A stretch of 64,000 bases of DNA from Candidatus Zhuqueibacterota bacterium (GTDB lineage: Bacteria > Zhuqueibacterota > Zhuqueibacteria > Oceanimicrobiales > Oceanimicrobiaceae), in assembly GCA_029262055.1 (NCBI GenBank), contig JAJDAD010000040.1:1-64000 (forward strand), in the 5' to 3' direction. Shown piece after piece: positions 1 to 64,000 of this stretch. The position numbers and the translations under genes are program-made. Each line of letters opens with the position of its first letter. The first letter of the stretch is position 1. Below the pieces are notes generated by a model. The model made no database searches. It had not been told where the DNA came from and saw only the letters and a program-made list of their open reading frames with translations.

Positions 1-213
1 GCGCAAGAACGGACAAAACCGAGAAAGCCTGGATTCAAATGGCGCTCCTGAGCAGAACTATCACGCTCGCAGGGCAAAAATTGTAAAAGAACAAAGAAAA
101 CGCAAATCAAACAAACACAAAAACAGTGAGCATCATAACAGGAGCATGTTTCACTGTGAGTTTTTCAGAAGACCCTATTTATCTAATCTCTCTTCGGCAG
201 ACAAGGCCGACAG

Positions 214-1824
214 CTATTGATGGGAGCTGGCCATCGTGAGCAGGGAGTTGGCCTGCTGGAGGTGCCTGAGTGATTGCATGACCTGGTGATCTCTGGTTAG
301 GTTAACTTTGAACCGGGCCTTATGACCCCAACGCCGATAGGCGATCGTACGTTTTAGAAGAAATTTGATGTTTCTTTTGTCGTTATCCTCATCGAGTCGC
401 AGCGGGTTCAGTTCGGAATTGTATTGCCGCGCAAATGCAATGAATGCATTGTAAAGTTCGTCAGTTACTACGAAATTCTTTATGAAATATTCTTCGGAAT
501 ACGCTGCCAAGAGCGCGCTTTTCGTAAGATCTTCAACAAAAACATTGAAAGGTAGCTTTTCCGAAAAGAACAAGCTGCGCAACTCGAACGAAAAGATATT
601 GTCCTCGTTTTCAATCCAAACATCGGGTTGGATGCCACCCTCAGCATAGACATCTCTTCCTAACAGAGTTTTATAGGAGACTGCCGCATGCTCCGGTATG
701 TTTCTGGGGGATGAATCGTCGTAGGCCTCCCTGTAATACTCATCCTTGGACTTGTCAAAGAAATTGCGCTGGATCGGGCGGCCACTGGGTGTATAATAGC
801 GGGCAGTGGTCACCAGAAGCGCAGACCCATCTTGAAAACGGTACTGGCTTTGCACCAACCCCTTGCCAAAACTGCTCTCTCCCACAATGAGTCCCCGGTC
901 CAAATCCTGAATTGCACCCGCCACTATCTCGGATGCACTGGCTGAACCGTGATCGATAAGCACAACCAGCGGGTAGGCGTTGTGCGTCTTTTCATCGGTG
1001 GAATAGAACTCCTGATACGAGCTGGCAAGTCTACCCTTGGTATAGACAATCTTATGTCCACCTGCCACAAAGCGGTCCACTACATCAACTGCAGCGCTCA
1101 GGTAGCCGCCGCTGTTGCCACGCAGGTCGAGCAGGAGTTGTCGCATGCCCTGTTCGTCGAGCCGTTCCAGGGCTGCATCCATTTCCTTTACTGTCGTCGA
1201 TGTGAAGCGTTCGAGCCTGATGTAACCGACCCGTGGGCGTATCATGATTGCGTACGGCACACTCTTATGAAGGATGCGCTTGCGAACTACTTCGGTTACC
1301 CTGGGCCGGCGCCAGGTCTCTCGGTTTATCCTTAACCTCACTTTCGTGCCAACCTCTCCGTTGAGTTTGGCAATTGCCATATCCTTACTGAGGTCGGTTG
1401 CAGATTTACCGTTTATCTCCAGGATTTTGTCTCCAGCGAGAATCCCGGCCGATTGCGCGGGACTAGACTCAAGAACGGACATCACGGTGATTTTTCCACG
1501 CAGCACTTCAAAACCGATACCTATCCCGGTAAACCCCTCGAAATTCTGATTCCAAAACTTGAAGTCATTGGCCGGCAGGTAGACTGTGTGCGGATCGAGC
1601 TTCGCAGTCATGCCCTTGATGGCGTCTTCCAGGAGACCTTCCGCGTCGCGTTGTTCCACATAGGCTCTTTCAATGGTTTCGAGGATCGCGGCAAAGATCT
1701 TGATCTTTCCGTAGACATTCTTGGGATTTGCCTGCGCCTGGGGCACTTCCCTTTCGCGAGAGATGAAACCAACTGATATGAGGACTACAGCAAGGAAAAC
1801 GAGGAGGTTTTTGACTTTGTTCAT
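214..1824 (-). CDS. S41 family C-terminal processing peptidase (tail-specific protease)
   Basis: A 536-residue exported serine protease of the CtpA/Prc family, which cuts proteins near their C terminus in the periplasm. The N terminus has a hydrophobic signal or anchor segment (residues about 6-22). A PDZ domain follows at about 90-170 (GIGIGFEV, then SPAQSAGILAGDKIL). The S41 core contains LDLRGNSGG, the Ser segment GSASASEIVAGA and the Lys segment GESSFGKGLVQ, so the Ser/Lys dyad looks intact. About 130 residues follow the core, an extension I associate with FCB-group members of the family. An AAGGA sequence lies six bases before the ATG. The gene is transcribed away from the metallopeptidase fusion at 2324, with about 500 bp between them. 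The substrate is unknown. Confidence 0.93.
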   Translation of the reverse strand: MNKVKNLLVFLAVVLISVGFISREREVPQAQANPKNVYGKIKIFAAILETIERAYVEQRDAEGLLEDAIKGMTAKLDPHTVYLPANDFKFWNQNFEGFTGIGIGFEVLRGKITVMSVLESSPAQSAGILAGDKILEINGKSATDLSKDMAIAKLNGEVGTKVRLRINRETWRRPRVTEVVRKRILHKSVPYAIMIRPRVGYIRLERFTSTTVKEMDAALERLDEQGMRQLLLDLRGNSGGYLSAAVDVVDRFVAGGHKIVYTKGRLASSYQEFYSTDEKTHNAYPLVVLIDHGSASASEIVAGAIQDLDRGLIVGESSFGKGLVQSQYRFQDGSALLVTTARYYTPSGRPIQRNFFDKSKDEYYREAYDDSSPRNIPEHAAVSYKTLLGRDVYAEGGIQPDVWIENEDNIFSFELRSLFFSEKLPFNVFVEDLTKSALLAAYSEEYFIKNFVVTDELYNAFIAFARQYNSELNPLRLDEDNDKRNIKFLLKRTIAYRRWGHKARFKVNLTRDHQVMQSLRHLQQANSLLTMASSHQ

Positions 1825-2323
1825 GTTCTGTCCTTGGATGATGAGTTCCTAAGATGCAAATCCCTGCATTCGACGGATGTCTTTGCGTACCCAATTGGCA
1901 GACATGCTCAAGATGTCTCGCGTTGCGGCTCCCAGCCTCCGCAACCAGCGCTTGATTTGCCTGGTCGATGCTTGCCCGTACCCCAGTCGGCATCATGCTT
2001 CTTTCAGAAAAACAAATGCCGAATCAGCCGGTGGCAATCACCTGGTGGCAAAGTTCTTGCTAAAGAGTCACCAGTAATCTATCGGGGAAATTGGGCCAAA
2101 AATTAACTTGATAGAGTTTGGGAAGTTGTTAAATTGTTTTAAACAATAGGCAGGGTGGTCAACATTTCGCCTGTTTTCTTCGCTGTCGCAAAGGGAATAA
2201 TCCTGTCCCCATATCTGTAACAGTTAATAGTCTGCCGATTTTCCACCTAGGAAGAAGTGGCCTTTTCCGCGATCATATCACTCCTGGTTTTCGTATGTTA
2301 AACGAGTAATCGCAGGTGCAGTA
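1825..2323. other. 499-bp intergenic region between divergent genes
   Basis: This spacer separates the S41 protease (minus) from the metallopeptidase fusion (plus) and should hold both promoters. The ORFs in it have no family-like sequence and I do not call them. At 2133-2147 there is a short perfect inverted repeat (ATTGTTT, T, AAACAAT) in an AT-rich stretch. It could be a regulator site, but nothing else supports that. I see no RNA gene. Confidence 0.5.
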
Positions 2324-5293
2324 ATGAAGATTTTCAAGTCGCTCGTCCTCCTCCCGGGTTTTTTCGTGCTTGTATTCTCCTCCGATCTCAGCGCCCAATA
2401 CTATTTTGGACGAAACAAGATCCAGTACGACAGTTTTGACTGGAAGGTCATGAAGACCGAGCATTTTGATGTCTTCTTTTATCCTGAAATGGAAGAGTTG
2501 GCTGAGATAGGGGCGGCCGTCGCTGAAGAGGCTTACACCAGGATGGAGGGTCTCACCAACCACAATATTAACCGGCGAATCCCGCTAATATTCTATTCAA
2601 ATCATTCGCACTTTCAGCAGACCAATATTACGTCCGGCTTCATCCCCGAGGGTGTCGGCGGCTTTTTTGAGTTTATAAAAGGCAGGGTCGTCATCCCTGC
2701 CAACGGCTCGGTCCATGCTTTCAAACATGTCATCAATCACGAATTGGTGCATGTGTTTACCCGCAGTAAGATGAACCGTGTTTTTAAAGACCATCGCCGC
2801 AGTCTTTTCAGGGGCATGCCGTTGTGGTTTACGGAGGGAATTGCCGACTACTGGGCCGAAGAGTGGAGTTCCCAGGCTGAGATGGTGCTGCGGGATGCTG
2901 TCTTGAGTGGATATCTGGTACCGGTGTCCCAGATGGACCGCATTTATGGAACCTACCTGATGTATAAGGAGGGGGAGGCGATTTGCAGGTACATCTCGGA
3001 GAAGTTCGGTGAGGAGAAGCTGCTGCAGCTGATCGAAAATGCCTGGAAGGAAGATAGCTTTTCGGATGTGATGAAGCTGACCATCGGTCTGAATTACAAA
3101 GAATTTGATCAGCAGTGGACCTACGACCTGAAGAAGAAATACTACCCGCTGCTTGAAGACAGTGATGCCCCGAAAATGGTAACCAAGAGAATTACTAAAA
3201 AGGGCTTGAACACCAAGCCTGCCTACTTCGCCAGCGCCGGTGAAGACTGGGTCGCGTTTGTCTCCAACAGAGTTGGGTACTCGAACATTTATGCGAAACC
3301 GATTTCAGGGGATGAATCCAGCCTGGATGTTCTGATCAAAGGTGAGCGCACTTCCGACTTTGAGGCATTTCACATCCTGAGAAGCAAAATCGACGCGGAC
3401 AATGACGGGAGGCTGGTATTTGTCTCGAAAAGCGGCGCACGGGACGTGTTGTATACCTATGATATCGCGACCAAGAAGATTCTGCACAAGTTTGATTTTC
3501 CGGATTTGGTATCCATGTCTTCCCCGAACTGGTCGCCTGATGGTGACAAAGTCGTGTTCGCTGCCACTAGTTTTGCGGGCAGGCCGGACCTGTACACCCT
3601 GGAAATTGCCACCAACGAATTAAGAAGGCTCACTAATGATTTCTACGATGATCGGGATCCTGCCTGGTCCCCTGACGGTGGGGTCGTGGCCTTTAGCTCG
3701 GACAGGGCTTACCACGGTCGCGGAGGTCATCGGAATCTGTTTCTCTACCACCTGGATACCGGTGAAATTCAGCATATTACGAATGGCAAGCACAATGATT
3801 ATTCTCCGGCATGGTCTCCCAGCGGTCAACGTTTGGCCTTTACGTCGGATCGCGACGGGGCGTTCAACATCTGGCTCGTCGAAAACAACATGCCGGCTGT
3901 TGAGCCGGACGCTGCGACAGAAGTAGTGGTTGCTTCAGTCAATAATCGCAGCATGGCCGGAAGTCTGCGAGCAGGAGGCGCAGCCACTACGCGCATTGAC
4001 GAGCTTGCGCCCACAGATTATCCGTCGGCAATCGAGACGACCGACCAACTCAAGCGCCTGACCAGCTTCACGACAGCGGCCGAAGATCCCGAGTGGGTCG
4101 ATGACGACCGCTTGATGTTTGCTGCTTTTCAGGATTTTGGTTATCAGATTCAGCTTGTGGACGACGTGCAACAGAAGTTCGAAGATGCCCCAGTAGTTGC
4201 CAATGACACTTTCTCTGGCGACCACGACTACTGGACAGCGACGAAGCTCGCCGGCGAGGTGCAGTCAACGACTTTAGATTATAAGAAGCGCTTCAGTCTT
4301 GATATCGCCCAGAGTGCGATCGCGCACGACCCTGTTTTTGGAGCCACCGGTGGCGCCCAGTTGGCGATGAGTGATATGCTGGGCAATCAGCAATACTACT
4401 TCTTGCTTTACAATAACGCCCAAAACAGGGGTGATTTCTTAAAAAGCTGGAATGTGGCCGTGACCAAGGTTGATCTGTCACGCCGGGTGAATTATGCTTA
4501 CGGCGGGTATCGTATTTCCGGGCGGTTTTACGACCGGGTCGAGAGTTTTTTCGAACAGAGCCGCACGGGCGGTTTTGCTTCCGCCAGCTATCCGTTTTCA
4601 ACCTTTTTTCGGCTGGAAGGTAGTTTTAATCTACGCCATGAGCAACGGGAATATGACAATCGCGGCAAGACGGTTGATGGTATCGTTGTTTCAAATTCAC
4701 TTTCTCTGGTCAAGGATAATGCGCTCTGGGGGATCACCGGACCTATCGACGGCGAGCGCTTCAATTTCACCCTGGGACACACCGTTGACGTTCAAAACAA
4801 CGATACCAGCTTCTTTACGGTGATCTCAGATTACCGGCGCTACTTCCGCCTGAGCCGCCGGACCGCCTATGCCGTCCGGGCCATGGGGCGGTTCAATATC
4901 GGCAAAGAGTCGTTCCGTTATTTTATGGGCGGGAGCTGGGATCTGCGGCTTTACCCACGTTGGACCATCTGGGGCCGTAAGTTATTTCTGGTGAACCAGG
5001 AACTGCGCTTTCCATTTCTGGATAGATTGATCATCCGCTTTCCGTTTGGAGGACTTGGATTTTCGGGGATTCAGGGTGCGACGTTCGTGGACCTGGGGCA
5101 GGCCTGGGATCGTGACTATGAGTTAGACCAGGTCTTAGGAAGCGTGGGAGTGGGCGTGCGGGTTCGGTTTGGCGGGCTTCTGGTGTTGCGCTATGAAATT
5201 GGTCGCAGGTTCCACCTCAGCAATCTGAATAGCCCGGATTTGGTTTGGGAGAGGGGTCTAAAGAAGGCATTTTGGTTCGGATTTGATTTTTAG
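2324..5293 (+). CDS. Gluzincin-like metallopeptidase fused to PD40 propeller and outer-membrane barrel
   Basis: A 989-residue exported protein with three parts. After a signal peptide (about 1-24) comes a peptidase-MA-like domain with HELVH at residues 139-143 and a downstream acidic segment TEGIADYWAEEW near 170. This is the HExxH plus distal Glu arrangement of gluzincin zinc peptidases. Residues about 290-560 carry WD40-like PD40 (TolB-type) repeats: SPNWSPDGDKVVF, DPAWSPDGGVVAFSSDR and SPAWSPSGQRLAFTSDRDG. The last 320 or so residues resemble a bacterial surface-antigen (BamA/TamA-type) beta-barrel, ending in an aromatic residue (WFGFDF). The protein is probably an outer-membrane protease or assembly factor. 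It overlaps the next gene by 11 bases. The fold calls come from motifs only, and the substrate is unknown. Confidence 0.85.
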   Translation: MKIFKSLVLLPGFFVLVFSSDLSAQYYFGRNKIQYDSFDWKVMKTEHFDVFFYPEMEELAEIGAAVAEEAYTRMEGLTNHNINRRIPLIFYSNHSHFQQTNITSGFIPEGVGGFFEFIKGRVVIPANGSVHAFKHVINHELVHVFTRSKMNRVFKDHRRSLFRGMPLWFTEGIADYWAEEWSSQAEMVLRDAVLSGYLVPVSQMDRIYGTYLMYKEGEAICRYISEKFGEEKLLQLIENAWKEDSFSDVMKLTIGLNYKEFDQQWTYDLKKKYYPLLEDSDAPKMVTKRITKKGLNTKPAYFASAGEDWVAFVSNRVGYSNIYAKPISGDESSLDVLIKGERTSDFEAFHILRSKIDADNDGRLVFVSKSGARDVLYTYDIATKKILHKFDFPDLVSMSSPNWSPDGDKVVFAATSFAGRPDLYTLEIATNELRRLTNDFYDDRDPAWSPDGGVVAFSSDRAYHGRGGHRNLFLYHLDTGEIQHITNGKHNDYSPAWSPSGQRLAFTSDRDGAFNIWLVENNMPAVEPDAATEVVVASVNNRSMAGSLRAGGAATTRIDELAPTDYPSAIETTDQLKRLTSFTTAAEDPEWVDDDRLMFAAFQDFGYQIQLVDDVQQKFEDAPVVANDTFSGDHDYWTATKLAGEVQSTTLDYKKRFSLDIAQSAIAHDPVFGATGGAQLAMSDMLGNQQYYFLLYNNAQNRGDFLKSWNVAVTKVDLSRRVNYAYGGYRISGRFYDRVESFFEQSRTGGFASASYPFSTFFRLEGSFNLRHEQREYDNRGKTVDGIVVSNSLSLVKDNALWGITGPIDGERFNFTLGHTVDVQNNDTSFFTVISDYRRYFRLSRRTAYAVRAMGRFNIGKESFRYFMGGSWDLRLYPRWTIWGRKLFLVNQELRFPFLDRLIIRFPFGGLGFSGIQGATFVDLGQAWDRDYELDQVLGSVGVGVRVRFGGLLVLRYEIGRRFHLSNLNSPDLVWERGLKKAFWFGFDF

Positions 5294-6473
5294 AAAAGAA
5301 TATAGCAACCTGTGGCAATCAGTTTCGATTTTCCCGCTGCTGGTTGTCCTCGGCGTTCTTTCCTGCAGTAAGAGCCTGCGCGTGCGACCGCCTGCAAACG
5401 GCCAGGTCGTCAAAGACTGGACCGTGGCCGGAGGAGACTTCGGGCGCACCGGCTATCGCAATGCAACTCTCCCGCAACATCTGCTTCAGACCTGGACTCA
5501 TAAGACAACGTCGGCGGTCGGCCCCACTCTGGTCGTCGCTGACGGACTGGTCTATGTGCCTACCTTGGACGGCCGGTTGGATGTGGTTGATGTTCGTTCC
5601 GGCGATCGCATCGGACGTCAGAAACTTGCCGGCAACCTGGAAGCCACTAGTGTCTACTCCCAGGGCAACCTGTTCATAGCCTATCGCTATGGCGACAAAA
5701 CGCTGGCCAGCTATGATTTAAGCAAGGGGAGCTATAACTGGCAGATCGATGCCGGCGATATAGCGAGTGAGCCTTTGATAACCCCGGACGGGTTGTTTGT
5801 TTCCGCGCAATATCGCCACCTGGACCGCTATGACCCGGCGACCGGTGAGAAGCAATGGACGTTCGAGACCGCGGACCAGCACCGATCGTCACCTGCCATA
5901 TCCGGTTCCACCGTCGTAGCCGGATGCGACAATGGTACGATATACGCTCTCGACGCTGAGACCGGCAGCTTAAAGTGGGAGGCTTCGGCTACTGCGGCCG
6001 TGCTGGCGACTCCGGCCTTATCCGAAGGACGAGTTCTGGTCGGATCGTTGGACAGTACTTTCTACGCTTTTGACCTGGAAGACGGCAGCAAGCTCTGGCA
6101 GTTTGCCGGCGAAGCGCCGTTTTACCAGAGTGCTGCAACGGATGGCCGGCTGGTGGTGGTGGGCACTTCCAGCGGCCAGCTCTACTGTCTGGACAGCGCC
6201 ACTGGCGATCAGGTGTGGCGTTTTGAAGCGACCAGTGGTGTGAGTACAGCGCCACTCATTGCGGGAGGGGCGGTCTATTTTGGCACTCTTGGTAAGCTCT
6301 ACTATGGCCTCGATCTGACCGATGGTACGCAGCTTTGGCAGTTTACAACCAGGGGCAGGATTCGCACAGCCCCGGTCTTGTGGGGCGATTATTTGCTGGG
6401 AGCCTCGGAGGACAAGTACGTGTATGCTTTTTCAAAGCATGCTCCGAAAGCAGTGGCTGATAAATCCAACTAA
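5283..6473 (+). CDS. PQQ-type beta-propeller repeat lipoprotein
   Basis: A 396-residue protein made almost entirely of PQQ-like (BamB-type) propeller repeats. Each blade follows the pattern of a hydrophobic strand, then 'ALDAETGSLKWE', 'AFDLEDGSKLWQF' or 'CLDSATGDQVWRF'. The N terminus is a signal sequence with a lipobox (GVLSC, Cys near residue 28), so it is probably a lipoprotein. The start used is TTG at 5283, inside the last codons of the upstream gene. No ATG lies before the signal sequence, so translational coupling is likely. BamB-like propellers act as scaffolds at the outer membrane, and the upstream neighbour has a barrel domain, so a partnership is plausible. No enzymatic cofactor site is evident. 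Confidence 0.85.
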   Translation: MIFRKEYSNLWQSVSIFPLLVVLGVLSCSKSLRVRPPANGQVVKDWTVAGGDFGRTGYRNATLPQHLLQTWTHKTTSAVGPTLVVADGLVYVPTLDGRLDVVDVRSGDRIGRQKLAGNLEATSVYSQGNLFIAYRYGDKTLASYDLSKGSYNWQIDAGDIASEPLITPDGLFVSAQYRHLDRYDPATGEKQWTFETADQHRSSPAISGSTVVAGCDNGTIYALDAETGSLKWEASATAAVLATPALSEGRVLVGSLDSTFYAFDLEDGSKLWQFAGEAPFYQSAATDGRLVVVGTSSGQLYCLDSATGDQVWRFEATSGVSTAPLIAGGAVYFGTLGKLYYGLDLTDGTQLWQFTTRGRIRTAPVLWGDYLLGASEDKYVYAFSKHAPKAVADKSN

Positions 6474-6485
6474 CGGGATTGTGTA

Positions 6486-7328
6486 TTGAATAATGTGGTT
6501 CACAGGCGCTTGACGGCGCTCCTGGTCCTGATAAGCTTTTTCCTGGCTTTTGTAGTCCCGCGCCCCGTAAGCGCGGGCGGCGAGCCACCGCTGGTACTTG
6601 GCGAGACCGGGTTTGTCAACATCGTAGCGCTGCATGACGGCGTCGCTGTCAGAATCAACGATGAGCGCGTGGGCGTCACACCGCTTGCCGTGCACGAGGT
6701 TCAGGCCGGCCGGCATCTGATTCAGGTTTCGCATCCGGACCAACACAAATGGCTGGAAAAGGACTTCAAAGCAGAGATCGATGTGACTGTCGGGGACACC
6801 GTTGTGGTTCAGGTCAGGTTTGTGCAAAGTTACACAATCAACTCCATGCCCTACGGGGCCACCGTCACTGCCGCAGGTGAAGTCATCGGGCGAACTCCGT
6901 TCTACATCCAGGTGGAGGAGATGACCACCCGACCGGTTGTCGTTTCCAAACATGGATTTATGGATTCTACAATTGTCGTGGGCGCAGACGATGTCAAATA
7001 TTTTGATATCCGGCTCAAATCACGACTCTTAAGCAGTGCTGACGTGCCGCCGAACGCTTTCAGCATGAAGAAAAAGAGCAGGTCCAACACCCCTCTTCTT
7101 GCAACGCTTGGCCTGTCTCTGGCTGCCGGTGGTCTGGCGCTTTACTTTCGCACACGGGCCGACAACCGCTACGACCGTTACCTGGCCACAGGTAAGCCGC
7201 AGAAGTTGAGTAGATTCTACAATGATGCTAAACGGCTGGACAGGTTTGCAGCCGCCTCCTTTGCTGTCTTTCAAGTTAGTTTTGGTATCTCATTCGTATT
7301 ATTCCTCAAGCGAGCCAAGCAGAACTAA
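6486..7328 (+). CDS. PEGA-domain membrane protein
   Basis: A 280-residue exported protein. A signal sequence (about 8-30) is followed by two PEGA-like repeats: one around GFVNIVALHDGVAVRINDER ... GVTPLAVHEVQAGRHLIQV, and a second around SYTINSMPYGATVTAAGEV ... GRTPFYIQVEEM. These small beta domains are typical of cell-surface and envelope proteins. The C-terminal third has hydrophobic segments (LLATLGLSLAAGGLALYF and SFAVFQVSFGISFVLFL) that look membrane-spanning, with a basic, tyrosine-rich loop between them. The start is TTG at 6486, with GTG at 6495 as an alternative. It lies 12 bases after the propeller lipoprotein, in the same operon. The function is unknown. Confidence 0.78.
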   Translation: MNNVVHRRLTALLVLISFFLAFVVPRPVSAGGEPPLVLGETGFVNIVALHDGVAVRINDERVGVTPLAVHEVQAGRHLIQVSHPDQHKWLEKDFKAEIDVTVGDTVVVQVRFVQSYTINSMPYGATVTAAGEVIGRTPFYIQVEEMTTRPVVVSKHGFMDSTIVVGADDVKYFDIRLKSRLLSSADVPPNAFSMKKKSRSNTPLLATLGLSLAAGGLALYFRTRADNRYDRYLATGKPQKLSRFYNDAKRLDRFAAASFAVFQVSFGISFVLFLKRAKQN

Positions 7329-7475
7329 CCCTTCCGGTTACGCAAAACGCGGAATTTTTGCACCCACACTTTGTACCCTATGCAAGTCAGGAAATGCCAG
7401 GTTGAACCCGTGGCGAACACGCCCTGGCAAGGTTCCTGTTGAAAAGAAACTTTGAATTCATAGATTAGGAATGTT

Positions 7476-9284
7476 ATGCGAGCGAAAATAGCTGTCTTGC
7501 TTTATTGTAGCACAGTCCTGGCACTGTCAGTGACCATCCCCAGAGTGTACGCCGGCGACTCAGTCCCAGAGTGGGCGCGCGGAGCCGTCTGGTACCAGAT
7601 TCTTCCAGAGAGATTCCGTAACAGCAACGCCTTTGACGATCCGACCAAGGACGACGTTTTTGACAGCAGAGATGGTGACTGGCAGATCCATCCGTGGGCG
7701 TCCGATTGGTATAAGCTACAAGTGTGGGAGCGAGAAGAAAAAGCATCCTTTGCCGAGCTGCTCGCCCAGCGGCGCTACGGCGGCGACCTGGTTGGGGTGA
7801 TGGAAAAACTGCCCTACCTGGAGGCTCTCGGCGTGGACGTGGTCTATTTGACCCCTATCTTCGAGGCGCCCTCTATCACAAAGTATGATGCGAGTACGTT
7901 GCACCACGTCGACAACAATTTTGGTGTCGCGCGTGACGAGGACCGGAAAATAATTGAAGCCGGTGGCGATGATCCCGCCAAGTGGGAACTGACCAAGGGG
8001 GACGAGTTGTTTTCCGAGATCCTGCGGGACGGCCACGTGGCTGACCTGCATTTTGTGATCGAGGTGGTTTTTAGCTACTGCGGAAGTGAGTTCTGGGCTT
8101 TTCAGGATTTGAAAAAGAAGCAGAAGGGGTCCAGGTACAAAGACTGGTTTCAGGTGATAAGCTGGGATGACCCGATGACACCCGACACGGTTGAGTTCGA
8201 CTACGCGGCCTGGCAAAACGATAAGAATCTTCCGCTGTTCAAGACAGATGACCTGGGCGCCCCTGTGCAGCCAGTCAAGGAATACATCTTTAACATCACC
8301 AGGCGATGGATGGACGTCGATGGCGACCCCCTGACCGCTGACGGTGTCGATGGTTGGTCCGTTCGCCATGTGGAAGGGTATTCCGTAAGCTTTTGGCGCG
8401 AATGGAACGAACTTGTGCGGGACCTGAAGGCCGATGCCATAACTACCTCCGATCTGCAATCCTCATCGGATCAGTTCATCAACCGGTACGGTTTTACGTT
8501 TTCGAATAGAAACGAACTCGCGAATCTAATCACAGACTTTTTTGTCCACCGCAAAAATCCGGTGCGTATCGTCGATTTCGTAGCCAAGCTTGATGACCTC
8601 CGGCAGCGGCTGGAGGGTGGTGAAGATTTTTCGTCTCTTGTCCAATTGAGTAATCTGGACGGTCCCCGCATTGCAAGTGTAATCGCCAAGTCCAAAAGAG
8701 CCAAGAGCTCGAATGGTCATGCACACAACGGCGACCATCCTGTCAAACCGGATTCCAGCGAGCGCAAAATCCAAAAGCTCCTTACGATTTTTCAATTGAC
8801 CTGCCCCGGTTCGCCGGTAATCTACTACGGCGATGAGAGCGGAATGTGGGGCGGCGACCCGCCGGATAATATCAAGCCCATGCTTTGGAAGGAATTTCTC
8901 TACGAGCGCGAGTCTTACCGCGCCCTGTACCAGAACCTGGAACAGACCAGCGACAATCGTTTCGAGCTCGGTTTGTTCAACATGTATCGTGGTTTGAATG
9001 AACTGCGGTCCGAAAACCCTGCGCTGCGAATCGGTGAATTCCGGGTCCAGCTCACCGATGATGATAAAGGTATTTTTGTGTACTCGCGTCGCCACAAGTC
9101 CAATGAGGTGTGGGTTTTCATGAATCTCAGCGATGAGGAGCAGCACGTTGAGATCAACCCGGGCTGGAAGAAGAACCGCAAGGTCATCGAAGCCTTCAGT
9201 ACAAAGAAGTACAAGCTGGACAAGTTTGACATCAAACTGACGTTGGAGCCAATTTCTGCACGTGTCTTGGTAAAGGAAAAATGA
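7476..9284 (+). CDS. Exported GH13 alpha-amylase-like protein, catalytic residues lost
   Basis: A 602-residue protein with a signal peptide (cleavage near VYAGDS) and the clear frame of a GH13 alpha-amylase: VWYQILPERFRNSN, then YGGDLVGVMEKLPYLEALGVDVVYLTPIFEAP (split here by the usual loop), then VIYYGDE and a C-terminal beta domain. All four conserved catalytic regions are altered. Region I reads EVVFSYCG where DxVxNH is expected. Region II reads DGWSVRHVEG where GWRxD carries the nucleophile Asp. Region III reads TTSDLQ where the acid/base Glu of GEI/GEV is expected. Region IV reads NLDGPR where xHDxxR is expected. I infer an inactive, perhaps glycan-binding, pseudoenzyme. AGGA precedes the ATG by five bases, and the stop overlaps the ABC gene start (ATGA). 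Confidence 0.85.
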   Translation: MRAKIAVLLYCSTVLALSVTIPRVYAGDSVPEWARGAVWYQILPERFRNSNAFDDPTKDDVFDSRDGDWQIHPWASDWYKLQVWEREEKASFAELLAQRRYGGDLVGVMEKLPYLEALGVDVVYLTPIFEAPSITKYDASTLHHVDNNFGVARDEDRKIIEAGGDDPAKWELTKGDELFSEILRDGHVADLHFVIEVVFSYCGSEFWAFQDLKKKQKGSRYKDWFQVISWDDPMTPDTVEFDYAAWQNDKNLPLFKTDDLGAPVQPVKEYIFNITRRWMDVDGDPLTADGVDGWSVRHVEGYSVSFWREWNELVRDLKADAITTSDLQSSSDQFINRYGFTFSNRNELANLITDFFVHRKNPVRIVDFVAKLDDLRQRLEGGEDFSSLVQLSNLDGPRIASVIAKSKRAKSSNGHAHNGDHPVKPDSSERKIQKLLTIFQLTCPGSPVIYYGDESGMWGGDPPDNIKPMLWKEFLYERESYRALYQNLEQTSDNRFELGLFNMYRGLNELRSENPALRIGEFRVQLTDDDKGIFVYSRRHKSNEVWVFMNLSDEEQHVEINPGWKKNRKVIEAFSTKKYKLDKFDIKLTLEPISARVLVKEK

Positions 9285-10048
9285 TTCTACTGGAGCGGCT
9301 TTCCAAGGAGTTCGGAACGGTAAAGGCAGTGGATGAGATTTGCCTCGAAGTTGCACCGGGTGAGATCCTCGGCTTTCTTGGGCCAAATGGCGCCGGCAAG
9401 ACCACGACCGTGAAGATGCTGGTCGGTATCCTGAAGCCGACCCGCGGTAGTGCCGAAGTAGCAGGGTTTGATGTCGGCAAGCAGCCGGTTGAAGTGAAAA
9501 AGAGAGTTGGCTATGTGCCTGAAAGCGGGGCTCTGTTTGAATCGTTGACCGCCCGCGAATATTTGGAATTAGTGTCGGAGCTGCACCACCTCGACCGGGC
9601 TAAGACGGGCCAACGCATAGAGGAGCTGCTGCGGCTCTTCGAGCTGCACGCCGAAATGGACCAACAATTGAGCCGCTTTTCAAAGGGAATGAAGCAGAAA
9701 GTACTGTTGGCCGCTGCCCTCATTCACAACCCTGAAGTTCTGTTCCTGGACGAACCGTTGAACGGTCTGGATGCAAATGCTGCTTTGGTGGTGAAGTCGC
9801 TGCTCAGGAAATTAGCCGCACAGGGCAAGACCATTATGTTCTGTTCGCACGTTCTCGAGGTCGTCGAACGTCTCTGTACTCGTCTGGCCGTTATCGACCA
9901 CGGACGGATCATCGCGCTCGGTACGATTTCCGAAATACTCGAACAAACCTCTCAGGCATCACTGGAAAGTGCTTTTGGGTATCTAACCGACGCGCGCGAT
10001 CATGACGCATCATCAGACGAGTTTCTGGAGACGATAGCCCGATCCTAA
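9281..10048 (+). CDS. ABC transporter ATP-binding protein (ABC-2 type exporter)
   Basis: A 255-residue nucleotide-binding subunit. The Walker A motif is GPNGAGKTTT (about residue 35), the signature region reads RFSKGMKQKVLLA, and Walker B is VLFLDEPLNGLD. The H-loop appears in MFCSHVLEVVE. The sequence is closest in style to CcmA/drug-exporter type ATPases that pair with ABC-2 permeases. The start ATG overlaps the stop of the GH13-like gene, and its own stop overlaps the permease start (TAATG), so the three are translationally coupled. The substrate cannot be read from the sequence. Confidence 0.93.
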   Translation: MILLERLSKEFGTVKAVDEICLEVAPGEILGFLGPNGAGKTTTVKMLVGILKPTRGSAEVAGFDVGKQPVEVKKRVGYVPESGALFESLTAREYLELVSELHHLDRAKTGQRIEELLRLFELHAEMDQQLSRFSKGMKQKVLLAAALIHNPEVLFLDEPLNGLDANAALVVKSLLRKLAAQGKTIMFCSHVLEVVERLCTRLAVIDHGRIIALGTISEILEQTSQASLESAFGYLTDARDHDASSDEFLETIARS

Positions 10049-11679
10049 TGTTTAATCGGCTTACAGCAGCGGCGGGGCTCGATCGAACTCAGCTTGTGGC
10101 ACTGGTCCGTGCTTTTCTCAAGCGGGACCTGCGGCAAGCCTCTGTCTCCCCGGTCTTGCGCCAAAGCCGTTCCGGGGGCCGCACCCTTCTTTCTTTGGTT
10201 TTCTTCTATTTCCTTATCGGACTTAGTTTTCTTCCAACTCTCGCCGTTAGCGAGAATCTCGTTCCGTCCGTGGCACTCCTTCTGACCTATGCGATGGTAA
10301 TGGTCGGCAGCCTGATTCTGATCGAATACCACACCGTGGTTTTGTCCCCGCAGGATTATCAGGTTCTGGCGTACAGACCGCTCGCAGCAAGGACTTTTTT
10401 CTGTGCAAAAGTAGTCAATCTGGTGCTCTACCTTTCCGTCTTCACTTGCGCCCTCGCCCTGCCCTCAGTAATCCTTCTTCTGTTAGATCAGGATGTCGGC
10501 GCTGCCATCGGGTTGTTTTTGGCGACTCTGGCGGCCACTTGCGCAGTTTGTTTTCTGATTGTGCTGCTCTATGCCACGATTCTGGAGAAAGTCGATCAAA
10601 GGCGTCTTCAGAGCCTGTTGTCCTGGTTTCAAGTCATATTGGCTCTGGTGATTTACAGCGGCTTCTTTGTTATGCCCTGGATGGTGAACAACCTGGGTTT
10701 GCGGACGGAGGCCGTTAGTAACAGCAGCTGGCTGTTCTTTTATCCCCCGACCTGGTTTGCGAGCTACGTCGCCATCGCTGCCGGACAGGCATCCCTCCTG
10801 CACTGGGGACTAAGCCTGGGTTCGGTGCTTTTGGTAGCACTGCTTGCCGTGCTTGCGGTGCAAAGCATTTCGAGCAGTTTTTCTGAGAGTCTTGCCGGTC
10901 TGGCCACCAGTGAGAATTATCAGCCGAAAGAGCCTTCACGAAAAAGCAGGATTCCGCGTTTCCTGGTCCTGAGCCACGAGGAACGAGTCGTAGCCCGACT
11001 CATCTTGAAGCAATTTATGCATGATAACAAATTCAAAATGGCGGTGCTCGGTATTCTGCCACTGACGGTCTTCTATGTGCTCCTGGGGACTCAGCACGGT
11101 CCCTTGTATGACCCTTTCCGCAACCCGGTGATAGAATTTGATAACAATGGTTTTCTCTATCTTTTGATCTTTCTGTTCCCGATGATGCTGAGGACCTACG
11201 TCACGCAGAGTGACTCTCACCTGTCTTCGTGGATTTTTTATGCGCTTCCTGTTGACATCCGCAAGGTTGTGCTAGCAGAGAAGACTTTTTTGATGCTCTA
11301 TTTCGTCCTGCCCTTCCTGCTTGTTCTGACCCTGCTTTTTGTCGTGTTTTTTAAGAACCTCGAGCACGTTCTGCTGCACATGCTGGTACTCGGCCTGCTG
11401 GCTCATTTCTTCCTGCAACTGGGATTTGTGTATTCTCCGGATTTGCCTTTTTCCAGGCCGAATGTCAGAGGGCAACGCACGCGACACCTGAGCCTGTTCT
11501 TGGTTCTTATCCCATTTCTGGTCTATTTAGGCCTGCCATTGGTCTTCAAGTACATCTACACGAACTGGCCCGCTTACATCGTATTTGTCGGGGCAATCCT
11601 GCTTCTTACCCTGCTGTTGGAGCAACTTATCAAACTCCGCATCAATAATTTTATGAACAAGGCGGAGTTCATGGGATAG
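10048..11679 (+). CDS. Multi-pass ABC transporter permease
   Basis: A 543-residue integral membrane protein with about twelve hydrophobic segments, for example FFYFLIGLSFLPTLAV, FFYVLLG-type helices, and a final pair near the C terminus. It has no soluble domain of note apart from a charged loop around residues 280-320 (RKSRIPRFLVLSHEERVV). It follows the ATP-binding gene with a one-base stop/start overlap, so it is almost certainly the membrane half of that transporter. I do not recognise a named subfamily. Together with the exported GH13-like protein it may move or sense an envelope glycan, but this is inference from context only. Confidence 0.8.
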   Translation: MFNRLTAAAGLDRTQLVALVRAFLKRDLRQASVSPVLRQSRSGGRTLLSLVFFYFLIGLSFLPTLAVSENLVPSVALLLTYAMVMVGSLILIEYHTVVLSPQDYQVLAYRPLAARTFFCAKVVNLVLYLSVFTCALALPSVILLLLDQDVGAAIGLFLATLAATCAVCFLIVLLYATILEKVDQRRLQSLLSWFQVILALVIYSGFFVMPWMVNNLGLRTEAVSNSSWLFFYPPTWFASYVAIAAGQASLLHWGLSLGSVLLVALLAVLAVQSISSSFSESLAGLATSENYQPKEPSRKSRIPRFLVLSHEERVVARLILKQFMHDNKFKMAVLGILPLTVFYVLLGTQHGPLYDPFRNPVIEFDNNGFLYLLIFLFPMMLRTYVTQSDSHLSSWIFYALPVDIRKVVLAEKTFLMLYFVLPFLLVLTLLFVVFFKNLEHVLLHMLVLGLLAHFFLQLGFVYSPDLPFSRPNVRGQRTRHLSLFLVLIPFLVYLGLPLVFKYIYTNWPAYIVFVGAILLLTLLLEQLIKLRINNFMNKAEFMG

Positions 11680-11889
11680 GATCCTGCACGGACTTATTGC
11701 CTTTGCAAGCCCCTCTTTTTTCTCTTTTTATACCACTTGTGCCCGCAAAAAATGTCCTCGCCAAATATCCTGTTTTGGCGGTACATGTTCAGAGTAAGCT
11801 CAATTAGGCTCGTGCAGGAGCATATGCTTGCCTGCAGTTTTCTACCTGATTCCAAACGAACCGTTTACCAACGTAAGGTCCGTAGCACT

Positions 11890-12951
11890 ATGAGGCATTT
11901 CTGTCTTATTCTGTTCCTGGTTGTCCAGGCTGTCAGCCTGCTTCCTGTCACTGATGGCATTGCACAAAGCGGGTCAGGGGAGTACTCACTGACCGTTCTT
12001 AACCTGCGCGTGAGCCGCAATACGCTCAGTTATTCTGATGCACGCAAGATCTCTAATCAGCTAAACGACGAGTTAGGCCGTGAAAGTATGTTTTACACGA
12101 TGTCACACTCGGAGATGGAGCGCGGCCTGTTGTCGCGCCGGCGAGATCCGGCCATTGGCTGTGCTACGCTCAGTTGTGCGGTTGAGAATGGCAAACTGCT
12201 CGGTTCGCAATTAGTTGTTTATGGGACTGTCTTGCAAACAGGGCGGGGCATAACCATCGAAACTCATCTCGTGCACGTCGGCAGCCACGAGGTTGTGAAA
12301 TCGTTTTCGGACAACATTTCTGCGGATCTTGGCGTCCTTAACCCAGAGATAGCGACTTATGTCCGCAGGTTCCTGGGTCTGCCGGACATTGTGGCAGCAC
12401 GCCCGCGTGCTGTTCCCAGAGTCAGGCGTGAAGCGCCGCCCCAAAGACCGGTGCGGACGGCGCCGGTAACCAGTCCCGAGTCACGGCCAAGCACGCGTGA
12501 ACCGCAAAAGCCCTATATAGCACCCGAACCGTTCGCGCCAGCCGAACGCTTGCTGGAAGATGCAGCGCAGCAGGCAGCCCTGGCGGATGATGCCAGGCTC
12601 GCGGAAATACAAAAGAAGCTGCTGCAGGACGAAGGAGAGGCGGCGCAAGTTACGGAAACAGATCCGGAGCAACGTGCCACGGATGATGCGGAGCCTTTTG
12701 AGTTGTGGCCGGCTGAACTCTCGAATCATGAGCAGGTCGAGGTAGCGGAACCGCCAGAGGATGACACGCTTGTAGTGCAGGATGCGAGCACGGGCTTCAA
12801 GTGGGGCTACCTCGGTTTAGGGGTCCTGGTCGCCGGCGGCGTCGGGGCCGGGCTTTTGCTGGCCCAGGACAGCGATTCGGGCGGAGATGTCGGTGGTGGG
12901 CCGCCCCCGCCGGTTCTGGGCGATTTACCCGGGCCTCCCAAGTTTCCTTAG
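11890..12951 (+). CDS. Exported CsgG-like/DUF2380-like protein with Pro-rich region and C-terminal helix
   Basis: I start this protein at the ATG at 11890 (353 residues), because it gives a clean signal peptide (LILFLVVQAVSLLP, cleavage near GIAQS). The longer reading frame back to 11737 has no such feature. Residues about 25-155 look like the alpha/beta domain found in CsgG/FlgO-like proteins: TVLNLRV, then GCATLSCAVENGKLLGSQLVVYGTV (shown in parts: GCATLSC and LVVYGTV). Two cysteines (GCATLSC) sit close together. The middle is rich in Pro, Arg, Glu and Ala, and a glycine-rich hydrophobic segment near the C terminus (GYLGLGVLVAGGVGAGLLL) may span a membrane. The protein ends in a Pro/Gly tail. 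It lies 67 bp before the large sorting-domain protein. Confidence 0.65.
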   Translation: MRHFCLILFLVVQAVSLLPVTDGIAQSGSGEYSLTVLNLRVSRNTLSYSDARKISNQLNDELGRESMFYTMSHSEMERGLLSRRRDPAIGCATLSCAVENGKLLGSQLVVYGTVLQTGRGITIETHLVHVGSHEVVKSFSDNISADLGVLNPEIATYVRRFLGLPDIVAARPRAVPRVRREAPPQRPVRTAPVTSPESRPSTREPQKPYIAPEPFAPAERLLEDAAQQAALADDARLAEIQKKLLQDEGEAAQVTETDPEQRATDDAEPFELWPAELSNHEQVEVAEPPEDDTLVVQDASTGFKWGYLGLGVLVAGGVGAGLLLAQDSDSGGDVGGGPPPPVLGDLPGPPKFP

Positions 12952-13018
12952 AGTCGGTTTCTAACTAAACAGGCAGATTATTCAATTTCCATATAGAAGT
13001 CTTCATGAGGCGAGTTTT

Positions 13019-16000
13019 ATGAAACGCTTGAAGTGGTTATTAATGCTAGCCTGTGTTGTTGCAGGTGTGAGCGGGGTTGCGGCACAGGGCAGGCCCAAGC
13101 TAAAAAGCATCAAGGTGTTTAACAGTGACGGCATTCGCGTGGATACAACCGGTGCCGGGCAGATAACGGTACAACTGAAATTCGACCGGCAAATGAATCC
13201 CGGCGTTAATCCGGACGTTAGACTCGGTCTCGCGCCGCCTTATGAATTTACTTTCTCGATTGTGGATGGCTGGGTGGTTGGCGACACGCTCTGGCAGGGA
13301 ACCCTGAATGTGAATGAGGACATTCCCCCTGCAGACGATGGCGAGTATATTTTTCAAATAAGTGAGGCGGAAGATGTCTCCGGGACGAAAATGGACCCGA
13401 CGCTTAGCACCGCGCTTGGGACATCCCTGTTTATCTGTCGTGCCGGCCTGTTGGAGTTGTCGGAATCAAGTCTTGACTTTGGACGCATCCGGCTCGGCAG
13501 CGCGACGACTCTGCCGCTGACCATCCGCAACAGCAGTTGTGCCGATCTTGTTATTTCGAATATCATTTTGCCTGAACCGTTTTCATTATTTCAGGTACAG
13601 CGGACATTTACAGTGGGACCAGACCGCGAGAAGATAATTCAGGTGCAGTTTCGTCCAACGCAAAGGGTCGACTTTTCCGGCACGGCGACGATCTTCAGCA
13701 ACAGCAGAACTCAGGGAGAACACATCGTGACGCTAAGCGGGGGCGGTTCGGGACCGCAAATCCAACTGTCTCCTGCGACCAGCCTCGACTTTGGACGGAT
13801 CGAGACGGGCGAAAGCAGCTTGAAAAGCATCCTGGTTAAGAACGTAGCTGCAGTGAACCCCGAGAACAGCGACACCTTAAGAGTCAATAACATCCTGACC
13901 ACGAATCCCGATTTTCGTGTTTTAACCCGCCGTTTTGTCATCCCCCCGAACGAGACCAGGCTCGTTGACGTTGTTTTTGAGCCTAGACAACAGCGTAGCT
14001 ATACGGAGTTCATTACTTTCGGAAGCGATGACCTGATCCGGCCGGTTGCGCGCGTGAGCCTCCGGGCCGATGCCCGCGATGAGATCCCGCCTGCTTTGAG
14101 TAACTTGACGCCCACCTGGTCTGGGGTGGACGGCTTTACCGGCGCTGAAGATCTAAGTGTCTGCTGGGATGAGCCCGGGCCGGAGAGCGACATTAACCGG
14201 CTGTGGTGGAAATTCACTCCAACGCCAATTCCGCCACAGAGTCCCGAGGATACAACTTTCGCGGGAGGCTTGCAGAACATCGCTGCCGGCACGACTTGCG
14301 CGGACCTGCCTCTTGCAGGGAAATTAACCAGCGGCCTTTGGTATTGTTATATCTGGTTCGAGAACAGTCGCGGGGGTTCCGGCTATCAGCGGGCGGTTGC
14401 CCTCAGTTTCGTTTATGACCTCGATGCTCCGGGAATACCGGCGGTGCTCGAGCGCTCTATTCCGGCAGAGGTTGCCTTTGGCTTTGGTGAGACGTTTTCT
14501 CTGACGCTGGAAGTGCCAGTTGATGCCGAACGTGGGGTAAGGGATGCTGCGGATGTTCGTTGGAAATTCCGGTCACAGCCTGTAAGCGCTGACGACTACA
14601 GCAGCCGACTTGTCTTTACCACAACCGAACAAACATCGCGTCTGCTGGAAATACCGTTCGAGTCTGCCAGTCTGGCAGGAGCTGATTCGCTTTACATTTG
14701 GATGGCGGATTCAGCCGGCAACGTCGACGAAAACAACACCGTAGTCGTGCCCTATCATTTTTTGCCTGTGTCGAACCTGATGCCAACCTGGCCGGGGTTT
14801 GACGGGTACACGGGATCCCCGGATCTGCAAATATGCTGGGAAAGTCCTGCCGCCGACAATGGCATTGCCGAACTTTGGTGGAAGTTTTCGCGCCGCCCGG
14901 TTCCGCCGACAAGCCCGAGCGACACGACCAGCGCAGGCGGTTTTCAGGCTATTGCCGACGACGCAACGTGCGCGAGCTTGCCGCTACTGGATCGGCTGAG
15001 CAGCGGGCTTTGGTACTGTTACGTCTGGGGTGTGGACCGGTCGGGGAATTCCGGTTACGAGGGAGCAATCCAGACCAGTTTCGTTTATGACGTAAGTGCG
15101 CCGCGTACACCTGTTCTGCAGAGCCGCTCTATTCCCGCGCTGCAATGGTTTGGGCGCGGACGGACATTCTCGCTGACGTTGCAGATACCCACGGATGCAA
15201 CGCGTGGCATAAGGGACATTCTTGAGGCCAGGTGGAAATTCAAAGCACCGCCCGAAAATGCGGAGGATTATGCCGGCAAGTTGGTTTTCAACGACAATAG
15301 TGAGAGCACCAAACTGCTGAACATCGCATTTGATTCGGATGAGTTGGCCGGCGATGATTCACTCTATGTCTGGCTGGCGGATTCGGCGGGCAACTCGGAT
15401 AGTGACAATGCGGCCGTGTTTCGCTATCGCTATGACACAGAACCGCCGGAGATCCAGAGACTGCACGCGACCGGTTTTGACATCGCGAATCTCGGGACGA
15501 CATTTAAAGATACTATCGTGATCAACGACCTGTCCGGCGTTGACACGGCCTGGGTACAATATCGTTTCGGCGGCGCCACGGCGGAAGAGCCGCCGCGACC
15601 TTTGACACGGATCGCCGGGACAAGCCGCTTTCTACTCGATATTCCGGGGGACGGCGTCACCAAGCGTGGTCTGGAGTACCAGGTCACCGCCAGGGATCTG
15701 GCGGACAATAGCGCGTTGGGCCCGGTTTCCAATGAAGGGTGCGCGGCGGGCGGAACGTGGGTCCCCATCCGGACACGGGTTCGCGGTGCCGGCGACTTTC
15801 GGGTCGATGCCGACGGTCGTCCGGTTGCACTGATTGCCGGTGAGGATTCCAGCAGCTACCAGCTTTTCTCTGTGCCGTACGATCTGGACAGGAACGATGT
15901 CCTGTTTGTCCTCGGGGACGATTTGGGCATTTATAACATAAAGCAGTGGCGCATGTTTGATTACGACACGAGAATGCCGGAAGGGCAGCGGTATCTCGAG

Positions 16001-17155
16001 GGAGTGGATGCAAGGCCTTTCGTGCCCGGCCGTTCCTATTTTATCCTGACCAGACAAGAGGATATCATCGTGGACAGCGGATCCGGTATTTCGCGACGGA
16101 CTGTTTGTAAGGACACCATTCGGGTCCACGAAGGGTGGAACCTGATCGCTTCTCCTTTCAATTTTCCGGTGGATCGTGCGGCTCTCTCTTTGGTAAACTC
16201 AAACACGGTCTTGTCGCTGCGTTCTTACGAACGCGGCTGGGATATCGTCGATGTAATGGACCCCTGGAAGGGGTACGCGCTGTTTGTGACGGGCAGCGCC
16301 GGCAACCAGGCAAGTGATAATGGGATATACCTTGTCATCGATCCCGTCGCGGCCGCCGGTCGTGTTTCAAAGAGAACGCTACCTTCCATGCGGCACGAAT
16401 CCGGTGAATGGAGCGTGCAGATTTCGGGATTGGCCGGGAATCTGCACGATTCGGACAATTGGGCTGGCGTACGCGTTGCGGCAACGTCCGGGTATGATGA
16501 ATCGGAACTCGCCGAACCGCCCGTGGTCGGTTCATTCCTGAAGATATCTTTCCCGCATCCCGAGTGGCGCCTGCCCGCTGCGGAGTTTAGCTCAGATTAT
16601 CGCGAAGCGGGGACTGACAATATCTGGCAGTTCACTGTTGCAAGCAATCTGTCAAATTCGGAAGTGAGCCTGCAATTTGATTTTCTTGGAGAATTCCCGG
16701 ATCAGGACGAAGTGTTTCTGGTCGACACGGATTTACGCCGATCGCAAGATTTGCGAACTTCTCCACGCTACACTTTCGCCACTGGGCAAGCCGGTATTCG
16801 GAAAGAATTTAAACTGATGGTCGGCAGCGAAGTATTTGTGACGGCCGAAGCAGGAGATGTGGGGTTGATGCCACAGAACTTTGAGTTGCTTGCCAATTAC
16901 CCGAATCCCTTCAATCCGGAAACCACCATTCGGTACAATCTCTCGGGGCCAGGTCGGGCGCGGCTAGATGTGTTCGATTTGTTGGGCAGACATGTTGTAA
17001 CCCTGTTTGACGAAGCAAACCACGCCGCCGGGTTTCACCAGGTGCGCTGGAATGGCCGTGATACGCGGGACCGAGCAGCATCCAGCGGCGTCTATTTGTA
17101 CAGACTGACGACCCCGAAGCAGAGTGCCGTCCGGAAAATGATCCTTCTCAAGTAA
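13019..17155 (+). CDS. Giant cell-surface protein with ASH-type domains and C-terminal sorting domain
   Basis: A 1378-residue exported protein. The signal peptide ends near VAAQG (residue 23). Residues about 145-350 hold two choice-of-anchor-D/ASH-like beta domains, each with an LDFGRI motif followed by V(Q/D)V-F(R/E)P. Residues about 360-807 are two copies of a 224-residue unit (see the repeat feature). After further beta-rich sequence, the last 90 residues are a C-terminal sorting domain: NYPNPFNPETTIRY, then GRHVVTLFDE, HQVRWNGRD and SSGVYLYRL. In the FCB group such domains direct proteins to the surface through type IX-like secretion; no secretion gene is in this window. GAGGCGAG precedes the ATG. 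The ligand or role is unknown. Confidence 0.88.
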   Translation: MKRLKWLLMLACVVAGVSGVAAQGRPKLKSIKVFNSDGIRVDTTGAGQITVQLKFDRQMNPGVNPDVRLGLAPPYEFTFSIVDGWVVGDTLWQGTLNVNEDIPPADDGEYIFQISEAEDVSGTKMDPTLSTALGTSLFICRAGLLELSESSLDFGRIRLGSATTLPLTIRNSSCADLVISNIILPEPFSLFQVQRTFTVGPDREKIIQVQFRPTQRVDFSGTATIFSNSRTQGEHIVTLSGGGSGPQIQLSPATSLDFGRIETGESSLKSILVKNVAAVNPENSDTLRVNNILTTNPDFRVLTRRFVIPPNETRLVDVVFEPRQQRSYTEFITFGSDDLIRPVARVSLRADARDEIPPALSNLTPTWSGVDGFTGAEDLSVCWDEPGPESDINRLWWKFTPTPIPPQSPEDTTFAGGLQNIAAGTTCADLPLAGKLTSGLWYCYIWFENSRGGSGYQRAVALSFVYDLDAPGIPAVLERSIPAEVAFGFGETFSLTLEVPVDAERGVRDAADVRWKFRSQPVSADDYSSRLVFTTTEQTSRLLEIPFESASLAGADSLYIWMADSAGNVDENNTVVVPYHFLPVSNLMPTWPGFDGYTGSPDLQICWESPAADNGIAELWWKFSRRPVPPTSPSDTTSAGGFQAIADDATCASLPLLDRLSSGLWYCYVWGVDRSGNSGYEGAIQTSFVYDVSAPRTPVLQSRSIPALQWFGRGRTFSLTLQIPTDATRGIRDILEARWKFKAPPENAEDYAGKLVFNDNSESTKLLNIAFDSDELAGDDSLYVWLADSAGNSDSDNAAVFRYRYDTEPPEIQRLHATGFDIANLGTTFKDTIVINDLSGVDTAWVQYRFGGATAEEPPRPLTRIAGTSRFLLDIPGDGVTKRGLEYQVTARDLADNSALGPVSNEGCAAGGTWVPIRTRVRGAGDFRVDADGRPVALIAGEDSSSYQLFSVPYDLDRNDVLFVLGDDLGIYNIKQWRMFDYDTRMPEGQRYLEGVDARPFVPGRSYFILTRQEDIIVDSGSGISRRTVCKDTIRVHEGWNLIASPFNFPVDRAALSLVNSNTVLSLRSYERGWDIVDVMDPWKGYALFVTGSAGNQASDNGIYLVIDPVAAAGRVSKRTLPSMRHESGEWSVQISGLAGNLHDSDNWAGVRVAATSGYDESELAEPPVVGSFLKISFPHPEWRLPAAEFSSDYREAGTDNIWQFTVASNLSNSEVSLQFDFLGEFPDQDEVFLVDTDLRRSQDLRTSPRYTFATGQAGIRKEFKLMVGSEVFVTAEAGDVGLMPQNFELLANYPNPFNPETTIRYNLSGPGRARLDVFDLLGRHVVTLFDEANHAAGFHQVRWNGRDTRDRAASSGVYLYRLTTPKQSAVRKMILLK
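14096..15439 (+). repeat. Two tandem 224-residue repeats inside the sorting-domain protein
   Basis: Unit 1 starts at residue 360 (LSNLTPTWSGVDGFTG) and unit 2 at residue 584 (VSNLMPTWPGFDGYTG), exactly 672 bases later. Matching landmarks in both are LWWKF, TCA(D/S)LPL, SGLWYCY(I/V)W, (A/R)SIPA, FSLTL, (R/L)WKF-type strands, and DSLY(I/V)W(M/L)ADSAGN. Each unit appears to hold two beta domains. The copies have diverged clearly at protein level, so the duplication is old. Confidence 0.85.
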
Positions 17156-17471
17156 CTCCCCTCGACTTTGTCGGCGCTAATCGAGCCCGGCTCTTCCCGG
17201 TTGCATGTTAAGATCGTGTATGGACTGATCGGCCTGCGTTAACCTGTTACCCTGTCTTCCTTCCTTTGTTTTGCGTAATATCCGTCCTAGTGAGTAGTAT
17301 ATTTATGCAAGGTTTTAAAATTGTGTAATTTCTTATCGGTTTACGCAAAATTCTCTTGATTTTGATGCAACTGAAGTGTAAAATCTTCCTCATTTGTATT
17401 ATGTGACGGATTTATTGTTCTTTTAGGTTATTGCGTTGTAATTGGCTTTTCGATGAAACATGGAGGTTACC
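17156..17471. other. 316-bp intergenic region before the subtilisin-like gene
   Basis: An AT-rich spacer. It contains a 10-base inverted repeat with distant arms (TTTTGCGTAA at 17269-17278, TTACGCAAAA at 17341-17350) and a sigma70-like promoter (separate entry). I see no small gene in it. Confidence 0.5.
17356..17384 (+). promoter_or_regulatory. Putative sigma70-type promoter for the S8 peptidase gene
   Basis: TTGATT at 17356-17361 and TAAAAT at 17379-17384 are separated by 17 bases. This is the expected geometry, about 90 bases before the start codon. The call rests on sequence match alone. Confidence 0.4.
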
Positions 17472-19247
17472 GTGATATCAATCAGTTTAAGCGTGTTTAG
17501 GAAGTTGCAGTTGGTTGTTGCTGTGCTACTATATGCTGGCACTGGTCTGTTGGGTCAAACGCCGGATGCTGAATTCGTCGAGGGGGAGTTACTGGTAAAG
17601 TTCAAGAGCGATCTGCAGACACAGCAAGTGCAGTCGACGTTGGTGGACGCCGGGATTCAACAACTCCATCTCGTTTCAGAGATTGGGGTGTACCATTGTA
17701 GCGTTGCGAACGGTGCGCGTGTCCAGTCTGCTATCGAGGCATGCAGGCGTGATGCGAATGTGGTTTATGCAGAACCGAACTACATCTACCGGACATCTGA
17801 AATGGAGTTTCTGCCGCTTTTCCCCGGAGACCCGAGGTTTAGCGAACTGTGGGGGTTGCAGAATGGTAATGATGCTGACATCGATGCACCCGAAGCCTGG
17901 GATATTCAGACCGGAAACCAGGACATCATCATCGGAGTCATCGATACCGGCGTCGATTACGACCACGAAGATCTGCAAAGCAACATGTGGCGTAATCCCG
18001 GTGAGAGCGGCAACGGCCGGGAGTTGAATGGTATCGACGATGACGGCAATGGATTTGTAGATGATGTGTTTGGCGCTAACTTCGCCGGAAATGATGGCGA
18101 TCCCAGGGATGACAATGGTCATGGCACCCACGTGGCAGGAACCATCGGCGCCGCCGGAAACAACGGCGTCGGGGTCGCAGGTGTGAATTGGCAAGTGTCC
18201 ATCATGGCGCTGAAATTTCTCGATGCCAATGGCAGCGGCTCCACCGACAATGCCATTTCCGCAATCATCTATGCAGTTAATCATGGGGCGGTCATCACCA
18301 GCAATAGTTGGGGCGGAGGTGGTCGTTCGCAGGCATTAGAAGATGCCATCAAATTTGCCAGAGATAGAGGTCAATTGTTCGTCGCCGCTGCCGGGAATTC
18401 AGGGGTGGATACCGACCGTGCTGCGAACTTTCCTTCCAATTATAATATAGACAACATCATATCTGTTGCCGCCTCGGATCGCAACGACCAGTTGGCCAGC
18501 TTTTCCAATTTTGGCAGGAAGACCGTGGACCTGGCTGCGCCTGGTGTCAACATCTTGAGCGCGCAACCCGGGGATCGTTATCAGACTTTGAGCGGCACGT
18601 CCATGGCCACTCCGCATGTGAGTGGCGTAGCCGGGTTGGTTCTTTCGCAATTCCCGGGACTTGGCTACCGCGAGGTTCTGCTACGGATTTTGGGAAGCGT
18701 CGACCCCAAAACACAATTCAGCGTTAACACGTTTACCGGCGGACGTCTGAATGCGTTCAATGCTCTTTCGACTTCGCCGCTCATAACCGTGACTCCGATT
18801 GCAAACACCACTGATACCGCTGGCCCATATCGCGTAACCGCAGAGGTTGTGGACGACGGACAGATCACGGTTATGACTTTGACGTACAGCATAAATGGTG
18901 GGGCGGAAAACGCCCTCGCCATGCAGAAAGTCGGACCTTCTGAATATGGTGCGGATATTCCGGGACAGGCCCTGGAGTCCAACATAGAGTTCTTTGTGTC
19001 CGCCACGGATAACGATGCCAACGTGACAGAGAGTTCCCATCTGGCATTCCGCATCACCGAAGATAGCGGCGATGAACCGGACGGCTGTTTCAGTTTCTTG
19101 TTTGGCCTGCCCGATTCCGACGACAGCGGTGCGGCGACCGCGGCAATGTTGTTGCTCGTGAATCTGCTGGTTCATCTGAGTCTGATTTGGTCCGTTGGCA
19201 GGATCACGCTTTGGTGGCCAAGAAACCTAAATCCCCGGGGTGTTTAG
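17472..19247 (+). CDS. S8 (subtilisin-like) serine peptidase with C-terminal hydrophobic segment
   Basis: A secreted protease of about 591 residues with an intact catalytic triad: Asp in VIDTGVDYDHEDL, His in DDNGHGTHVAGTIG and Ser in SGTSMATPHVSG. A signal peptide and an inhibitor-I9-like propeptide (VEGELLVKFKSDL) precede the catalytic domain. I place the start at GTG 17472. The upstream ATG at 17460 overlaps a GGAGG ribosome-binding sequence (17462-17466), which sits five bases before that GTG. After the catalytic domain comes an Ig-like region (about 445-530), then a hydrophobic stretch (AAMLLLVNLLVHLSLIW) and a short basic tail. The end therefore looks like a membrane anchor or a processing tail, not a sorting domain. 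Confidence 0.9.
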   Translation: MISISLSVFRKLQLVVAVLLYAGTGLLGQTPDAEFVEGELLVKFKSDLQTQQVQSTLVDAGIQQLHLVSEIGVYHCSVANGARVQSAIEACRRDANVVYAEPNYIYRTSEMEFLPLFPGDPRFSELWGLQNGNDADIDAPEAWDIQTGNQDIIIGVIDTGVDYDHEDLQSNMWRNPGESGNGRELNGIDDDGNGFVDDVFGANFAGNDGDPRDDNGHGTHVAGTIGAAGNNGVGVAGVNWQVSIMALKFLDANGSGSTDNAISAIIYAVNHGAVITSNSWGGGGRSQALEDAIKFARDRGQLFVAAAGNSGVDTDRAANFPSNYNIDNIISVAASDRNDQLASFSNFGRKTVDLAAPGVNILSAQPGDRYQTLSGTSMATPHVSGVAGLVLSQFPGLGYREVLLRILGSVDPKTQFSVNTFTGGRLNAFNALSTSPLITVTPIANTTDTAGPYRVTAEVVDDGQITVMTLTYSINGGAENALAMQKVGPSEYGADIPGQALESNIEFFVSATDNDANVTESSHLAFRITEDSGDEPDGCFSFLFGLPDSDDSGAATAAMLLLVNLLVHLSLIWSVGRITLWWPRNLNPRGV

Positions 19248-19351
19248 CTTAGCAACCGTTTGCGGTACTCTTTCTGTGTGATTTCGTCCGCCTGCGAAAT
19301 TGCACTTGCAGAAATGCATTGACTTGCAGGGTGACTTTCTTTTACTTACTG

Positions 19352-19385
19352 AAAGGGGAGAGGCAGGACTTCTCCCCTTTTTATT
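19352..19385 (+). terminator. Rho-independent terminator
   Basis: The stem AAAGGGGAG / CTCCCCTTT encloses a short loop and is followed by a run of T (TTTTTATT). It lies about 100 bases after the S8 peptidase stop and before the YigZ gene, so it should end the peptidase transcript. The rest of the 300-base gap 19248-19547 shows no gene. Confidence 0.8.
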
Positions 19386-19547
19386 GAACTCCCAACAATT
19401 GACAACTCAGCCGGCAGTTGGCGGCAAACCCCGGCTTAGACGCGTCAGAAGCCCCTGCGCCGGATCAGAGCTCTCTGCATTTGGGTTGAGACTGTGCAGG
19501 TTTGGCACAGATTCGGACAATGGAGTTGAACCTGCGGTTGCGCAATT

Positions 19548-20180
19548 ATGACAGCGACGGAAGGCTTTTTTTCGATCAAGACCATAGTCAGTGCTGAAAT
19601 TGTTATCAAAGGCTCGCGCTTCATTTGCCACGCGCTACCGGTCACCAGCCTCGCGGATGCGGAGAAATCTGTGACGGACGTGGCCACGCAGTATCGGGAC
19701 GCCACGCACAATTGTTTCGCACTGCGCGTCGGTCAGCGGGACACGGCGGTATTTCGTTTCAGTGATAACGGAGAACCATCGGGAACAGCCGGTCGTCCGA
19801 TTCTGCAGGCTATCGAGGGCAGAGACTTAATCAATGTGGCTGCTGTCGTTACTCGTTATTTCGGCGGCACTAAGCTCGGAACCGGCGGTCTGATCCGGGC
19901 CTACAGTGCCGCCACCTTTGCAGCTCTGGATAAGGCAGCGGTGGTGGCGTTTTATCCGCAGTCGATTTTGGTTCTGCGATTCTCCTATGAGTTGGCAAGC
20001 CCGGTGCACCAGATGATTGCGAAATCCGGCGTCAGCATTCTGACAAGTGATTTTGGCGAGGAAACGACTTACCGGGTTCAACTAAAAACAGTTGCCAAAG
20101 AGAGGTTCATCAGCGAGCTGACCGACCTGACGTCGGCGAAAGTAAAAATTGAGATCCAGGACATTGATGAAGATAACTGA
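19548..20180 (+). CDS. YigZ/IMPACT family protein
   Basis: A 210-residue cytoplasmic protein of the YigZ (UPF0029/IMPACT) family. Family marks include KGSRFICHA near the N terminus, DATHNCFALRVG, FSDNGEPSGTAGRPIL, VVTRYFGGTKLGTGGLIRAYS, and a smaller C-terminal ferredoxin-like domain (DUF1949-like). The length is normal for the family. Members bind nucleic acid or ribosome-associated partners, but the bacterial role is not firmly known. It overlaps the queE-like gene by 14 bases, so the two are probably co-transcribed. Confidence 0.92.
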   Translation: MTATEGFFSIKTIVSAEIVIKGSRFICHALPVTSLADAEKSVTDVATQYRDATHNCFALRVGQRDTAVFRFSDNGEPSGTAGRPILQAIEGRDLINVAAVVTRYFGGTKLGTGGLIRAYSAATFAALDKAAVVAFYPQSILVLRFSYELASPVHQMIAKSGVSILTSDFGEETTYRVQLKTVAKERFISELTDLTSAKVKIEIQDIDEDN

Positions 20181-20802
20181 GGTTTACCATTCCATTCAAG
20201 GGGAGTCGACCTTTGCCGGCTTGCCCTGTGTCTTTGTCCGTACCACCGGGTGTAACTTACGCTGTACCTGGTGCGATACGGAATATGCTTTTTTCAGCGG
20301 CGCGGAGATGTCCGTTGAGGCCGTGATAGACGAAGTGCAGCAGTACGGCTGCACTTTGGTGGAAATCACCGGCGGCGAGCCTCTCCTGCAAAAGGAAACT
20401 CCGGAACTGGCGCAACGTCTGCTCGAAGCCGGATATACCGTCCTGGTAGAAACTTCCGGTGAGCGGGACGTGTCGGTTTTAGACCCGCGCGTGCGAAAAA
20501 TCATGGATTTGAAATGCCCCGGTAGCGGGGAAGAGTCAAGGAACCGCTGGGCCAACCTCGCGCATTTAAGTCCTGACGACGAGATCAAGTTCGTCATCAA
20601 GGATAGAGCTGATTATGACTGGACAGTCTCCGTCCTGAAGGAGCACAACCTGGAGGAACGCTGCAGTATTTTGTTTTCACCGGTGACCGGGACACTTGAG
20701 TTGGCCGACCTGGCTAAGTGGATCGTCGGCGATGGGCTGCGCGTGCGCTTCCAGCTTCAGTTGCACAAATACATCTGGCCGGCTGCGACCCGCCGTGTGT
20801 GA
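20167..20802 (+). CDS. queE: 7-carboxy-7-deazaguanine synthase (radical SAM)
   Basis: A 211-residue radical-SAM enzyme that makes 7-carboxy-7-deazaguanine, the second step toward queuosine and preQ0 from 6-carboxytetrahydropterin. The start chosen is ATG 20167 (MKITEVYHSIQGES). The frame extends 18 bases further upstream but without family sequence. The cluster motif CNLRCTWC (CxxxCxxC) is intact, followed by EITGGEPLLQ, the SAM-binding GGE motif. The substrate segment YHSIQGES, typical of QueE, is present. It overlaps the YigZ gene. Other queuosine genes are not in the window. Confidence 0.93.
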   Translation: MKITEVYHSIQGESTFAGLPCVFVRTTGCNLRCTWCDTEYAFFSGAEMSVEAVIDEVQQYGCTLVEITGGEPLLQKETPELAQRLLEAGYTVLVETSGERDVSVLDPRVRKIMDLKCPGSGEESRNRWANLAHLSPDDEIKFVIKDRADYDWTVSVLKEHNLEERCSILFSPVTGTLELADLAKWIVGDGLRVRFQLQLHKYIWPAATRRV

Positions 20803-20837
20803 GCGGCAGAAAACCGAAGATACAGAAGGATAGCGGC

Positions 20838-21341
20838 ATGGAGAATATTGAGATTAAAGCCAGGTGTGCGGACCTTGTGCATGCCGCAAAAGTCGCCGCC
20901 GATCTCGGCGCCTATCATTCGGGTGTTTTGCATCAAATCGACACTTATTTTGTTGTCAGTGAGGGTCGGTTGAAGCTCCGAGAAATCAATGGTGAAGAAA
21001 GCCAGCTGGTCTTCTATCAGCGGCCCAACGCTAGCGGCCCGAAGAGTAGCCATTACCAAATACATCCCATCGAGAATCCTGCCGACCTCAAGCAGATGCT
21101 TGCTGCGGCCCTCGGTATTTGGAAGGTAGTAGAAAAACACCGACAACTCTACCTGTTTGACGAAGTGCGCATTCACCTTGACGAAGTAGCCGGACTTGGG
21201 AGTTTTCTTGAGCTTGAGGGTGTTGTCTCGGAAAATGTCGCGAGAGAGGAAACGGCCGGTAAGGTGCGCAAATTGATGCAGCACCTGGCGATTGTACCAG
21301 ATGATTTAGTCGAGCTGTCTTACTCTGATTTGGTCGATTGA
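20838..21341 (+). CDS. CYTH-domain protein (class IV adenylate cyclase/thiamine triphosphatase-like)
   Basis: A 167-residue soluble protein. The ATG at 20838 is chosen because the family starts here (MENIEIKARC), 35 bases after queE. CYTH enzymes form an eight-stranded tunnel that binds triphosphates. Expected basic and acidic strands are visible: NIEIKAR, GRLKLREI, LVFYQRP, VVEKHRQLYLF, RIHLDEVAGLGSFLELEGVV. The triad of Lys/Arg and Glu residues seems kept. The activity could be cAMP formation or inorganic/thiamine triphosphate hydrolysis, and the sequence alone does not decide. Confidence 0.82.
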   Translation: MENIEIKARCADLVHAAKVAADLGAYHSGVLHQIDTYFVVSEGRLKLREINGEESQLVFYQRPNASGPKSSHYQIHPIENPADLKQMLAAALGIWKVVEKHRQLYLFDEVRIHLDEVAGLGSFLELEGVVSENVAREETAGKVRKLMQHLAIVPDDLVELSYSDLVD

Positions 21342-21520
21342 CAAAGCAGCATAGCCTCTAAAACAGTGGGAAATTGTCGTTCCAATGATCGGTCGCGGCC
21401 AGGGCGGGAGGCGCGAACGTCGGGTGGTGGGGAGTGAGTGCAGAAGGTTGTTTTTTTATGGTAACGAGTCTTGCAAAAGCCACAACTTCTTTTAGCTTGA
21501 ACTACAGATGGTCCCCAAAT

Positions 21521-21552
21521 AGAAAAGGGTTAACGCTAAACGTTAACCCTTT
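21521..21552 (-). terminator. Terminator of the tRNA-fMet gene
   Basis: A perfect 12-bp stem, AAAGGGTTAACG / CGTTAACCCTTT, with a five-base loop. On the minus strand it is followed by TTCTATTT. It lies 14 bases beyond the tRNA 3' end, so it should terminate tRNA transcription. Confidence 0.8.
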
Positions 21553-21565
21553 GATTCGAGCTTAG

Positions 21566-21639
<74 letters not shown>

Positions 21640-21907
21640 ATATCAGCCATCAAATATAGTAAGATAATTTGAAATGTCAACACCTTTCTTATGCAACAAC
21701 GGTGATTCCGGTAGTCCTCTTTGTGATTAAAGTCAGCATGATCACCTTCCGATAATTTCAATGGGTAAACAATTGATATCCTGGCTCATGTACCCTCGAT
21801 TCCCCTCAGTTTGCATTTAGGTATTTTGCCGCTTCAAAGGCAATTACCCGATAGTCGAGGCAGACAGACCCAAGCCTATGGAACTAATCTCATTGAGGAC
21901 TTGGCCG

Positions 21908-22372
21908 ATGCAAAACGTAATGATCGTTGACGACGAAGAAGATATTGTTGAGCTAATGTCTGAAACTTTAGACGTATGGGGCTATCGTCCAATCGTGGCT
22001 CACGACGCAGAGGAAGCGCTCGAAAAGTTCAGGGAGCAACCGGTGGATCTTGTGTTGACCGACTTAAGGCTGCCGAAAAAGAACGGCGTGCAACTGTGTG
22101 ATGAGATCAAGGGCATGGACGACTCAACAGAAGTCATTCTCTTTACCGGCTACCCGGAAATTGATTCTGCAATCGATGCTATGAAGATAGGCGCTTTCGA
22201 CTATCTGACGAAGCCGGTCGACTTGTCTGAGCTTAAGCTGAAGATCGAACGCGGACTTGAAAAGAGAAGCATCCGAAGCGCATCCAACCCGATGAAAGGT
22301 TTGGCGTGGGCCGTTCTGCTTTCCGTTCCCCTGTGGTTGGCAATGGGAGTCGTACTTACCTATCTGATGTAG
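21908..22372 (+). CDS. Response-regulator receiver domain with C-terminal transmembrane helix
   Basis: A 154-residue protein. The receiver domain (about 1-120) is complete: acidic pair DDEED, phospho-acceptor Asp in LVLTDLRLPKKNG, Thr in ILFTGYPEID and Lys in DYLTKPVDLSEL. Instead of a DNA-binding or enzymatic output domain, the last 20 or so residues form a hydrophobic helix (WAVLLSVPLWLAMGVVLTYL), preceded by a basic linker. I choose ATG 21908 because family similarity starts at MQNVMIVDDEED. A longer frame from 21878 is possible. No histidine kinase is adjacent. It converges on the rhomboid gene with four bases between the stops. It could recruit phosphorylated signalling to the membrane. 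Confidence 0.85.
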   Translation: MQNVMIVDDEEDIVELMSETLDVWGYRPIVAHDAEEALEKFREQPVDLVLTDLRLPKKNGVQLCDEIKGMDDSTEVILFTGYPEIDSAIDAMKIGAFDYLTKPVDLSELKLKIERGLEKRSIRSASNPMKGLAWAVLLSVPLWLAMGVVLTYLM

Positions 22373-22376
22373 CGGG

Positions 22377-23024
22377 TCATGAGGAGCCCCGGCGGTTCTT
22401 TGCCGGGAATACGAAGATAAGCACGGCGCCGGCCACAAAGCCCCCGACGTGCGCCCAAAAGGCAACACCACCCCCCTGCACTCCCAGCGAGCCCAGTCCG
22501 CTGAATAACTGCATCGCAAACCAGAAACCAAGTACAAAAAGTGCCGGCACCGGCCTGATTGTCAGAAACCAGATGATCGGGATCAGGACAAGCACGCGTG
22601 CCCGCGGGTACTTTACCACGTAAGCACCCAGGATGCCGGCAATGGCCCCGCTGGCTCCCACCAGCGGAATGTCCGAAACGCCTCCCAAAAGGATATGTGC
22701 CGCCAACGCGATCAGCCCGGTCAGAAGATAGAAGATCAGGTAGTTTAGATGACCAAGGTAATGTTCGATGTTGTCGCCAAAAATCCACAGATAGAGCATG
22801 TTCCCGATGATGTGCATAAAGCCACCATGCAGGAACATGGATGTGAGGAGCGTCTCCAGCTTTTCTCCGCTGAGAATCTCGACGGGTATGGCTCCGAACC
22901 GTTCGATGACCGGCTCGTAGCCAATTGTCAGCTCAAAGTAGAAGGCGATGGCATTCAGCACGATCACCACGATTGTCACGTAGGGGATGGTGGTCCTCGG
23001 GTTGTCGTCTTTTAGCGGGATCAT
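22377..23024 (-). CDS. Rhomboid family intramembrane serine protease
   Basis: A 215-residue membrane protein with six or more hydrophobic helices. The catalytic Ser lies in GASGAIAGILGAY and the catalytic His in FWAHVGGFVAGAVL. The helix-2 motif HGGFMHIIGNMLYLWIFG, with the conserved His and Asn, is also present. The length and motif spacing match bacterial rhomboids, which cleave transmembrane segments of other proteins. It starts 10 bases after the M23 peptidase gene stop, so it probably belongs to the same minus-strand operon. The substrate is unknown. Confidence 0.93.
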   Translation of the reverse strand: MIPLKDDNPRTTIPYVTIVVIVLNAIAFYFELTIGYEPVIERFGAIPVEILSGEKLETLLTSMFLHGGFMHIIGNMLYLWIFGDNIEHYLGHLNYLIFYLLTGLIALAAHILLGGVSDIPLVGASGAIAGILGAYVVKYPRARVLVLIPIIWFLTIRPVPALFVLGFWFAMQLFSGLGSLGVQGGGVAFWAHVGGFVAGAVLIFVFPAKNRRGSS

Positions 23025-23034
23025 CCGTTCTGTG

Positions 23035-25440
23035 TTAGTCTATCCAGAAGTGCGATTTCTTGACGGCGACGTTGCCTGATTTGTCGAGAGCGACAACTTC
23101 GATTTCGTGCCGGCCGGGCAGCAGGGTTTGCTCCGGCCTGTATTTGAGCTGATACCTTTCCGGGTCATACTCCGGGATAACCGGGAGTGCATCCAGACGT
23201 AGTTGCAGATCCTGCTCGCTCCTGATCCCCGACAGCTTATCTTTGATATTTACTGAGATCGTCGGTCGCCGGGATCTTATGTGACTGGCCGGCGCAGGTT
23301 GGATATTCCAGATTCCCGGCGGCGCATCGTCCCGAACCAGGGTGAAGTCCTCCAGACTCAGGACCCTGGCGGAAACGGTTTTGCGTCCCGGGTCATGGCT
23401 ATTGTCGATGAAGGCCCACTTGCCTTTGCGGGACTTGTAGTAAACGCCAAGCTTTTCAGGGTTTTGGGTGGAGTCAGGATACTGAACGAAAACCCTAGCG
23501 CCCTTTTTCATCAAAACATCTGCGGGTTCCGCTTTGTAAATATGTCCGACATGGTCGTAGCTGGTCAGGGCCGTGGTGCTATCGATGGCTATCCGCGCAT
23601 AAAGCGGTTTGTACAGTGACGCCTTGTTGAATGCGATCCGGAAGCGGCCATCAGTAGAGGTAATATTATCTGCGACACCGTTCTTTACAGTAGTCGCAGG
23701 TAGCTCCGCACTGAAGACATTCTCCGCGTCGTTCAGAGCGCGAGTCCGAACCAGCAATGGGTGCCGGTCGCCGGCTTGAAGTTGACGCAGCGGAATACGA
23801 CCGACATAACGGCCTAGGTCTGTTTGATGCAGCGCGACCGGGGCAGCGCCGCCGGTGCCCGGAGAAAGCGTGACCGCAGGCTTTGCCAGCAACATCGGCT
23901 TGAAGTCGAGGGCTAACCTGACATAGCTGTCGTAGAAGTCATAGCTGATGTCGAATTCCTGTATTACATTGGCTGCGTCATTTGCGCGCACAAAGAACGC
24001 AGGATATGATTGGGTAGAAAACTGATCGCGTCCGAGAAATTTCAAAATGACCGAGCTGGCGCCGGCTTGTCCGGAGGGCAAAATCACCCTCGTCTGTCGC
24101 TGGCTTTCCGCCAGGGGCTGAGCACCGCCTTTTTCCAACAGCGCGAGTGTGTCGGCATCCAACCGCAGATTTAGCTTTTGCCATTTGCTCCGGTTCAGAG
24201 CGAAAGCGTCCAGATCTTGGACCTGAGTGAGGTCATAGGTGATGAGATCATCTAACAGGAGTTCACCGCTGTCACCCTGGATCAGAACAGGGTGCAGGTC
24301 GAAAGCCGCCCCCACCTGAAGCTGGCCGCGCACCATACTGGTGTTGCCCCAGAAGTCCGCTAACTCGATTCTGAAAGAGTGCCTTCCCGGGAAAAGGGCG
24401 CCGGAGACTACCCGCGGACTCACGCCCGCACTACGCTGTTCAGCATCAATCAGCAGCTCCGGAACGGCGTTCAAAGAGGTGCTGGACAGGACACCCGCCC
24501 AGGTCTTATTCGGCTTATAGTAGGTCTTGAGGTTGAATCGGTCTTTATACAGTTTATAGAAACGTCCGAGGCCCCGGCGTGCCAGGCGGTAGTCGCGCTC
24601 CAGCTCGGACATTGAATTTGTCTGAAAACTCAACCGGTCATAACTGTACTCAAACCTGAGAACATCGTCGACGAAGAGCTTGAGCTGGTAGACGCCGAAC
24701 CGGTTGGGGGCACCCGCACTCTTGTCATGTGCACGAACCGCGATGCCGACGTTGCCCCAGACCGATACCGGGTTCTTGATCTCATATTGTCCTGCTGCAA
24801 CCCACTGTACCTCTTCAATCACCGGTCTGAAGTCCTGGTTCACCTCAGACTTTTCATCGAGCGGGGTGAAACTCACCGCCCGGACAATCGGGCTTACCCG
24901 GTCGGGCAGTTCATAGCCTTTCAGCAGCGGGTTGGTCGGGTTGTTTGACTTGTCGCGAAGCTCAAAGTGCAGGTGCGGTGCGCCAATGCCGGTCTGACCG
25001 GTGTAGGCGATGACGTCGCCCTGGGCCACGGGTAAGACGTCAGGTTTTAGAAACAGGTTGACACGGTAGCGGTGAGCCCGGCGCTGCTCGTTCGTGACAA
25101 GTTTTTGAATCCGGTCGGGGAATCTCGACAGGTGGGCGTAAACGGCTGTTTCACCGGTGTCGAGTTTGAGGTAAAGCGCCTTACCGTAGCCGTACGGGGA
25201 GACCGAAATCCGCCAAACATAACCGGAACGCACAGCGAAACATTTGAAGCCGATGCGGCCTTGCGTCTTCACATCAATGCCGGTGTGGTAGCGCGCGGGC
25301 CGGTATTCCCCAAAGGTCGAGGTCAGATACTCGCCGGCGTTGGTGGGCCAGAGGTAGCCGTCCGAAGGCGCACGCTCCTGCGCGTAAGTTTGGCTGCAGC
25401 AGACCAGAGGGAAGAGAAGGCAAACAATCTTAAGCATCAT
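23035..25440 (-). CDS. Large exported M23 (LytM-type) metallopeptidase
   Basis: A protein of about 801 residues. The start ATG at 25440 (or 25437) is preferred to the longer frame because it begins directly with a signal peptide (MMLKIVCLLFPLVCCSQTYA) and overlaps the end of the preceding gene by a few bases. The M23 domain (about 30-190) keeps the zinc ligands: RYHTGIDVKT (HxxxD), and HLHFELRD (HxH). Its role is probably cleavage of peptidoglycan cross-links, or amidase activation. The remaining 600 residues are beta-rich with no catalytic motif I recognise, including segments resembling Ig-like folds near the end (GRHEIEVVALDKSGN). The family is usually much shorter, so the long tail is notable. 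Confidence 0.88.
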   Translation of the reverse strand: MMLKIVCLLFPLVCCSQTYAQERAPSDGYLWPTNAGEYLTSTFGEYRPARYHTGIDVKTQGRIGFKCFAVRSGYVWRISVSPYGYGKALYLKLDTGETAVYAHLSRFPDRIQKLVTNEQRRAHRYRVNLFLKPDVLPVAQGDVIAYTGQTGIGAPHLHFELRDKSNNPTNPLLKGYELPDRVSPIVRAVSFTPLDEKSEVNQDFRPVIEEVQWVAAGQYEIKNPVSVWGNVGIAVRAHDKSAGAPNRFGVYQLKLFVDDVLRFEYSYDRLSFQTNSMSELERDYRLARRGLGRFYKLYKDRFNLKTYYKPNKTWAGVLSSTSLNAVPELLIDAEQRSAGVSPRVVSGALFPGRHSFRIELADFWGNTSMVRGQLQVGAAFDLHPVLIQGDSGELLLDDLITYDLTQVQDLDAFALNRSKWQKLNLRLDADTLALLEKGGAQPLAESQRQTRVILPSGQAGASSVILKFLGRDQFSTQSYPAFFVRANDAANVIQEFDISYDFYDSYVRLALDFKPMLLAKPAVTLSPGTGGAAPVALHQTDLGRYVGRIPLRQLQAGDRHPLLVRTRALNDAENVFSAELPATTVKNGVADNITSTDGRFRIAFNKASLYKPLYARIAIDSTTALTSYDHVGHIYKAEPADVLMKKGARVFVQYPDSTQNPEKLGVYYKSRKGKWAFIDNSHDPGRKTVSARVLSLEDFTLVRDDAPPGIWNIQPAPASHIRSRRPTISVNIKDKLSGIRSEQDLQLRLDALPVIPEYDPERYQLKYRPEQTLLPGRHEIEVVALDKSGNVAVKKSHFWID

Positions 25441-26170
25441 TGGGTGTGACCATAATATTCTTGAGCAAGTCCGGCTTATCGGTAATGATCGCGTAAACAC
25501 CGAGGTTCAGAAATTTCCTCATTTGTGCTGCCTCGTTTACAGTCCAGACCAGGCAGTCGTAGTTTCGGTCCGAAATCTTGCGTGCCAGTGTTTTTGTGAG
25601 TAGGCTATGTTCAAGGTGGATCGCCTGTGCGCCCGCAACCCGGGTAAAAAGCAGTTCGCCATTGCGAACGCTGATATTCTTGTCCACAAGAAACCCGCTA
25701 CGGGCAGCCTTGTCCACTTTGCGAACTCGACGAACGATCAAAGGACTGAATGACGAAATGATCGTCTCCCGGAGCAGACCGAAGTCTTTGAGAATGCCCA
25801 CGACTTTTTCTTCTATTGCGTGTCCCGCCGGCAGGCCATTTGCCTTGATTTCCACATTGACGCTTGCCCGGCCCTTTATGGTTTCCAGCACTTCTGCCAG
25901 AGTGGGGATCAGTTGACCGGAATCCTGGCCACCGATCGCGTATTTTTTCAGGTCAGACAAACTCATGTTTTTGACCAGGCCCGTGCCTGCGGTCAAGCGG
26001 TCGATTCTGTGATCATGAAACACAACCACTTCGCCCGACTGGCAAGTCCTGACATCCAACTCAATCCCGTCGACACCCAGGTCGAGGGCGGCTTCAAACG
26101 CGGCAAGTGTGTTCTCGATGGCGTTTGCGGTGAAGCCTCTGTGGGCGTAGTTCAACGTACGATTATTCAT
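25430..26170 (-). CDS. Glycerophosphodiester phosphodiesterase
   Basis: A 246-residue GDPD-family enzyme that hydrolyses glycerophosphodiesters to glycerol 3-phosphate and an alcohol. The family motifs are all here: AHRGFTANAIENTLAAF, with catalytic His and the Glu-Asn pair, then GVDGIELDVR with metal-binding Glu and Asp, then FHDHRIDRLT. The C-terminal barrel segment LVWTVNEAAQMRKFLNLGV is typical of the family. There is no signal peptide, so it is cytoplasmic. Its stop overlaps the M23 gene start, and it lies 101 bases after the glycosyltransferase gene. Confidence 0.95.
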   Translation of the reverse strand: MNNRTLNYAHRGFTANAIENTLAAFEAALDLGVDGIELDVRTCQSGEVVVFHDHRIDRLTAGTGLVKNMSLSDLKKYAIGGQDSGQLIPTLAEVLETIKGRASVNVEIKANGLPAGHAIEEKVVGILKDFGLLRETIISSFSPLIVRRVRKVDKAARSGFLVDKNISVRNGELLFTRVAGAQAIHLEHSLLTKTLARKISDRNYDCLVWTVNEAAQMRKFLNLGVYAIITDKPDLLKNIMVTPNDA

Positions 26171-26271
26171 TTGCTAACCTTCGCTACGAGCATAGCTCAT
26201 TTTGAAAATAGAAAAAAATCAACGAATTACAACTCTAAAACCGGCGGCTACCCAGCCTCTCGTGCGTGATT

Positions 26272-27561
26272 TCAAGGATTGTCCGAACCAGAATCCAGGA
26301 GCTCCGCCAGTTTTCCGGTCAAGTGTCTGCGCTCGAACTTGTCGATCCCCTGCCCGCGTTCGGTGTCTTTCTGACCTTTCTTCCAGTTCTGCCAGGAGCT
26401 GCTGATTGCTCCGGCGATGCCGTTTTCATCGTCATGGGAGAAACAGTGGGCGGAACCGTTTTGTTCGAGAAGCGTGACGCCTTCAACCCGCGGACCGATT
26501 GCCAGGACGGGTTTGGCGCTGGCCAGATATTCGAAGGTCTTACCCGGGACAAAATCCCGGCTGGCGTGCTCAGCCACGGGGTAGAGCAGCAAGTCGGCTG
26601 CGCACATTTTTGCCACTGCCTGATGGTGGCTGACATAACCCGTGAAGGTCACCACCCGCTGGAGGCCGAGGCCGGAGACAAGGTCGTGCACGCCGCCATC
26701 CAGTACAGCGCCGGCAAATTCTACCAGAATGTCGTCCTGGACGGACTCGTTCTTGTCGAGAAAATTCCTTAGCGCCCGCAGGAAACCGGCGATCGGCGCC
26801 ATCCCACTCAGGGTACCCGCAAACACAATTCTAAGACACTTGCGCTCTTCCTGATCTTCATTCGCCTGCTTGAAATCCTGCGAGTCAAAGCCGTTGTAGA
26901 TAGTATGAAAGTCAGAAGCTCGGGAAGGAAATCCTGCCTGCAGCTTTTGGGTCAAACCGGCGGAAACCGCCACGACTTCGTCAGCTGTGCTGAGGACCAG
27001 TTTTTGCATGGCTTTGTTTGCCCAACGGTGCAATGGTGTCGGCTCATATTGAAAATTGCCATCGGCCCAGCCGTCCCTGAAATCCGCGACCCATCTTGTG
27101 CCCGTGAGTTTTTTCAGGAAGAATCCGAGCAAGTGGGCCGAATGCGGTGGAGAAGTCGTCAACACGCACGCGATGTTTTCACTTTTCAGGACCCGCAGGG
27201 CTCGCACGAGGGCGAACGGCAGCCAGAGCAGCTTGGTGTCCGGAACGAACAGACCATTGAGTAACCGGTTGAGCTCGCTGCCGCCGGCGTGCCGCGGTCC
27301 GGTGGCGCGGGGTTTCTTGCGGGCCGAGTACCACAGATGAAGCAGGCGCTGGGGGTCGAGAGACGCCGTTCTGTGGGTGGTTGCGCCTGCCACGTCATTT
27401 GCCAGGGTCGTGTCGTGCGCGTAGTACGCGACGTCCCGCACCGTCACAACATGCGGCCGCCAACCGAAATCAGGCAGGTACTTGACGAACTTGGCTGCTC
27501 GTTGCGTACCTCCCATGCCCATGGGCGGAAAGTAGTATGCGACTACCAGTACGTTTTTCAA
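26272..27561 (-). CDS. Family 4-type glycosyltransferase
   Basis: A 429-residue GT-B fold glycosyltransferase. The N terminus reads VAYYFPPMGMGGTQRAAKFVKYLPDFGW, in two adjacent parts, which is the glycine-rich acceptor loop of GT4-like enzymes. The C-terminal half has IVFAGTLSGMAP and the donor-site segment PGKTFEYLASAKPVLAIGP, including the Glu-x7-Glu-like region. It overlaps the C5-epimerase-like gene by four bases (ATGA). Context suggests a step in assembling the uronic-acid-containing polymer made by this locus. The sugar specificity is unknown. Confidence 0.88.
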   Translation of the reverse strand: MKNVLVVAYYFPPMGMGGTQRAAKFVKYLPDFGWRPHVVTVRDVAYYAHDTTLANDVAGATTHRTASLDPQRLLHLWYSARKKPRATGPRHAGGSELNRLLNGLFVPDTKLLWLPFALVRALRVLKSENIACVLTTSPPHSAHLLGFFLKKLTGTRWVADFRDGWADGNFQYEPTPLHRWANKAMQKLVLSTADEVVAVSAGLTQKLQAGFPSRASDFHTIYNGFDSQDFKQANEDQEERKCLRIVFAGTLSGMAPIAGFLRALRNFLDKNESVQDDILVEFAGAVLDGGVHDLVSGLGLQRVVTFTGYVSHHQAVAKMCAADLLLYPVAEHASRDFVPGKTFEYLASAKPVLAIGPRVEGVTLLEQNGSAHCFSHDDENGIAGAISSSWQNWKKGQKDTERGQGIDKFERRHLTGKLAELLDSGSDNP

Positions 27562-28442
27562 AGGCTTAAACGTATTTTTTCAATTGTCTTGCCACCCAGC
27601 CAGCGCAGCCGGCAGAGCGGATTTTGCAGATACGACCGCCATTTCCTGCTGACATCCAGAAAGTACCCCTCTCCGGTAATTCTGCTCAGTATTTCAAGGA
27701 GCTGCACATGGACGTTGATATACATTGGGGAGGCAAGTCGGCGACTCGGGTGCAGGTCGTACAGATTCCAGTAGCCGGTATCGTACAGATTTAGATTGCG
27801 CTTAAGCCCGGCAATAGCGACGTCAAACAGGTCCTGCGCGCTTTTGTCCTGCCAGAATTTAGCGTAGTCGAAAATCCCCAGCAACCCAAAAATGTGTCCA
27901 TTCAAAACCCGCGAAGGCAGTTCGGTGGGGAATTCCTCAAAGAGCAACGAACCGTCCGGAAACCCGTCCACCACGCCTCCGGAGCTGACAGGATGCAGAA
28001 AAGATTCGAACGCCTTGCGGGTAATCTGTTCGAGCTGCTGGAGTGGCTCCACCTGATGCACGCGCAGGAGAAGCGAGATTCCCTGCGCCTGTGCCATGCC
28101 CGATATCCAGGGCGCTTTGGGTCCATAAAAGTGCAGGTCGAAGTCGTAAACCCACGCGCCCACCGGACTGTTTTCCCGCCACTCTTCCCGAAAGTTTGAC
28201 TGAAGCCAACCGGCACAGATCCGGGCTTGCTCAAATGCCGTATCAGAAGAGGAGCGGGAGTGCTGGAGATTGAAAAGACCGTATTGGCTGATGGTAATTG
28301 GATTATAGACCATTCCCGTGCTTTTGCCCATATCAACCAGCGGCAAGCCGTCCCGGTCACGAGGGTAGGAGAAGTTCTCCAGTCCCTCCCAGCGGAACGG
28401 GTAGGCGCTCAGCCTTCCGTGTGTTTCAGTTTTCTTCACCAC
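27558..28442 (-). CDS. D-glucuronyl C5-epimerase-like protein
   Basis: About 294 residues from GTG 28442 (GTG 28439 is an alternative). The frame is open farther upstream, but that part overlaps the GT39 gene and reads as non-protein sequence. The sequence resembles the C-terminal domain of glucuronyl C5-epimerase: NPITISQYGLFNLQ, WLQSNFRE, WISGMAQAQGISLLLR, NGHIFGLLGIFDYAKFW, YWNLYDLHP, and INVHVQLLEILSRITGEGYF. The family turns glucuronate into iduronate in a polymer such as heparosan. There is no signal peptide, and it is shorter than animal enzymes. It sits between GT39 and GT4 genes, overlapping both. The family call is good; the exact reaction is inference. Confidence 0.8.
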   Translation of the reverse strand: MVKKTETHGRLSAYPFRWEGLENFSYPRDRDGLPLVDMGKSTGMVYNPITISQYGLFNLQHSRSSSDTAFEQARICAGWLQSNFREEWRENSPVGAWVYDFDLHFYGPKAPWISGMAQAQGISLLLRVHQVEPLQQLEQITRKAFESFLHPVSSGGVVDGFPDGSLLFEEFPTELPSRVLNGHIFGLLGIFDYAKFWQDKSAQDLFDVAIAGLKRNLNLYDTGYWNLYDLHPSRRLASPMYINVHVQLLEILSRITGEGYFLDVSRKWRSYLQNPLCRLRWLGGKTIEKIRLSL

Positions 28443-30159
28443 CGGCCGCCTTGGATTTGTAAATACTGATTTTGGGACCGAGATTCCAGGCGCCGGGCGA
28501 GAACTCCTGCAAAAGCTGCAACCTGTCTCCGTGCAGCACACTTTCGTAAAAGGCGCGGCCATTGCTGTAGCTGTACCAGAGCGGACTGCTTTTGTCCGGG
28601 AGCTGCCCTTCGAAGTAACGCCGGTAGTTGTCGCTGGAAGCGATGAGGTAAGGCACTTCGCTCTGCGCAACCGATGACAGGCGCGGCAACCGTGACTCCA
28701 GAAGTTGTTTTAAGTACAGGTTGCTGTTCTCTGCCCGCATCCGGTCGAGCGCTTTCAGGCGAAAGTCCTTACGCAGATTTACCAGACGGTACGATGGCCG
28801 CCTGAGACTTTCCGCCAGCAGTTCCTCCTTCATTGCCGTGGGCAGCAGGTTGCTCTCCTCCGTGTTTTTGGTAAACCTGGAGGGATCGAACAGGTTGGGG
28901 CCGTAGACATAGTTTTCATATGCGATTAAACTGCCTGTTTTTAGGTTGTTCTCAATCCAGTTTTTTGCGGCGGTGCGGGAATCTTCCCGGGTCAGGCGAA
29001 AGTCCTGCCAACCGATCTTGAGGAACACCGGCAAGAAGAACAACAGGATTGCGACTTTTTGCACGATTGGGTTTTGTACCCGCAAAAGAACTTTGTGCAA
29101 AAACAGGCCGCCCAAAACCGCCAGCGCCGGATAGATTGGGGTGAGGTAGTGGATGCCGGACCGGTTCCAGAAACCCAGGTACAGCAGGGTCGGAACGATG
29201 AACGCCAGCAGCAGCACTGATTTTCTGTCTCGACCGAACAGCGCAAAAAAGACGCCTGAAACTAAAAGAAGCCCCACGGTCCAGTCATTGAACACCAGCT
29301 CCCACAGCGGCCAAACGCCGGGCAAGGCAGCGATGTGACCTACCATTCCGGAACTGACATGGCCGAGCGTATATTTGAGATCAGCCCAATACGAGGCGAA
29401 GGACAAGAGCCAGTACGGCGATCCGGCAAAAAAGCCGCACGCCACGGCCACCAGGTTGAGACAAACCGACCGTAGAATCGCAGTGGGTCTCATTGCGCTA
29501 AAGCAGCTCGTCAGGATCAGTGGCAAAATGAGAAAGCCTGCATTGTATTTGGTGGAAATGGCCAGGCCGGCCAAAATTCCAGCCATTGCTCCGGCTTGCC
29601 AGGAAGGCTGGTCATGAAAGCGCAGAATCTGGAAAAGGGCCCAACTACACAGCAGCGCCAGCAGCGCCTCCGGCAAAATCCAGTGTGAAAGATCCGTGTG
29701 CGCATAGCTAAACGTCAGCAGCGCCGCGGCGCAATACCCGGTCTGCCGGGAGAAGAACCTACGGCCAATCACAAACACAAGCCACACGGTGGCCACACCG
29801 ACCACCGCGCTCAGAAATCTCCCGGTCAGATAGAAGCCGCTGGCATCGATGAAATAGGTCGACCCAAAATCGATCGGTCCTGAAAAATTGCCCGCCAGCA
29901 ATCCTGCCCCGTAGTACAAGCCGTAGACTCCCAGAAGCACATAGGAGTAGAGCGCCGGGTAGACATGGTAGGTCGGCTCCAGACTTTGCTTGGCGCCGTA
30001 AGCGAGGGCATTAACCACGTTGAAGGGCTCGTCCGAATTATATACCGACGGCAGCCCGTACCAGATGCCACATACTCGTAAAACACAGGCGCTTACCAGG
30101 ATTACCAAAAGAAGTCTGTCCCGGGTCAGACTTGCCGTGAGTTGTTTTATCTTATCCAC
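28426..30159 (-). CDS. GT39-family (PMT/ArnT-like) membrane glycosyltransferase
   Basis: A 577-residue integral membrane protein with about eleven hydrophobic segments in the first 370 residues and a soluble C-terminal part. The first periplasmic loop carries the acidic pair YNSDEPFNVVNAL, as expected for the catalytic Asp-Glu of lipid-phosphate-sugar-dependent (GT-C) transferases. YTHTDLSHW-like sequence (SYAHTDLSHWILPEAL) matches the second conserved loop. It would transfer a sugar from a polyprenyl-phosphate donor on the periplasmic face. It overlaps the flippase gene by eight bases and the epimerase-like gene by about 17, inside one operon. Confidence 0.88.
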   Translation of the reverse strand: MDKIKQLTASLTRDRLLLVILVSACVLRVCGIWYGLPSVYNSDEPFNVVNALAYGAKQSLEPTYHVYPALYSYVLLGVYGLYYGAGLLAGNFSGPIDFGSTYFIDASGFYLTGRFLSAVVGVATVWLVFVIGRRFFSRQTGYCAAALLTFSYAHTDLSHWILPEALLALLCSWALFQILRFHDQPSWQAGAMAGILAGLAISTKYNAGFLILPLILTSCFSAMRPTAILRSVCLNLVAVACGFFAGSPYWLLSFASYWADLKYTLGHVSSGMVGHIAALPGVWPLWELVFNDWTVGLLLVSGVFFALFGRDRKSVLLLAFIVPTLLYLGFWNRSGIHYLTPIYPALAVLGGLFLHKVLLRVQNPIVQKVAILLFFLPVFLKIGWQDFRLTREDSRTAAKNWIENNLKTGSLIAYENYVYGPNLFDPSRFTKNTEESNLLPTAMKEELLAESLRRPSYRLVNLRKDFRLKALDRMRAENSNLYLKQLLESRLPRLSSVAQSEVPYLIASSDNYRRYFEGQLPDKSSPLWYSYSNGRAFYESVLHGDRLQLLQEFSPGAWNLGPKISIYKSKAAGGEEN

Positions 30160-31618
30160 GTTTGAGTCTTAGGGTTGTCCGCAGGAAGTCAAGCTCCTTG
30201 CGGTCGAAGAATCCACTCAACAGCATGAGGCCGGGCGTTGCCACAATCAAGAGCAGGCGCGCCGGGACCTGCCATTCACCGGTGTAGTTGTACCCAAGCG
30301 CGAAAACAGCCAGAATAATTCCCGCAAGCTTGAGTAAGCGGCCAAACTCGTAATTGACCGGATAGAATCTTTTCGAAAAAAAGTAAAGCAGAACACACAT
30401 TAGCAGATGCCCGGTGACGCGTGCCCAGGCTGCTCCCATGATTCCTATTTTGGGAATCAGCAGCAGGTTGACACCTATGTTTGCGAGCGTTCCGACTATC
30501 GTGATAAATGGTAAGTACCTGGTCTTCTCTTTTAAATAGATGCCTACCATGAAATTCACGTACATGCCGTAGAAGACATAAGAAAGCAGAATCAAGGGAA
30601 CCACCCGGACTCCGGCTAGGAATTCCTGTCCGATCAGCGTGGCGCCAAACAAGCGTATTTGCGCGATGTCGCCAATGAAAAACGACAATACGAGAAACGC
30701 CAGTGAAGCAAGCGTGGTGAAGTAGGTCAGGACCTTTGCAAATACCTCTTTCGCGTTATCCTGTTTGGACGTTGAAAGAAAGAACGGGTGCCAGGCAAAC
30801 CTGAAAGCGGTGACCAGCAGCGCCATGAACATTCCCAGTTTGGCGCCTGCGCTGTAGATGCCGGTTGCTTCCAGGCCGGCCAGGCGTTCCATGATCGGCC
30901 GGTCGATCAGGTCGAGCAAAACCACGGAGAGCGTCGCGGGCAGGAATGGCAGGCCGAACTTGGCCAGGGCGCGAAAATGCTCCGGATTGAATTGCAGGGA
31001 AACCTGTCGAACCAGAATGAATGAGAGCAGCAGCAAGGTCAGGCCCGAAGCGTAAACATTGGCCAGCAAGATGCCCTCGACGCCCTTGCGAAGAAAAATG
31101 ATGAAATAGATATTCAGTGCGACGTTGGCGATGACATTGATGAACTTGAGAATAGTGTACTGTACTGACCGTTCTTCCGCGCGCAGGTAAAGGAAGGGCA
31201 AGAAGGCGAGGGCATCGAACAGAAGAATGAATCCGGTCAACCGTACCAGGTGACCGTAACTACCTTCGCTGATGAGATAGCCGGAAATGGTTTCGGCGTG
31301 GTTGTAGATCAAGAAAGTAAGCGCGAGCGCTACCACAGAGATAGCCCAAAACGCCGTACTGAAAACCTGGCGCCTCTGTTGCCGATCATCGCTGAGAATG
31401 AAGTAACGCAGGAACGCGGCATCGATGCCATACGTGTAAATGATCGTCATCACGGCCAGAAAAGCGTATACGACCTGTTGCGCGCCGAATTCCGACGCCG
31501 GGAGCTTGTTGGTGTAAAGCGGCAGGAGCAAGAAGTTGACCACGCGCGTCAAAATGTGGCCAATTCCGTAAACCGCCGAGTGTTTGGTTAAACGCTTGAG
31601 GCTTGCCAGCAGGGACAT
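30152..31618 (-). CDS. Oligosaccharide flippase (Wzx/MATE-like polysaccharide exporter)
   Basis: A 488-residue protein with 12-14 hydrophobic helices, starting at ATG 31618 (MSLLASLKRLTKHSAVYGIG). The first helix reads GHILTRVVNFLLLPLYTNKL, matching the N-terminal segment of polysaccharide_synt/RfbX-type flippases. Further marks are FGAQQVVYAFLAVM and YGIDAAFLRYF. Such proteins move lipid-linked glycans across the inner membrane. It is the first gene of the minus-strand polysaccharide cluster. The divergent unknown pair starts 288 bases away. Confidence 0.9.
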   Translation of the reverse strand: MSLLASLKRLTKHSAVYGIGHILTRVVNFLLLPLYTNKLPASEFGAQQVVYAFLAVMTIIYTYGIDAAFLRYFILSDDRQQRRQVFSTAFWAISVVALALTFLIYNHAETISGYLISEGSYGHLVRLTGFILLFDALAFLPFLYLRAEERSVQYTILKFINVIANVALNIYFIIFLRKGVEGILLANVYASGLTLLLLSFILVRQVSLQFNPEHFRALAKFGLPFLPATLSVVLLDLIDRPIMERLAGLEATGIYSAGAKLGMFMALLVTAFRFAWHPFFLSTSKQDNAKEVFAKVLTYFTTLASLAFLVLSFFIGDIAQIRLFGATLIGQEFLAGVRVVPLILLSYVFYGMYVNFMVGIYLKEKTRYLPFITIVGTLANIGVNLLLIPKIGIMGAAWARVTGHLLMCVLLYFFSKRFYPVNYEFGRLLKLAGIILAVFALGYNYTGEWQVPARLLLIVATPGLMLLSGFFDRKELDFLRTTLRLKRG

Positions 31619-31905
31619 GAAATCCTTTATTGGATTGCGCGCACACAGCAATGGTGAAAAAATCCCACCAATATAGAAAACCGGCCTCGAAAAAGCAAGT
31701 TGATTGTCTTGTTTGCAAGCAGCTTATTTTTAAGCATTTAACGCGATTTGCAGGTAAGGATTGAGAAAGGACCGCCGGTTTTTGACGATAATAATAATGC
31801 AGCGGTGTGATGATCTTCAGTTTTTTTGGCATGGATGCGTGGCGCACTTTGTTTAAGTAAGAGAAACCAGCATGTCCGATAGCGACCATGAAAAGGCGGT
31901 GATTG

Positions 31906-32658
31906 ATGATCAAAGCGAACTGTAGGACCAGTTTCACTCCTAAAGACTTTGCGTTCATCGTGCAGACGCTTGCGCGCAATTCCGAGCGAAAGCGGGCAGC
32001 TTTGTGGGGGCTGCTCGGCGATTCTGATTCTCTGGATGCCATTCTCGATGACGATCATCTGCTGGCAGAAGCTACGCGGCGTGCCGGTTTCAGCGACATT
32101 TCGTCGCATCTGTATTTCTACCTTCTGACCCGTCGTGTCCTTTTGGAAAACGGTCTCGAAGACCGGGAAGTGGCGGACTATGTGGCTTGCATGCTGGCAA
32201 AATTCTGCACCAGCCAGAGAGTGCACAGCATCTCATCGCAGCACAAGCAAAACTACCAATATCTGGCCGACATGTTTGCTGACGCCGCACAGGCGCCGCC
32301 GCAGGAAGCGTTTCTTATTCGCAGCCATTTGGGAAACTACTCTTTGTTCATGACCGGTCTCTTCCCCGATTATATTTTTCGCAAATCAACCTACGGCCGC
32401 AAATCCCCCGGGTTCGATTACTACGAGCAGATGGGACGCAGCAGTTTTCACTGGGCCTCGAAACAAAGGATGGCAAGTAAACTCAGCCTGGTAGAAATCC
32501 TCGAAGTGCTGGCGGAAGGATTTCGCACCGTGAGGGTTGCTCTAAACCAGTTGGCCGACCAGTATGTCCACCTTGATGACCAGGGTGCCAACATGGACAA
32601 GATGTTGCGCCAGCTATTTTTCGGCGGCGATAACAGAGATGAACAATTCGAGGTCTGA
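31906..32658 (+). CDS. Conserved-looking protein of unknown function (first of a pair)
   Basis: About 250 residues, mostly alpha-helical, with no signal peptide or membrane segment. I choose ATG 31906 because AAAAGGCGG (31891-31899) lies six bases before it; TTG 31903 is an alternative. No family is recognised. Visible features are a charged N-terminal helix (NSERKRAALWGLLGD), a helix-rich centre (FYLLTRRVLLENGLEDREVADYVA, in two parts), two Cys (VACMLAKFCTSQ), and a C-terminal segment with Asp/Asn (QYVHLDDQGANMDKMLRQLF). The stop is two bases before the next gene, so the two are surely co-expressed. Confidence 0.8.
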   Translation: MIKANCRTSFTPKDFAFIVQTLARNSERKRAALWGLLGDSDSLDAILDDDHLLAEATRRAGFSDISSHLYFYLLTRRVLLENGLEDREVADYVACMLAKFCTSQRVHSISSQHKQNYQYLADMFADAAQAPPQEAFLIRSHLGNYSLFMTGLFPDYIFRKSTYGRKSPGFDYYEQMGRSSFHWASKQRMASKLSLVEILEVLAEGFRTVRVALNQLADQYVHLDDQGANMDKMLRQLFFGGDNRDEQFEV

Positions 32659-32660
32659 AC

Positions 32661-33338
32661 ATGTCCCTGCTGCGAGAACTCCAGACCCTCACCGAACGCA
32701 CCTACGGGCACTCGAGCGGAGTTAATCTCGAAAAGTTCATTATTGGCGAAAAGCGATTTGTGCATTTGTCGAGCTTCAGACATGCCGAGACCCGCGAACT
32801 ATCCGATGCGGCAAGAGTCTTCTTTCGCCGGTCGGGCGAGAGTCTCTACATAGCGCTTTATTTTGCCAGTTCGATCATCGCCGATCTCGAAGCAAACGAT
32901 CCCAGAAAAGGTCTCAACGAGAAGAACATCTGGCAGTTTATGGTTTTCATTGAGGAAATCAGCCACGGCGTTCATGGCGCGATCAAGTTTCTGGCCGGGC
33001 ACAACGACATCAGGCACGAAGGCTTTGTACGCGACCTGGAACTGCAGGCGAAGATCGATACCTACCAGGTCCTTAAGTTCTTTTTGGCATATTTCAATCC
33101 CTCCAACCGGTTGCAGGGGTTTGATCGCCTCTGGATCCGGCATCATCTTTTCGAACGGTCAAGCGCGGATTACGCGAGTGAAAACCTGAAAGCGAGGTAT
33201 GGTGAAACAAATGGTCTGGGTGGGAAGTACACGCGTTTTCTCGATTGCATGTCGTCAAACGAGCGACTGCAGGAGATGCGCCGTTTCCGGCCGATGAGCT
33301 ACGAGGCAAAGGCCAGTTACATCCGCATGTTGCCGTAA
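32661..33338 (+). CDS. Protein of unknown function (second of a pair)
   Basis: A 225-residue soluble, helix-rich protein with no recognised family. Residues about 93-108 read WQFMVFIEEISHGVHGAIKF. The Glu-Glu-x-x-His pattern and nearby His (HGVHG, HNDIRHEG) recall metal-binding helices, but a full ferritin-like or HExxH set is not evident. The C terminus is basic (RFRPMSYEAKASYIRMLP). It begins two bases after the previous stop. The plus-strand pair ends tail to tail with the DUF5658-like gene, with two bases between stops. Confidence 0.78.
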   Translation: MSLLRELQTLTERTYGHSSGVNLEKFIIGEKRFVHLSSFRHAETRELSDAARVFFRRSGESLYIALYFASSIIADLEANDPRKGLNEKNIWQFMVFIEEISHGVHGAIKFLAGHNDIRHEGFVRDLELQAKIDTYQVLKFFLAYFNPSNRLQGFDRLWIRHHLFERSSADYASENLKARYGETNGLGGKYTRFLDCMSSNERLQEMRRFRPMSYEAKASYIRMLP

Positions 33339-33340
33339 GA

Positions 33341-33850
33341 TTACTCCAGCTTCAAAAGCACGCCGATATTGTTGCCGACAACAATCCCGTAAACCAGGTT
33401 CAAGGCTCCGAGCGCGACAATGGCAGCGCCCCGGTTTTCCTTTTTTGCTTGCCGCAGTCCCCAGAGCACACCGAGCGTGAGCCCGCCTTTTATGGCGATT
33501 GCTGCGGCGCGGTTGTTAATGTAGCCGACGGCCAGTGGGTTTACTTCGCGCGCGCCGTGGTCGAGCCCGTAAAAAGTCGTGACCAGGTCGGCGGTGTTGA
33601 GCAGGGCATAGTTTACTTCGAGCGTGCGGTAGAGCCAGTCATTTCGGCGCAGGGCCAGAGGGTGCGGATCGTCTGTCCCGGTTTTTTTCTCACCGACGTC
33701 CGACTTTTTGAAGCGCAAAGCTGATGCGGCGCCGGCACTGCCAAAGTCAGCAAGAACGGCGCAACAGAACAAGAGAGCTGCAAGAGCGATTCTACTGCCG
33801 GTGCGGAAGCTGTTTGCGGGTGCAAATCCGGGAATATCCATCCGATCCAT
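33341..33850 (-). CDS. DUF5658-like membrane protein
   Basis: A 169-residue membrane protein with a hydrophobic N-terminal segment (ALAALLFCCAVLADF) and two or three further helices. The central part reads YALLNTADLVTTFYGLDHGA then REVNPLAVGYI, which matches the pattern of DUF5658 proteins (Asp, Thr, Gly, Glu-x-NP). The function of the family is unknown. The start could be ATG 33850 or 33841; I see no strong ribosome-binding site for either. Confidence 0.7.
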   Translation of the reverse strand: MDRMDIPGFAPANSFRTGSRIALAALLFCCAVLADFGSAGAASALRFKKSDVGEKKTGTDDPHPLALRRNDWLYRTLEVNYALLNTADLVTTFYGLDHGAREVNPLAVGYINNRAAAIAIKGGLTLGVLWGLRQAKKENRGAAIVALGALNLVYGIVVGNNIGVLLKLE

Positions 33851-33932
33851 CCATGTCGTACTTACCGTGTCTGGTAATAGGATCGGAAACAGTGCGAGGA
33901 CGATTTAGGATGTGATCAATTTGCAACAAAGT

Positions 33933-33984
33933 GCGCCGGCCCGGCGCTGAGCACAAGCCGAACCGCCCCGGGTTCGGCTTGTGC
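33933..33984 (-). terminator. Two hairpins downstream of the VOC gene
   Basis: A perfect 14-bp stem (GCACAAGCCGAACC / GGTTCGGCTTGTGC, 33951-33984) is followed on the minus strand by a second short GC-rich stem (GCGCC/GGCGC, 33933-33947). They come right after the VOC gene stop. A U-run is lacking, so this may be a Rho-assisted terminator or an mRNA-stabilising structure. Confidence 0.55.
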
Positions 33985-34008
33985 CAGTCATGCTATTCGG
34001 GATAGAAA

Positions 34009-34797
34009 TTACTCTGGTGTGGCTAACTTTATGATGGAAGAAACAGCTCCCTGGGCGTCCTGGATGACAGAGAACCTCCCGACCTCCGGGATATCCGCGG
34101 GTGGCGCAATGATGGTCGCCCCAAGTGACTTTGCCTTTTCGGCGCTGGCATCACAGTCAGCGACTGACCAGTAAACAACCCAGTTCGGTGGAACGTCGCC
34201 CCATTCGGCGGCGATCTGAAGCATACCGGCGTTCATGCGCTCCCCAACCATGAAAGTGGTGTAGACCATGTCGCCCATCTCCTGCTCTTGTGCAGTCCAG
34301 CCAAACAGTTTTGTATAAAACTCACTGGCGGCGCCTGTGTCTTTTGTCGCCAGCTCGTTCCAACAAAACGAGCCGGGCTCATTCACCAGAGTCGCCCCGC
34401 AATGCGCGTTGGCCTGCCACACAGAGAATACGGCCCCGGTTGGATCCTGCAGGATTGCCATTCTGCCGGCATCGAAGACATCAAAAGGCGCCATGATGAG
34501 GTTTCCGCCGAGCGACTTTGCTTTGGCCGCGGTTTCGTCAGCACTGGCGACCGCGACGTAGGAGTTCCAGTGGGGCGGTATTCCCTGGGCCTGCTGCTCC
34601 TGGTTCATCTGGCACAGGGCGCCGAGGTTCTTACCGTCGCGCTGCAACATTGTGTAAACCATGTCAGGGCCGGCGGGGGAATCGGAATATGAACATCCGA
34701 GCAAGTCACAGTAGAATTTCTTTGCGGCTTCGCCGTCGGTTGTGACCAATTCCACCCAACAAAATGTCCCGGGTGGGTATTGTGTTATTTCAGACAT
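34009..34797 (-). CDS. Two-domain VOC (glyoxalase-fold) protein
   Basis: A 262-residue protein made of two vicinal-oxygen-chelate domains. The start is ATG 34797, eight bases after AGGAGGT on the minus strand. Each domain begins with a similar segment: GTFCWVELVTTDGEAAKKFY and GSFCWNELATKDTGAASEFY. Both continue with DLLGCSY / KLFGWTA and DMVYT, and both end with AxLQDPxGAxF-type strands (AILQDPTGAVF, SVIQDAQGAV). This architecture is common in proteins annotated as CFP30B-like or hydroxylase-like. Metal ligands are not certain. The function is unknown, with detoxification as one guess. Confidence 0.85.
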   Translation of the reverse strand: MSEITQYPPGTFCWVELVTTDGEAAKKFYCDLLGCSYSDSPAGPDMVYTMLQRDGKNLGALCQMNQEQQAQGIPPHWNSYVAVASADETAAKAKSLGGNLIMAPFDVFDAGRMAILQDPTGAVFSVWQANAHCGATLVNEPGSFCWNELATKDTGAASEFYTKLFGWTAQEQEMGDMVYTTFMVGERMNAGMLQIAAEWGDVPPNWVVYWSVADCDASAEKAKSLGATIIAPPADIPEVGRFSVIQDAQGAVSSIIKLATPE

Positions 34798-34902
34798 GAT
34801 ACCTCCTTCTGCGGTTAGTGGTTGACAGATCCAAAGAGAGACACAGGCAAGGTTGCCCAAACCAGCAACCTGTGCTGCGCGTTAGAACCGCGGGGATGCA
34901 GA

Positions 34903-35826
34903 CTACTCCGCCAGCACTTTGCGCATGGCCCCCGGGTTCTGGTTGAATTGTCGCTTAAAGGCCCTGCTGAAAGCCGCCTCGGACAAGTAACCAACTTGTT
35001 CGGCGATCTCGATCAAAGGCAGTCGATGGATTCTGAGCAGCTCCTTTGCCCGATGCATCCGCCATCTCGTGATGTATCTCATCGGAGTTTCGCCAACAAG
35101 TTCCCGAAAGCGAACAGTAAACGCGGAGCGAGACATTCCCACCAGGCCGGCAAGACTCTCCAGAGTCCAATTCTCCTGCGGTTTGGTGTGAATCAGTTTC
35201 AGCGACTTACTGATTTGTTCATCTTGCAACGCAGCCCAAAATGTGGTTTCGTTCGACTTGCGCAGGATGTAGGTCCGCAGGATTTGAACAAAAAGGATTT
35301 CGGCCAGACGATCGACAACAACTTCGGCGCCGGCACTCTGCGAACCTGTTTCCCTTATTATAACATTCGTGGCCGCTTCCATCAAGCCAATATCGCTGCG
35401 ATTCAGGTTGGAAATATGAATCATTTGCGGCAATGCTTTCACAAACGGATGATCGAAGTCACGGTCGAATTCGAAATGACCGCAGATCAAGGTAGCGCTC
35501 AGGACATCACCGGTAAAAATCGGTTTCTGATTCAGGACCGCTTCGACGACCTGCCTGCCCGGGATCATTCTATTCTGTAGATTTTCAGCGATGCAATGTG
35601 GCTGGCCATATGGAAAAACCACAATATCCCCGGCTGTTAGAAAAAGCGGGTCAGCCAGTTCTGCAGTCTGCAACCAGCAGAATCCTCGCACAATCATATG
35701 GAATTGCGCGTAAGGTCCGGTATCGACTTGCATGCCCCAGGGAGTGTATAGATCCTTTTGGAAGTAGATACTACCGCGTAGCCTGATCATGCGGAGAATG
35801 TCACTAAGTGCATCCATTGTCTTCAA
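34903..35826 (-). CDS. AraC-family regulator with cupin N-terminal domain
   Basis: A 307-residue regulator. The N-terminal half is a cupin_6-like sensor domain (FHMIVRGFCWLQ, LTAGDIVVFPYGQPHCI). The C-terminal half has two helix-turn-helix units: LESLAGLVGMSRSAFTVRF and LIEIAEQVGYLSEAAFSRAF, followed by the family signature FKRQFNQNPGAMR. The start may be ATG 35826 or 35817. It is divergent from the YHS gene, with 147 bases between them, so it may control that gene. It lies upstream, on the same strand, of the VOC gene. Confidence 0.92.
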   Translation of the reverse strand: MKTMDALSDILRMIRLRGSIYFQKDLYTPWGMQVDTGPYAQFHMIVRGFCWLQTAELADPLFLTAGDIVVFPYGQPHCIAENLQNRMIPGRQVVEAVLNQKPIFTGDVLSATLICGHFEFDRDFDHPFVKALPQMIHISNLNRSDIGLMEAATNVIIRETGSQSAGAEVVVDRLAEILFVQILRTYILRKSNETTFWAALQDEQISKSLKLIHTKPQENWTLESLAGLVGMSRSAFTVRFRELVGETPMRYITRWRMHRAKELLRIHRLPLIEIAEQVGYLSEAAFSRAFKRQFNQNPGAMRKVLAE

Positions 35827-35973
35827 AGTGTGTCACTGTTGGACGATTAATCAATTATTGTGGATTAACCAGCATTGTAAATACAATATAGAATACTTAA
35901 TCTTTTTGCATCAATCAAGTTCTTATTTCTCATCTGTTCAGTAGATACTGAGCACAGCCGGAAAGGAAGGAAA

Positions 35974-36444
35974 ATGAGCATCAAACAATGTTTCACTCTT
36001 GTAGCCCTGTGTTGGATGGTCGTTGCTGATGCGGGTCTTGCTGGCGGCAAGCCTCATGTAAACGCGGACAATGTGGCTGTCGGCGGCCATGACCTTGTTG
36101 CGTACTTTAGTCAGAATGCCGCTGTGCGCGGCAGCCAGAACTTTGAGGCCACCATCGCTGGCGTGAAGTACTGGTTTGCCAGCGCGGACAACCAGAAAAA
36201 GTTCGAAAGCAATCCGGCAGGTTTTCTACCGCAGTACGGTGGTTGGTGTGCTTTTGCGATGGGTATGAACAAAGGCACTGTGCCCAGCGATCCAAAGACA
36301 TTCAAGTTTTATAATGGCAAACTGTATCTCTTCTTCAATGACTACTACCAGGGGACTCCGGTCAATACCATTGTGCCCTGGAACGCCGCCGAGGCCAGTC
36401 TCAAAGCCAAAGCAGATGTGAACTGGAGCAAAATGAAGAGTTAG
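35974..36444 (+). CDS. Exported YHS-domain protein
   Basis: A 156-residue protein with a signal peptide (cleavage near GLAGG) and a YHS domain. The core reads VGGHDLVAYF, then KYWFASADNQKKFESNPAGF and LPQYGGWCAFAM. In related proteins the YHS fold is linked to metal (heavy metal or copper) handling; here a single Cys (GGWCAF) is kept. The ATG follows AAAGGAAGGAAA. It is divergent from the AraC-type regulator and convergent with the FMN reductase gene. The function is not established. Confidence 0.88.
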   Translation: MSIKQCFTLVALCWMVVADAGLAGGKPHVNADNVAVGGHDLVAYFSQNAAVRGSQNFEATIAGVKYWFASADNQKKFESNPAGFLPQYGGWCAFAMGMNKGTVPSDPKTFKFYNGKLYLFFNDYYQGTPVNTIVPWNAAEASLKAKADVNWSKMKS

Positions 36445-36457
36445 GGCGCGTGCACCA

Positions 36458-36500
36458 TGCTCGCCTGCACCGGGCAAATCGTGCGGGCGAGCAGGCCTTT
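36458..36500. terminator. Terminator-like hairpin between convergent genes
   Basis: TGCTCGCC pairs with GGCGAGCA, extended inward by five more pairs (one T-G) around a ten-base loop. On the plus strand it is followed by GGCCTTTT. It lies 13 bases after the YHS gene stop and just before the stop of the convergent reductase gene, so it could serve both. Confidence 0.6.
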
Positions 36501-36507
36501 TGCGCTA

Positions 36508-37107
36508 TTATTTTTCTTGCCGGACCATTTCTTCCAATGCCATCCTCGGGCAGACACTTCCTTTGATGTAGTCGATAAGGTTAGTCGCCAGTCCTCGCAG
36601 TCTTTTCTCGATCCGTTCGTCGGTACACCTGCCATCATGGTCAAAAACAGCCTGGACATTTGCAACTGAGACCGGGCCGGGTAGCACGATCGCTCCGATG
36701 TGAGAGCAGACACCGCGCAGGTGTTCGAGGGATTTGATGGCGCCGATAGCGCCTGCTGCCACGCCCAGTAGGGCCACCGGCTTACCGGAAACTAGGGACG
36801 GGAATCCCAAATTCTCTATGGCAAGCTTAGTTGCAGCGCTAAAACTGCCATGGTACTCGGGAGTTGCAAAGATGATACCGGTCGCTTGTGCGACGGTCTC
36901 TTTGAAGGCTACAATCTTTTCTGATTCCGTACCAAGCCCTGGCATTGATAGCTGCAACTCTTTCAGATCGATGAGATCCAGGCCAATGTCACTGTGCTTG
37001 CCTATCTCATCTGCGACCAAAGCCACTGCTTTGTCCGTAAAATTCCCGGGTCGGACACTTCCCGGAATAACCGCGATCCTGATTCCTGCCTTCCTACTCT
37101 CCGGCAT
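36508..37107 (-). CDS. NAD(P)H-dependent FMN reductase
   Basis: A 199-residue flavodoxin-fold enzyme. The FMN phosphate loop is GSVRPGNFTDKA near the N terminus. The second signature ATPEYHGSFSAATKLAIENL is typical of NADPH-dependent FMN, azo or chromate reductases. It has no signal peptide and is cytoplasmic. It probably reduces FMN or quinones. It is divergent from sdpR-like, with 168 bases between the starts. Confidence 0.92.
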   Translation of the reverse strand: MPESRKAGIRIAVIPGSVRPGNFTDKAVALVADEIGKHSDIGLDLIDLKELQLSMPGLGTESEKIVAFKETVAQATGIIFATPEYHGSFSAATKLAIENLGFPSLVSGKPVALLGVAAGAIGAIKSLEHLRGVCSHIGAIVLPGPVSVANVQAVFDHDGRCTDERIEKRLRGLATNLIDYIKGSVCPRMALEEMVRQEK

Positions 37108-37192
37108 CGATGACCTCCAACATTAGTTAGCAGCCGGGCATAGCACCGCATGCTGTTAGACTCAAATTGTTGAGGTGAAGTTTAAATATTCA

Positions 37193-37221
37193 TTGACAAA
37201 AAGCAAGTCGATTCTTATATT
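37193..37221 (+). promoter_or_regulatory. Strong sigma70-like promoter of the sdpR-sdpI-like operon
   Basis: TTGACA at 37193-37198 and TATATT at 37216-37221 are separated by 17 bases, close to the housekeeping consensus. The start codon of the ArsR-type gene is 54 bases after the -10 element. Confidence 0.7.
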
Positions 37222-37240
37222 TAGATGTTTGGCTAAATAT
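37217..37240 (+). promoter_or_regulatory. Putative operator of the ArsR-type autorepressor
   Basis: A perfect inverted repeat, ATATTTAG - eight bases - CTAAATAT, overlaps the -10 element. Repressors of the ArsR/SdpR family bind such palindromes in their own promoters, so this should be the autoregulation site. The assignment is from position and symmetry only. Confidence 0.65.
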
Positions 37241-37275
37241 GCAATAATTAGATCCGCCACAAACGGCCGGTCAGA

Positions 37276-37548
37276 ATGAATCTCGTCTATAAAGCACTTT
37301 CGGACCCGACCAGAAGAAAAATTCTGGCACTACTGCGCGGCAGAGCCATGACGGCAGGGGAGATTGCGAAGCATTTTGAGGTGACCAAGCCGACGCTGTC
37401 CAGACATTTTGCGGTGCTGCGCGAGGCAGATTTGATTCACGGTGACAAACGCGGCACCGTAATTACATATCACCTGCACGTAACTGTTCTTGAGGAAGCG
37501 CTGTCGTCCTTGATAGATCTTTTTCAAATGAAAGGAGGGGTAAAATGA
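37276..37548 (+). CDS. ArsR-type autorepressor, SdpR family
   Basis: A 90-residue winged-helix repressor. The DNA-binding region is TAGEIAKHFEVTKPTLSRHFAVLREADLI, in two parts, with the ArsR start LSDPTRRKILALL. Metal-binding Cys residues are absent, as in SdpR. Its stop overlaps the next gene (ATGA), an SdpI-like membrane protein. The pair matches the known SdpR-SdpI arrangement, in which SdpI senses toxin and sequesters the repressor. A palindrome overlaps its promoter. Confidence 0.9.
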   Translation: MNLVYKALSDPTRRKILALLRGRAMTAGEIAKHFEVTKPTLSRHFAVLREADLIHGDKRGTVITYHLHVTVLEEALSSLIDLFQMKGGVK

Positions 37549-38237
37549 GTGGTGCAAGAGAACACCTGCATAGGTTTAAGTCACCCCTGGTGGTTAACAC
37601 AGCCCTGCTCCTGACAATTGTCCTTTCCTCTGCCTGGGCCTGGAGCCAGTTGCCGCCGGATGCGAAAGTTCCGATACACTGGAACGCAAGCGGGCAAGTA
37701 GATGGTTATGGCAGCAAGTTGCAGGCCCTGGGTATGATGCCTGTTGTTCTGGCCGGTGTGTCCGGGCTGTTCCTGGTGCTGCCACTGTTGGAGCCGCGCA
37801 AGCAGAATCTTCTCAACTCCAGCAAGGCCTACAATGCCATCTGGATTTCCCTGGGCCTGATGTTGACTCTGGTTCATTTTGCCGTGGTGGCGAATGCCCT
37901 GGGAATCCCGGTTAAGGTCCATGCCATCAGTATGGCCCTGCTCGGGCTTATGTTGGTCGTCATGGGCAATTATATCAGCAAGGTTCGCAGCAATTTCTTC
38001 CTGGGGATTCGAACGCCCTGGACGCTTTCAAGTGACCTTGCATGGGCAAAAACCCACAGACTGGGAGGAAGACTTTTCTTGCTGCTCGGGATCGGCTGTA
38101 CACTGATGGCAATGGTGAACGCTGCTATCGCAACTGCAGCCGTGACCGCCGGAGCAGTAATTGTGACCGGGAGCACTATCGGCTATTCCTACCTTTTCTG
38201 GAGTAATGACCCGAAAAGACAGACCGCCAGTGGTTAG
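37545..38237 (+). CDS. SdpI-family immunity/signalling membrane protein
   Basis: A 230-residue protein with six or seven membrane helices. It has a DUF1648 start (LPPDAKVPIHWNASGQVDGYG) and the SdpI signature FFLGIRTPWTLSSDLAWAKTH. In Bacillus, SdpI gives immunity to the SdpC toxin and draws SdpR to the membrane. No SdpC-like toxin or maturation gene is nearby. It therefore may act as a stand-alone sensor or immunity protein. It is preceded by AAAGGAGGGG and overlaps the repressor gene. Confidence 0.9.
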   Translation: MSGAREHLHRFKSPLVVNTALLLTIVLSSAWAWSQLPPDAKVPIHWNASGQVDGYGSKLQALGMMPVVLAGVSGLFLVLPLLEPRKQNLLNSSKAYNAIWISLGLMLTLVHFAVVANALGIPVKVHAISMALLGLMLVVMGNYISKVRSNFFLGIRTPWTLSSDLAWAKTHRLGGRLFLLLGIGCTLMAMVNAAIATAAVTAGAVIVTGSTIGYSYLFWSNDPKRQTASG

Positions 38238-39249
38238 CCTGGGAACGCCTCTTCAATTTACGCCGCACCCACTTGTGCGTGGGGGCGACCTGCAGACCGT
38301 GGTCGGGTACTACATGCCCGCCCATAGTCGGCTGAGGTCGCCGAGACTGCACACTGTGTCGTGCGCGGACGGAGATGCGTTGGTCATTTGCGAGAATGCA
38401 GGCATGCGCAAAGCCCCCTTCAAGAAGATCCTACTCATGATGCACGGTCTGGGGGGACATGCGGATTCGCCTTACATGCTTCGCATCGCGACTATTTTCG
38501 TCGAGCGCGGGTGGACGGTCTTCCGGATGAACCATCGCGGCAGCGGCGCCGGCCGGGGCAAGGCGCGCAATACCTACCATTCGGGGAAAAGTGAAGACAT
38601 CAGCAGGGTTCTGGCAGAGATTGTGAATTTGTACCCTGAGACCCCGATTGTGGCAACAGGGTTTTCTTTGAGCGGCAATGCCGTGTTGAAGCTATTGGGT
38701 GAGGGGAAAGATCCGGTTCCCACGAACCTGCGCGGGGCCGTCGCGGTTTCGGCGCCCATCGATCTGTCAAGTTGCGCGCGTACAATGGAGAGTCCGCGCT
38801 GCCGACTCTACGACCGCAGGTTCGTACGGCTTCTCAAGGAAGCGATTGTGGAACGTCGTGCAGACTTTCGGGATTTTCCGGAATTTAACCTGCCGGGTAT
38901 CAGCTCTGTGCGCGACTTCGATGAAGTCTGCACCGCGCCGCTGCACGGTTTTTCCGATGCTGAGGACTACTATGCCCAATCCAGCGCGCGGCAATTTCTG
39001 GAGAAAATCACCACACCGGCCGCGCTGATCGCCAGCAGAGATGATCCGTTTATGGCCCGGGGTACCTACGAGGCGTTACCTGAGAACCGCTTGCTTGCGT
39101 ACCAAATCGAATGCAGCGGGGGACACATGGGCTTTGTGTCTGCCCGCAAGACGCCGCTCGGGACCCGGCGCTGGCTTGACTATGCCGTCCTGACCTACGC
39201 AGAGGGATTTCTGAAGAGTGAGCCGGCGCGGGCTTATTTGAGATCTTGA
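38206..39249 (+). CDS. YheT-like alpha/beta hydrolase
   Basis: A 347-residue hydrolase of the YheT/ABHD1-3 group. Near the N terminus is LVRGGDLQTVVGYYMP, a group mark. The core reads LLMMHGLGGHADSPYM, FRMNHRGSGAG, and the nucleophile elbow ATGFSLSGNAVLKLLG (GFSLSG, Ser). The acid is in ALIASRDDPFM, and the His in CSGGHMGFVS. The substrate is unknown; related proteins act on esters or lipids. The ATG at 38206 overlaps sdpI-like by 32 bases; GTG 38230 would shorten the overlap. Confidence 0.9.
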   Translation: MTRKDRPPVVSLGTPLQFTPHPLVRGGDLQTVVGYYMPAHSRLRSPRLHTVSCADGDALVICENAGMRKAPFKKILLMMHGLGGHADSPYMLRIATIFVERGWTVFRMNHRGSGAGRGKARNTYHSGKSEDISRVLAEIVNLYPETPIVATGFSLSGNAVLKLLGEGKDPVPTNLRGAVAVSAPIDLSSCARTMESPRCRLYDRRFVRLLKEAIVERRADFRDFPEFNLPGISSVRDFDEVCTAPLHGFSDAEDYYAQSSARQFLEKITTPAALIASRDDPFMARGTYEALPENRLLAYQIECSGGHMGFVSARKTPLGTRRWLDYAVLTYAEGFLKSEPARAYLRS

Positions 39250-39291
39250 GCGCTCACGTTCGATGTTTGGCAGCGGAGGTGTTTTCCGGCT

Positions 39292-39495
39292 CTATGACAT
39301 GATCCTGACATGAATCGCTTTGTCGCCCTTCATGTCCCGCTTGAGGTCGAACCCGACCCTCTGCCCTTCGCGCAGACCGTTTTTGACCGTGATGTGCAGG
39401 TCACTGACGTGAACAAAGAGTTCATCATCGTCGTCCGACAGAATAAAACCGAAGCCCTTACCGGGATTCCACATTTTTACTGTGCCATAAATCAT
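39292..39495 (-). CDS. Cold-shock domain protein (CspA family)
   Basis: A 67-residue single cold-shock domain that binds single-stranded RNA or DNA. It has the RNP1 motif KGFGFI and an RNP2-like ELFVHVSDL, plus the start GTVKMWNPGKG. I start at ATG 39495 because an upstream in-frame ATG (39507) overlaps the AGGA ribosome-binding sequence that lies five bases before 39495. A longer frame to 39609 has no family sequence. It is divergent from the SOD gene and converges on the hydrolase gene. Confidence 0.93.
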   Translation of the reverse strand: MIYGTVKMWNPGKGFGFILSDDDDELFVHVSDLHITVKNGLREGQRVGFDLKRDMKGDKAIHVRIMS

Positions 39496-39666
39496 GGTCG
39501 TCCTCATATTGTGCAAAGCAATCTTAAAACAACCTGCGCTAATAATCAAGGTGAATGCTCCTGCAAGCGGTTTTTTGTTGACATTTCTTTGAGGGTCACC
39601 TACATTCACGACGCTTTTGGAGGCGAACGACTTTAGAAGAAACCCACTTGGAAGGAGGATTAAGGT

Positions 39667-40224
39667 ATGAAAAAAACGCTAACGGAATTCTGTTGGGTCT
39701 TGTTTGCCCTGAGTTTTGCAGCAATCCTGGGCTGCGCACAACAAGATACCACGGACAAAGAAGAGGGTATGGCTGCAGTTAGAAAAGCAGTTTCTGAAAT
39801 GACCGCAACTACCGGCAACAATGCGAGCGGTACCGTGACCTTTACTGAAGTGGAGGGCGGCATACGGGTTGAAGCCAGCTTTACGGGAGTGGCAGAAGGG
39901 GAGCACGGTTTCCATATTCATGAAACGGGCGATTGCAGCAGTGGCGACGGCAAATCCGCCGGTGGTCACTGGAACCCGGCAGGAAACCCGCACGCTGGTC
40001 CATCCGGCGAAATGCGCCACGTTGGCGACCTCGGCAACATCAGCGCTAATGCCGCGGGCGATGCCGTGACCGATTTTGTCGATCCGGTCCTCACATTCGA
40101 TGGTCCTAACTCAATTCTCGGCAAAGGGGTTATTCTGCATGCGAATATGGATGACCTGTCATCACAACCGACCGGGGCTGCCGGTGCGCGGATTTCATGC
40201 GGCGTGATTGAGTCGGTAGAATAG
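39667..40224 (+). CDS. Cu/Zn superoxide dismutase (lipoprotein)
   Basis: A 185-residue exported enzyme that converts superoxide to peroxide and oxygen. The lipobox AAILGC marks it as a lipoprotein. All metal ligands are present: HGFHIHE, GGHWNPAGNPHAGP, RHVGDLGN (with Asp) and ILHANMDD. The two disulphide Cys are kept: GDC and the C-terminal ISCGVIE. AGGAGG lies seven bases before the ATG. A clear terminator follows. Confidence 0.95.
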   Translation: MKKTLTEFCWVLFALSFAAILGCAQQDTTDKEEGMAAVRKAVSEMTATTGNNASGTVTFTEVEGGIRVEASFTGVAEGEHGFHIHETGDCSSGDGKSAGGHWNPAGNPHAGPSGEMRHVGDLGNISANAAGDAVTDFVDPVLTFDGPNSILGKGVILHANMDDLSSQPTGAAGARISCGVIESVE

Positions 40225-40338
40225 CGCGATGCCCTGTGGCGACCCGGGATGGTTTTCTGCCGAATGAGATTCGAAGCAGGCACCGCCCATTTCCGTGCCT
40301 GTGTACCAGTCGTCTAAAATCAAACAGACCTGACTAGC

Positions 40339-40371
40339 AAAAGGTTGCGGGACTTGCCCGCAACCTTTTTT
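40339..40371 (+). terminator. Rho-independent terminator of the SOD gene
   Basis: A perfect stem (AAGGTTGCGGG / CCCGCAACCTT) with a five-base loop is followed by TTTTTT. It lies about 115 bases after the SOD stop. The remaining sequence up to 40519 has no gene I can see. Confidence 0.88.
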
Positions 40372-40519
40372 GCTTCCGGTGAGCTTCAAAGTCAGGCCTT
40401 TGCGACCTCCTGGCCTTCCAATGAGGGTATTTCCGGACAATTCACGTGACACTCAAGACGTTTTTTGTCAAGCCGATAAATTGAATAGATGATGATGAGT
40501 ACCAGCCGGGCATATAACC

Positions 40520-41674
40520 TTGAGCGAATTTGCCGCTAGAAAACCTATCCTGGACAGTGAGAGACGTCTAGTTGCTTACGAAATTTTCAGCCAGTCAGGA
40601 TACGAATCGTTTTATGAGCAGCTTCCGATAATCTGTCGAGGCAGGGCTGCTCTGATTGATTTTCCGCACGGACTCGCTTCCAAACAAGTTATCGATCTGT
40701 TCCCTGGAGACGCGATCTCATTTATATTGCGCGGTTCCGGTACCATAAGTGAGTCGATACTGCAATCCTGCCAGGCCCTGAAGGCTGCCGGCCACAAAAT
40801 GTATGCTGACCTCGCTTGCCTCTCCATGAACTATCATACTCTAATAGATGTCATCAACGTTGTGCAGGTTGCATTCGACAAAGTCCCCGAAGACAAACGA
40901 AGAGCAATAGCAGAGAAATTCTCGGAGAAAGGCGTTGAACTGTACGCGACGGGCATAGATACCATAGGCACTTTTTCCCTGGCAAAGAAACTTGGCTATC
41001 GTCAATTTCAAGGCTATTTTTTTGCTAGACCCGGTGCCGTCTCGATCAAAACCGTCTCGCCCAACAAGGCGCAATGTCTTCTGTTACTCAAAGAAGTGGC
41101 AGGGATAGACTTTAATCTGGACCGGGTTAGCACCCTGATCAAGAATGAAGTTACTTTATCCTACAAACTGCTGAGTTATATTAACTCCGCGTTTTTCAGC
41201 TTGCCCCAGAAGGTCAAAGATGTCAGACACGCACTCAGCCTGCTGGGCAGGGAAACAATACGTAAGTGGGTGTCTTTGCTTGCTATGAATATTGCCGCAG
41301 AAGATAAACCCAATGAATTGATCGTTATGTCGCTGACCAGAGCTAGCTTTTTCGAATTATTGGCGCCGGGCCTGGGCTTGACGGACCGCAGCAGCGACCT
41401 ATTCCTTCTGGGAATGTTTTCTTTACTAGATGCATTCCTGGACCAATCTATGGCTGAAGTCCTCGCAGGTCTTCCGATTGACGAAGATATAAAGCTTGCA
41501 CTGGTCGAAGAAACAGGACCCCTGGCGTCGGCCTACGCACTGGGACGTGCCTACGAAAATGGTGATTGGGACAAGGTTGGTGACCTTGTAGCAGACCTCC
41601 CGATAGAGGCCGAGCAGATGTCTGCTGTGTTTGCGCAGGCGGCCCAGATAGCGAACGCAACCCTGAAGCTGTAA
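40520..41674 (+). CDS. Degenerate EAL plus HDOD domain protein (YuxH-like)
   Basis: A 384-residue cytoplasmic signalling protein starting at TTG 40520. Residues about 1-195 match the EAL-related domain of YuxH-type proteins in layout (KPILDSERRLVAYEIF, DLFPGDAISFIL, GYRQFQGYFFARP). The EAL signature is replaced by YEIF, and the metal-binding Glu/Asp set is missing, so c-di-GMP hydrolysis is unlikely. Residues about 200-384 are an HDOD domain (LSYKLLSYINSAFFSLP, DVRHALSLLGRETIRKW), which lacks the catalytic HD pair by nature. The role is unknown, likely regulatory. Confidence 0.88.
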   Translation: MSEFAARKPILDSERRLVAYEIFSQSGYESFYEQLPIICRGRAALIDFPHGLASKQVIDLFPGDAISFILRGSGTISESILQSCQALKAAGHKMYADLACLSMNYHTLIDVINVVQVAFDKVPEDKRRAIAEKFSEKGVELYATGIDTIGTFSLAKKLGYRQFQGYFFARPGAVSIKTVSPNKAQCLLLLKEVAGIDFNLDRVSTLIKNEVTLSYKLLSYINSAFFSLPQKVKDVRHALSLLGRETIRKWVSLLAMNIAAEDKPNELIVMSLTRASFFELLAPGLGLTDRSSDLFLLGMFSLLDAFLDQSMAEVLAGLPIDEDIKLALVEETGPLASAYALGRAYENGDWDKVGDLVADLPIEAEQMSAVFAQAAQIANATLKL

Positions 41675-41782
41675 TTCCGGGACACTTCAATCCGAATAGA
41701 AGTGTGGTCTTCGTCCTGAATGGAAATGAATGGGCCGCCCCAGGAGGATAGGGCAACCCTGTGAAGCAAGTGAAGCGACATT

Positions 41783-43246
41783 CTATTTTGCCGATACCAT
41801 CTTTTGTGATTGTCGATGAACGTGACCCTGATTCAGGCTGTTTAACGCATTGAAGTTGGAAGCTTTCTTGTACCATTCCTCGGCTTTTTTGCGATCTCCG
41901 CTTCCTTCATAAGCCATCGCAATCCGGAATAGATTCATGGGGTTTTGCTGATTGGCTTGCTGCAGTTCTTCTAGCGCGCGGGTGTGATTTTGTTCAGCTG
42001 CGGCCACCCGTCCTGCCAATTGATGCGAGAACATGATTTGGAACTTATTCTGTGCCGCCGTTGCCTGCTTGGCGAACTCTGCGGTATGTTTTTTGGCGGT
42101 TGCCAAATCATTTTCGCCCAAAGCGACGCCTGCCAGATTGAAGAGATGAAAGCGCTCGGCCAGTTCCTTCTGTTCTTTTGACTGGCCTGATTTGCGAATG
42201 GCTTCGATGGATTTGTTGTAATGCGTCAGTGCTTTTTTCGGTTGACCAAACTCTGCCAGAATGTTTCCCATGCGAGCATAATCGCCTGCTGCCGCAGCGG
42301 CATCGTCGATCTTTTCGGCCAGAGCAAGTATTTTCTCTTGCTCATTCAAAGCCATGTCCAGATCGCCTTCGTAGACGTAGGATACTGCCCGTGCGAAATG
42401 CGCGGCACGCCGTTGCCCATCGTTTGCCGCGACTGCGGACATTTCCTCAAGTTGTTTTCGGGCCGCTGAGTAATCGCCAATTGAATTGTAGCCGGTAGCG
42501 ATCCCCACATGCGAAGCGACGAATGTTGCATCTTGTTGCAACGCCTTCATGTAGTTTTTGATTGATTCTTCGTACTTGCCCATTTTCAGGAGAAGCTCGG
42601 CGTACGAGTCGTATGGGTTGGGATCCTTCGGGATCAACTCTATGTATTTCTTGAACGTTCGCTCAGCATCCTCGTAGCGGTTGAGGAATCGGTAAGCATA
42701 TCCAAGTTGATTGTACGGTTGAGAGAAACCAGGGTTGATTTTGATCGCCTTCTCATACTGTCCAATCGCTTTGTTCCAATCCTGTTGCCCGAAGTAGTGT
42801 CCACCCAGTAGGTTTTGGGCACGTTCATCCATGGGGTATTGCTTTGCCAGCTCCTGATATAGTTCGCGCTGTTTTACGGGATCGCCGTTCGCGCCCGCCT
42901 CCTGTCCTTTGATCCAAAGGCGCTCCGCTTTCGACACTTTGTCTGCCAGAGCAGTGGCTTGACCCAGCGCAGCAAAGAACTCCTTCGCACTTGTCGATGT
43001 GAGGGCGAGATTCAAATGCGCAATCGCAAAGTTCGGGTCCTCGGCCAGGGCTTTTTGAAAGTGCTCCCGCGCCTCGACCGCTTTTAACCTTTCTGCCAGG
43101 TCGCGCCCGCTTAGAAAAAGCTCACGTGCTCTTTTCGACTTGGTTGTTATGGGGATTTTACCGCCCTCGTCCGCGGACGCAGTGCAGCCAATCAGAAACA
43201 GCATGCAACACAGCAGAGCGCATGCTACCATTGTCTTGTTGTTCAT
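41783..43246 (-). CDS. TPR-repeat lipoprotein
   Basis: A 487-residue lipoprotein (lipobox FLIGC, Cys 21) built from about eight tetratricopeptide repeats. Clear units include NFAIAHLNLALTS, NKAIGQYEKAIKINPGFSQP and YEESIKNYMKALQQDATF. The later part is rich in Ala and helical, with further TPR-like helices up to ALEELQQANQQNPMN. TPR lipoproteins act as scaffolds for protein assembly at the envelope. It is followed by the convergent EAL/HDOD gene. I cannot assign a partner. Confidence 0.88.
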   Translation of the reverse strand: MNNKTMVACALLCCMLFLIGCTASADEGGKIPITTKSKRARELFLSGRDLAERLKAVEAREHFQKALAEDPNFAIAHLNLALTSTSAKEFFAALGQATALADKVSKAERLWIKGQEAGANGDPVKQRELYQELAKQYPMDERAQNLLGGHYFGQQDWNKAIGQYEKAIKINPGFSQPYNQLGYAYRFLNRYEDAERTFKKYIELIPKDPNPYDSYAELLLKMGKYEESIKNYMKALQQDATFVASHVGIATGYNSIGDYSAARKQLEEMSAVAANDGQRRAAHFARAVSYVYEGDLDMALNEQEKILALAEKIDDAAAAAGDYARMGNILAEFGQPKKALTHYNKSIEAIRKSGQSKEQKELAERFHLFNLAGVALGENDLATAKKHTAEFAKQATAAQNKFQIMFSHQLAGRVAAAEQNHTRALEELQQANQQNPMNLFRIAMAYEGSGDRKKAEEWYKKASNFNALNSLNQGHVHRQSQKMVSAK

Positions 43247-43595
43247 GGTCCTCTCCAGGTAGGTTATGAAAAAGCGTGACTACTTTGCAGAAATAGGAAC
43301 CGGCGGAGGTTCCTAAGTCCGGTGAATAGTTTAATAGCTCGGGACGGACATCCAAGAAAAAGGGCTAAACTTCGGGGCGACTTGCTCGCCCTTTACGCCT
43401 TATACGTGGCAAAACTACCGGGTTTTCACGGTATCGGATAACTTGCAGCATAAACATTGTAAAAGGCAGGTCTGATGTATAATCGGTAGGAACTGCCGGG
43501 GTAGATCATCCTTGTCGGCCTGAGCCATCCGCGCAAATCTGGGGATAGGAACACCCTGTTTTCTATTTCCCGCAGTCAGGCTTGGTGCCGGTGAG
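43247..43595. other. 349-bp intergenic region, no gene seen
   Basis: The spacer lies between the TPR lipoprotein gene and the LytTR regulator gene, both on the minus strand. It must contain the TPR gene promoter. I see no ORF with family character and no obvious terminator with a U-run. Confidence 0.5.
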
Positions 43596-44384
43596 CTAGA
43601 AAGGTTGGGAGATTCGTTCGAGCAGCTCTTTACGCTTGTCACGGGAAACCGGGACCTTCATGTTGCCGCTGACAACTACGCAGCCCCCTTCGCCATCAGT
43701 GCCGAAACTGGAGCCACCACGGATGTACTCCTGCAAGTGATTGAGATTAACAAGGTAGGAGCGATGCGTGCGCAGAAAGTTGTAGTCTGCCAGCAATTCC
43801 TGGAGCTCCTTTAGAGTCTTGGAGATGAGTTCCAGTTTCTTCCTGTCTCTGAGAAATACCGTCGTGTAATTGCCTTCGGCCTTGCAGACGACGATATCAT
43901 CAATCTGGTGAAACGTTACACCCTTCCAGGTTGCAAAGCCGATCTTTTGCGGCTTTGACGTTTCGTTTTGCAGATTCTCCATCAAGGTTCTGAGTCTTGG
44001 GTCGGTGCCCGCATTGTTGTTCTTGCTAGCGACTCGTTCTTTGGCCCGGGTCACGGCCTCCTGCAATTCCTCGATATCGATCGGTTTCAAGAGATAATCG
44101 AGAGCACAAGCCCGGATGGCTCGTATCGCGTACTCATCGTATGCGGTGGCAAAGATCAGCTCCGGCGCCGGGTCCGGTAACTGGTCAAGCAAGGCAAAGC
44201 CGTCTTCGTTCGGCATCACGATATCCAGAAAGACGACGTCCGGATTCGATTCCCTGATTTTCTCTATTCCCGCGGCGACCGAGTCAGCCATAGCGAGGAT
44301 TTCGACGTCGGTACAATACTCGTCGAGCAGATTACGCAGAAGTTTTCTGCCTTTTTCTTCGTCGTCGATTATGATTGCTTTCAT
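43596..44384 (-). CDS. LytTR-family response regulator
   Basis: A 262-residue two-component regulator. The receiver domain (about 1-120) has IIDDEEKG, the phospho-acceptor in VVFLDIVMPNEDGF, and Lys in DYLLKPIDIEEL. A LytTR DNA-binding domain fills the C-terminal part (about 145-255), with ICKAEGNYTTVFL-type sequence (VVCKAEGNYTTVFLRDRK) and FLRTHRSYLVNLNHL. LytTR domains bind DNA with a beta-sheet. It overlaps the histidine kinase gene by four bases, so that kinase is its partner. Confidence 0.93.
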   Translation of the reverse strand: MKAIIIDDEEKGRKLLRNLLDEYCTDVEILAMADSVAAGIEKIRESNPDVVFLDIVMPNEDGFALLDQLPDPAPELIFATAYDEYAIRAIRACALDYLLKPIDIEELQEAVTRAKERVASKNNNAGTDPRLRTLMENLQNETSKPQKIGFATWKGVTFHQIDDIVVCKAEGNYTTVFLRDRKKLELISKTLKELQELLADYNFLRTHRSYLVNLNHLQEYIRGGSSFGTDGEGGCVVVSGNMKVPVSRDKRKELLERISQPF

Positions 44385-47300
44385 TTTTCTCCGGGCCTTT
44401 TGGTGTACTCATTCTCGATTGGGATAACAATCTTCACCCTGGTGCCGGAAGCCTTGTGGTCTTGTCCGGCCAAGTCGATCACTTCTATACCGCGCCCGTT
44501 CCTGCGTATTGCGTTCAAGGTTTTCAGACGCTCTTGCGACACCTTCATTCCCGTTGAATGGTGACCGGCCTTATGCTTACCCTTGTTCTCCAGGCTTTTC
44601 TCGATGCCAATGCCATTGTCCTCGATCCAGCATTCGATGGCTCCGTCTGCCAGGCTGAGCCTGACGTTTAACGCACCCTTGGTTCGCTTAAACCGGAGGC
44701 CGTGTTGAATTGCATTCTCCACAAAAGGTTGAATTAACAGAGTTGGGATCTCCATGTTGTGAACGTCGATGGCAGGATCGATTTCCAGGGTATAGTTGAA
44801 CTTGCCTTCGAAACGTAACTTCTCCAATTCCAGATAAAGCCTGAGTGCGTCCAGTTCTTCCGAAATAGTCAAGGAGGATTTTTCAGAGTTGTCGAGGATC
44901 TTTCTGATCAGCTTGGAAAACTTCGAAAGATAACGATAAGCGGATTTTGGCTCGTTGCTCGAAATGTAGTACTGAATAGAATTGATGGTGTTAAACACAA
45001 AGTGTGGATTCATTTGGGCGCGCAACGCCTTCAATTTGAGTTCCGAGAACTTGCGCTCCAGCGAGGCTTTTTTCTTTTCTTTTTCCTTCAAACGAATCAC
45101 AAACAGGATCGCCAACGACATAGCCGTTGTCGCCGCCAGCCAGCGAAACCACCAGGTTTGCCAGAAAGGTGGCGTCACGACAAAGTGCAGGGATGTGCCG
45201 GTTTCGTTCCAGATACCATCACTGTTTGTCCCCTTGACGTGGAACACATACTCGCCCGGCTGCAAGTTGGTAAATGTGGCAGCGCGTTTGTTCTCACAAT
45301 AAATCCAGTCATCGTGCAGGCCCGCAAGTTTGTAGGCATATTGATTTCGCAACGGGTTGGTGTAATCGAGGGCTGAATATTCAAATGTAATGAAATTATC
45401 CCTATAAGAGAATTGCAGCGGGCGCCCGTCGCTAGCGGTCCAATCGACTCTTTGGTCAAAGCGTTTCACTCCGGCGATCACTACCGGCGGAATGTACTGA
45501 TTGTCACGGACGCTGTCAGGATGAAAAGCGTTAAACCCATTCACACCGCCAAAGAACATTTCTCCGCTGGTCGATTTGAAATAAGCGCCTGTGTTGAATT
45601 CACTGCTCTGCAAACCATCATCGATTGTGAAATTTCGAAGCATTCCCGTTCTTGTATCCAGCCTGGACAGCCCGCGGTTTGAGCTTGCCCAGATGTTTTG
45701 TTTGTCATCCACCAGGATACCGTAGATGACATTGTTTGGCAGGCCATGTCGCGTGGTGTAATTTTGAAACATTCCTGTTGCCGGGTCGAGCTTGTTGAGT
45801 CCATAGTAGGTGCCAACCCAGATGATTCCGGCGGCATCGATGGCCAGGGACAAGGCATAATTGATACTTAGGCTGTTAGAGTCTTCCGGGTCATGCCGGT
45901 AGCGTGTAAACGTTGCTGTTTTTCTGTCAAATCTATTTAGTCCGCCTGCGCTTGTGGCCAACCACAAGTAACCCTGTTGATCCTCGGCGATTGCGAGCAC
46001 CGTGTTGCCTGCAATACTGGAGCTGTTTCCGGGTTCGTTCATGTAACGTTCAAAACTCTCTGATTCGGGCACGAAACGATTGAGCCCTTGCCCGGTAGTG
46101 CCGATCCAGAGCCGTTCGTCCGAGTCGATAAAGAGGGTTCGCACCTGCGTGTCCAGCCACGTCTCAGCAGAAGAATTGCCGATTTCGTGACTCTGGAAGG
46201 CGGCGGTTTTGCGGTCAAATCGACCTAGCCCACCATCTGTCCCGACCCAAATAGCCCCGTCTCTATCTTCGATTATTGAAAATACCGAGTTGCCGGGCAG
46301 GCTGGCTGGATCGGCGGGATCATGCGTGAAAGTCAGATGGTCGTTTTGCGTCCGGTCGAAGGTGTTCAACCCCTCTCCCCCAGTTCCTATCCAGAGCATA
46401 CCGGCGGAGTCTTCGAAAATCGACCAGACCAGGTTTCCTCTGAGTGCCCCGGAAAGCCCACTCGTGTTCTTGTAGTGAATGAACTTGATCTTGTCAGGGT
46501 CATACTTGCTGATGCCGCCACCACTGGTGCCTGCCCACAATGTTCCCGAATCGTCAATATGCAGCGAGCTGACGGCGTCGTTCCTGAGGCTGGCCGGTTC
46601 CAGCGGGTCATTCCTGTACTGAGTGAAGACGCTGGTTTTGCCGGAGCTGTGCAAGGATGCGATGGGCGCCCGATTGAGGCCCCTGTTTTCTGTCGCGACC
46701 CAAAGGTAGCCCTGTTTGTCTTCGACCAGGTCCGTGATCGCGGTGCTGCTCAAGCTTGCAGCGTCGTTTGGGTCATGGCTGAAGATGGCAACAGTGTTGC
46801 TTCCGGAATATAGCCTCAGCAGGCCGTACGGGAAGGCCACAATCCACACCGCACCGCGGCTATCCCTTCGGATTTTGGAGATGAACGTCGGCAGCACAAC
46901 ATCGCCGTTTCGGTTCCGCAGTGGAAGTTCAGAAAAGGTCTCTCGCCGGTAGTCAAAGGCCAGAAGTCTTGTGGCAGTGCTGACCAGTATCTGCCCAGAT
47001 TCTCCCACAGCCAGGGACGTCATCCATCTTAGGTTCGGGCCGACTCCACCGGGTTGGAAGTGGCGAAACGTGTTTGTTTTTGAAATGAACTTCACCAAGC
47101 CGTGCCGGGAAGCCAACCAAAGGACACCGTAATCGTCGACAAGCATATCCCGGACCGTGTTCGATTCTGCGCCCACAGAGGCAGTGAGGGCCTCTCCATA
47201 GTGGTGAAAAATGCCCTGGTCGACTTCTAATTTATCAAGCCGGCCGCCCTCCATTGAAACCCAAATATTGCCGGAGCTGTCCTCGCACAGCGCACGCACT

Positions 47301-47584
47301 GTATTTGCTCCAATCGATGTCGAATCTTGCGGGTCATGGTAGTATATGATAAAATCGATGCCGTCAAATTTGTTCAGGCCATCCTGAGTGCCGATCCAGA
47401 TGAAACCGCGGCTATCCTGCAGGATAGCGGTGCCCGAACTCTGGGACAAGCCCTGGTCGACGGAGATGTGCTCAAATTCGACTGTCCCTGTCTGCGCACA
47501 GATGTTACCAGGGGCACCGATGCAAAGCGGGAGCAGGCCGAGCAGTGAGGCGGCGAAGTTTCCAAATCTGAGTCTGAAGAACAT
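44381..47584 (-). CDS. Giant two-component sensor kinase with double propeller (LytS-type)
   Basis: A 1067-residue membrane sensor. After a signal peptide (cleavage near ICAQTG), about 700 residues consist of two-component-regulator propeller repeats (for example VWSIFEDSAGMLWIGTGGEG, VFSIIEDRDGAIWVGTDGGL). A Y_Y_Y beta domain follows (LQPGEYVFHVKGTNSDG), then one membrane helix (WLAATTAMSLAILFVI) near 800-820. The cytoplasmic part is a LytS-type His_kinase with the H box AQMNPHFVFNTINSIQYY (His near 857), and an ATPase domain (LLIQPFVENAIQHGL, DNGIGI). Related sensors detect extracellular glycans or other polymers. The ligand is unknown. Confidence 0.93.
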   Translation of the reverse strand: MFFRLRFGNFAASLLGLLPLCIGAPGNICAQTGTVEFEHISVDQGLSQSSGTAILQDSRGFIWIGTQDGLNKFDGIDFIIYYHDPQDSTSIGANTVRALCEDSSGNIWVSMEGGRLDKLEVDQGIFHHYGEALTASVGAESNTVRDMLVDDYGVLWLASRHGLVKFISKTNTFRHFQPGGVGPNLRWMTSLAVGESGQILVSTATRLLAFDYRRETFSELPLRNRNGDVVLPTFISKIRRDSRGAVWIVAFPYGLLRLYSGSNTVAIFSHDPNDAASLSSTAITDLVEDKQGYLWVATENRGLNRAPIASLHSSGKTSVFTQYRNDPLEPASLRNDAVSSLHIDDSGTLWAGTSGGGISKYDPDKIKFIHYKNTSGLSGALRGNLVWSIFEDSAGMLWIGTGGEGLNTFDRTQNDHLTFTHDPADPASLPGNSVFSIIEDRDGAIWVGTDGGLGRFDRKTAAFQSHEIGNSSAETWLDTQVRTLFIDSDERLWIGTTGQGLNRFVPESESFERYMNEPGNSSSIAGNTVLAIAEDQQGYLWLATSAGGLNRFDRKTATFTRYRHDPEDSNSLSINYALSLAIDAAGIIWVGTYYGLNKLDPATGMFQNYTTRHGLPNNVIYGILVDDKQNIWASSNRGLSRLDTRTGMLRNFTIDDGLQSSEFNTGAYFKSTSGEMFFGGVNGFNAFHPDSVRDNQYIPPVVIAGVKRFDQRVDWTASDGRPLQFSYRDNFITFEYSALDYTNPLRNQYAYKLAGLHDDWIYCENKRAATFTNLQPGEYVFHVKGTNSDGIWNETGTSLHFVVTPPFWQTWWFRWLAATTAMSLAILFVIRLKEKEKKKASLERKFSELKLKALRAQMNPHFVFNTINSIQYYISSNEPKSAYRYLSKFSKLIRKILDNSEKSSLTISEELDALRLYLELEKLRFEGKFNYTLEIDPAIDVHNMEIPTLLIQPFVENAIQHGLRFKRTKGALNVRLSLADGAIECWIEDNGIGIEKSLENKGKHKAGHHSTGMKVSQERLKTLNAIRRNGRGIEVIDLAGQDHKASGTRVKIVIPIENEYTKRPGEK

Positions 47585-47707
47585 GGCTCGTGCTATCAGC
47601 TTGTTATTCTATCGCTGTCGTTGGCAAGAGCTTGGTTGCCGTTTAAAGATCCCAATACTCCACCAAACAATCTAATGCGAACCCACAAAAATGCAAGTCC
47701 TTTAATT

Positions 47708-48121
47708 TCAAGCGTAGAAGTTGCCGGATGAGCCGTCCGGTGCGCAGGGTGAGGCGAGGTTGGAACTCACTACTTGTGCCCGAACGCTGGCAGTCCTTGA
47801 GGAATGAAATCGCAAGTCGTATCCTCTCACATCTTCGCTGTCGGTCCAGAGCAGGACGCCACAGTTCTGCGAGGTTCCGTTTATCCAGCGCTGCGACACG
47901 GCCGTCAGGTCCCAGTTCTGCCAGCCAAACGGGGTTGTTTGGTCTATGAGCAGGGAGCTTTCACTGTTTGCACTCGCATCTGCTCCGGTGCTACTATCTG
48001 CACATAGGGCGATGCCCAACTCGCATCCTCGTCCCATTCTACTAAAACATTCGTTACCTAAATGGTACCTCGTCGAACGTTCCTTCATCCAAAATCGGTG
48101 AGATCTCAAGAACGCTCTCAT
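47708..48121 (-). pseudogene. Frameshifted remnant of a DNRLRE-domain gene
   Basis: A 137-codon frame whose second half reads WQNWDLTAVSQRWINGTSQN then GVLLWTDSEDVRGYDLRF. This is the pattern of a DNRLRE (fibronectin-like structural) domain: WxxxDVT, QxW, GLLL, FxS. The first half of the frame is not protein-like. In the other two frames the same stretch reads ESVLEISPILDEGTFDEVPF followed by a stop, and VTNVLVEWDEDASWASPYVQ. Both are sensible DNRLRE pieces. I infer a decayed gene with at least two frameshifts and no N terminus. It lies 14 bases past the LRR gene stop, as if cut by that gene's arrival. Confidence 0.65.
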
Positions 48122-48135
48122 CTTACGTCTACAGG

Positions 48136-49629
48136 TCAGAAGAATTCAAGCATCGGAAACCGTTCTTTAAGTTCGGTTCTCTCCTGCAATGAAAGACTGT
48201 CAGCGCTGAGAACCACTGACTTCAACTTGGGTAGCTTTAAAAGTTCCTCGGGAAGAGAACGCACCCGAGTCCACGTGAGGATGATGGTTTCCAGATTATC
48301 ACAATTAGCCAGTTCCGGTGGGATTCTTGAGATGTTGGTACTTGCCAGTTGTAGTGAACTCAATAAACGTAAATGGCCTATTTGAGGTGGAAGTTCACTA
48401 ATAGGGTTGCCGGTAAGATTCAATTCAATAAGGAATGGTAGCTCAAAAATGCCGATAGGAATTTCTTGAAGTAAATTGCCCGATAGTCGCAAAAATGTCA
48501 AATTTTTCAATTTTGAAATGGTGTTCGGTAAATCTCTAAGCCGATTTCTATCCAGATACAACCTTGATAGAGGGATTGCGTTTATTTCCGGGGGTAAAGC
48601 AGCGATATCGTTATCACTTAGATCAAGGTGTTTCAAATCCTCGATGTTCCATATCTCTGGTGGTAAATGAGTCAGATGATTATTTCTTAGAATAAGTGTT
48701 TCTAATCTTCTCATTGCGCCTATAGTGTTGGGCAAATTCAAAATCCCATTATCACTAGCATTTAAACGAACAAGATTAGCGCAATGCTTGAGATCAGAGG
48801 GCAGCGTGGTGAAATCGTTATCTGAAAGCTCTAGTTCGCGCAGATTCTTCAGGTTTCGGATTCCTGATGGTAGATAAGCTAGGTCATTGCTAGACAGGTC
48901 TAACATTTCCAGAAAAGTCATACTTCCAATCTCGTCCGGCAAATCTCGCAACTGGTTGATCGCTAGATCCAATTCAGCCAAACTGCTCAACTCGCCTATC
49001 TGATTCGGTATCATCGATATCTCATTACCGGCGAGGTTAAGATATTGCAAGTTTCCGAGACTGCCGATCTCGTTCGGTATCTCTTCGATATTATTGTTTT
49101 CTAGATTTAGGATAAGTAACTCTTGGAGTCTATGCAGTCCAGATGGCAATTCGCTTAGTCTAGTAGCTCCCATGTCTAAGCCCTTAAGGTTTTCTAACTC
49201 GTAGAGAACATCTGGAAAATTCGCGAGAGGATTCCGACCTATTTTCAAGAGTTCCAAAGTCATCAAGTTGCCAATACAACTTGGCACGTCCACAATGTTG
49301 TTATTGCTAACATCCAACTCCTCTAGCCGGGACAAACTGGCCAACTCGCAAGGCAGTCGATGCAGGCGATTGTCTCGAAGTTCCAGCCTCCGCAGCTTTT
49401 TAAAATTCCCAATTTCCGGAGGCAATTCCTCTAAACGAGTTAGCCACAAGAATGTAGATTCATCTATTTCGTCCCAGCCAAAGTCTTTGTCTGTAAACTC
49501 ACGGGAATTTAGTAAGAGGACCGTTACCGTATCCGCCTGAGCTAACTTTTGCTTAAATTGCCACTTCATATTTTCAAACTCTACACATGAGCAGAGCAAT
49601 GCTAAGAAAGAAAGATAAAACAGTTTCAT
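48136..49629 (-). CDS. Leucine-rich-repeat lipoprotein, 18 x 23 residues
   Basis: A 497-residue protein from ATG 49629, with a signal peptide and lipobox (ALLCSC). The upstream frame from 49830 is not protein-like. Then come about 18 regular 23-residue leucine-rich repeats of the 'plant Ras-group/Shoc2' type: LPPEIGNFKKLRRLELRDN, IPNEIGSLGNLQYLNLAGN, LPSGIRNLKNLRELELSDN and so on. It would form a solenoid that binds a partner at the cell surface. The gene is visibly richer in A and T than its neighbours, as expected for a transferred gene. The function is unknown; these repeats bind proteins. Confidence 0.9.
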   Translation of the reverse strand: MKLFYLSFLALLCSCVEFENMKWQFKQKLAQADTVTVLLLNSREFTDKDFGWDEIDESTFLWLTRLEELPPEIGNFKKLRRLELRDNRLHRLPCELASLSRLEELDVSNNNIVDVPSCIGNLMTLELLKIGRNPLANFPDVLYELENLKGLDMGATRLSELPSGLHRLQELLILNLENNNIEEIPNEIGSLGNLQYLNLAGNEISMIPNQIGELSSLAELDLAINQLRDLPDEIGSMTFLEMLDLSSNDLAYLPSGIRNLKNLRELELSDNDFTTLPSDLKHCANLVRLNASDNGILNLPNTIGAMRRLETLILRNNHLTHLPPEIWNIEDLKHLDLSDNDIAALPPEINAIPLSRLYLDRNRLRDLPNTISKLKNLTFLRLSGNLLQEIPIGIFELPFLIELNLTGNPISELPPQIGHLRLLSSLQLASTNISRIPPELANCDNLETIILTWTRVRSLPEELLKLPKLKSVVLSADSLSLQERTELKERFPMLEFF

Positions 49630-49692
49630 CTCATTCCCGTGTCTTTCAAAAAGGAGCCTTGAAACAAAAAGCTCGATTTCCCTTTTTCTAAC

Positions 49693-49731
49693 GGTAGTCA
49701 AAGTAGGGTGGAGTCCTACTCCACCAGCCTT
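49693..49731 (+). repeat. 39-bp palindromic repeat, copy 1
   Basis: The element begins GGTAGTCAAAGTAGG and contains TGGAGT-CCT-ACTCCA. In this copy the stem reads GGTGGAGT / ACTCCACC (8 bp). Copy 2 at 52788 is in the same orientation and 37 of 39 bases are identical. It lies between the LRR gene and the GH113-like gene. Confidence 0.85.
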
Positions 49732-49798
49732 GTTGCAAACCGCAACCCCATCATTGCAATTGATACGAGAAGTCTGCAGCATCAGAACGGTAAGGTGC

Positions 49799-50986
49799 TC
49801 AATTTTCACCACCCTCAACATGAGCGCCATACCGCGATTTGATGATGCTCATTGCCGGCGTAAATTGCGGACTAAGTTTCAAAGTTGCTGCCCTCTTTCG
49901 CCCATATTCGTCCATGTTGATGTCGTCGATGTTAGTGGGCGTCCATTTCCAGATGTAAGCGCCCTTGAACCAGGGTTTATCCCAAAACACCTCAAAGAAT
50001 GCCTCAAATGCGTTGGCCTGGGTTTCTAAACTGAGTTTCGGGGTGAAGTCATCCTGTGGCCAAACCCAGGGCTCAATTGCTGCGTCACTCGAGTTCTTGT
50101 ACCCGATTTCGGTAAAGAGGACCGGCTTGTTGTATTTCTTTTGTATGCGCTCGATTGCCTGCGCGTGAGGCTGCCAACCGGAAATTAAGTCATCGACCGC
50201 TGGGTCTTCCTTTTTTGTCAAGGGAAAGTACGCCTGAATACCAATGTAGTCCAACTGGTCCCAAAACTGAATTCCTTCATATTCTTCATCCCAATTCGCT
50301 GCGTAGATCAATTCTCCACTGTAAACCTGTCGAATGCATCGAATGAGCTGCTCCCAATCAGCCGTTCGCTTTGCCGCTTGTCTCAGTTCTGTGCCAATAC
50401 AAAATATCGGTATGCGATTGTTTTCAGCGAGCTGTGCATAATGGAGGATGAATCCCTCATAATTCTTGAACCATTGTTTCCACATGCTTTCATTTTTCAT
50501 GGCTATATCTTGGCGCCATTTCCCGTTTTTGTTGGATAGCCAGATGTGTGGTTTAAGCATCGTCCGGATATTGTGCTTCCTGGCATATTGTGTGGTTAAC
50601 CTGATACCCTCGTCGGTTTCTCCCCATATAATGCAGGGAAGAATTTCATTCTTCGGTTTGACCTTTATTCCGGGTTCATTGTAATTCGACTGCCAGCCAA
50701 AAGGAGTAATGGATATCCAATCAACATTGTTCTGCCTCAAAAAGGAATAATAGCCATCTTCTGAAGGTTCGCCCTGTGCAGCCTCCCAACACACGCCCCG
50801 TTGTTTACCGGAACGCTCCTGCTGCCGATTGTCGTCTTCATTGTCTGCAAGCAGGAGAATCCCATCTTGACTGTGATCGCATTCAGGTGGAATAAACTGA
50901 GAATAGCTGCAGAGTATCTTGATGACAACTACAAACAAGACAACCAGGCTTAACGCAATCACGGACCACTTAACTGTCCTACTCAT
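49799..50986 (-). CDS. GH113-like glycoside hydrolase
   Basis: A 395-residue protein with a single N-terminal membrane anchor (VIALSLVVLFVVVIKILC) and a TIM-barrel domain like glycoside hydrolase family 113 (beta-mannanase-type). Landmarks are GVCWEAAQGE, WISITPFGWQSNYNEP, MLKPHIWL, the acid/base in IFCIGTELRQAAK, DYIGIQAYFPL and the nucleophile in PVLFTEIGYKNS. Both catalytic Glu are kept. It is therefore probably an active, membrane-tethered glycosidase. It lies inside the block framed by the 39-bp repeats. Confidence 0.88.
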   Translation of the reverse strand: MSRTVKWSVIALSLVVLFVVVIKILCSYSQFIPPECDHSQDGILLLADNEDDNRQQERSGKQRGVCWEAAQGEPSEDGYYSFLRQNNVDWISITPFGWQSNYNEPGIKVKPKNEILPCIIWGETDEGIRLTTQYARKHNIRTMLKPHIWLSNKNGKWRQDIAMKNESMWKQWFKNYEGFILHYAQLAENNRIPIFCIGTELRQAAKRTADWEQLIRCIRQVYSGELIYAANWDEEYEGIQFWDQLDYIGIQAYFPLTKKEDPAVDDLISGWQPHAQAIERIQKKYNKPVLFTEIGYKNSSDAAIEPWVWPQDDFTPKLSLETQANAFEAFFEVFWDKPWFKGAYIWKWTPTNIDDINMDEYGRKRAATLKLSPQFTPAMSIIKSRYGAHVEGGEN

Positions 50987-51054
50987 TCTATAGTTATCTC
51001 TTCTTAAAATGTGAGCTTTCCAATGTTAACAATGTAGTCACCGTGTCTTCCGGG

Positions 51055-51157
51055 AGTCAACCACAGCCAACCCGGCGGAGTTTTGGCAAACTATGAGACC
51101 CCAGGATCCGGCAAGGCGAAACCGTCTATCTTGCGGTCGGTTGAGTAGGCGTTAGGT
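51055..51157 (-). other. attC-like (integron cassette) recombination site
   Basis: Read on the minus strand: R'' ACCTAAC, five bases, L'' CTCAACC; and about 75 bases later L' GGTTGGC-like sequence, five bases, then GTTGACT, which departs from the R' consensus GTTRRRY at one base. The total length is about 103 bases, within the usual 57-141. The stop codon TAA of the membrane-protein gene sits inside R'', as in many cassettes. No integrase gene is in the window, so this is a candidate only. Confidence 0.4.
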
Positions 51158-51589
51158 AGCAGATGCCGAGGTATTCTTTTTCCAGAGTTTACCCAGAAGC
51201 CACACAATTCCAGCGGTCAGCAGACCAGCTATTGTTGCCGGAATCGGCGCTCCCAGCGCCGTGGCCAGACGCGGAGACAATCCCAATGGCATCTCGATAA
51301 GCGCGTACTCGGGGTTGTTGGTGAAGTAAAGGGGCAGAAACACGGCCTGCAGTTCGGCGGCGAAGAGACCGAAGAAGAACCCTGTCGCGAAACCGTGGCG
51401 GACCGGCCGATGCATGCCACGACGTACCACCAGGAGAGCGACAACGGCCAGAATAGCCAGCGCAACGTACCTTTCCCAGCCGTGAATCCAGCCGAAGATC
51501 GTGAGGCCACCAAAAGCAAGGCCGGCAGTGCCGGAGATAATCAGGACAAAGCGCCAGACGAGTGGCTGGGATTCATGCATGTTTTTCAT
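51152..51589 (-). CDS. Small multi-pass membrane protein of unknown function
   Basis: A 145-residue protein starting at ATG 51589, after AGGAGC. The frame extends upstream to 51889 but lacks protein character there. It has four hydrophobic segments: VLIISGTAGLAFGGLTIFGW, YVALAILAVVALLVV, TGFFFGLFAAELQAVFLPLY and IPATIAGLLTAGIVWLLG. I do not recognise the family. Its 5' side begins 21 bases after a GTTAGGC and its stop lies in an ACCTAAC, the layout of an integron gene cassette. Confidence 0.75.
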   Translation of the reverse strand: MKNMHESQPLVWRFVLIISGTAGLAFGGLTIFGWIHGWERYVALAILAVVALLVVRRGMHRPVRHGFATGFFFGLFAAELQAVFLPLYFTNNPEYALIEMPLGLSPRLATALGAPIPATIAGLLTAGIVWLLGKLWKKNTSASAT

Positions 51590-51609
51590 AGTCTGCTCCT
51601 TTTGTGTTT

Positions 51610-51633
51610 GCCTAACGCGCTCAAACTCTTTGC
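51610..51633 (-). other. attC-like 3' half site
   Basis: On the minus strand: GAGTTTGAGCGC followed by GTTAGGC (matches the core GTTRRRY). It shares TTGAG and GCGTTAGG with the reverse complement of the site at 51127-51157. The matching 5' half is not recognisable upstream, where the ATC hydrolase-like gene ends. Confidence 0.4.
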
Positions 51634-51662
51634 GGCGATTGCACTTCGAACCATTGGTCCCG

Positions 51663-52412
51663 TCAGTCTTGTCGCTTTTCGAAGCGGAAATCACAGCATG
51701 TTCCCCCGCACGCAAGCGTCTGGGTCCGCCGGTAATCAATGCCAAGCGAGCCAAAATAATCAGGGAATACGAGATCGTCAGAGTAGCAATTCGGCCTACA
51801 TGCCTCGGGTGCACCCAGGAGTCGGGCCAACTCGAGCCAGACGCACCAGGTAACATTGAACTGGAAGGCGTTGTCACGATCCTCCGCAATGGTCGTCTCC
51901 AGGCAGCCTGCCGTACGGGACGCTTTCAGACTCCCGCACAGGTACTCCCGGAACACGGCCATTGTGTCCGGGAAGCTGCGTACATCCGATGCCTCTGGCA
52001 GACATAACAAGAGTGCTTCCCTCGCCGTCACGTCCATGACCTGTTTCATGATCTGCTCAGCCTGCTCGACCCCAAGCACCTGGGTAAGCGCTGAAAACAT
52101 TGAGATATATTCGATCTGAGTAGCTAGGAATTTTTCGTTGGTCATTCCCTTCTCCCGAATAGGGGAAAGGTCGACCTTGCGAGCTCGATACTTCGCAGCC
52201 AGAAATCCAATCAGAAAACGAAATCGTTGCATAAAACCGAGGTGACCCAGCACGATTCCCCTAGCAGCCTTGCGCATCTGCTGCATGAGGCTATCCGGCC
52301 ACCGACTTTCTGCATCACTGGATGCGACGCCGTAGTTCCTTAAGTCGGCGACCTTTGACTTGAACTGTCGGCTATCGTTTGTCAAAACCGGACCTTTTCC
52401 TGTATTAGCCAT
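51663..52412 (-). CDS. ATC hydrolase-like protein (L-2-amino-thiazoline-4-carboxylate hydrolase family)
   Basis: A 249-residue soluble protein. The second half matches the ATC hydrolase family in pattern: AFQFNVTWCVWLELARLLGAPEAC (parts), CYSDDLVFPDYFG, and the terminal RTQTLACGGTCCDFRFEK. Family members open the thiazoline ring in the pathway from ATC to L-cysteine, but many homologues have other or unknown roles. The first 90 residues are helical and charged. It lies 73 bases upstream of the small membrane protein, within the repeat-framed block. Confidence 0.82.
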   Translation of the reverse strand: MANTGKGPVLTNDSRQFKSKVADLRNYGVASSDAESRWPDSLMQQMRKAARGIVLGHLGFMQRFRFLIGFLAAKYRARKVDLSPIREKGMTNEKFLATQIEYISMFSALTQVLGVEQAEQIMKQVMDVTAREALLLCLPEASDVRSFPDTMAVFREYLCGSLKASRTAGCLETTIAEDRDNAFQFNVTWCVWLELARLLGAPEACRPNCYSDDLVFPDYFGSLGIDYRRTQTLACGGTCCDFRFEKRQD

Positions 52413-53119
52413 CTTGATACCCTAATCCAGTTTTCACCGGTGGGAATTCGAACACGTAACATTATGCCTATGCTAACAGAATCCGTTGGCAAAGCGTAGG
52501 GCGTTGCACCAATCAGGGTTCTTCAACACACCTCAGCCGCCAGTGGCGTTGCAACGTGCCCATCCCCAATCATGCGGTTTTTCACTTGGCCAAAGCAGTC
52601 TTCTGCAACCTACCCGGCAGCATCGCGACACTAATTACAATTGCGCAGGAGATTTCTTTGACAGAAAGCAAGATGGCTCAAGAATACGGAAACGGTGAGC
52701 AAAAGTTTGGACTCATGCCAGGTTCTTGAAATGGCGACTGCATGGCTTATGGCCCCTTGACGCGACTCTTTGTTTTCGAATGAATTGGGTAGTCAAAGTA
52801 GGCTGGAGTCCTACTCCACGAGCCTTCGTGGTCAAAAATAAGGAAGCCGCGGGAAAAAGTAAAGGCCGTGGTTAGGGAGCTGCAGGTCCAGCGGCTTGTT
52901 TGGAGAAGAGGATTAGAAGGAGCCTCGATTACATTTTGCAGAAAGGTGCGGTAGGACCGCATTCTGCCGTGACTGGCCAGCGTCCGGTGTACTTGAATTT
53001 CTCCGTTCCGCTCAATGATTTTACCTGCCAAGACACGTGCAAAAATCTAATGATTTTTGTTGACTGTTGCGCTTGAATTCCTTATGATTGCAGCGGCCAG
53101 GATGACTATATAGGACCAA
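52413..53119. other. 707-bp region without a confident gene
   Basis: The region lies between the ATC hydrolase-like gene and the small gene before the act operon. It holds copy 2 of the 39-bp repeat (52788-52826). A 94-codon minus frame at 52747-53031 runs through the repeat; I do not call it because its sequence is not family-like. No clear terminator or RNA was seen. The sequence looks like decayed or accessory DNA. Confidence 0.55.
52788..52826 (+). repeat. 39-bp palindromic repeat, copy 2
   Basis: Same orientation as copy 1 (49693), differing at two bases: G to C and C to G on opposite sides of the stem. In this copy GGCT/AGCC can extend the GGAGT/ACTCC stem with a small bulge. Together the copies frame the block 49799-52412. 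Confidence 0.85.
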
Positions 53120-53479
53120 ATGGAATTGACCCAAACTCCGATCCTTGAAACCGACCTCGTTCAAATCTTCATTGAAGACAAATTTGCTTTTTACGGCAGG
53201 GTCGAAGCGATTTCTACGGACGTGAAGCCCGGTTGGTGGCGCGTAAAGTTCTTGTTTCTTACCGCCCCATATCAGGTAACGACGTGGATACTCGACAATG
53301 AACAGATAAGAGGATCGGATTTCACGATGGGCGGCACGCCGCTTCGGATTGAGAAACTCGTTGTCGCCCATGACGAGGAACCCGGTGGCCAGGATACAGG
53401 TGACCGGGTCAGCGAAAAGAAACCAGGGAAAGCCAGGGTGGTTTCACTCGCAAGCAAGCCACCCTCGGGGAAAGAGTAG
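53120..53479 (+). CDS. Small protein of unknown function upstream of the act operon
   Basis: A 119-residue soluble protein with no signal peptide. The first 75 residues look beta-rich (DLVQIFIEDKFAFYGRVEAI, GWWRVKFLFLTAPYQVTTWI), like a small barrel. The tail is charged and low in complexity (PGGQDTGDRVSEKKPGKARV). It ends 95 bases before actA, on the same strand, so it may be co-transcribed with the respiratory genes. I do not recognise the family. Confidence 0.72.
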   Translation: MELTQTPILETDLVQIFIEDKFAFYGRVEAISTDVKPGWWRVKFLFLTAPYQVTTWILDNEQIRGSDFTMGGTPLRIEKLVVAHDEEPGGQDTGDRVSEKKPGKARVVSLASKPPSGKE

Positions 53480-53574
53480 ATCCTCGCAATCAGATGTGAG
53501 ACTGGCCCTGTGGCCTTTCTTATTACGTTCGTCTTGTTGCAAGCAAACAACTGACTTGAAATTTACAGATTAGC

Positions 53575-54225
53575 ATGGCCCAGATTTTCCACCCAAGCAT
53601 GAACACATTTTCCAAGGTTACCATCTTTGGATCCGTGTTCATGATCGCCGGCGCCCTTTGGTTCTTTCTGACAGTGGAGCGATCCTCTTATGTGACCCAG
53701 GCTAAGGTGGTGCGCGAACAGCCGGTTCCCTTTAGCCACAAACACCACGTGGCGGACCTGGGGATCGACTGCCGCTACTGTCACACTTCGGTGGAAGAAA
53801 CAGCATTTGCCGGCATTCCCCCCACAAAGACCTGTATGACCTGTCATTCCCAGATTCACGCCACCGCCGGCATGCTGGAACCGGTGCGCGAGAGCTGGCG
53901 AACGGGCAAGTCGATCGAATGGGTGCGGGTGCATGATCTGCCCGACTTTGTCTATTTTAATCACAGCATACATTTAAAAAAGGGTGTCGCTTGCGAGACC
54001 TGCCACGGGCCAGTCGGTGAAATGGCGCTGACCTGGCGCGAGAACTCTCTCAATATGGAGTGGTGTCTGGATTGCCATCGCGACCCCGAGAGCAATGTCC
54101 GGCCACGTGAAGAGGTTTTCACCCTGGACTGGCATCCGAAGACCGAGCAGGCTGTTCTCGGGGCCAGGCTGGTCGAAGATTATGACATTCAGAATCTAAC
54201 CAACTGCTCAATTTGCCATAGATGA
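53575..54225 (+). CDS. actA: Alternative Complex III subunit A (pentahaem cytochrome c)
   Basis: A 216-residue periplasmic cytochrome c anchored by one N-terminal helix (VTIFGSVFMIAGALWFFLTV). Five haem-binding motifs are present: CRYCH, CMTCH, CETCH, CLDCH and CSICH. This matches ActA, which relays electrons in quinol oxidation. FSHKHH and YFNHSIHLKKG supply typical axial His residues. It begins the act operon, and its stop overlaps the actB start (ATGA). Confidence 0.94.
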   Translation: MAQIFHPSMNTFSKVTIFGSVFMIAGALWFFLTVERSSYVTQAKVVREQPVPFSHKHHVADLGIDCRYCHTSVEETAFAGIPPTKTCMTCHSQIHATAGMLEPVRESWRTGKSIEWVRVHDLPDFVYFNHSIHLKKGVACETCHGPVGEMALTWRENSLNMEWCLDCHRDPESNVRPREEVFTLDWHPKTEQAVLGARLVEDYDIQNLTNCSICHR

Positions 54226-57194
54226 AACAAAACAATAATACAGAAAACAAGCTGGACGATCTAAGCCGGCAAATTGCCGGCAAGCAGGGGAAAGAGTACT
54301 GGCGCAGTCTCGGGCAGCTAGCGGCGACTCCCGAGTTTCAGAACTTCGTGGAAAACGAATTCCCGGCAAGTCCGGTCGACGCGGCTGACGGCATCAATCG
54401 TCGCCGTTTTCTGCAGCTCATGGGTGGCTCGATTGCTCTGGCAGGACTTGGCGCTTGTACGCGGCAGCCGGAAGAAAAAATTGTCCCCTATGTCACGGCA
54501 CCTGAGGAGATCATCCCGGGTGAGCCGCTGTTTTTCGCGACGGCGTTCACGCTGGGAGGATACGCGGCCGGGGTTCTGGCAGAAAGCCACATGGGGCGGC
54601 CCACAAAAATTGAAGGCAACGCCCTGCATCCGGCCAGTCGCGGAGCCACGGATGTTTTCGCCCAGGCTTCGATTCTGGAAATGTACGACCCTGAGCGCTC
54701 ACAGGTGGTAAAGCGCCTGGGCAGGATCAGCACTTGGGAGCTGTTCCTTGGGGAGATCCACCAGGAGCTGGAAGCTCAGCGTCTCAAAGACGGCGCGGGT
54801 GTACGCGTGCTGACCGAAACCGTTACTTCCCCGACTTTGGCAAAGCAAATCGAAGCATTTCGCAAAGAGTTCCCGCTTGCCCGGTGGCACCAGTACGAGC
54901 CAGCCAACCGGGACAATGCTAAGGCCGGCAGTGAATTGGCGTTTGACCAAACAGTCGATTGCCGGTACTCCTTCGATAAAGCCGATGTTATCCTCAGTCT
55001 GGGCGCAGATTTTTTGACCGACATGCCGGGCAGCCTGGCTTACTGTCGCGACTTTTCAGCGCGCCGGAAGCCGGAGCAGAGCAATCCGGGCATGAACCGG
55101 CTTTACATGGCCGAATGTTCGCCCACAGCCACAGGTTCCATGGCGGATCATCGCCTGGCGCTGACCAGCGCTGGTGTCACAGCTTTGGCGGTTGCCGTGG
55201 CGCGTGAGTTGGGTCTGTCGGTCACGGGTGAGGCTTTGCAGGAGCATGGCGACTGGGTGTCTGCGCTCGCGCGCGACCTGGCGGCCAACCGCGGCCGATG
55301 TCTCGTGATCGCCGGCGAACAGCAACCCGCCGAGGTGCATTGCCTGGCGCATGCGATGAACAGTTTTCTCGGCAACGCCGGCAAGACCGTTATTTACACG
55401 CAACCAGTCGAGTCCAATCCCGTCCGGCAAGTAGACTCGCTGAAAGAATTGACCGACGACATGGCGGCAGGTGCAGTCGATGTGCTGGTCATGCTGGGTG
55501 GCAACCCGGTCTTCAATGCACCGGCGGATCTTGATTTTTTCGGTAAGATGGAAAAAGTAAAGACGCGAGTGCATCTGAGCACTTATGAAAACGAAACTTC
55601 CGAGCTTTCGCATTGGCACATCCCGCAATCGCACTATCTGGAGTCGTGGGGTGATGCGCGTGCCTTCGATGGCACAGTCTCGATCATACAACCGCTGATC
55701 GCGCCGCTGTACAGCAGCAAGTCAGCCTACGAGCTTATGGCAGGCCTGTCCGGACAACCGGGTGAGACGGGTTACAGTCTTGTCCGCGACCACTGGCAGG
55801 CGGCTACTTCCGAGGGTGATTTTGAGTCGTTTTGGCGCACGTCTTTACATGATGGCGTGGTCGCCGGAACAGCTTTACCCTCAAAATCAGTTCGACTGAA
55901 CAAGACGGAATTCACCGTCACCGGCCAGGACAACGGCAGTGGTATCGAAGTGAATTTCAGGATAGACCCGTGTATTTGGGACGGCCGGTTTGCCAACAAC
56001 GGCTGGCTGCAGGAATTGCCGAAACCCATCACCAAGCTGACCTGGGATAATGCCGCGATCATTTCGCCGGAGACCGCTAAAGAACTGCAGGTTGAAAACG
56101 GCGAGGTCCTCCGGCTTACGCTGTCCGGTAACTCGGTGGAGATCCCTGTGTGGATTACGCCGGGCCAGGCGGGCGGCGCTATTACGCTCGCGGTCGGCTA
56201 CGGCCGCAGCAGGGTAGGGAAAGTCGGGAAAGGCGCCGGCGTCAATGTCTATCCGGTTCGACAGTCGGACGGCTTGTGGTCGTCAGCCGGGGTTGCCACG
56301 GAAAAAACCGGCGCCACGGTCGCGCTGGCAAGCACGCAGGATCACGGCAGCATGGAAGGCCGTCATCTGGTGCGCGCAGGCGGGTTGAGTGAATTCGTGG
56401 ATCATCCGGAACTATTTCACGAAATGGGCCACGATCCCGACCCGGAACTGACGTTGTATCCGCCGTACGAATACGACGGCTACTCCTGGGGCATGGCCGT
56501 GGACTTGAATGCTTGCGTCGGCTGCAACGCCTGTACCATAGCCTGTCAGGCTGAAAACAACATCCCGGTCGTCGGCAAGGAAGAAGTGCTGAACGGACGC
56601 GAGATGCACTGGATCCGCATCGACCGCTACTTTGAAGGTGGGGTCGAGGATCCGGAGGTTTACCACCAGCCCGTCATGTGCCAGCATTGTGAGAACGCGC
56701 CGTGCGAGGTCGTTTGTCCGGTTGCCGCTACCACCCACAGTTCCGAAGGCCTGAATGAAATGACGTACAATCGCTGTGTCGGCACGCGCTATTGTGCCAA
56801 CAATTGTCCGTATAAAGTGCGGCGGTTTAATTTTTATAAATATGCAGATTACGAGACAGAAAGCCTCAAGCTTATGCGCAATCCCGATGTCACCGTTCGT
56901 TTCCGGGGCGTCATGGAAAAGTGCACGTACTGCGTCCAGCGCATTAACCACGCGCGCATCGACGCCAAGAAGGAAGATCGCAGCATTCGCGACGGCGACA
57001 TAGTGACCGCATGCCAGCAGGTTTGCCCGGCTGATGCAATCGTTTTCGGCGACATAAATGATGAGAGTAGCCGCATAGCGCAACACAAGAGCGATCACCG
57101 CAACTACGGTATTCTCACTGAGCTGGGGGTTCGACCCAGAACCTCGTACCTGGCCAAAATCAGAAACCCAAATCCGGAAATCGCGGCAGCATAA
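54222..57194 (+). CDS. actB: Alternative Complex III subunit B (molybdopterin-oxidoreductase-like plus Fe-S)
   Basis: A 990-residue fused protein. Near the N terminus is a twin-arginine-like sequence (NRRRFLQLMGGSIALAGLGAC), followed by EEKIVPYV, typical of ActB. Then comes a molybdopterin-oxidoreductase-like domain and, from about residue 755, a ferredoxin-like domain with four cysteine clusters: CVGCNACTIAC, CQHCENAPCEVVC, CVGTRYCANNC and CTYCVQRI plus ACQQVC. In known ActB structures no molybdenum cofactor is bound, and the Fe-S clusters carry the electrons. The length agrees with the family. It directly precedes actC (stop and start abut). Confidence 0.94.
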   Translation: MKQNNNTENKLDDLSRQIAGKQGKEYWRSLGQLAATPEFQNFVENEFPASPVDAADGINRRRFLQLMGGSIALAGLGACTRQPEEKIVPYVTAPEEIIPGEPLFFATAFTLGGYAAGVLAESHMGRPTKIEGNALHPASRGATDVFAQASILEMYDPERSQVVKRLGRISTWELFLGEIHQELEAQRLKDGAGVRVLTETVTSPTLAKQIEAFRKEFPLARWHQYEPANRDNAKAGSELAFDQTVDCRYSFDKADVILSLGADFLTDMPGSLAYCRDFSARRKPEQSNPGMNRLYMAECSPTATGSMADHRLALTSAGVTALAVAVARELGLSVTGEALQEHGDWVSALARDLAANRGRCLVIAGEQQPAEVHCLAHAMNSFLGNAGKTVIYTQPVESNPVRQVDSLKELTDDMAAGAVDVLVMLGGNPVFNAPADLDFFGKMEKVKTRVHLSTYENETSELSHWHIPQSHYLESWGDARAFDGTVSIIQPLIAPLYSSKSAYELMAGLSGQPGETGYSLVRDHWQAATSEGDFESFWRTSLHDGVVAGTALPSKSVRLNKTEFTVTGQDNGSGIEVNFRIDPCIWDGRFANNGWLQELPKPITKLTWDNAAIISPETAKELQVENGEVLRLTLSGNSVEIPVWITPGQAGGAITLAVGYGRSRVGKVGKGAGVNVYPVRQSDGLWSSAGVATEKTGATVALASTQDHGSMEGRHLVRAGGLSEFVDHPELFHEMGHDPDPELTLYPPYEYDGYSWGMAVDLNACVGCNACTIACQAENNIPVVGKEEVLNGREMHWIRIDRYFEGGVEDPEVYHQPVMCQHCENAPCEVVCPVAATTHSSEGLNEMTYNRCVGTRYCANNCPYKVRRFNFYKYADYETESLKLMRNPDVTVRFRGVMEKCTYCVQRINHARIDAKKEDRSIRDGDIVTACQQVCPADAIVFGDINDESSRIAQHKSDHRNYGILTELGVRPRTSYLAKIRNPNPEIAAA

Positions 57195-58574
57195 ATGGCT
57201 AAGAATGAAACAAGCGACAAGCCCGCACAAGCCCCCCTTATAGAGCCAGGCCATACTTACGGCTCCATAACCGACAAGATCAGCAGCGTGGTCACGACCC
57301 GCAAGACGCCGATCTCGTGGTTTATCGGGTTTGCCATCGCGTTCTCGCTGCTCATGGTCTTTCTCAGTTCCACCGCATACCTTCTGATGAAGGGGACAGG
57401 GATCTGGGGTATCAACGTGCCGGTGAGCTGGGGCTTTGCGATTATTAACTTTGTCTGGTGGATCGGCATCGGTCATGCCGGCACGCTGATATCGGCGATT
57501 CTGCTCTTGCTCAGGCAGGAATGGCGCACGTCGATCAATCGTTTTGCCGAAGCCATGACCTTGTTTGCAGTGGCGGCCGCCGGTATGTTTCCGTTGCTGC
57601 ACATGGGCCGCCCGTGGCTGTTCTACTGGCTGATGCCGTATCCCAACACCATGGCCATGTGGCCACAGTTCAGAAGCCCGCTGGTGTGGGATGTTTTTGC
57701 GGTTAGTACTTACGCTACGGTGTCTCTCCTATTTTGGTATGTCGGGCTGGTTCCGGATTTTGCGACATTGCGCGACCGGGTGAACAACCGCGGCGCCAAG
57801 TTGGTTTATGGTATGCTGTCCATGGGTTGGCGTGGTTCGGCGATTCACTGGTATCGCTATGAAACCGCCTATCTTTTGCTGGCCGGACTGGCGACGCCTC
57901 TGGTAGTTTCGGTGCATACGGTGGTGAGCTTTGACTTTGCCATGGGTGTCATCCCGGGCTGGCATGCGACGATTTTTCCACCTTATTTTGTGGCAGGCGC
58001 TATCTATGCTGGCTTTGCCATGGTTTTGACGCTGTCGATTCCATTGCGCAAGGTCTACGGACTGGAAGATTTCATCACGATGCGGCACTTGCAGAACATG
58101 GCAAAAGTCATGCTCGCGACCGGTCTGATTGTGGTTTACGGATACATGATGGAGATTTTTACTGCCTGGTACAGCGCGGGAGAGTTTGAGGAAGCGATGA
58201 TCTCGAATCGCTTCAACGGGCCGTACAAATGGGTCTTCTATTCGCTCCTGCTGTGCAACGCGGTGGCGCCGCAATTCATCTGGTTCAGCAAAGTTCAGAA
58301 TAGTGTCATCGGCATTTTTATCATCGCGATGTTTGTAAATGTCGGCATGTGGTTGGAGAGATTTATCATCGTGGTGACCAGTCTGAGCCAGGATTTTCTG
58401 CCATCGTCATGGGACACATATACCGGCACGATCTGGGATTGGGCCACCTATGCAGGAACCATCGGACTGTTTCTCACGCTGATGTTCTTGTTCCTGCGAC
58501 TGCTGCCGTCCATCTCGATTTTTGAGATGCGTACTATGGTGGTGGAAGAAGATAAAGGCGGAAAGGAAAGTTAG
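57195..58574 (+). CDS. actC: Alternative Complex III subunit C (NrfD-like quinol-binding membrane subunit)
   Basis: A 459-residue NrfD/PsrC-family membrane protein with about ten helices. The first helices contain WGINVPVSWGFAIINFVWWI and HAGTLISAILLLLRQEW, typical of ActC. Other marks are LHMGRPWLFYW and SFDFAMGVIPGWHATIFPPY. It binds quinol in the periplasm-facing part and pairs with the similar ActF subunit. The start follows the actB stop with no gap. Confidence 0.95.
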   Translation: MAKNETSDKPAQAPLIEPGHTYGSITDKISSVVTTRKTPISWFIGFAIAFSLLMVFLSSTAYLLMKGTGIWGINVPVSWGFAIINFVWWIGIGHAGTLISAILLLLRQEWRTSINRFAEAMTLFAVAAAGMFPLLHMGRPWLFYWLMPYPNTMAMWPQFRSPLVWDVFAVSTYATVSLLFWYVGLVPDFATLRDRVNNRGAKLVYGMLSMGWRGSAIHWYRYETAYLLLAGLATPLVVSVHTVVSFDFAMGVIPGWHATIFPPYFVAGAIYAGFAMVLTLSIPLRKVYGLEDFITMRHLQNMAKVMLATGLIVVYGYMMEIFTAWYSAGEFEEAMISNRFNGPYKWVFYSLLLCNAVAPQFIWFSKVQNSVIGIFIIAMFVNVGMWLERFIIVVTSLSQDFLPSSWDTYTGTIWDWATYAGTIGLFLTLMFLFLRLLPSISIFEMRTMVVEEDKGGKES

Positions 58575-58601
58575 AAGCGAGAAACCTCTGCAAACTAGAG
58601 C

Positions 58602-59147
58602 ATGCAAATAACAGAAGAAAAAAAACTCTACGGACTGATGGCCGAGTTTGACACCGCCGACGAGTTGGTGGCGGCGTCACGCAGCGCGTATGCTGCGGGC
58701 TATCGCAAAATGGACGCCTACACCCCCTTCCCGGTGGAAGAGCTGCCGGAAGCCGTGGGCTTTAAAAAGCCGATTTTGCCGCTCATCGTTTTGATCGGCG
58801 CCATCGTCGGCGGCGTGCTCGGATTTGCGATGCAGTACTACGCGTCGGTGGTGAGCTATCCGCTCAACATCGGTGGCCGGCCGTTGAACAGTTGGCCATC
58901 CTTCATACCGATTACGTTTGAGATGACGATTCTAATCGCTGCTTTTGCAGCAGTTTTTGGGATGTTCGCATTGAACGGCTTACCGCAACCGTACCACCCG
59001 GTGTTCAACGTGCCGCGGTTTGCGCTGGCGTCGCGCGATCGATTTTTCCTCTGTATAGAAAGCAAAGATCCGGCCTTCGACCTGGAAGGCACCCGAAAAT
59101 TCTTGCAAGGTCTGAAACCCATGGACGTTGTCGAGGTCGAACCCTGA
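58602..59147 (+). CDS. actD: Alternative Complex III subunit D (DUF3341)
   Basis: A 181-residue membrane protein with two helices and a soluble N-terminal domain. Family marks are [16 protein letters not shown] near the start, [15 protein letters not shown], and a C-terminal [15 protein letters not shown]. It matches the DUF3341 (ActD) subunit, which sits between ActC and ActF. Its stop overlaps the actE start (ATGT/TGATG type overlap at 59147). Confidence 0.94.
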
Positions 59148-59716
59148 TGTTAGAAAGCAGAATGTTGCTTGTGCTCGCCATTGCGGGCATCATGCTATCG
59201 TGCCGGCAGGACATGCACGACCAGCCGCGCTTCGAGCCGTTGGAGATGAATTCATTTTTTGCGGATGGTCGTTCGTCTCGGCCTTTGGTCGCCGGCACAG
59301 TGGCGCGCGGACAGCTGAATCTCGACGAGCACCTTTATCAAGGCAAGGTAAACGGGCAATTGGCGACAACCTTCCCGTTTGAGATTACCGCAAGCGTGCT
59401 GACCCGCGGTCAGGAGCGCTACGATATTTACTGCGCCCCCTGCCACGATGTGGTCGGTACGGGGCAGGGTATGATTGTGCAGCGCGGTTTTAGGCCGCCG
59501 CCGTCTTTTCACATCGACCGGTTACGCAATGCGCCGCCGGGCCATTTTTTCGACGTTATTAGCAACGGGCTGGGAGCGATGTATGATTATTCCGAACGCG
59601 TTAAGGTGCGCGATCGCTGGGCGATAAGCGCCTACATCCGGGTATTGCAACTAAGCCAGAATACCGCAATCGAAGATGTGCCCGCCGAAGTACTTAAAGA
59701 CCTGAGCACCGAATAG
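59147..59716 (+). CDS. actE: Alternative Complex III subunit E (monohaem cytochrome c lipoprotein)
   Basis: A 189-residue exported cytochrome c. The N terminus has a lipobox-like IMLSC. One haem motif, CAPCH (YDIYCAPCHDVVGTGQGM), is present, with a distal Met likely in the later part. MNSFFADGRSSRPLVAGTVARG, in two parts, is typical of ActE. It would pass electrons from ActA to the caa3 oxidase. It lies between actD (overlap) and actF (one base gap). Confidence 0.92.
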   Translation: MLESRMLLVLAIAGIMLSCRQDMHDQPRFEPLEMNSFFADGRSSRPLVAGTVARGQLNLDEHLYQGKVNGQLATTFPFEITASVLTRGQERYDIYCAPCHDVVGTGQGMIVQRGFRPPPSFHIDRLRNAPPGHFFDVISNGLGAMYDYSERVKVRDRWAISAYIRVLQLSQNTAIEDVPAEVLKDLSTE

Positions 59717-59717
59717 C

Positions 59718-60890
59718 ATGGAATTAAGCGAGACAATCAAAGAGCGAATAGAAGGCTGGCAGAAACGGGCTTTGACCGTGGGTGTTATTGCCGCTGCAGT
59801 CAGCGTGGCAGGCGCCTTTCTGAGTCCGGCGCAATTTTTTCAATCTTACCTGGTTGGATATCTGTTCTGGATCGGAATCGCCGCCGGCAGCATTGTGATC
59901 CTGTCCTTACACCACCTGGTAGCAGGCGGCTGGGGCTTCACCATTCAACGGATTCTGGAGTCGAGCGCGCGCACCATCCCTCTGATGGCCCTGCTTTTTA
60001 TCCCGGTTGTGCTTGGGATGAAAGATCTTTTTATCTGGGCGCGTCCCGAGGTTGTGGCAGACGATTTGATTTTGCAGCACAAAGCGCCATATTTGAACCA
60101 GACCTTCTTTGTCGTACGCGCCCTGTTTTTCTTTCTGGTTTGGAGCGTGCTGTATTTTTTTCTGACGAAGTGGTCCGCGGACCAGGACAAGAACGGCGAT
60201 GCGGCCCTTAGCCGGAAATTGCAACGCTTTGGCGGACCGGGGATCTTGCTTTTCATGATTACCATGACTTTTGCCACTATCGACTGGAGCATGTCCCTCG
60301 ACCCGCACTGGTTCTCAACCATTTTTGGTTTGATGTTCATCATCGGACAGGGCCTTTTGACTCTGGCCTTTGCCACCATCGTGGTCAGCGGCCTGACGGA
60401 TGACGACAACCTGGCTGCCTTTGTGAAGAAAAAGCATTTCCACGATTTGGGCAACCTGTTGCTGGCGTTCGTGTCGCTTTGGGCCTACATGTCCGTTTCG
60501 CAGTTCTTAATCATCTGGTCCGGAAATTTACCGGAAGAAATTCCGTGGTACCTGCATCGCTCACACGGCGGCTGGGACTGGCTGGTCCTGTTTGTGGTGA
60601 TCTTTCATTTCGCCGTGCCCTTTGCATTGCTGCTGTTGCGGCGCAACAAACGGCGCGCGAACATTCTGGTGAAGATTGCTTTCGGGATCGCGCTGATGCG
60701 TTTGGTCGACCTCTTCTGGGTGATCGCACCCAATTTTCACCCACATGGAATCAGCGTTCACTGGCTGGATCTTGTCGCTCCTGCCGGTATCGGCGGCATT
60801 TGGCTGGCCTTTTTCTTTTACAATTTGAAAGGGCGCGCCTTGCTTCCCATCAACGACCCGCGTTTAAGCGAAGCTGCGGCCCATGAGTAA
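59718..60890 (+). CDS. actF: Alternative Complex III subunit F (membrane subunit)
   Basis: A 390-residue membrane protein with about ten helices, related to NrfD/ActC in topology. It includes FWIGIAAGSIVILSLHHLVAGGWG (parts), DWSMSLDPHWFSTIFGLMFI, and SQFLIIWSGNLPEEIPWYLHR, all typical of ActF. It may bind a second quinone or form a proton path. The stop overlaps the next gene by eight bases. Confidence 0.94.
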   Translation: MELSETIKERIEGWQKRALTVGVIAAAVSVAGAFLSPAQFFQSYLVGYLFWIGIAAGSIVILSLHHLVAGGWGFTIQRILESSARTIPLMALLFIPVVLGMKDLFIWARPEVVADDLILQHKAPYLNQTFFVVRALFFFLVWSVLYFFLTKWSADQDKNGDAALSRKLQRFGGPGILLFMITMTFATIDWSMSLDPHWFSTIFGLMFIIGQGLLTLAFATIVVSGLTDDDNLAAFVKKKHFHDLGNLLLAFVSLWAYMSVSQFLIIWSGNLPEEIPWYLHRSHGGWDWLVLFVVIFHFAVPFALLLLRRNKRRANILVKIAFGIALMRLVDLFWVIAPNFHPHGISVHWLDLVAPAGIGGIWLAFFFYNLKGRALLPINDPRLSEAAAHE

Positions 60891-61275
60891 TAAAACAGAC
60901 AAGAGCCGGAATCGCGGCTACGAGCAAAGCGATGCGAAAGTGCATCCCATTTTTTGGGCTGGCCTGGGCCTGTTTATTTTGATGTTGGTGGGATTTCTGG
61001 TTAGCTATCTTCTCTTCGGTTACTTCAGCGACAAGCGCGGACAGATATTGAGCTACAAGCCACCCCTGGCTGCCGAACGACAGTTACCTTCTGGCCCGAG
61101 ACTACAGGTCAATCCGGAGCAAGATCTCCAGAATTTCCGAGCCGGGCAGGATTCGTTGTTGAATACCTACGGCTGGATACAAAGGGATGCCGGTGTCGTT
61201 AGAATTCCCGTTGACGCCGCCATACAAGAAATGCTCAAGCTCGGTTTTCCGGTACGGGAGAATCCTGATGAATAG
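60883..61275 (+). CDS. Single-pass membrane protein of the act operon
   Basis: A 130-residue protein with a charged N-terminal stretch, one helix (WAGLGLFILMLVGFLVSYLLFG) and a periplasmic tail. The tail contains RLQVNPEQDLQNFRAGQDSL and GWIQRDAGVVRIPVDAAIQ, a pattern I know from small genes beside ACIII and cytochrome oxidase clusters. It overlaps actF by eight bases and the SCO gene by eight. It may be an ActG-like subunit or an assembly factor. There is no haem or metal motif. Confidence 0.8.
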   Translation: MSNKTDKSRNRGYEQSDAKVHPIFWAGLGLFILMLVGFLVSYLLFGYFSDKRGQILSYKPPLAAERQLPSGPRLQVNPEQDLQNFRAGQDSLLNTYGWIQRDAGVVRIPVDAAIQEMLKLGFPVRENPDE

Positions 61276-62164
61276 AGATTGTAAGACCAACAGGACTGTC
61301 TTGGGGCGCGCGCAGATTGCGTCTGCGATCAGAACAGGCTGCACAGCTCTGATAAGCTGGTTGTTTCTTTTGGGCGGAACGGCGCTGCCGGTCGCGGCGC
61401 AAGATATGACGTCCTCCAGCCTTGCGCCCGAAGATATTGAAGGAGTCGGCATTGAGCAGAAGCTGGATGAGAACATCCCGCTCGATTTGGTGTTTGTCGA
61501 CGAACAGGGCCGGGATGTGGTATTGGGTGAGTTTTTCGGAAAAAAACCGGTGGTGCTGTCGCTGGTTTACTATGAATGCCCCATGCTCTGCACCTTGATT
61601 CTGAACGGACTTTTGACCGGTTTGGATGAACTGGATTTTGACATCGGCGAGGAGTTCGAGGTTGTGACGGTCAGCTTTAACCCCAACGACACACCGAAGC
61701 TGGCTACGGCAAAAAAGAGGACGTACGTCGAGCGCTACGGAAGAGCGGGCGCCGCAGACGGGTGGCACTTTCTGACCGGGAGCGAAGAGTCGATCAAGCA
61801 GCTGACGGATGCGGTCGGTTTTAAGTACAAATACGATGCAGAGCGCAAAGAGTATATTCATGCCAGCGGGATAATGGTCGCCACTCCCGCAGGTAAACTG
61901 TCGCGATATTTTTACGGAATTGACTACGCAGCGCGGGATATTAAGCTCGGTCTGATGGATGCGTCCGAGGAGAAAATCGGCTCCATCGCGGATCAGATTC
62001 TGTTGTTTTGTTATCACTACGACCCAACCACCGGCAAGTATGGCGTTGCCATCATGAACATAATGCGTGTCATCGGGGGGCTGACTGTACTCGGCATCGT
62101 CGTGTTTATCGTCAGCAGCTTGCGCCGCGAAAAACAAGTGGCCAGCCAGGCCAAGCCTGTCTGA
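61268..62164 (+). CDS. SCO family copper chaperone
   Basis: A 298-residue exported thioredoxin-fold protein that delivers copper to the CuA site of cytochrome oxidase. The signal region is LISWLFLLGGTALPVAAQD. The copper motif CPMLC (CxxxC) and the distal His in DGWHFLTG are intact. A C-terminal helix (VIGGLTVLGIVVFIVSSL) anchors it. I start at ATG 61268, which overlaps the previous stop, because the frame before it is a shadow of that gene. It precedes coxB, its likely client. Confidence 0.94.
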   Translation: MNRDCKTNRTVLGRAQIASAIRTGCTALISWLFLLGGTALPVAAQDMTSSSLAPEDIEGVGIEQKLDENIPLDLVFVDEQGRDVVLGEFFGKKPVVLSLVYYECPMLCTLILNGLLTGLDELDFDIGEEFEVVTVSFNPNDTPKLATAKKRTYVERYGRAGAADGWHFLTGSEESIKQLTDAVGFKYKYDAERKEYIHASGIMVATPAGKLSRYFYGIDYAARDIKLGLMDASEEKIGSIADQILLFCYHYDPTTGKYGVAIMNIMRVIGGLTVLGIVVFIVSSLRREKQVASQAKPV

Positions 62165-62254
62165 TGTGTAGAGAGTCCCGGGCTTGGTGCTCAGGCTGAC
62201 ATCTAAGTAATTGCAGATATGCAAGTAAGAAGTGTTAATCAATGAGTTTCACGA

Positions 62255-63196
62255 ATGGATAAAGATTTCGTTTTATGGCCGGAACAGGCCTCGACTCTGG
62301 CATCCAGGGTCGATAACATTTACTTGTTTCTGGTCGCGGTCAGCGTGTTTTTTACGGCCCTGATCTTCTTTCTGATCTATCTATTTGCAGTTAAATACCG
62401 GCGCAAGTCGGAGGATGACGTGCCAAAGGAAATATCCGGTTTGCTGCAGCTGGAATTGGTGTGGTCGATTATCCCGCTGATTCTTGTTTTGATCGTATTT
62501 GTCTGGGGCGCCACCATCTATTTCGACTCCTACACACCGCCTGCTGATGCCATGGAGATCTATGTCGTGGGCAAACAGTGGATGTGGCATATTCAGCATC
62601 CGACCGGGGAACGCGAGATAAATGAGTTACACGTACCCACGGGGCAAGCGGTAAAACTCACGATGACGTCTGAAGATGTCATCCACAGCTTTTACGTTCC
62701 CGCTTTTAGAACCAAAAAGGACGTGGTGCCGGGACGGTACTCGACCATGTGGTTTAAGGCTATCAAGCCCGGAGAATATCACTTGTTCTGTGCGGAGTAC
62801 TGTGGGACGAAGCACTCTGAGATGATCGGCAAAGTTGTGGTCATGACGCCGGCCGATTATCAGAACTGGCTGGCCGGCGGCCCGGCAAGCGAACCGATGG
62901 AAGTTACCGGGGAAAAGAAATTCCAGCAGTTGGCCTGTCACACTTGCCACACGGATAAACCCAACGCCCGCGGGCCATCCCTGGTAGGCGTTTTCGGAGA
63001 GTCAGTCCTGCTGAAGGGCGGACGTTCCGTAATCGCAGATGAAGATTATATAAGAGAGTCTATTTTAAATCCAAAGGCCAAGATAACCGCCGGTTACCAG
63101 CCGGTGATGCCAACCTTCAAGGGTCAAATCAGCGAGGTTGGTCTATTGCAAATCACGGCGTATCTAAAATCGTTGGCAAAGGAGGGAAACCAATAG
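62255..63196 (+). CDS. coxB: Cytochrome c oxidase subunit II with fused cytochrome c (caa3 type)
   Basis: A 313-residue subunit with two N-terminal helices ([20 protein letters not shown] and [18 protein letters not shown]). The CuA domain has [24 protein letters not shown] and the ligand set [12 protein letters not shown]. The C-terminal cytochrome c domain has CHTCH and a distal Met in MPTFKG. This fused form marks a caa3-type oxidase, and fits the nearby Alternative Complex III as electron donor. The next gene starts two bases later. Confidence 0.95.
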
Positions 63197-63197
63197 T

Positions 63198-64000
63198 ATG
63201 AGCACCTCGGTTTTCAAACCTGGAGAACGCCAACTGTCGGATCCCGGAAGTGGCCCGACAGAAAACTATCTGAACGCCGGGTTCAGCGCCAAATCCTGGC
63301 TCCTGACGGTCGATCATAAACGAATCGCCATTCTTTACCTGATTTCCCTGACTTTCTTCTTTCTGATCGGAGGACTGTTCGCGCTCCTGATTCGGCTGGA
63401 GCTACTGACGCCGGCTGGGGACCTGATGCAGTCCGAGACCTACAACAAGATGTTCACTATGCACGGCATCATCATGGTGTTCTTCTTTCTGATTCCCGCG
63501 GTCCCCGCTGTTTTCGGAAACTTTCTGATTCCGCTGATGATTGGGGCTAAGGACCTGGCCTTTCCGCGACTAAATCTTCTGAGCTGGTACCTCTACATCG
63601 GTGGCGGCTTGCTGGCCATTCTCGCGATTGCTTTTGGAGGAGTCGATACAGGTTGGACATTCTACACGCCCTATAGCAGTACTTATTCCAACAGCAATGT
63701 TATTCTTGCGGCACTCGGGGCCTTTATCGCGGGTTTTTCGTCGATCCTGACGGGTCTCAACTTTATCGTGACCATCCATAAAATGCGCGCCCCGGGGATG
63801 ACCTGGTTTAGGTTGCCTCTGATGGTTTGGGGGCACTACGCAACCAGTATCATCCAGATTCTGGGAACCCCGGTTGTTGCGATTACCATCGTTCTGGTCG
63901 CCCTGGAACGGCTGTTCTCTATCGGTATTTTCAATCCAAAGCTGGGTGGCGACCCAATCCTGTTCCAGCATCTATTCTGGTTTTATTCCCATCCGGCGGT
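63198..64000 (+). CDS. coxA: Cytochrome c oxidase subunit I, N-terminal part (cut by window edge)
   Basis: About 267 codons of subunit I are present; the gene continues past the window. It starts at ATG 63198, soon after the coxB stop. Helix II carries the haem a ligand in [12 protein letters not shown]. The loop segment [18 protein letters not shown] keeps the D-channel Asp/Asn region. At the end the helix VI motif reads WFYSHPA, where A1-type oxidases have GHPE with the key Glu. The YSHPA form is typical of A2-type oxidases such as that of Rhodothermus. Helix VI continues outside the window. Confidence 0.95.

Follow-up and report, generated by a model that had tools for sequence, protein, structure and literature searches.

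A receiver gene that ends in a hydrophobic helix

The window, i.e. the whole stretch of 64,000 nucleotides that was analysed, harbours on its forward strand a gene (21908-22372) for a protein of 154 amino acids. The ORF starts with an ATG at 21908, its coding part extends to 22369 (final codon 22367-22369) and the stop codon lies at 22370-22372. There is an alternative in-frame ATG at 21878, yet the homologues align from 21908. The protein is composed of an NtrC-type receiver, a hydrophobic C-terminal helix of 25 residues and nothing thereafter, a layout that we call REC-TM. The receiver (residues 3-116; 21914-22255) contains the acidic pair D8 D9 (21929-21934), the phospho-acceptor D52 (22061-22063), T80 (22145-22147) and K102 (22211-22213). 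It is followed by the junction between helix 5 and the tail (residues 117-128; 22256-22291), which in the family alignments is variable in sequence and constant in length, and by the predicted membrane helix (residues 129-153; 22292-22366) with P141 (22328-22330), W143 (22334-22336) and G147.

The REC-TM gene is divergent from a tRNA-Met gene and convergent with a rhomboid protease gene (22377-23024, minus strand; PF01694 and synteny). Further genes on the minus strand (23035-31651) were assigned by a Pfam scan to an M23 peptidase, a GDPD protein, a glycosyltransferase, a C5-epimerase, a PMT-type transferase and a Polysacc_synt protein. The ORFs of the C5-epimerase (27558-28670) and the PMT-type transferase (28426-30159) overlap by 245 bases, so that one of the two starts is probably misplaced. 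The first-pass annotation had supposed that the receiver might act near a sensor, but no histidine kinase was present among the scanned neighbouring genes in the window.

The genome of the window (5.7 Mb) gave 110 receiver-like matches. As a control, 20 other stretches of this genome, hand-chosen around mostly short receiver ORFs, were inspected. A readable receiver was obtained from 19 of them (20 ORFs), and none carried a hydrophobic C-terminal tail; in one stretch (L230) a hydrophobic segment was found, but at the N terminus.

The receiver is intact and of the NtrC type

The receiver matched PF00072 at residues 4-113 (E 8.8e-29). In 37 aligned REC-TM members there is no variation at D9, D52, T80 and K102 and hardly any at D8, which confirms the intact receiver described in the first-pass annotation. 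The acidic pair, the phospho-acceptor Asp, the Thr/Ser and the Lys that characterise the receivers of response regulators are thus all present. The closest NCBIfam types are AtoC and NtrC, with scores far under their cut-offs, and the nearest solved chain is that of NtrC1. However, the sigma-54 AAA+ domain and the HTH that would be sought behind such a receiver are absent, as the ORF stops at residue 154 and all matches are confined to the receiver. The earlier statement that the protein has no output domain is therefore true in the usual sense; below, the helix itself is argued to be the output. Neither is REC-TM a receiver alone, like the single-domain response regulators, because a conserved helix of 25 residues follows helix 5.

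A distinctive feature of the receiver is residue 24. W24 (21977-21979) is invariant in 37 of 37 members from the phylum of the window (KSB1). It is not itself kept outside KSB1, where 21 of the 23 intact members from Desulfobacterota have L or M at this position. In a joint alignment, a large hydrophobic residue occupies this position in 51/53 REC-TM members compared to 3/76 other receivers, the largest gain in hydrophobicity among 115 receiver positions. In the AlphaFold2 model, residue 24 directly follows helix 1 (residues 11-23). In the receiver fold, helices 1 and 5 have their ends on one side, and the active site is on the opposite side. Since residue 24 ends helix 1, it should face the membrane surface, and it is predicted to make contact there. 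Judged from these alignments, the receiver of REC-TM is adapted too.

Conservation of the tail exceeds that of the receiver

The best 19-residue stretch of the tail has a mean Kyte-Doolittle hydropathy of 2.23 in the window protein and of 1.95-2.64 across the 37 members, and its hydrophobic moment is low (0.09-0.30). The high hydropathy and low moment indicate a membrane-spanning rather than an amphipathic helix, and the single hydrophobic C-terminal helix proposed previously is kept across two phyla. Hydropathy and C-terminal position fit those of tail-anchored proteins, with insertion and topology being predicted. Taken together with conservation and the structure models, localisation of REC-TM to the membrane is well supported as a prediction.

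Within KSB1, the mean identity was 66% for the tail, 45% for the receiver and 23% for the linker (284 pairs among 37 sequences with receivers less than 50% identical), and the tail was more similar than the receiver in 282 of these 284 pairs. Between the two phyla the corresponding values were 58% for the tail and 38% for the receiver, with the tail higher in 680/690 pairs. When in this latter comparison the register of the tail was shifted by 1 to 8 positions, its identity was only 8-21%, so hydrophobic composition alone cannot explain the similarity. P141 and W143 are invariant in 55/55 sequences, two degenerate receivers included, and G147 and S139 are kept in at least 90% of them. The tail motif reads [KR]GLxxALxxS[IV]PxWLxxG.

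The alignment of the 55 sequences is free of gaps between residues 6 and 150, and the K102-P141 spacing was a constant 39 residues among the 23 intact ORFs measured from Desulfobacterota. The window protein shares this spacing as well as the receiver and the S-x-P-x-W tail with G147. In NtrC-type regulators encoded near the KSB1 gene, the distance from the Lys to the Walker motif was 66 residues in 7 of 7 measured cases from three families (an eighth could not be measured). A constant linker therefore fits a rigid link, yet it is not peculiar to REC-TM.

In the 11 pairs compared, non-synonymous changes per site in the tail were fewer than synonymous ones. The copy of the window is unusual in that its tail changes faster than its receiver when compared to that of locus L100 (pN 0.34 vs 0.14), and it lacks N133, which all other members (36/37) have. 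In permutation tests for helical periodicity in the conservation, 426 of 10000 permutations reached the observed value with 37 sequences and 3274 of 10000 did so with 55; a conserved helical face, weak in the smaller set, was thus unsupported in the larger one.

AlphaFold2 models calculated with 37 and then 55 sequences had a mean pLDDT of 79 and 85.5, respectively. According to DSSP, both contain one continuous helix from residue 106 to 153. The mean pLDDT was 90-95 in the last two blocks of the tail (141-154) of both models and dipped at the junction (121-130) to 58 and 66. Foldseek and VIA-align yielded receiver matches that span residues 1 to about 129, such as 3jte (Z 23.9, rmsd 1.0, 124 aligned) and NtrX 5m7p (Z 22.6, rmsd 1.3, 128 aligned), so that the tail is barely tested by these comparisons.

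REC-TM occurs in two phyla

Full-length homologues with 65-69% identity were found in three assemblies named as candidate division KSB1. As the first-pass annotation had proposed, homologues with a receiver and a terminal helix were searched for more widely. A profile built from the tail alone detected REC-TM in 41/82 genomes of KSB1, and in 33 of the 49 high-quality ones. A single match was found in 40 of the 41 positive genomes, the exception being the genome of the window, which has a second, degenerate copy. In a tree of 37 members the families f1, f2, f3, f5, f6, f10 and f15 were monophyletic, while f7 and f16 were not; as most families cohere, mainly vertical descent fits these data.

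The KSB1-only tail profile (A4) also matched 2/247 genomes in the phylum of Desulforhabdus sp. TSK, which we take to be Desulfobacterota. After the profile had been widened with these two non-KSB1 members (A7), it matched 25/389 and 2/17 genomes in two Desulfobacterota classes, with two tail matches in 5 of the 25 positive genomes of the larger class. All extracted proteins share the REC-TM layout, bar one fragment at a contig end. Three other phyla, represented by 296, 199 and 132 genomes, gave no match with profile A4. Little weight should be given to this absence, because the same profile found 2/247 genomes where A7 found 25/389 in one class.

Five of the 34 genomes behind the named loci matched profile A4 at E <=0.01. 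Two of these matches were weak (E 0.003), and three had coordinates identical to those of genomes in the KSB1 set. The latter are assemblies L069 (BMS3Bbin03), L071 (Deferribacteres) and L040 (Bacteroidota), whose REC-TM matches coincide with those of G061, G063 and G065 from the phylum of the window, suggesting that the phylum given in some record titles may be wrong. Similarly, the receiver match of a MAG labelled Bifidobacterium breve (L057) resembles those of Acidobacteria contigs in range and strength, and this label is perhaps doubtful.

The same layout and tail recur in dozens of genomes and the tail is under purifying selection; a misread frame, a frameshift or a chance ORF end is thereby rejected. 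None of the objections raised in the first-pass annotation, namely an amphipathic helix, a misread frame or a frameshift that conceals a longer protein, withstood testing. A named family that combines a receiver with a C-terminal membrane helix was found neither in Pfam and NCBIfam nor in the open-licence literature searched, which included excerpts of PMC5847659 and PMC1183210. This is in agreement with the earlier remark that no common family has this layout. REC-TM is a real family without an existing name, whose members are probably tail-anchored response regulators.

Gene neighbourhoods of REC-TM in KSB1

A rhomboid gene lies near REC-TM in one f6 locus and in each of the five f1 loci whose flanking sequence was long enough, with a different relative orientation in the f1 locus L011. 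Cleavage of the tail helix by the rhomboid was considered on account of the adjacency in these six loci. It was rejected, because known bacterial rhomboid substrates have an orientation other than that expected of the REC-TM helix. In some KSB1 loci a receiver-kinase hybrid is encoded upstream of REC-TM (verified with Pfam in L143 and L146), accompanied in L143 by an NtrC-type regulator. A polysaccharide-synthesis gene was not found immediately upstream in the KSB1 loci examined.

Neighbouring genes in KSB1 were clustered, and the identity of a cluster was taken from a scan of one representative. The greedy picking of ORFs in this survey selected an antisense ORF over REC-TM in L130, L135, L136 and L138. 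Within the fetched stretch of 24 loci, NUDIX and glucose-6-phosphate isomerase genes were each present in nine, CstA in seven and the cluster c7 in six. The product of c7 is a small basic protein with a C-terminal FGWxWKK motif and no Pfam match (L195, 8242-8631; alignment A5), and in several loci its gene is directly downstream of REC-TM. It is present in 39/82 KSB1 genomes. Co-occurrence, by which the first-pass annotation had hoped to identify partners, did not single it out: 23 genomes contain both genes, 18 only REC-TM, 16 only c7 and 25 neither (Fisher p 0.18, 82 genomes). In the genome of the window c7 is unlinked to REC-TM and precedes TPM, nucleotidyltransferase and LemA genes; c7 was therefore dropped as a partner. 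CstA, glucose-6-phosphate isomerase and NUDIX are not claimed as partners either, since an ORF of the size of CstA also follows c7 in L199, a genome without REC-TM, as judged from ORF order and length.

Polysaccharide genes and degenerate copies

For Desulfobacterota, the survey covered one locus per genome in 22 of the 27 positive genomes. A polysaccharide-synthesis gene is located upstream on the same strand in 8/22 loci, a raw count. An EPS_sugtrans gene (TIGR03025) precedes REC-TM by 15 bp in L273 and 13 bp in L284, with one ORF between them in L280 and two in L274. In L286 a gene for a Polysacc_synt_2 protein with CoA_binding_3 overlaps REC-TM by 4 bp, and in L268 a gene of the same type lies 12 bp from a degenerate copy that precedes REC-TM. 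L234 has a Polysacc_synt_2 fragment 43 bp ahead of its degenerate copy, and L233 a Bac_transf gene 169 bp upstream. The remaining 14 loci have varied neighbours, e.g. a class II tRNA synthetase with MgtE, or ATP sulfurylase. HAMP-domain proteins are also encoded in L286 (3317-4547), L234 (9542-10255) and L268 (4773-5369). No kinase or chemoreceptor domain was matched in them, two of the four HAMP matches are just under the Pfam cut-off and their membrane segments were judged by eye.

The degenerate copies in L234 (7214-7696) and L268 (7372-7875) stand just before the intact gene and are similar in the two genomes. Their receivers have E-K in place of the acidic pair, D52 replaced by C, T80 by C and K102 by R, and they retain P141, W143, G147 and the spacing. 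The degenerate copy in the genome of the window is located at C45 (L090, 3466-4080; region 8489-8581 of C45, minus strand). It has no Pfam match but a recognisable SIPLWL tail, and its neighbour is an OmpR-type regulator, on the far side of which a HAMP histidine kinase is encoded. That degenerate receivers keep the helix suggests that the tail helix has a job of its own.

The tail helix as a possible output

As the helix outconserves the receiver in two distant bacterial groups, we suggest that it is a working output rather than a mere anchor. The conservation of the tail, the gap-free alignment with invariant P141 and W143 and the hydrophobic position 24 all argue at the sequence level against a passive anchor. 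Our preferred proposal, to which we give an even chance, is that REC-TM is a response regulator of the tail-anchored kind. Its membrane helix would dock on a partner in the membrane and would itself be the output. The receiver would lie in the cytoplasm with its active site away from the membrane, helix 5 is predicted to continue as the inserted membrane helix, and residue 24 (W, L or M) at the end of helix 1 would rest at the membrane surface. D52 would be phosphorylated by a histidine kinase that is probably encoded elsewhere. A change at the helix-5 face of the receiver might then travel along the helix, upon which the membrane helix would change its packing against one particular partner that is itself integral to the membrane. 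For some Desulfobacterota, a plausible partner is a membrane-bound enzyme that takes part in polysaccharide synthesis.

A more specific version of this proposal is possible but doubtful. Here, the helix, by virtue of its sequence, would read out phosphorylation within the lipid bilayer and switch an enzyme embedded in the membrane, for instance, among those that make exopolysaccharide, a polyprenyl glycosylphosphotransferase or a membrane sugar dehydratase. The regulator would sometimes be paired with a degenerate, non-phosphorylatable sister receiver. Response regulators are known to exert their effects by binding DNA, as enzymes or through contacts with soluble proteins. A conserved family in which a membrane helix is the only candidate output would add a way for two-component signalling to reach membrane enzymes post-translationally. 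If readout in the bilayer is true, these enzymes would be controlled directly, without transcription or a second messenger.

It seems rather unlikely to us that the helix merely tethers a plain single-domain receiver, which would serve at the membrane as a sink for phosphate or a local competitor for a sensor kinase. The intact active site, the lack of a further domain and the receiver-kinase hybrids upstream in L143 and L146, in the former with an NtrC-type regulator, agree with such a tether, but the tail outconserves the receiver, its P and W are invariant, and two loci contain tandem pairs in which a degenerate receiver with the same tail accompanies an intact one. Of the membrane role put forward in the first-pass annotation, the localisation is upheld as a prediction by hydropathy, conservation and the models. 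The passive phosphate sink, on the other hand, is unsupported, because of the same tail conservation and because the degenerate receivers in two Desulfobacterota loci keep the tail and should not accept phosphate.

These tandem copies in L234 and L268, the second tail match seen in 5 of the 25 positive genomes in one Desulfobacterota class, the degenerate copy at C45 and a long helix 5 as in DctD could also reflect a helix that dimerises in the membrane, either with a second copy of itself or with that of a degenerate sister receiver, the output being a soluble protein recruited to the dimer. With a single match in 40 of the 41 KSB1 genomes that have the gene, we regard such an oligomeriser as improbable. 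Finally, the receiver is closest to those of AtoC and NtrC, as would be the case for a truncated NtrC-type gene or a sequence artefact with an accidental hydrophobic end. This has next to no probability, as conservation already refutes it: layout, tail and purifying selection are common to two phyla.

Comparison with known systems

The receivers of NtrC1 (1zy2, 1ny5), NtrX (5m7p) and DctD (1qkk) are among the best matches to REC-TM in sequence and fold. In NtrC1, NtrX and DctD helix 5 reaches beyond the domain and the linker leads to an AAA+ domain, whereas in REC-TM it is predicted to lead into the membrane, without an AAA+ or DNA-binding domain. According to its title, structure 1qkk holds the receiver and the linker region of DctD. 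Single-domain regulators of the Spo0F/CheY type, of which Spo0F was among the sequence matches, resemble REC-TM in having one receiver and no classical output. They end at helix 5, in contrast to REC-TM with its conserved membrane helix.

Bacterial tail-anchored proteins have a soluble N-terminal domain, and the very end of the chain forms their one hydrophobic helix; REC-TM has the same domain order and helix position. A tail-anchored bacterial protein with a receiver domain was not found in the open-licence literature searched. In an excerpt of PMC5847659, archaeal response regulators with MetOD3, a region of about 180 residues, are called membrane-anchored; the arrangement MetOD3-REC-MetOD2 has four members in Methanoregula. 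As far as described in that excerpt, a receiver is joined there to a membrane-anchoring region as in REC-TM, but the layout differs.
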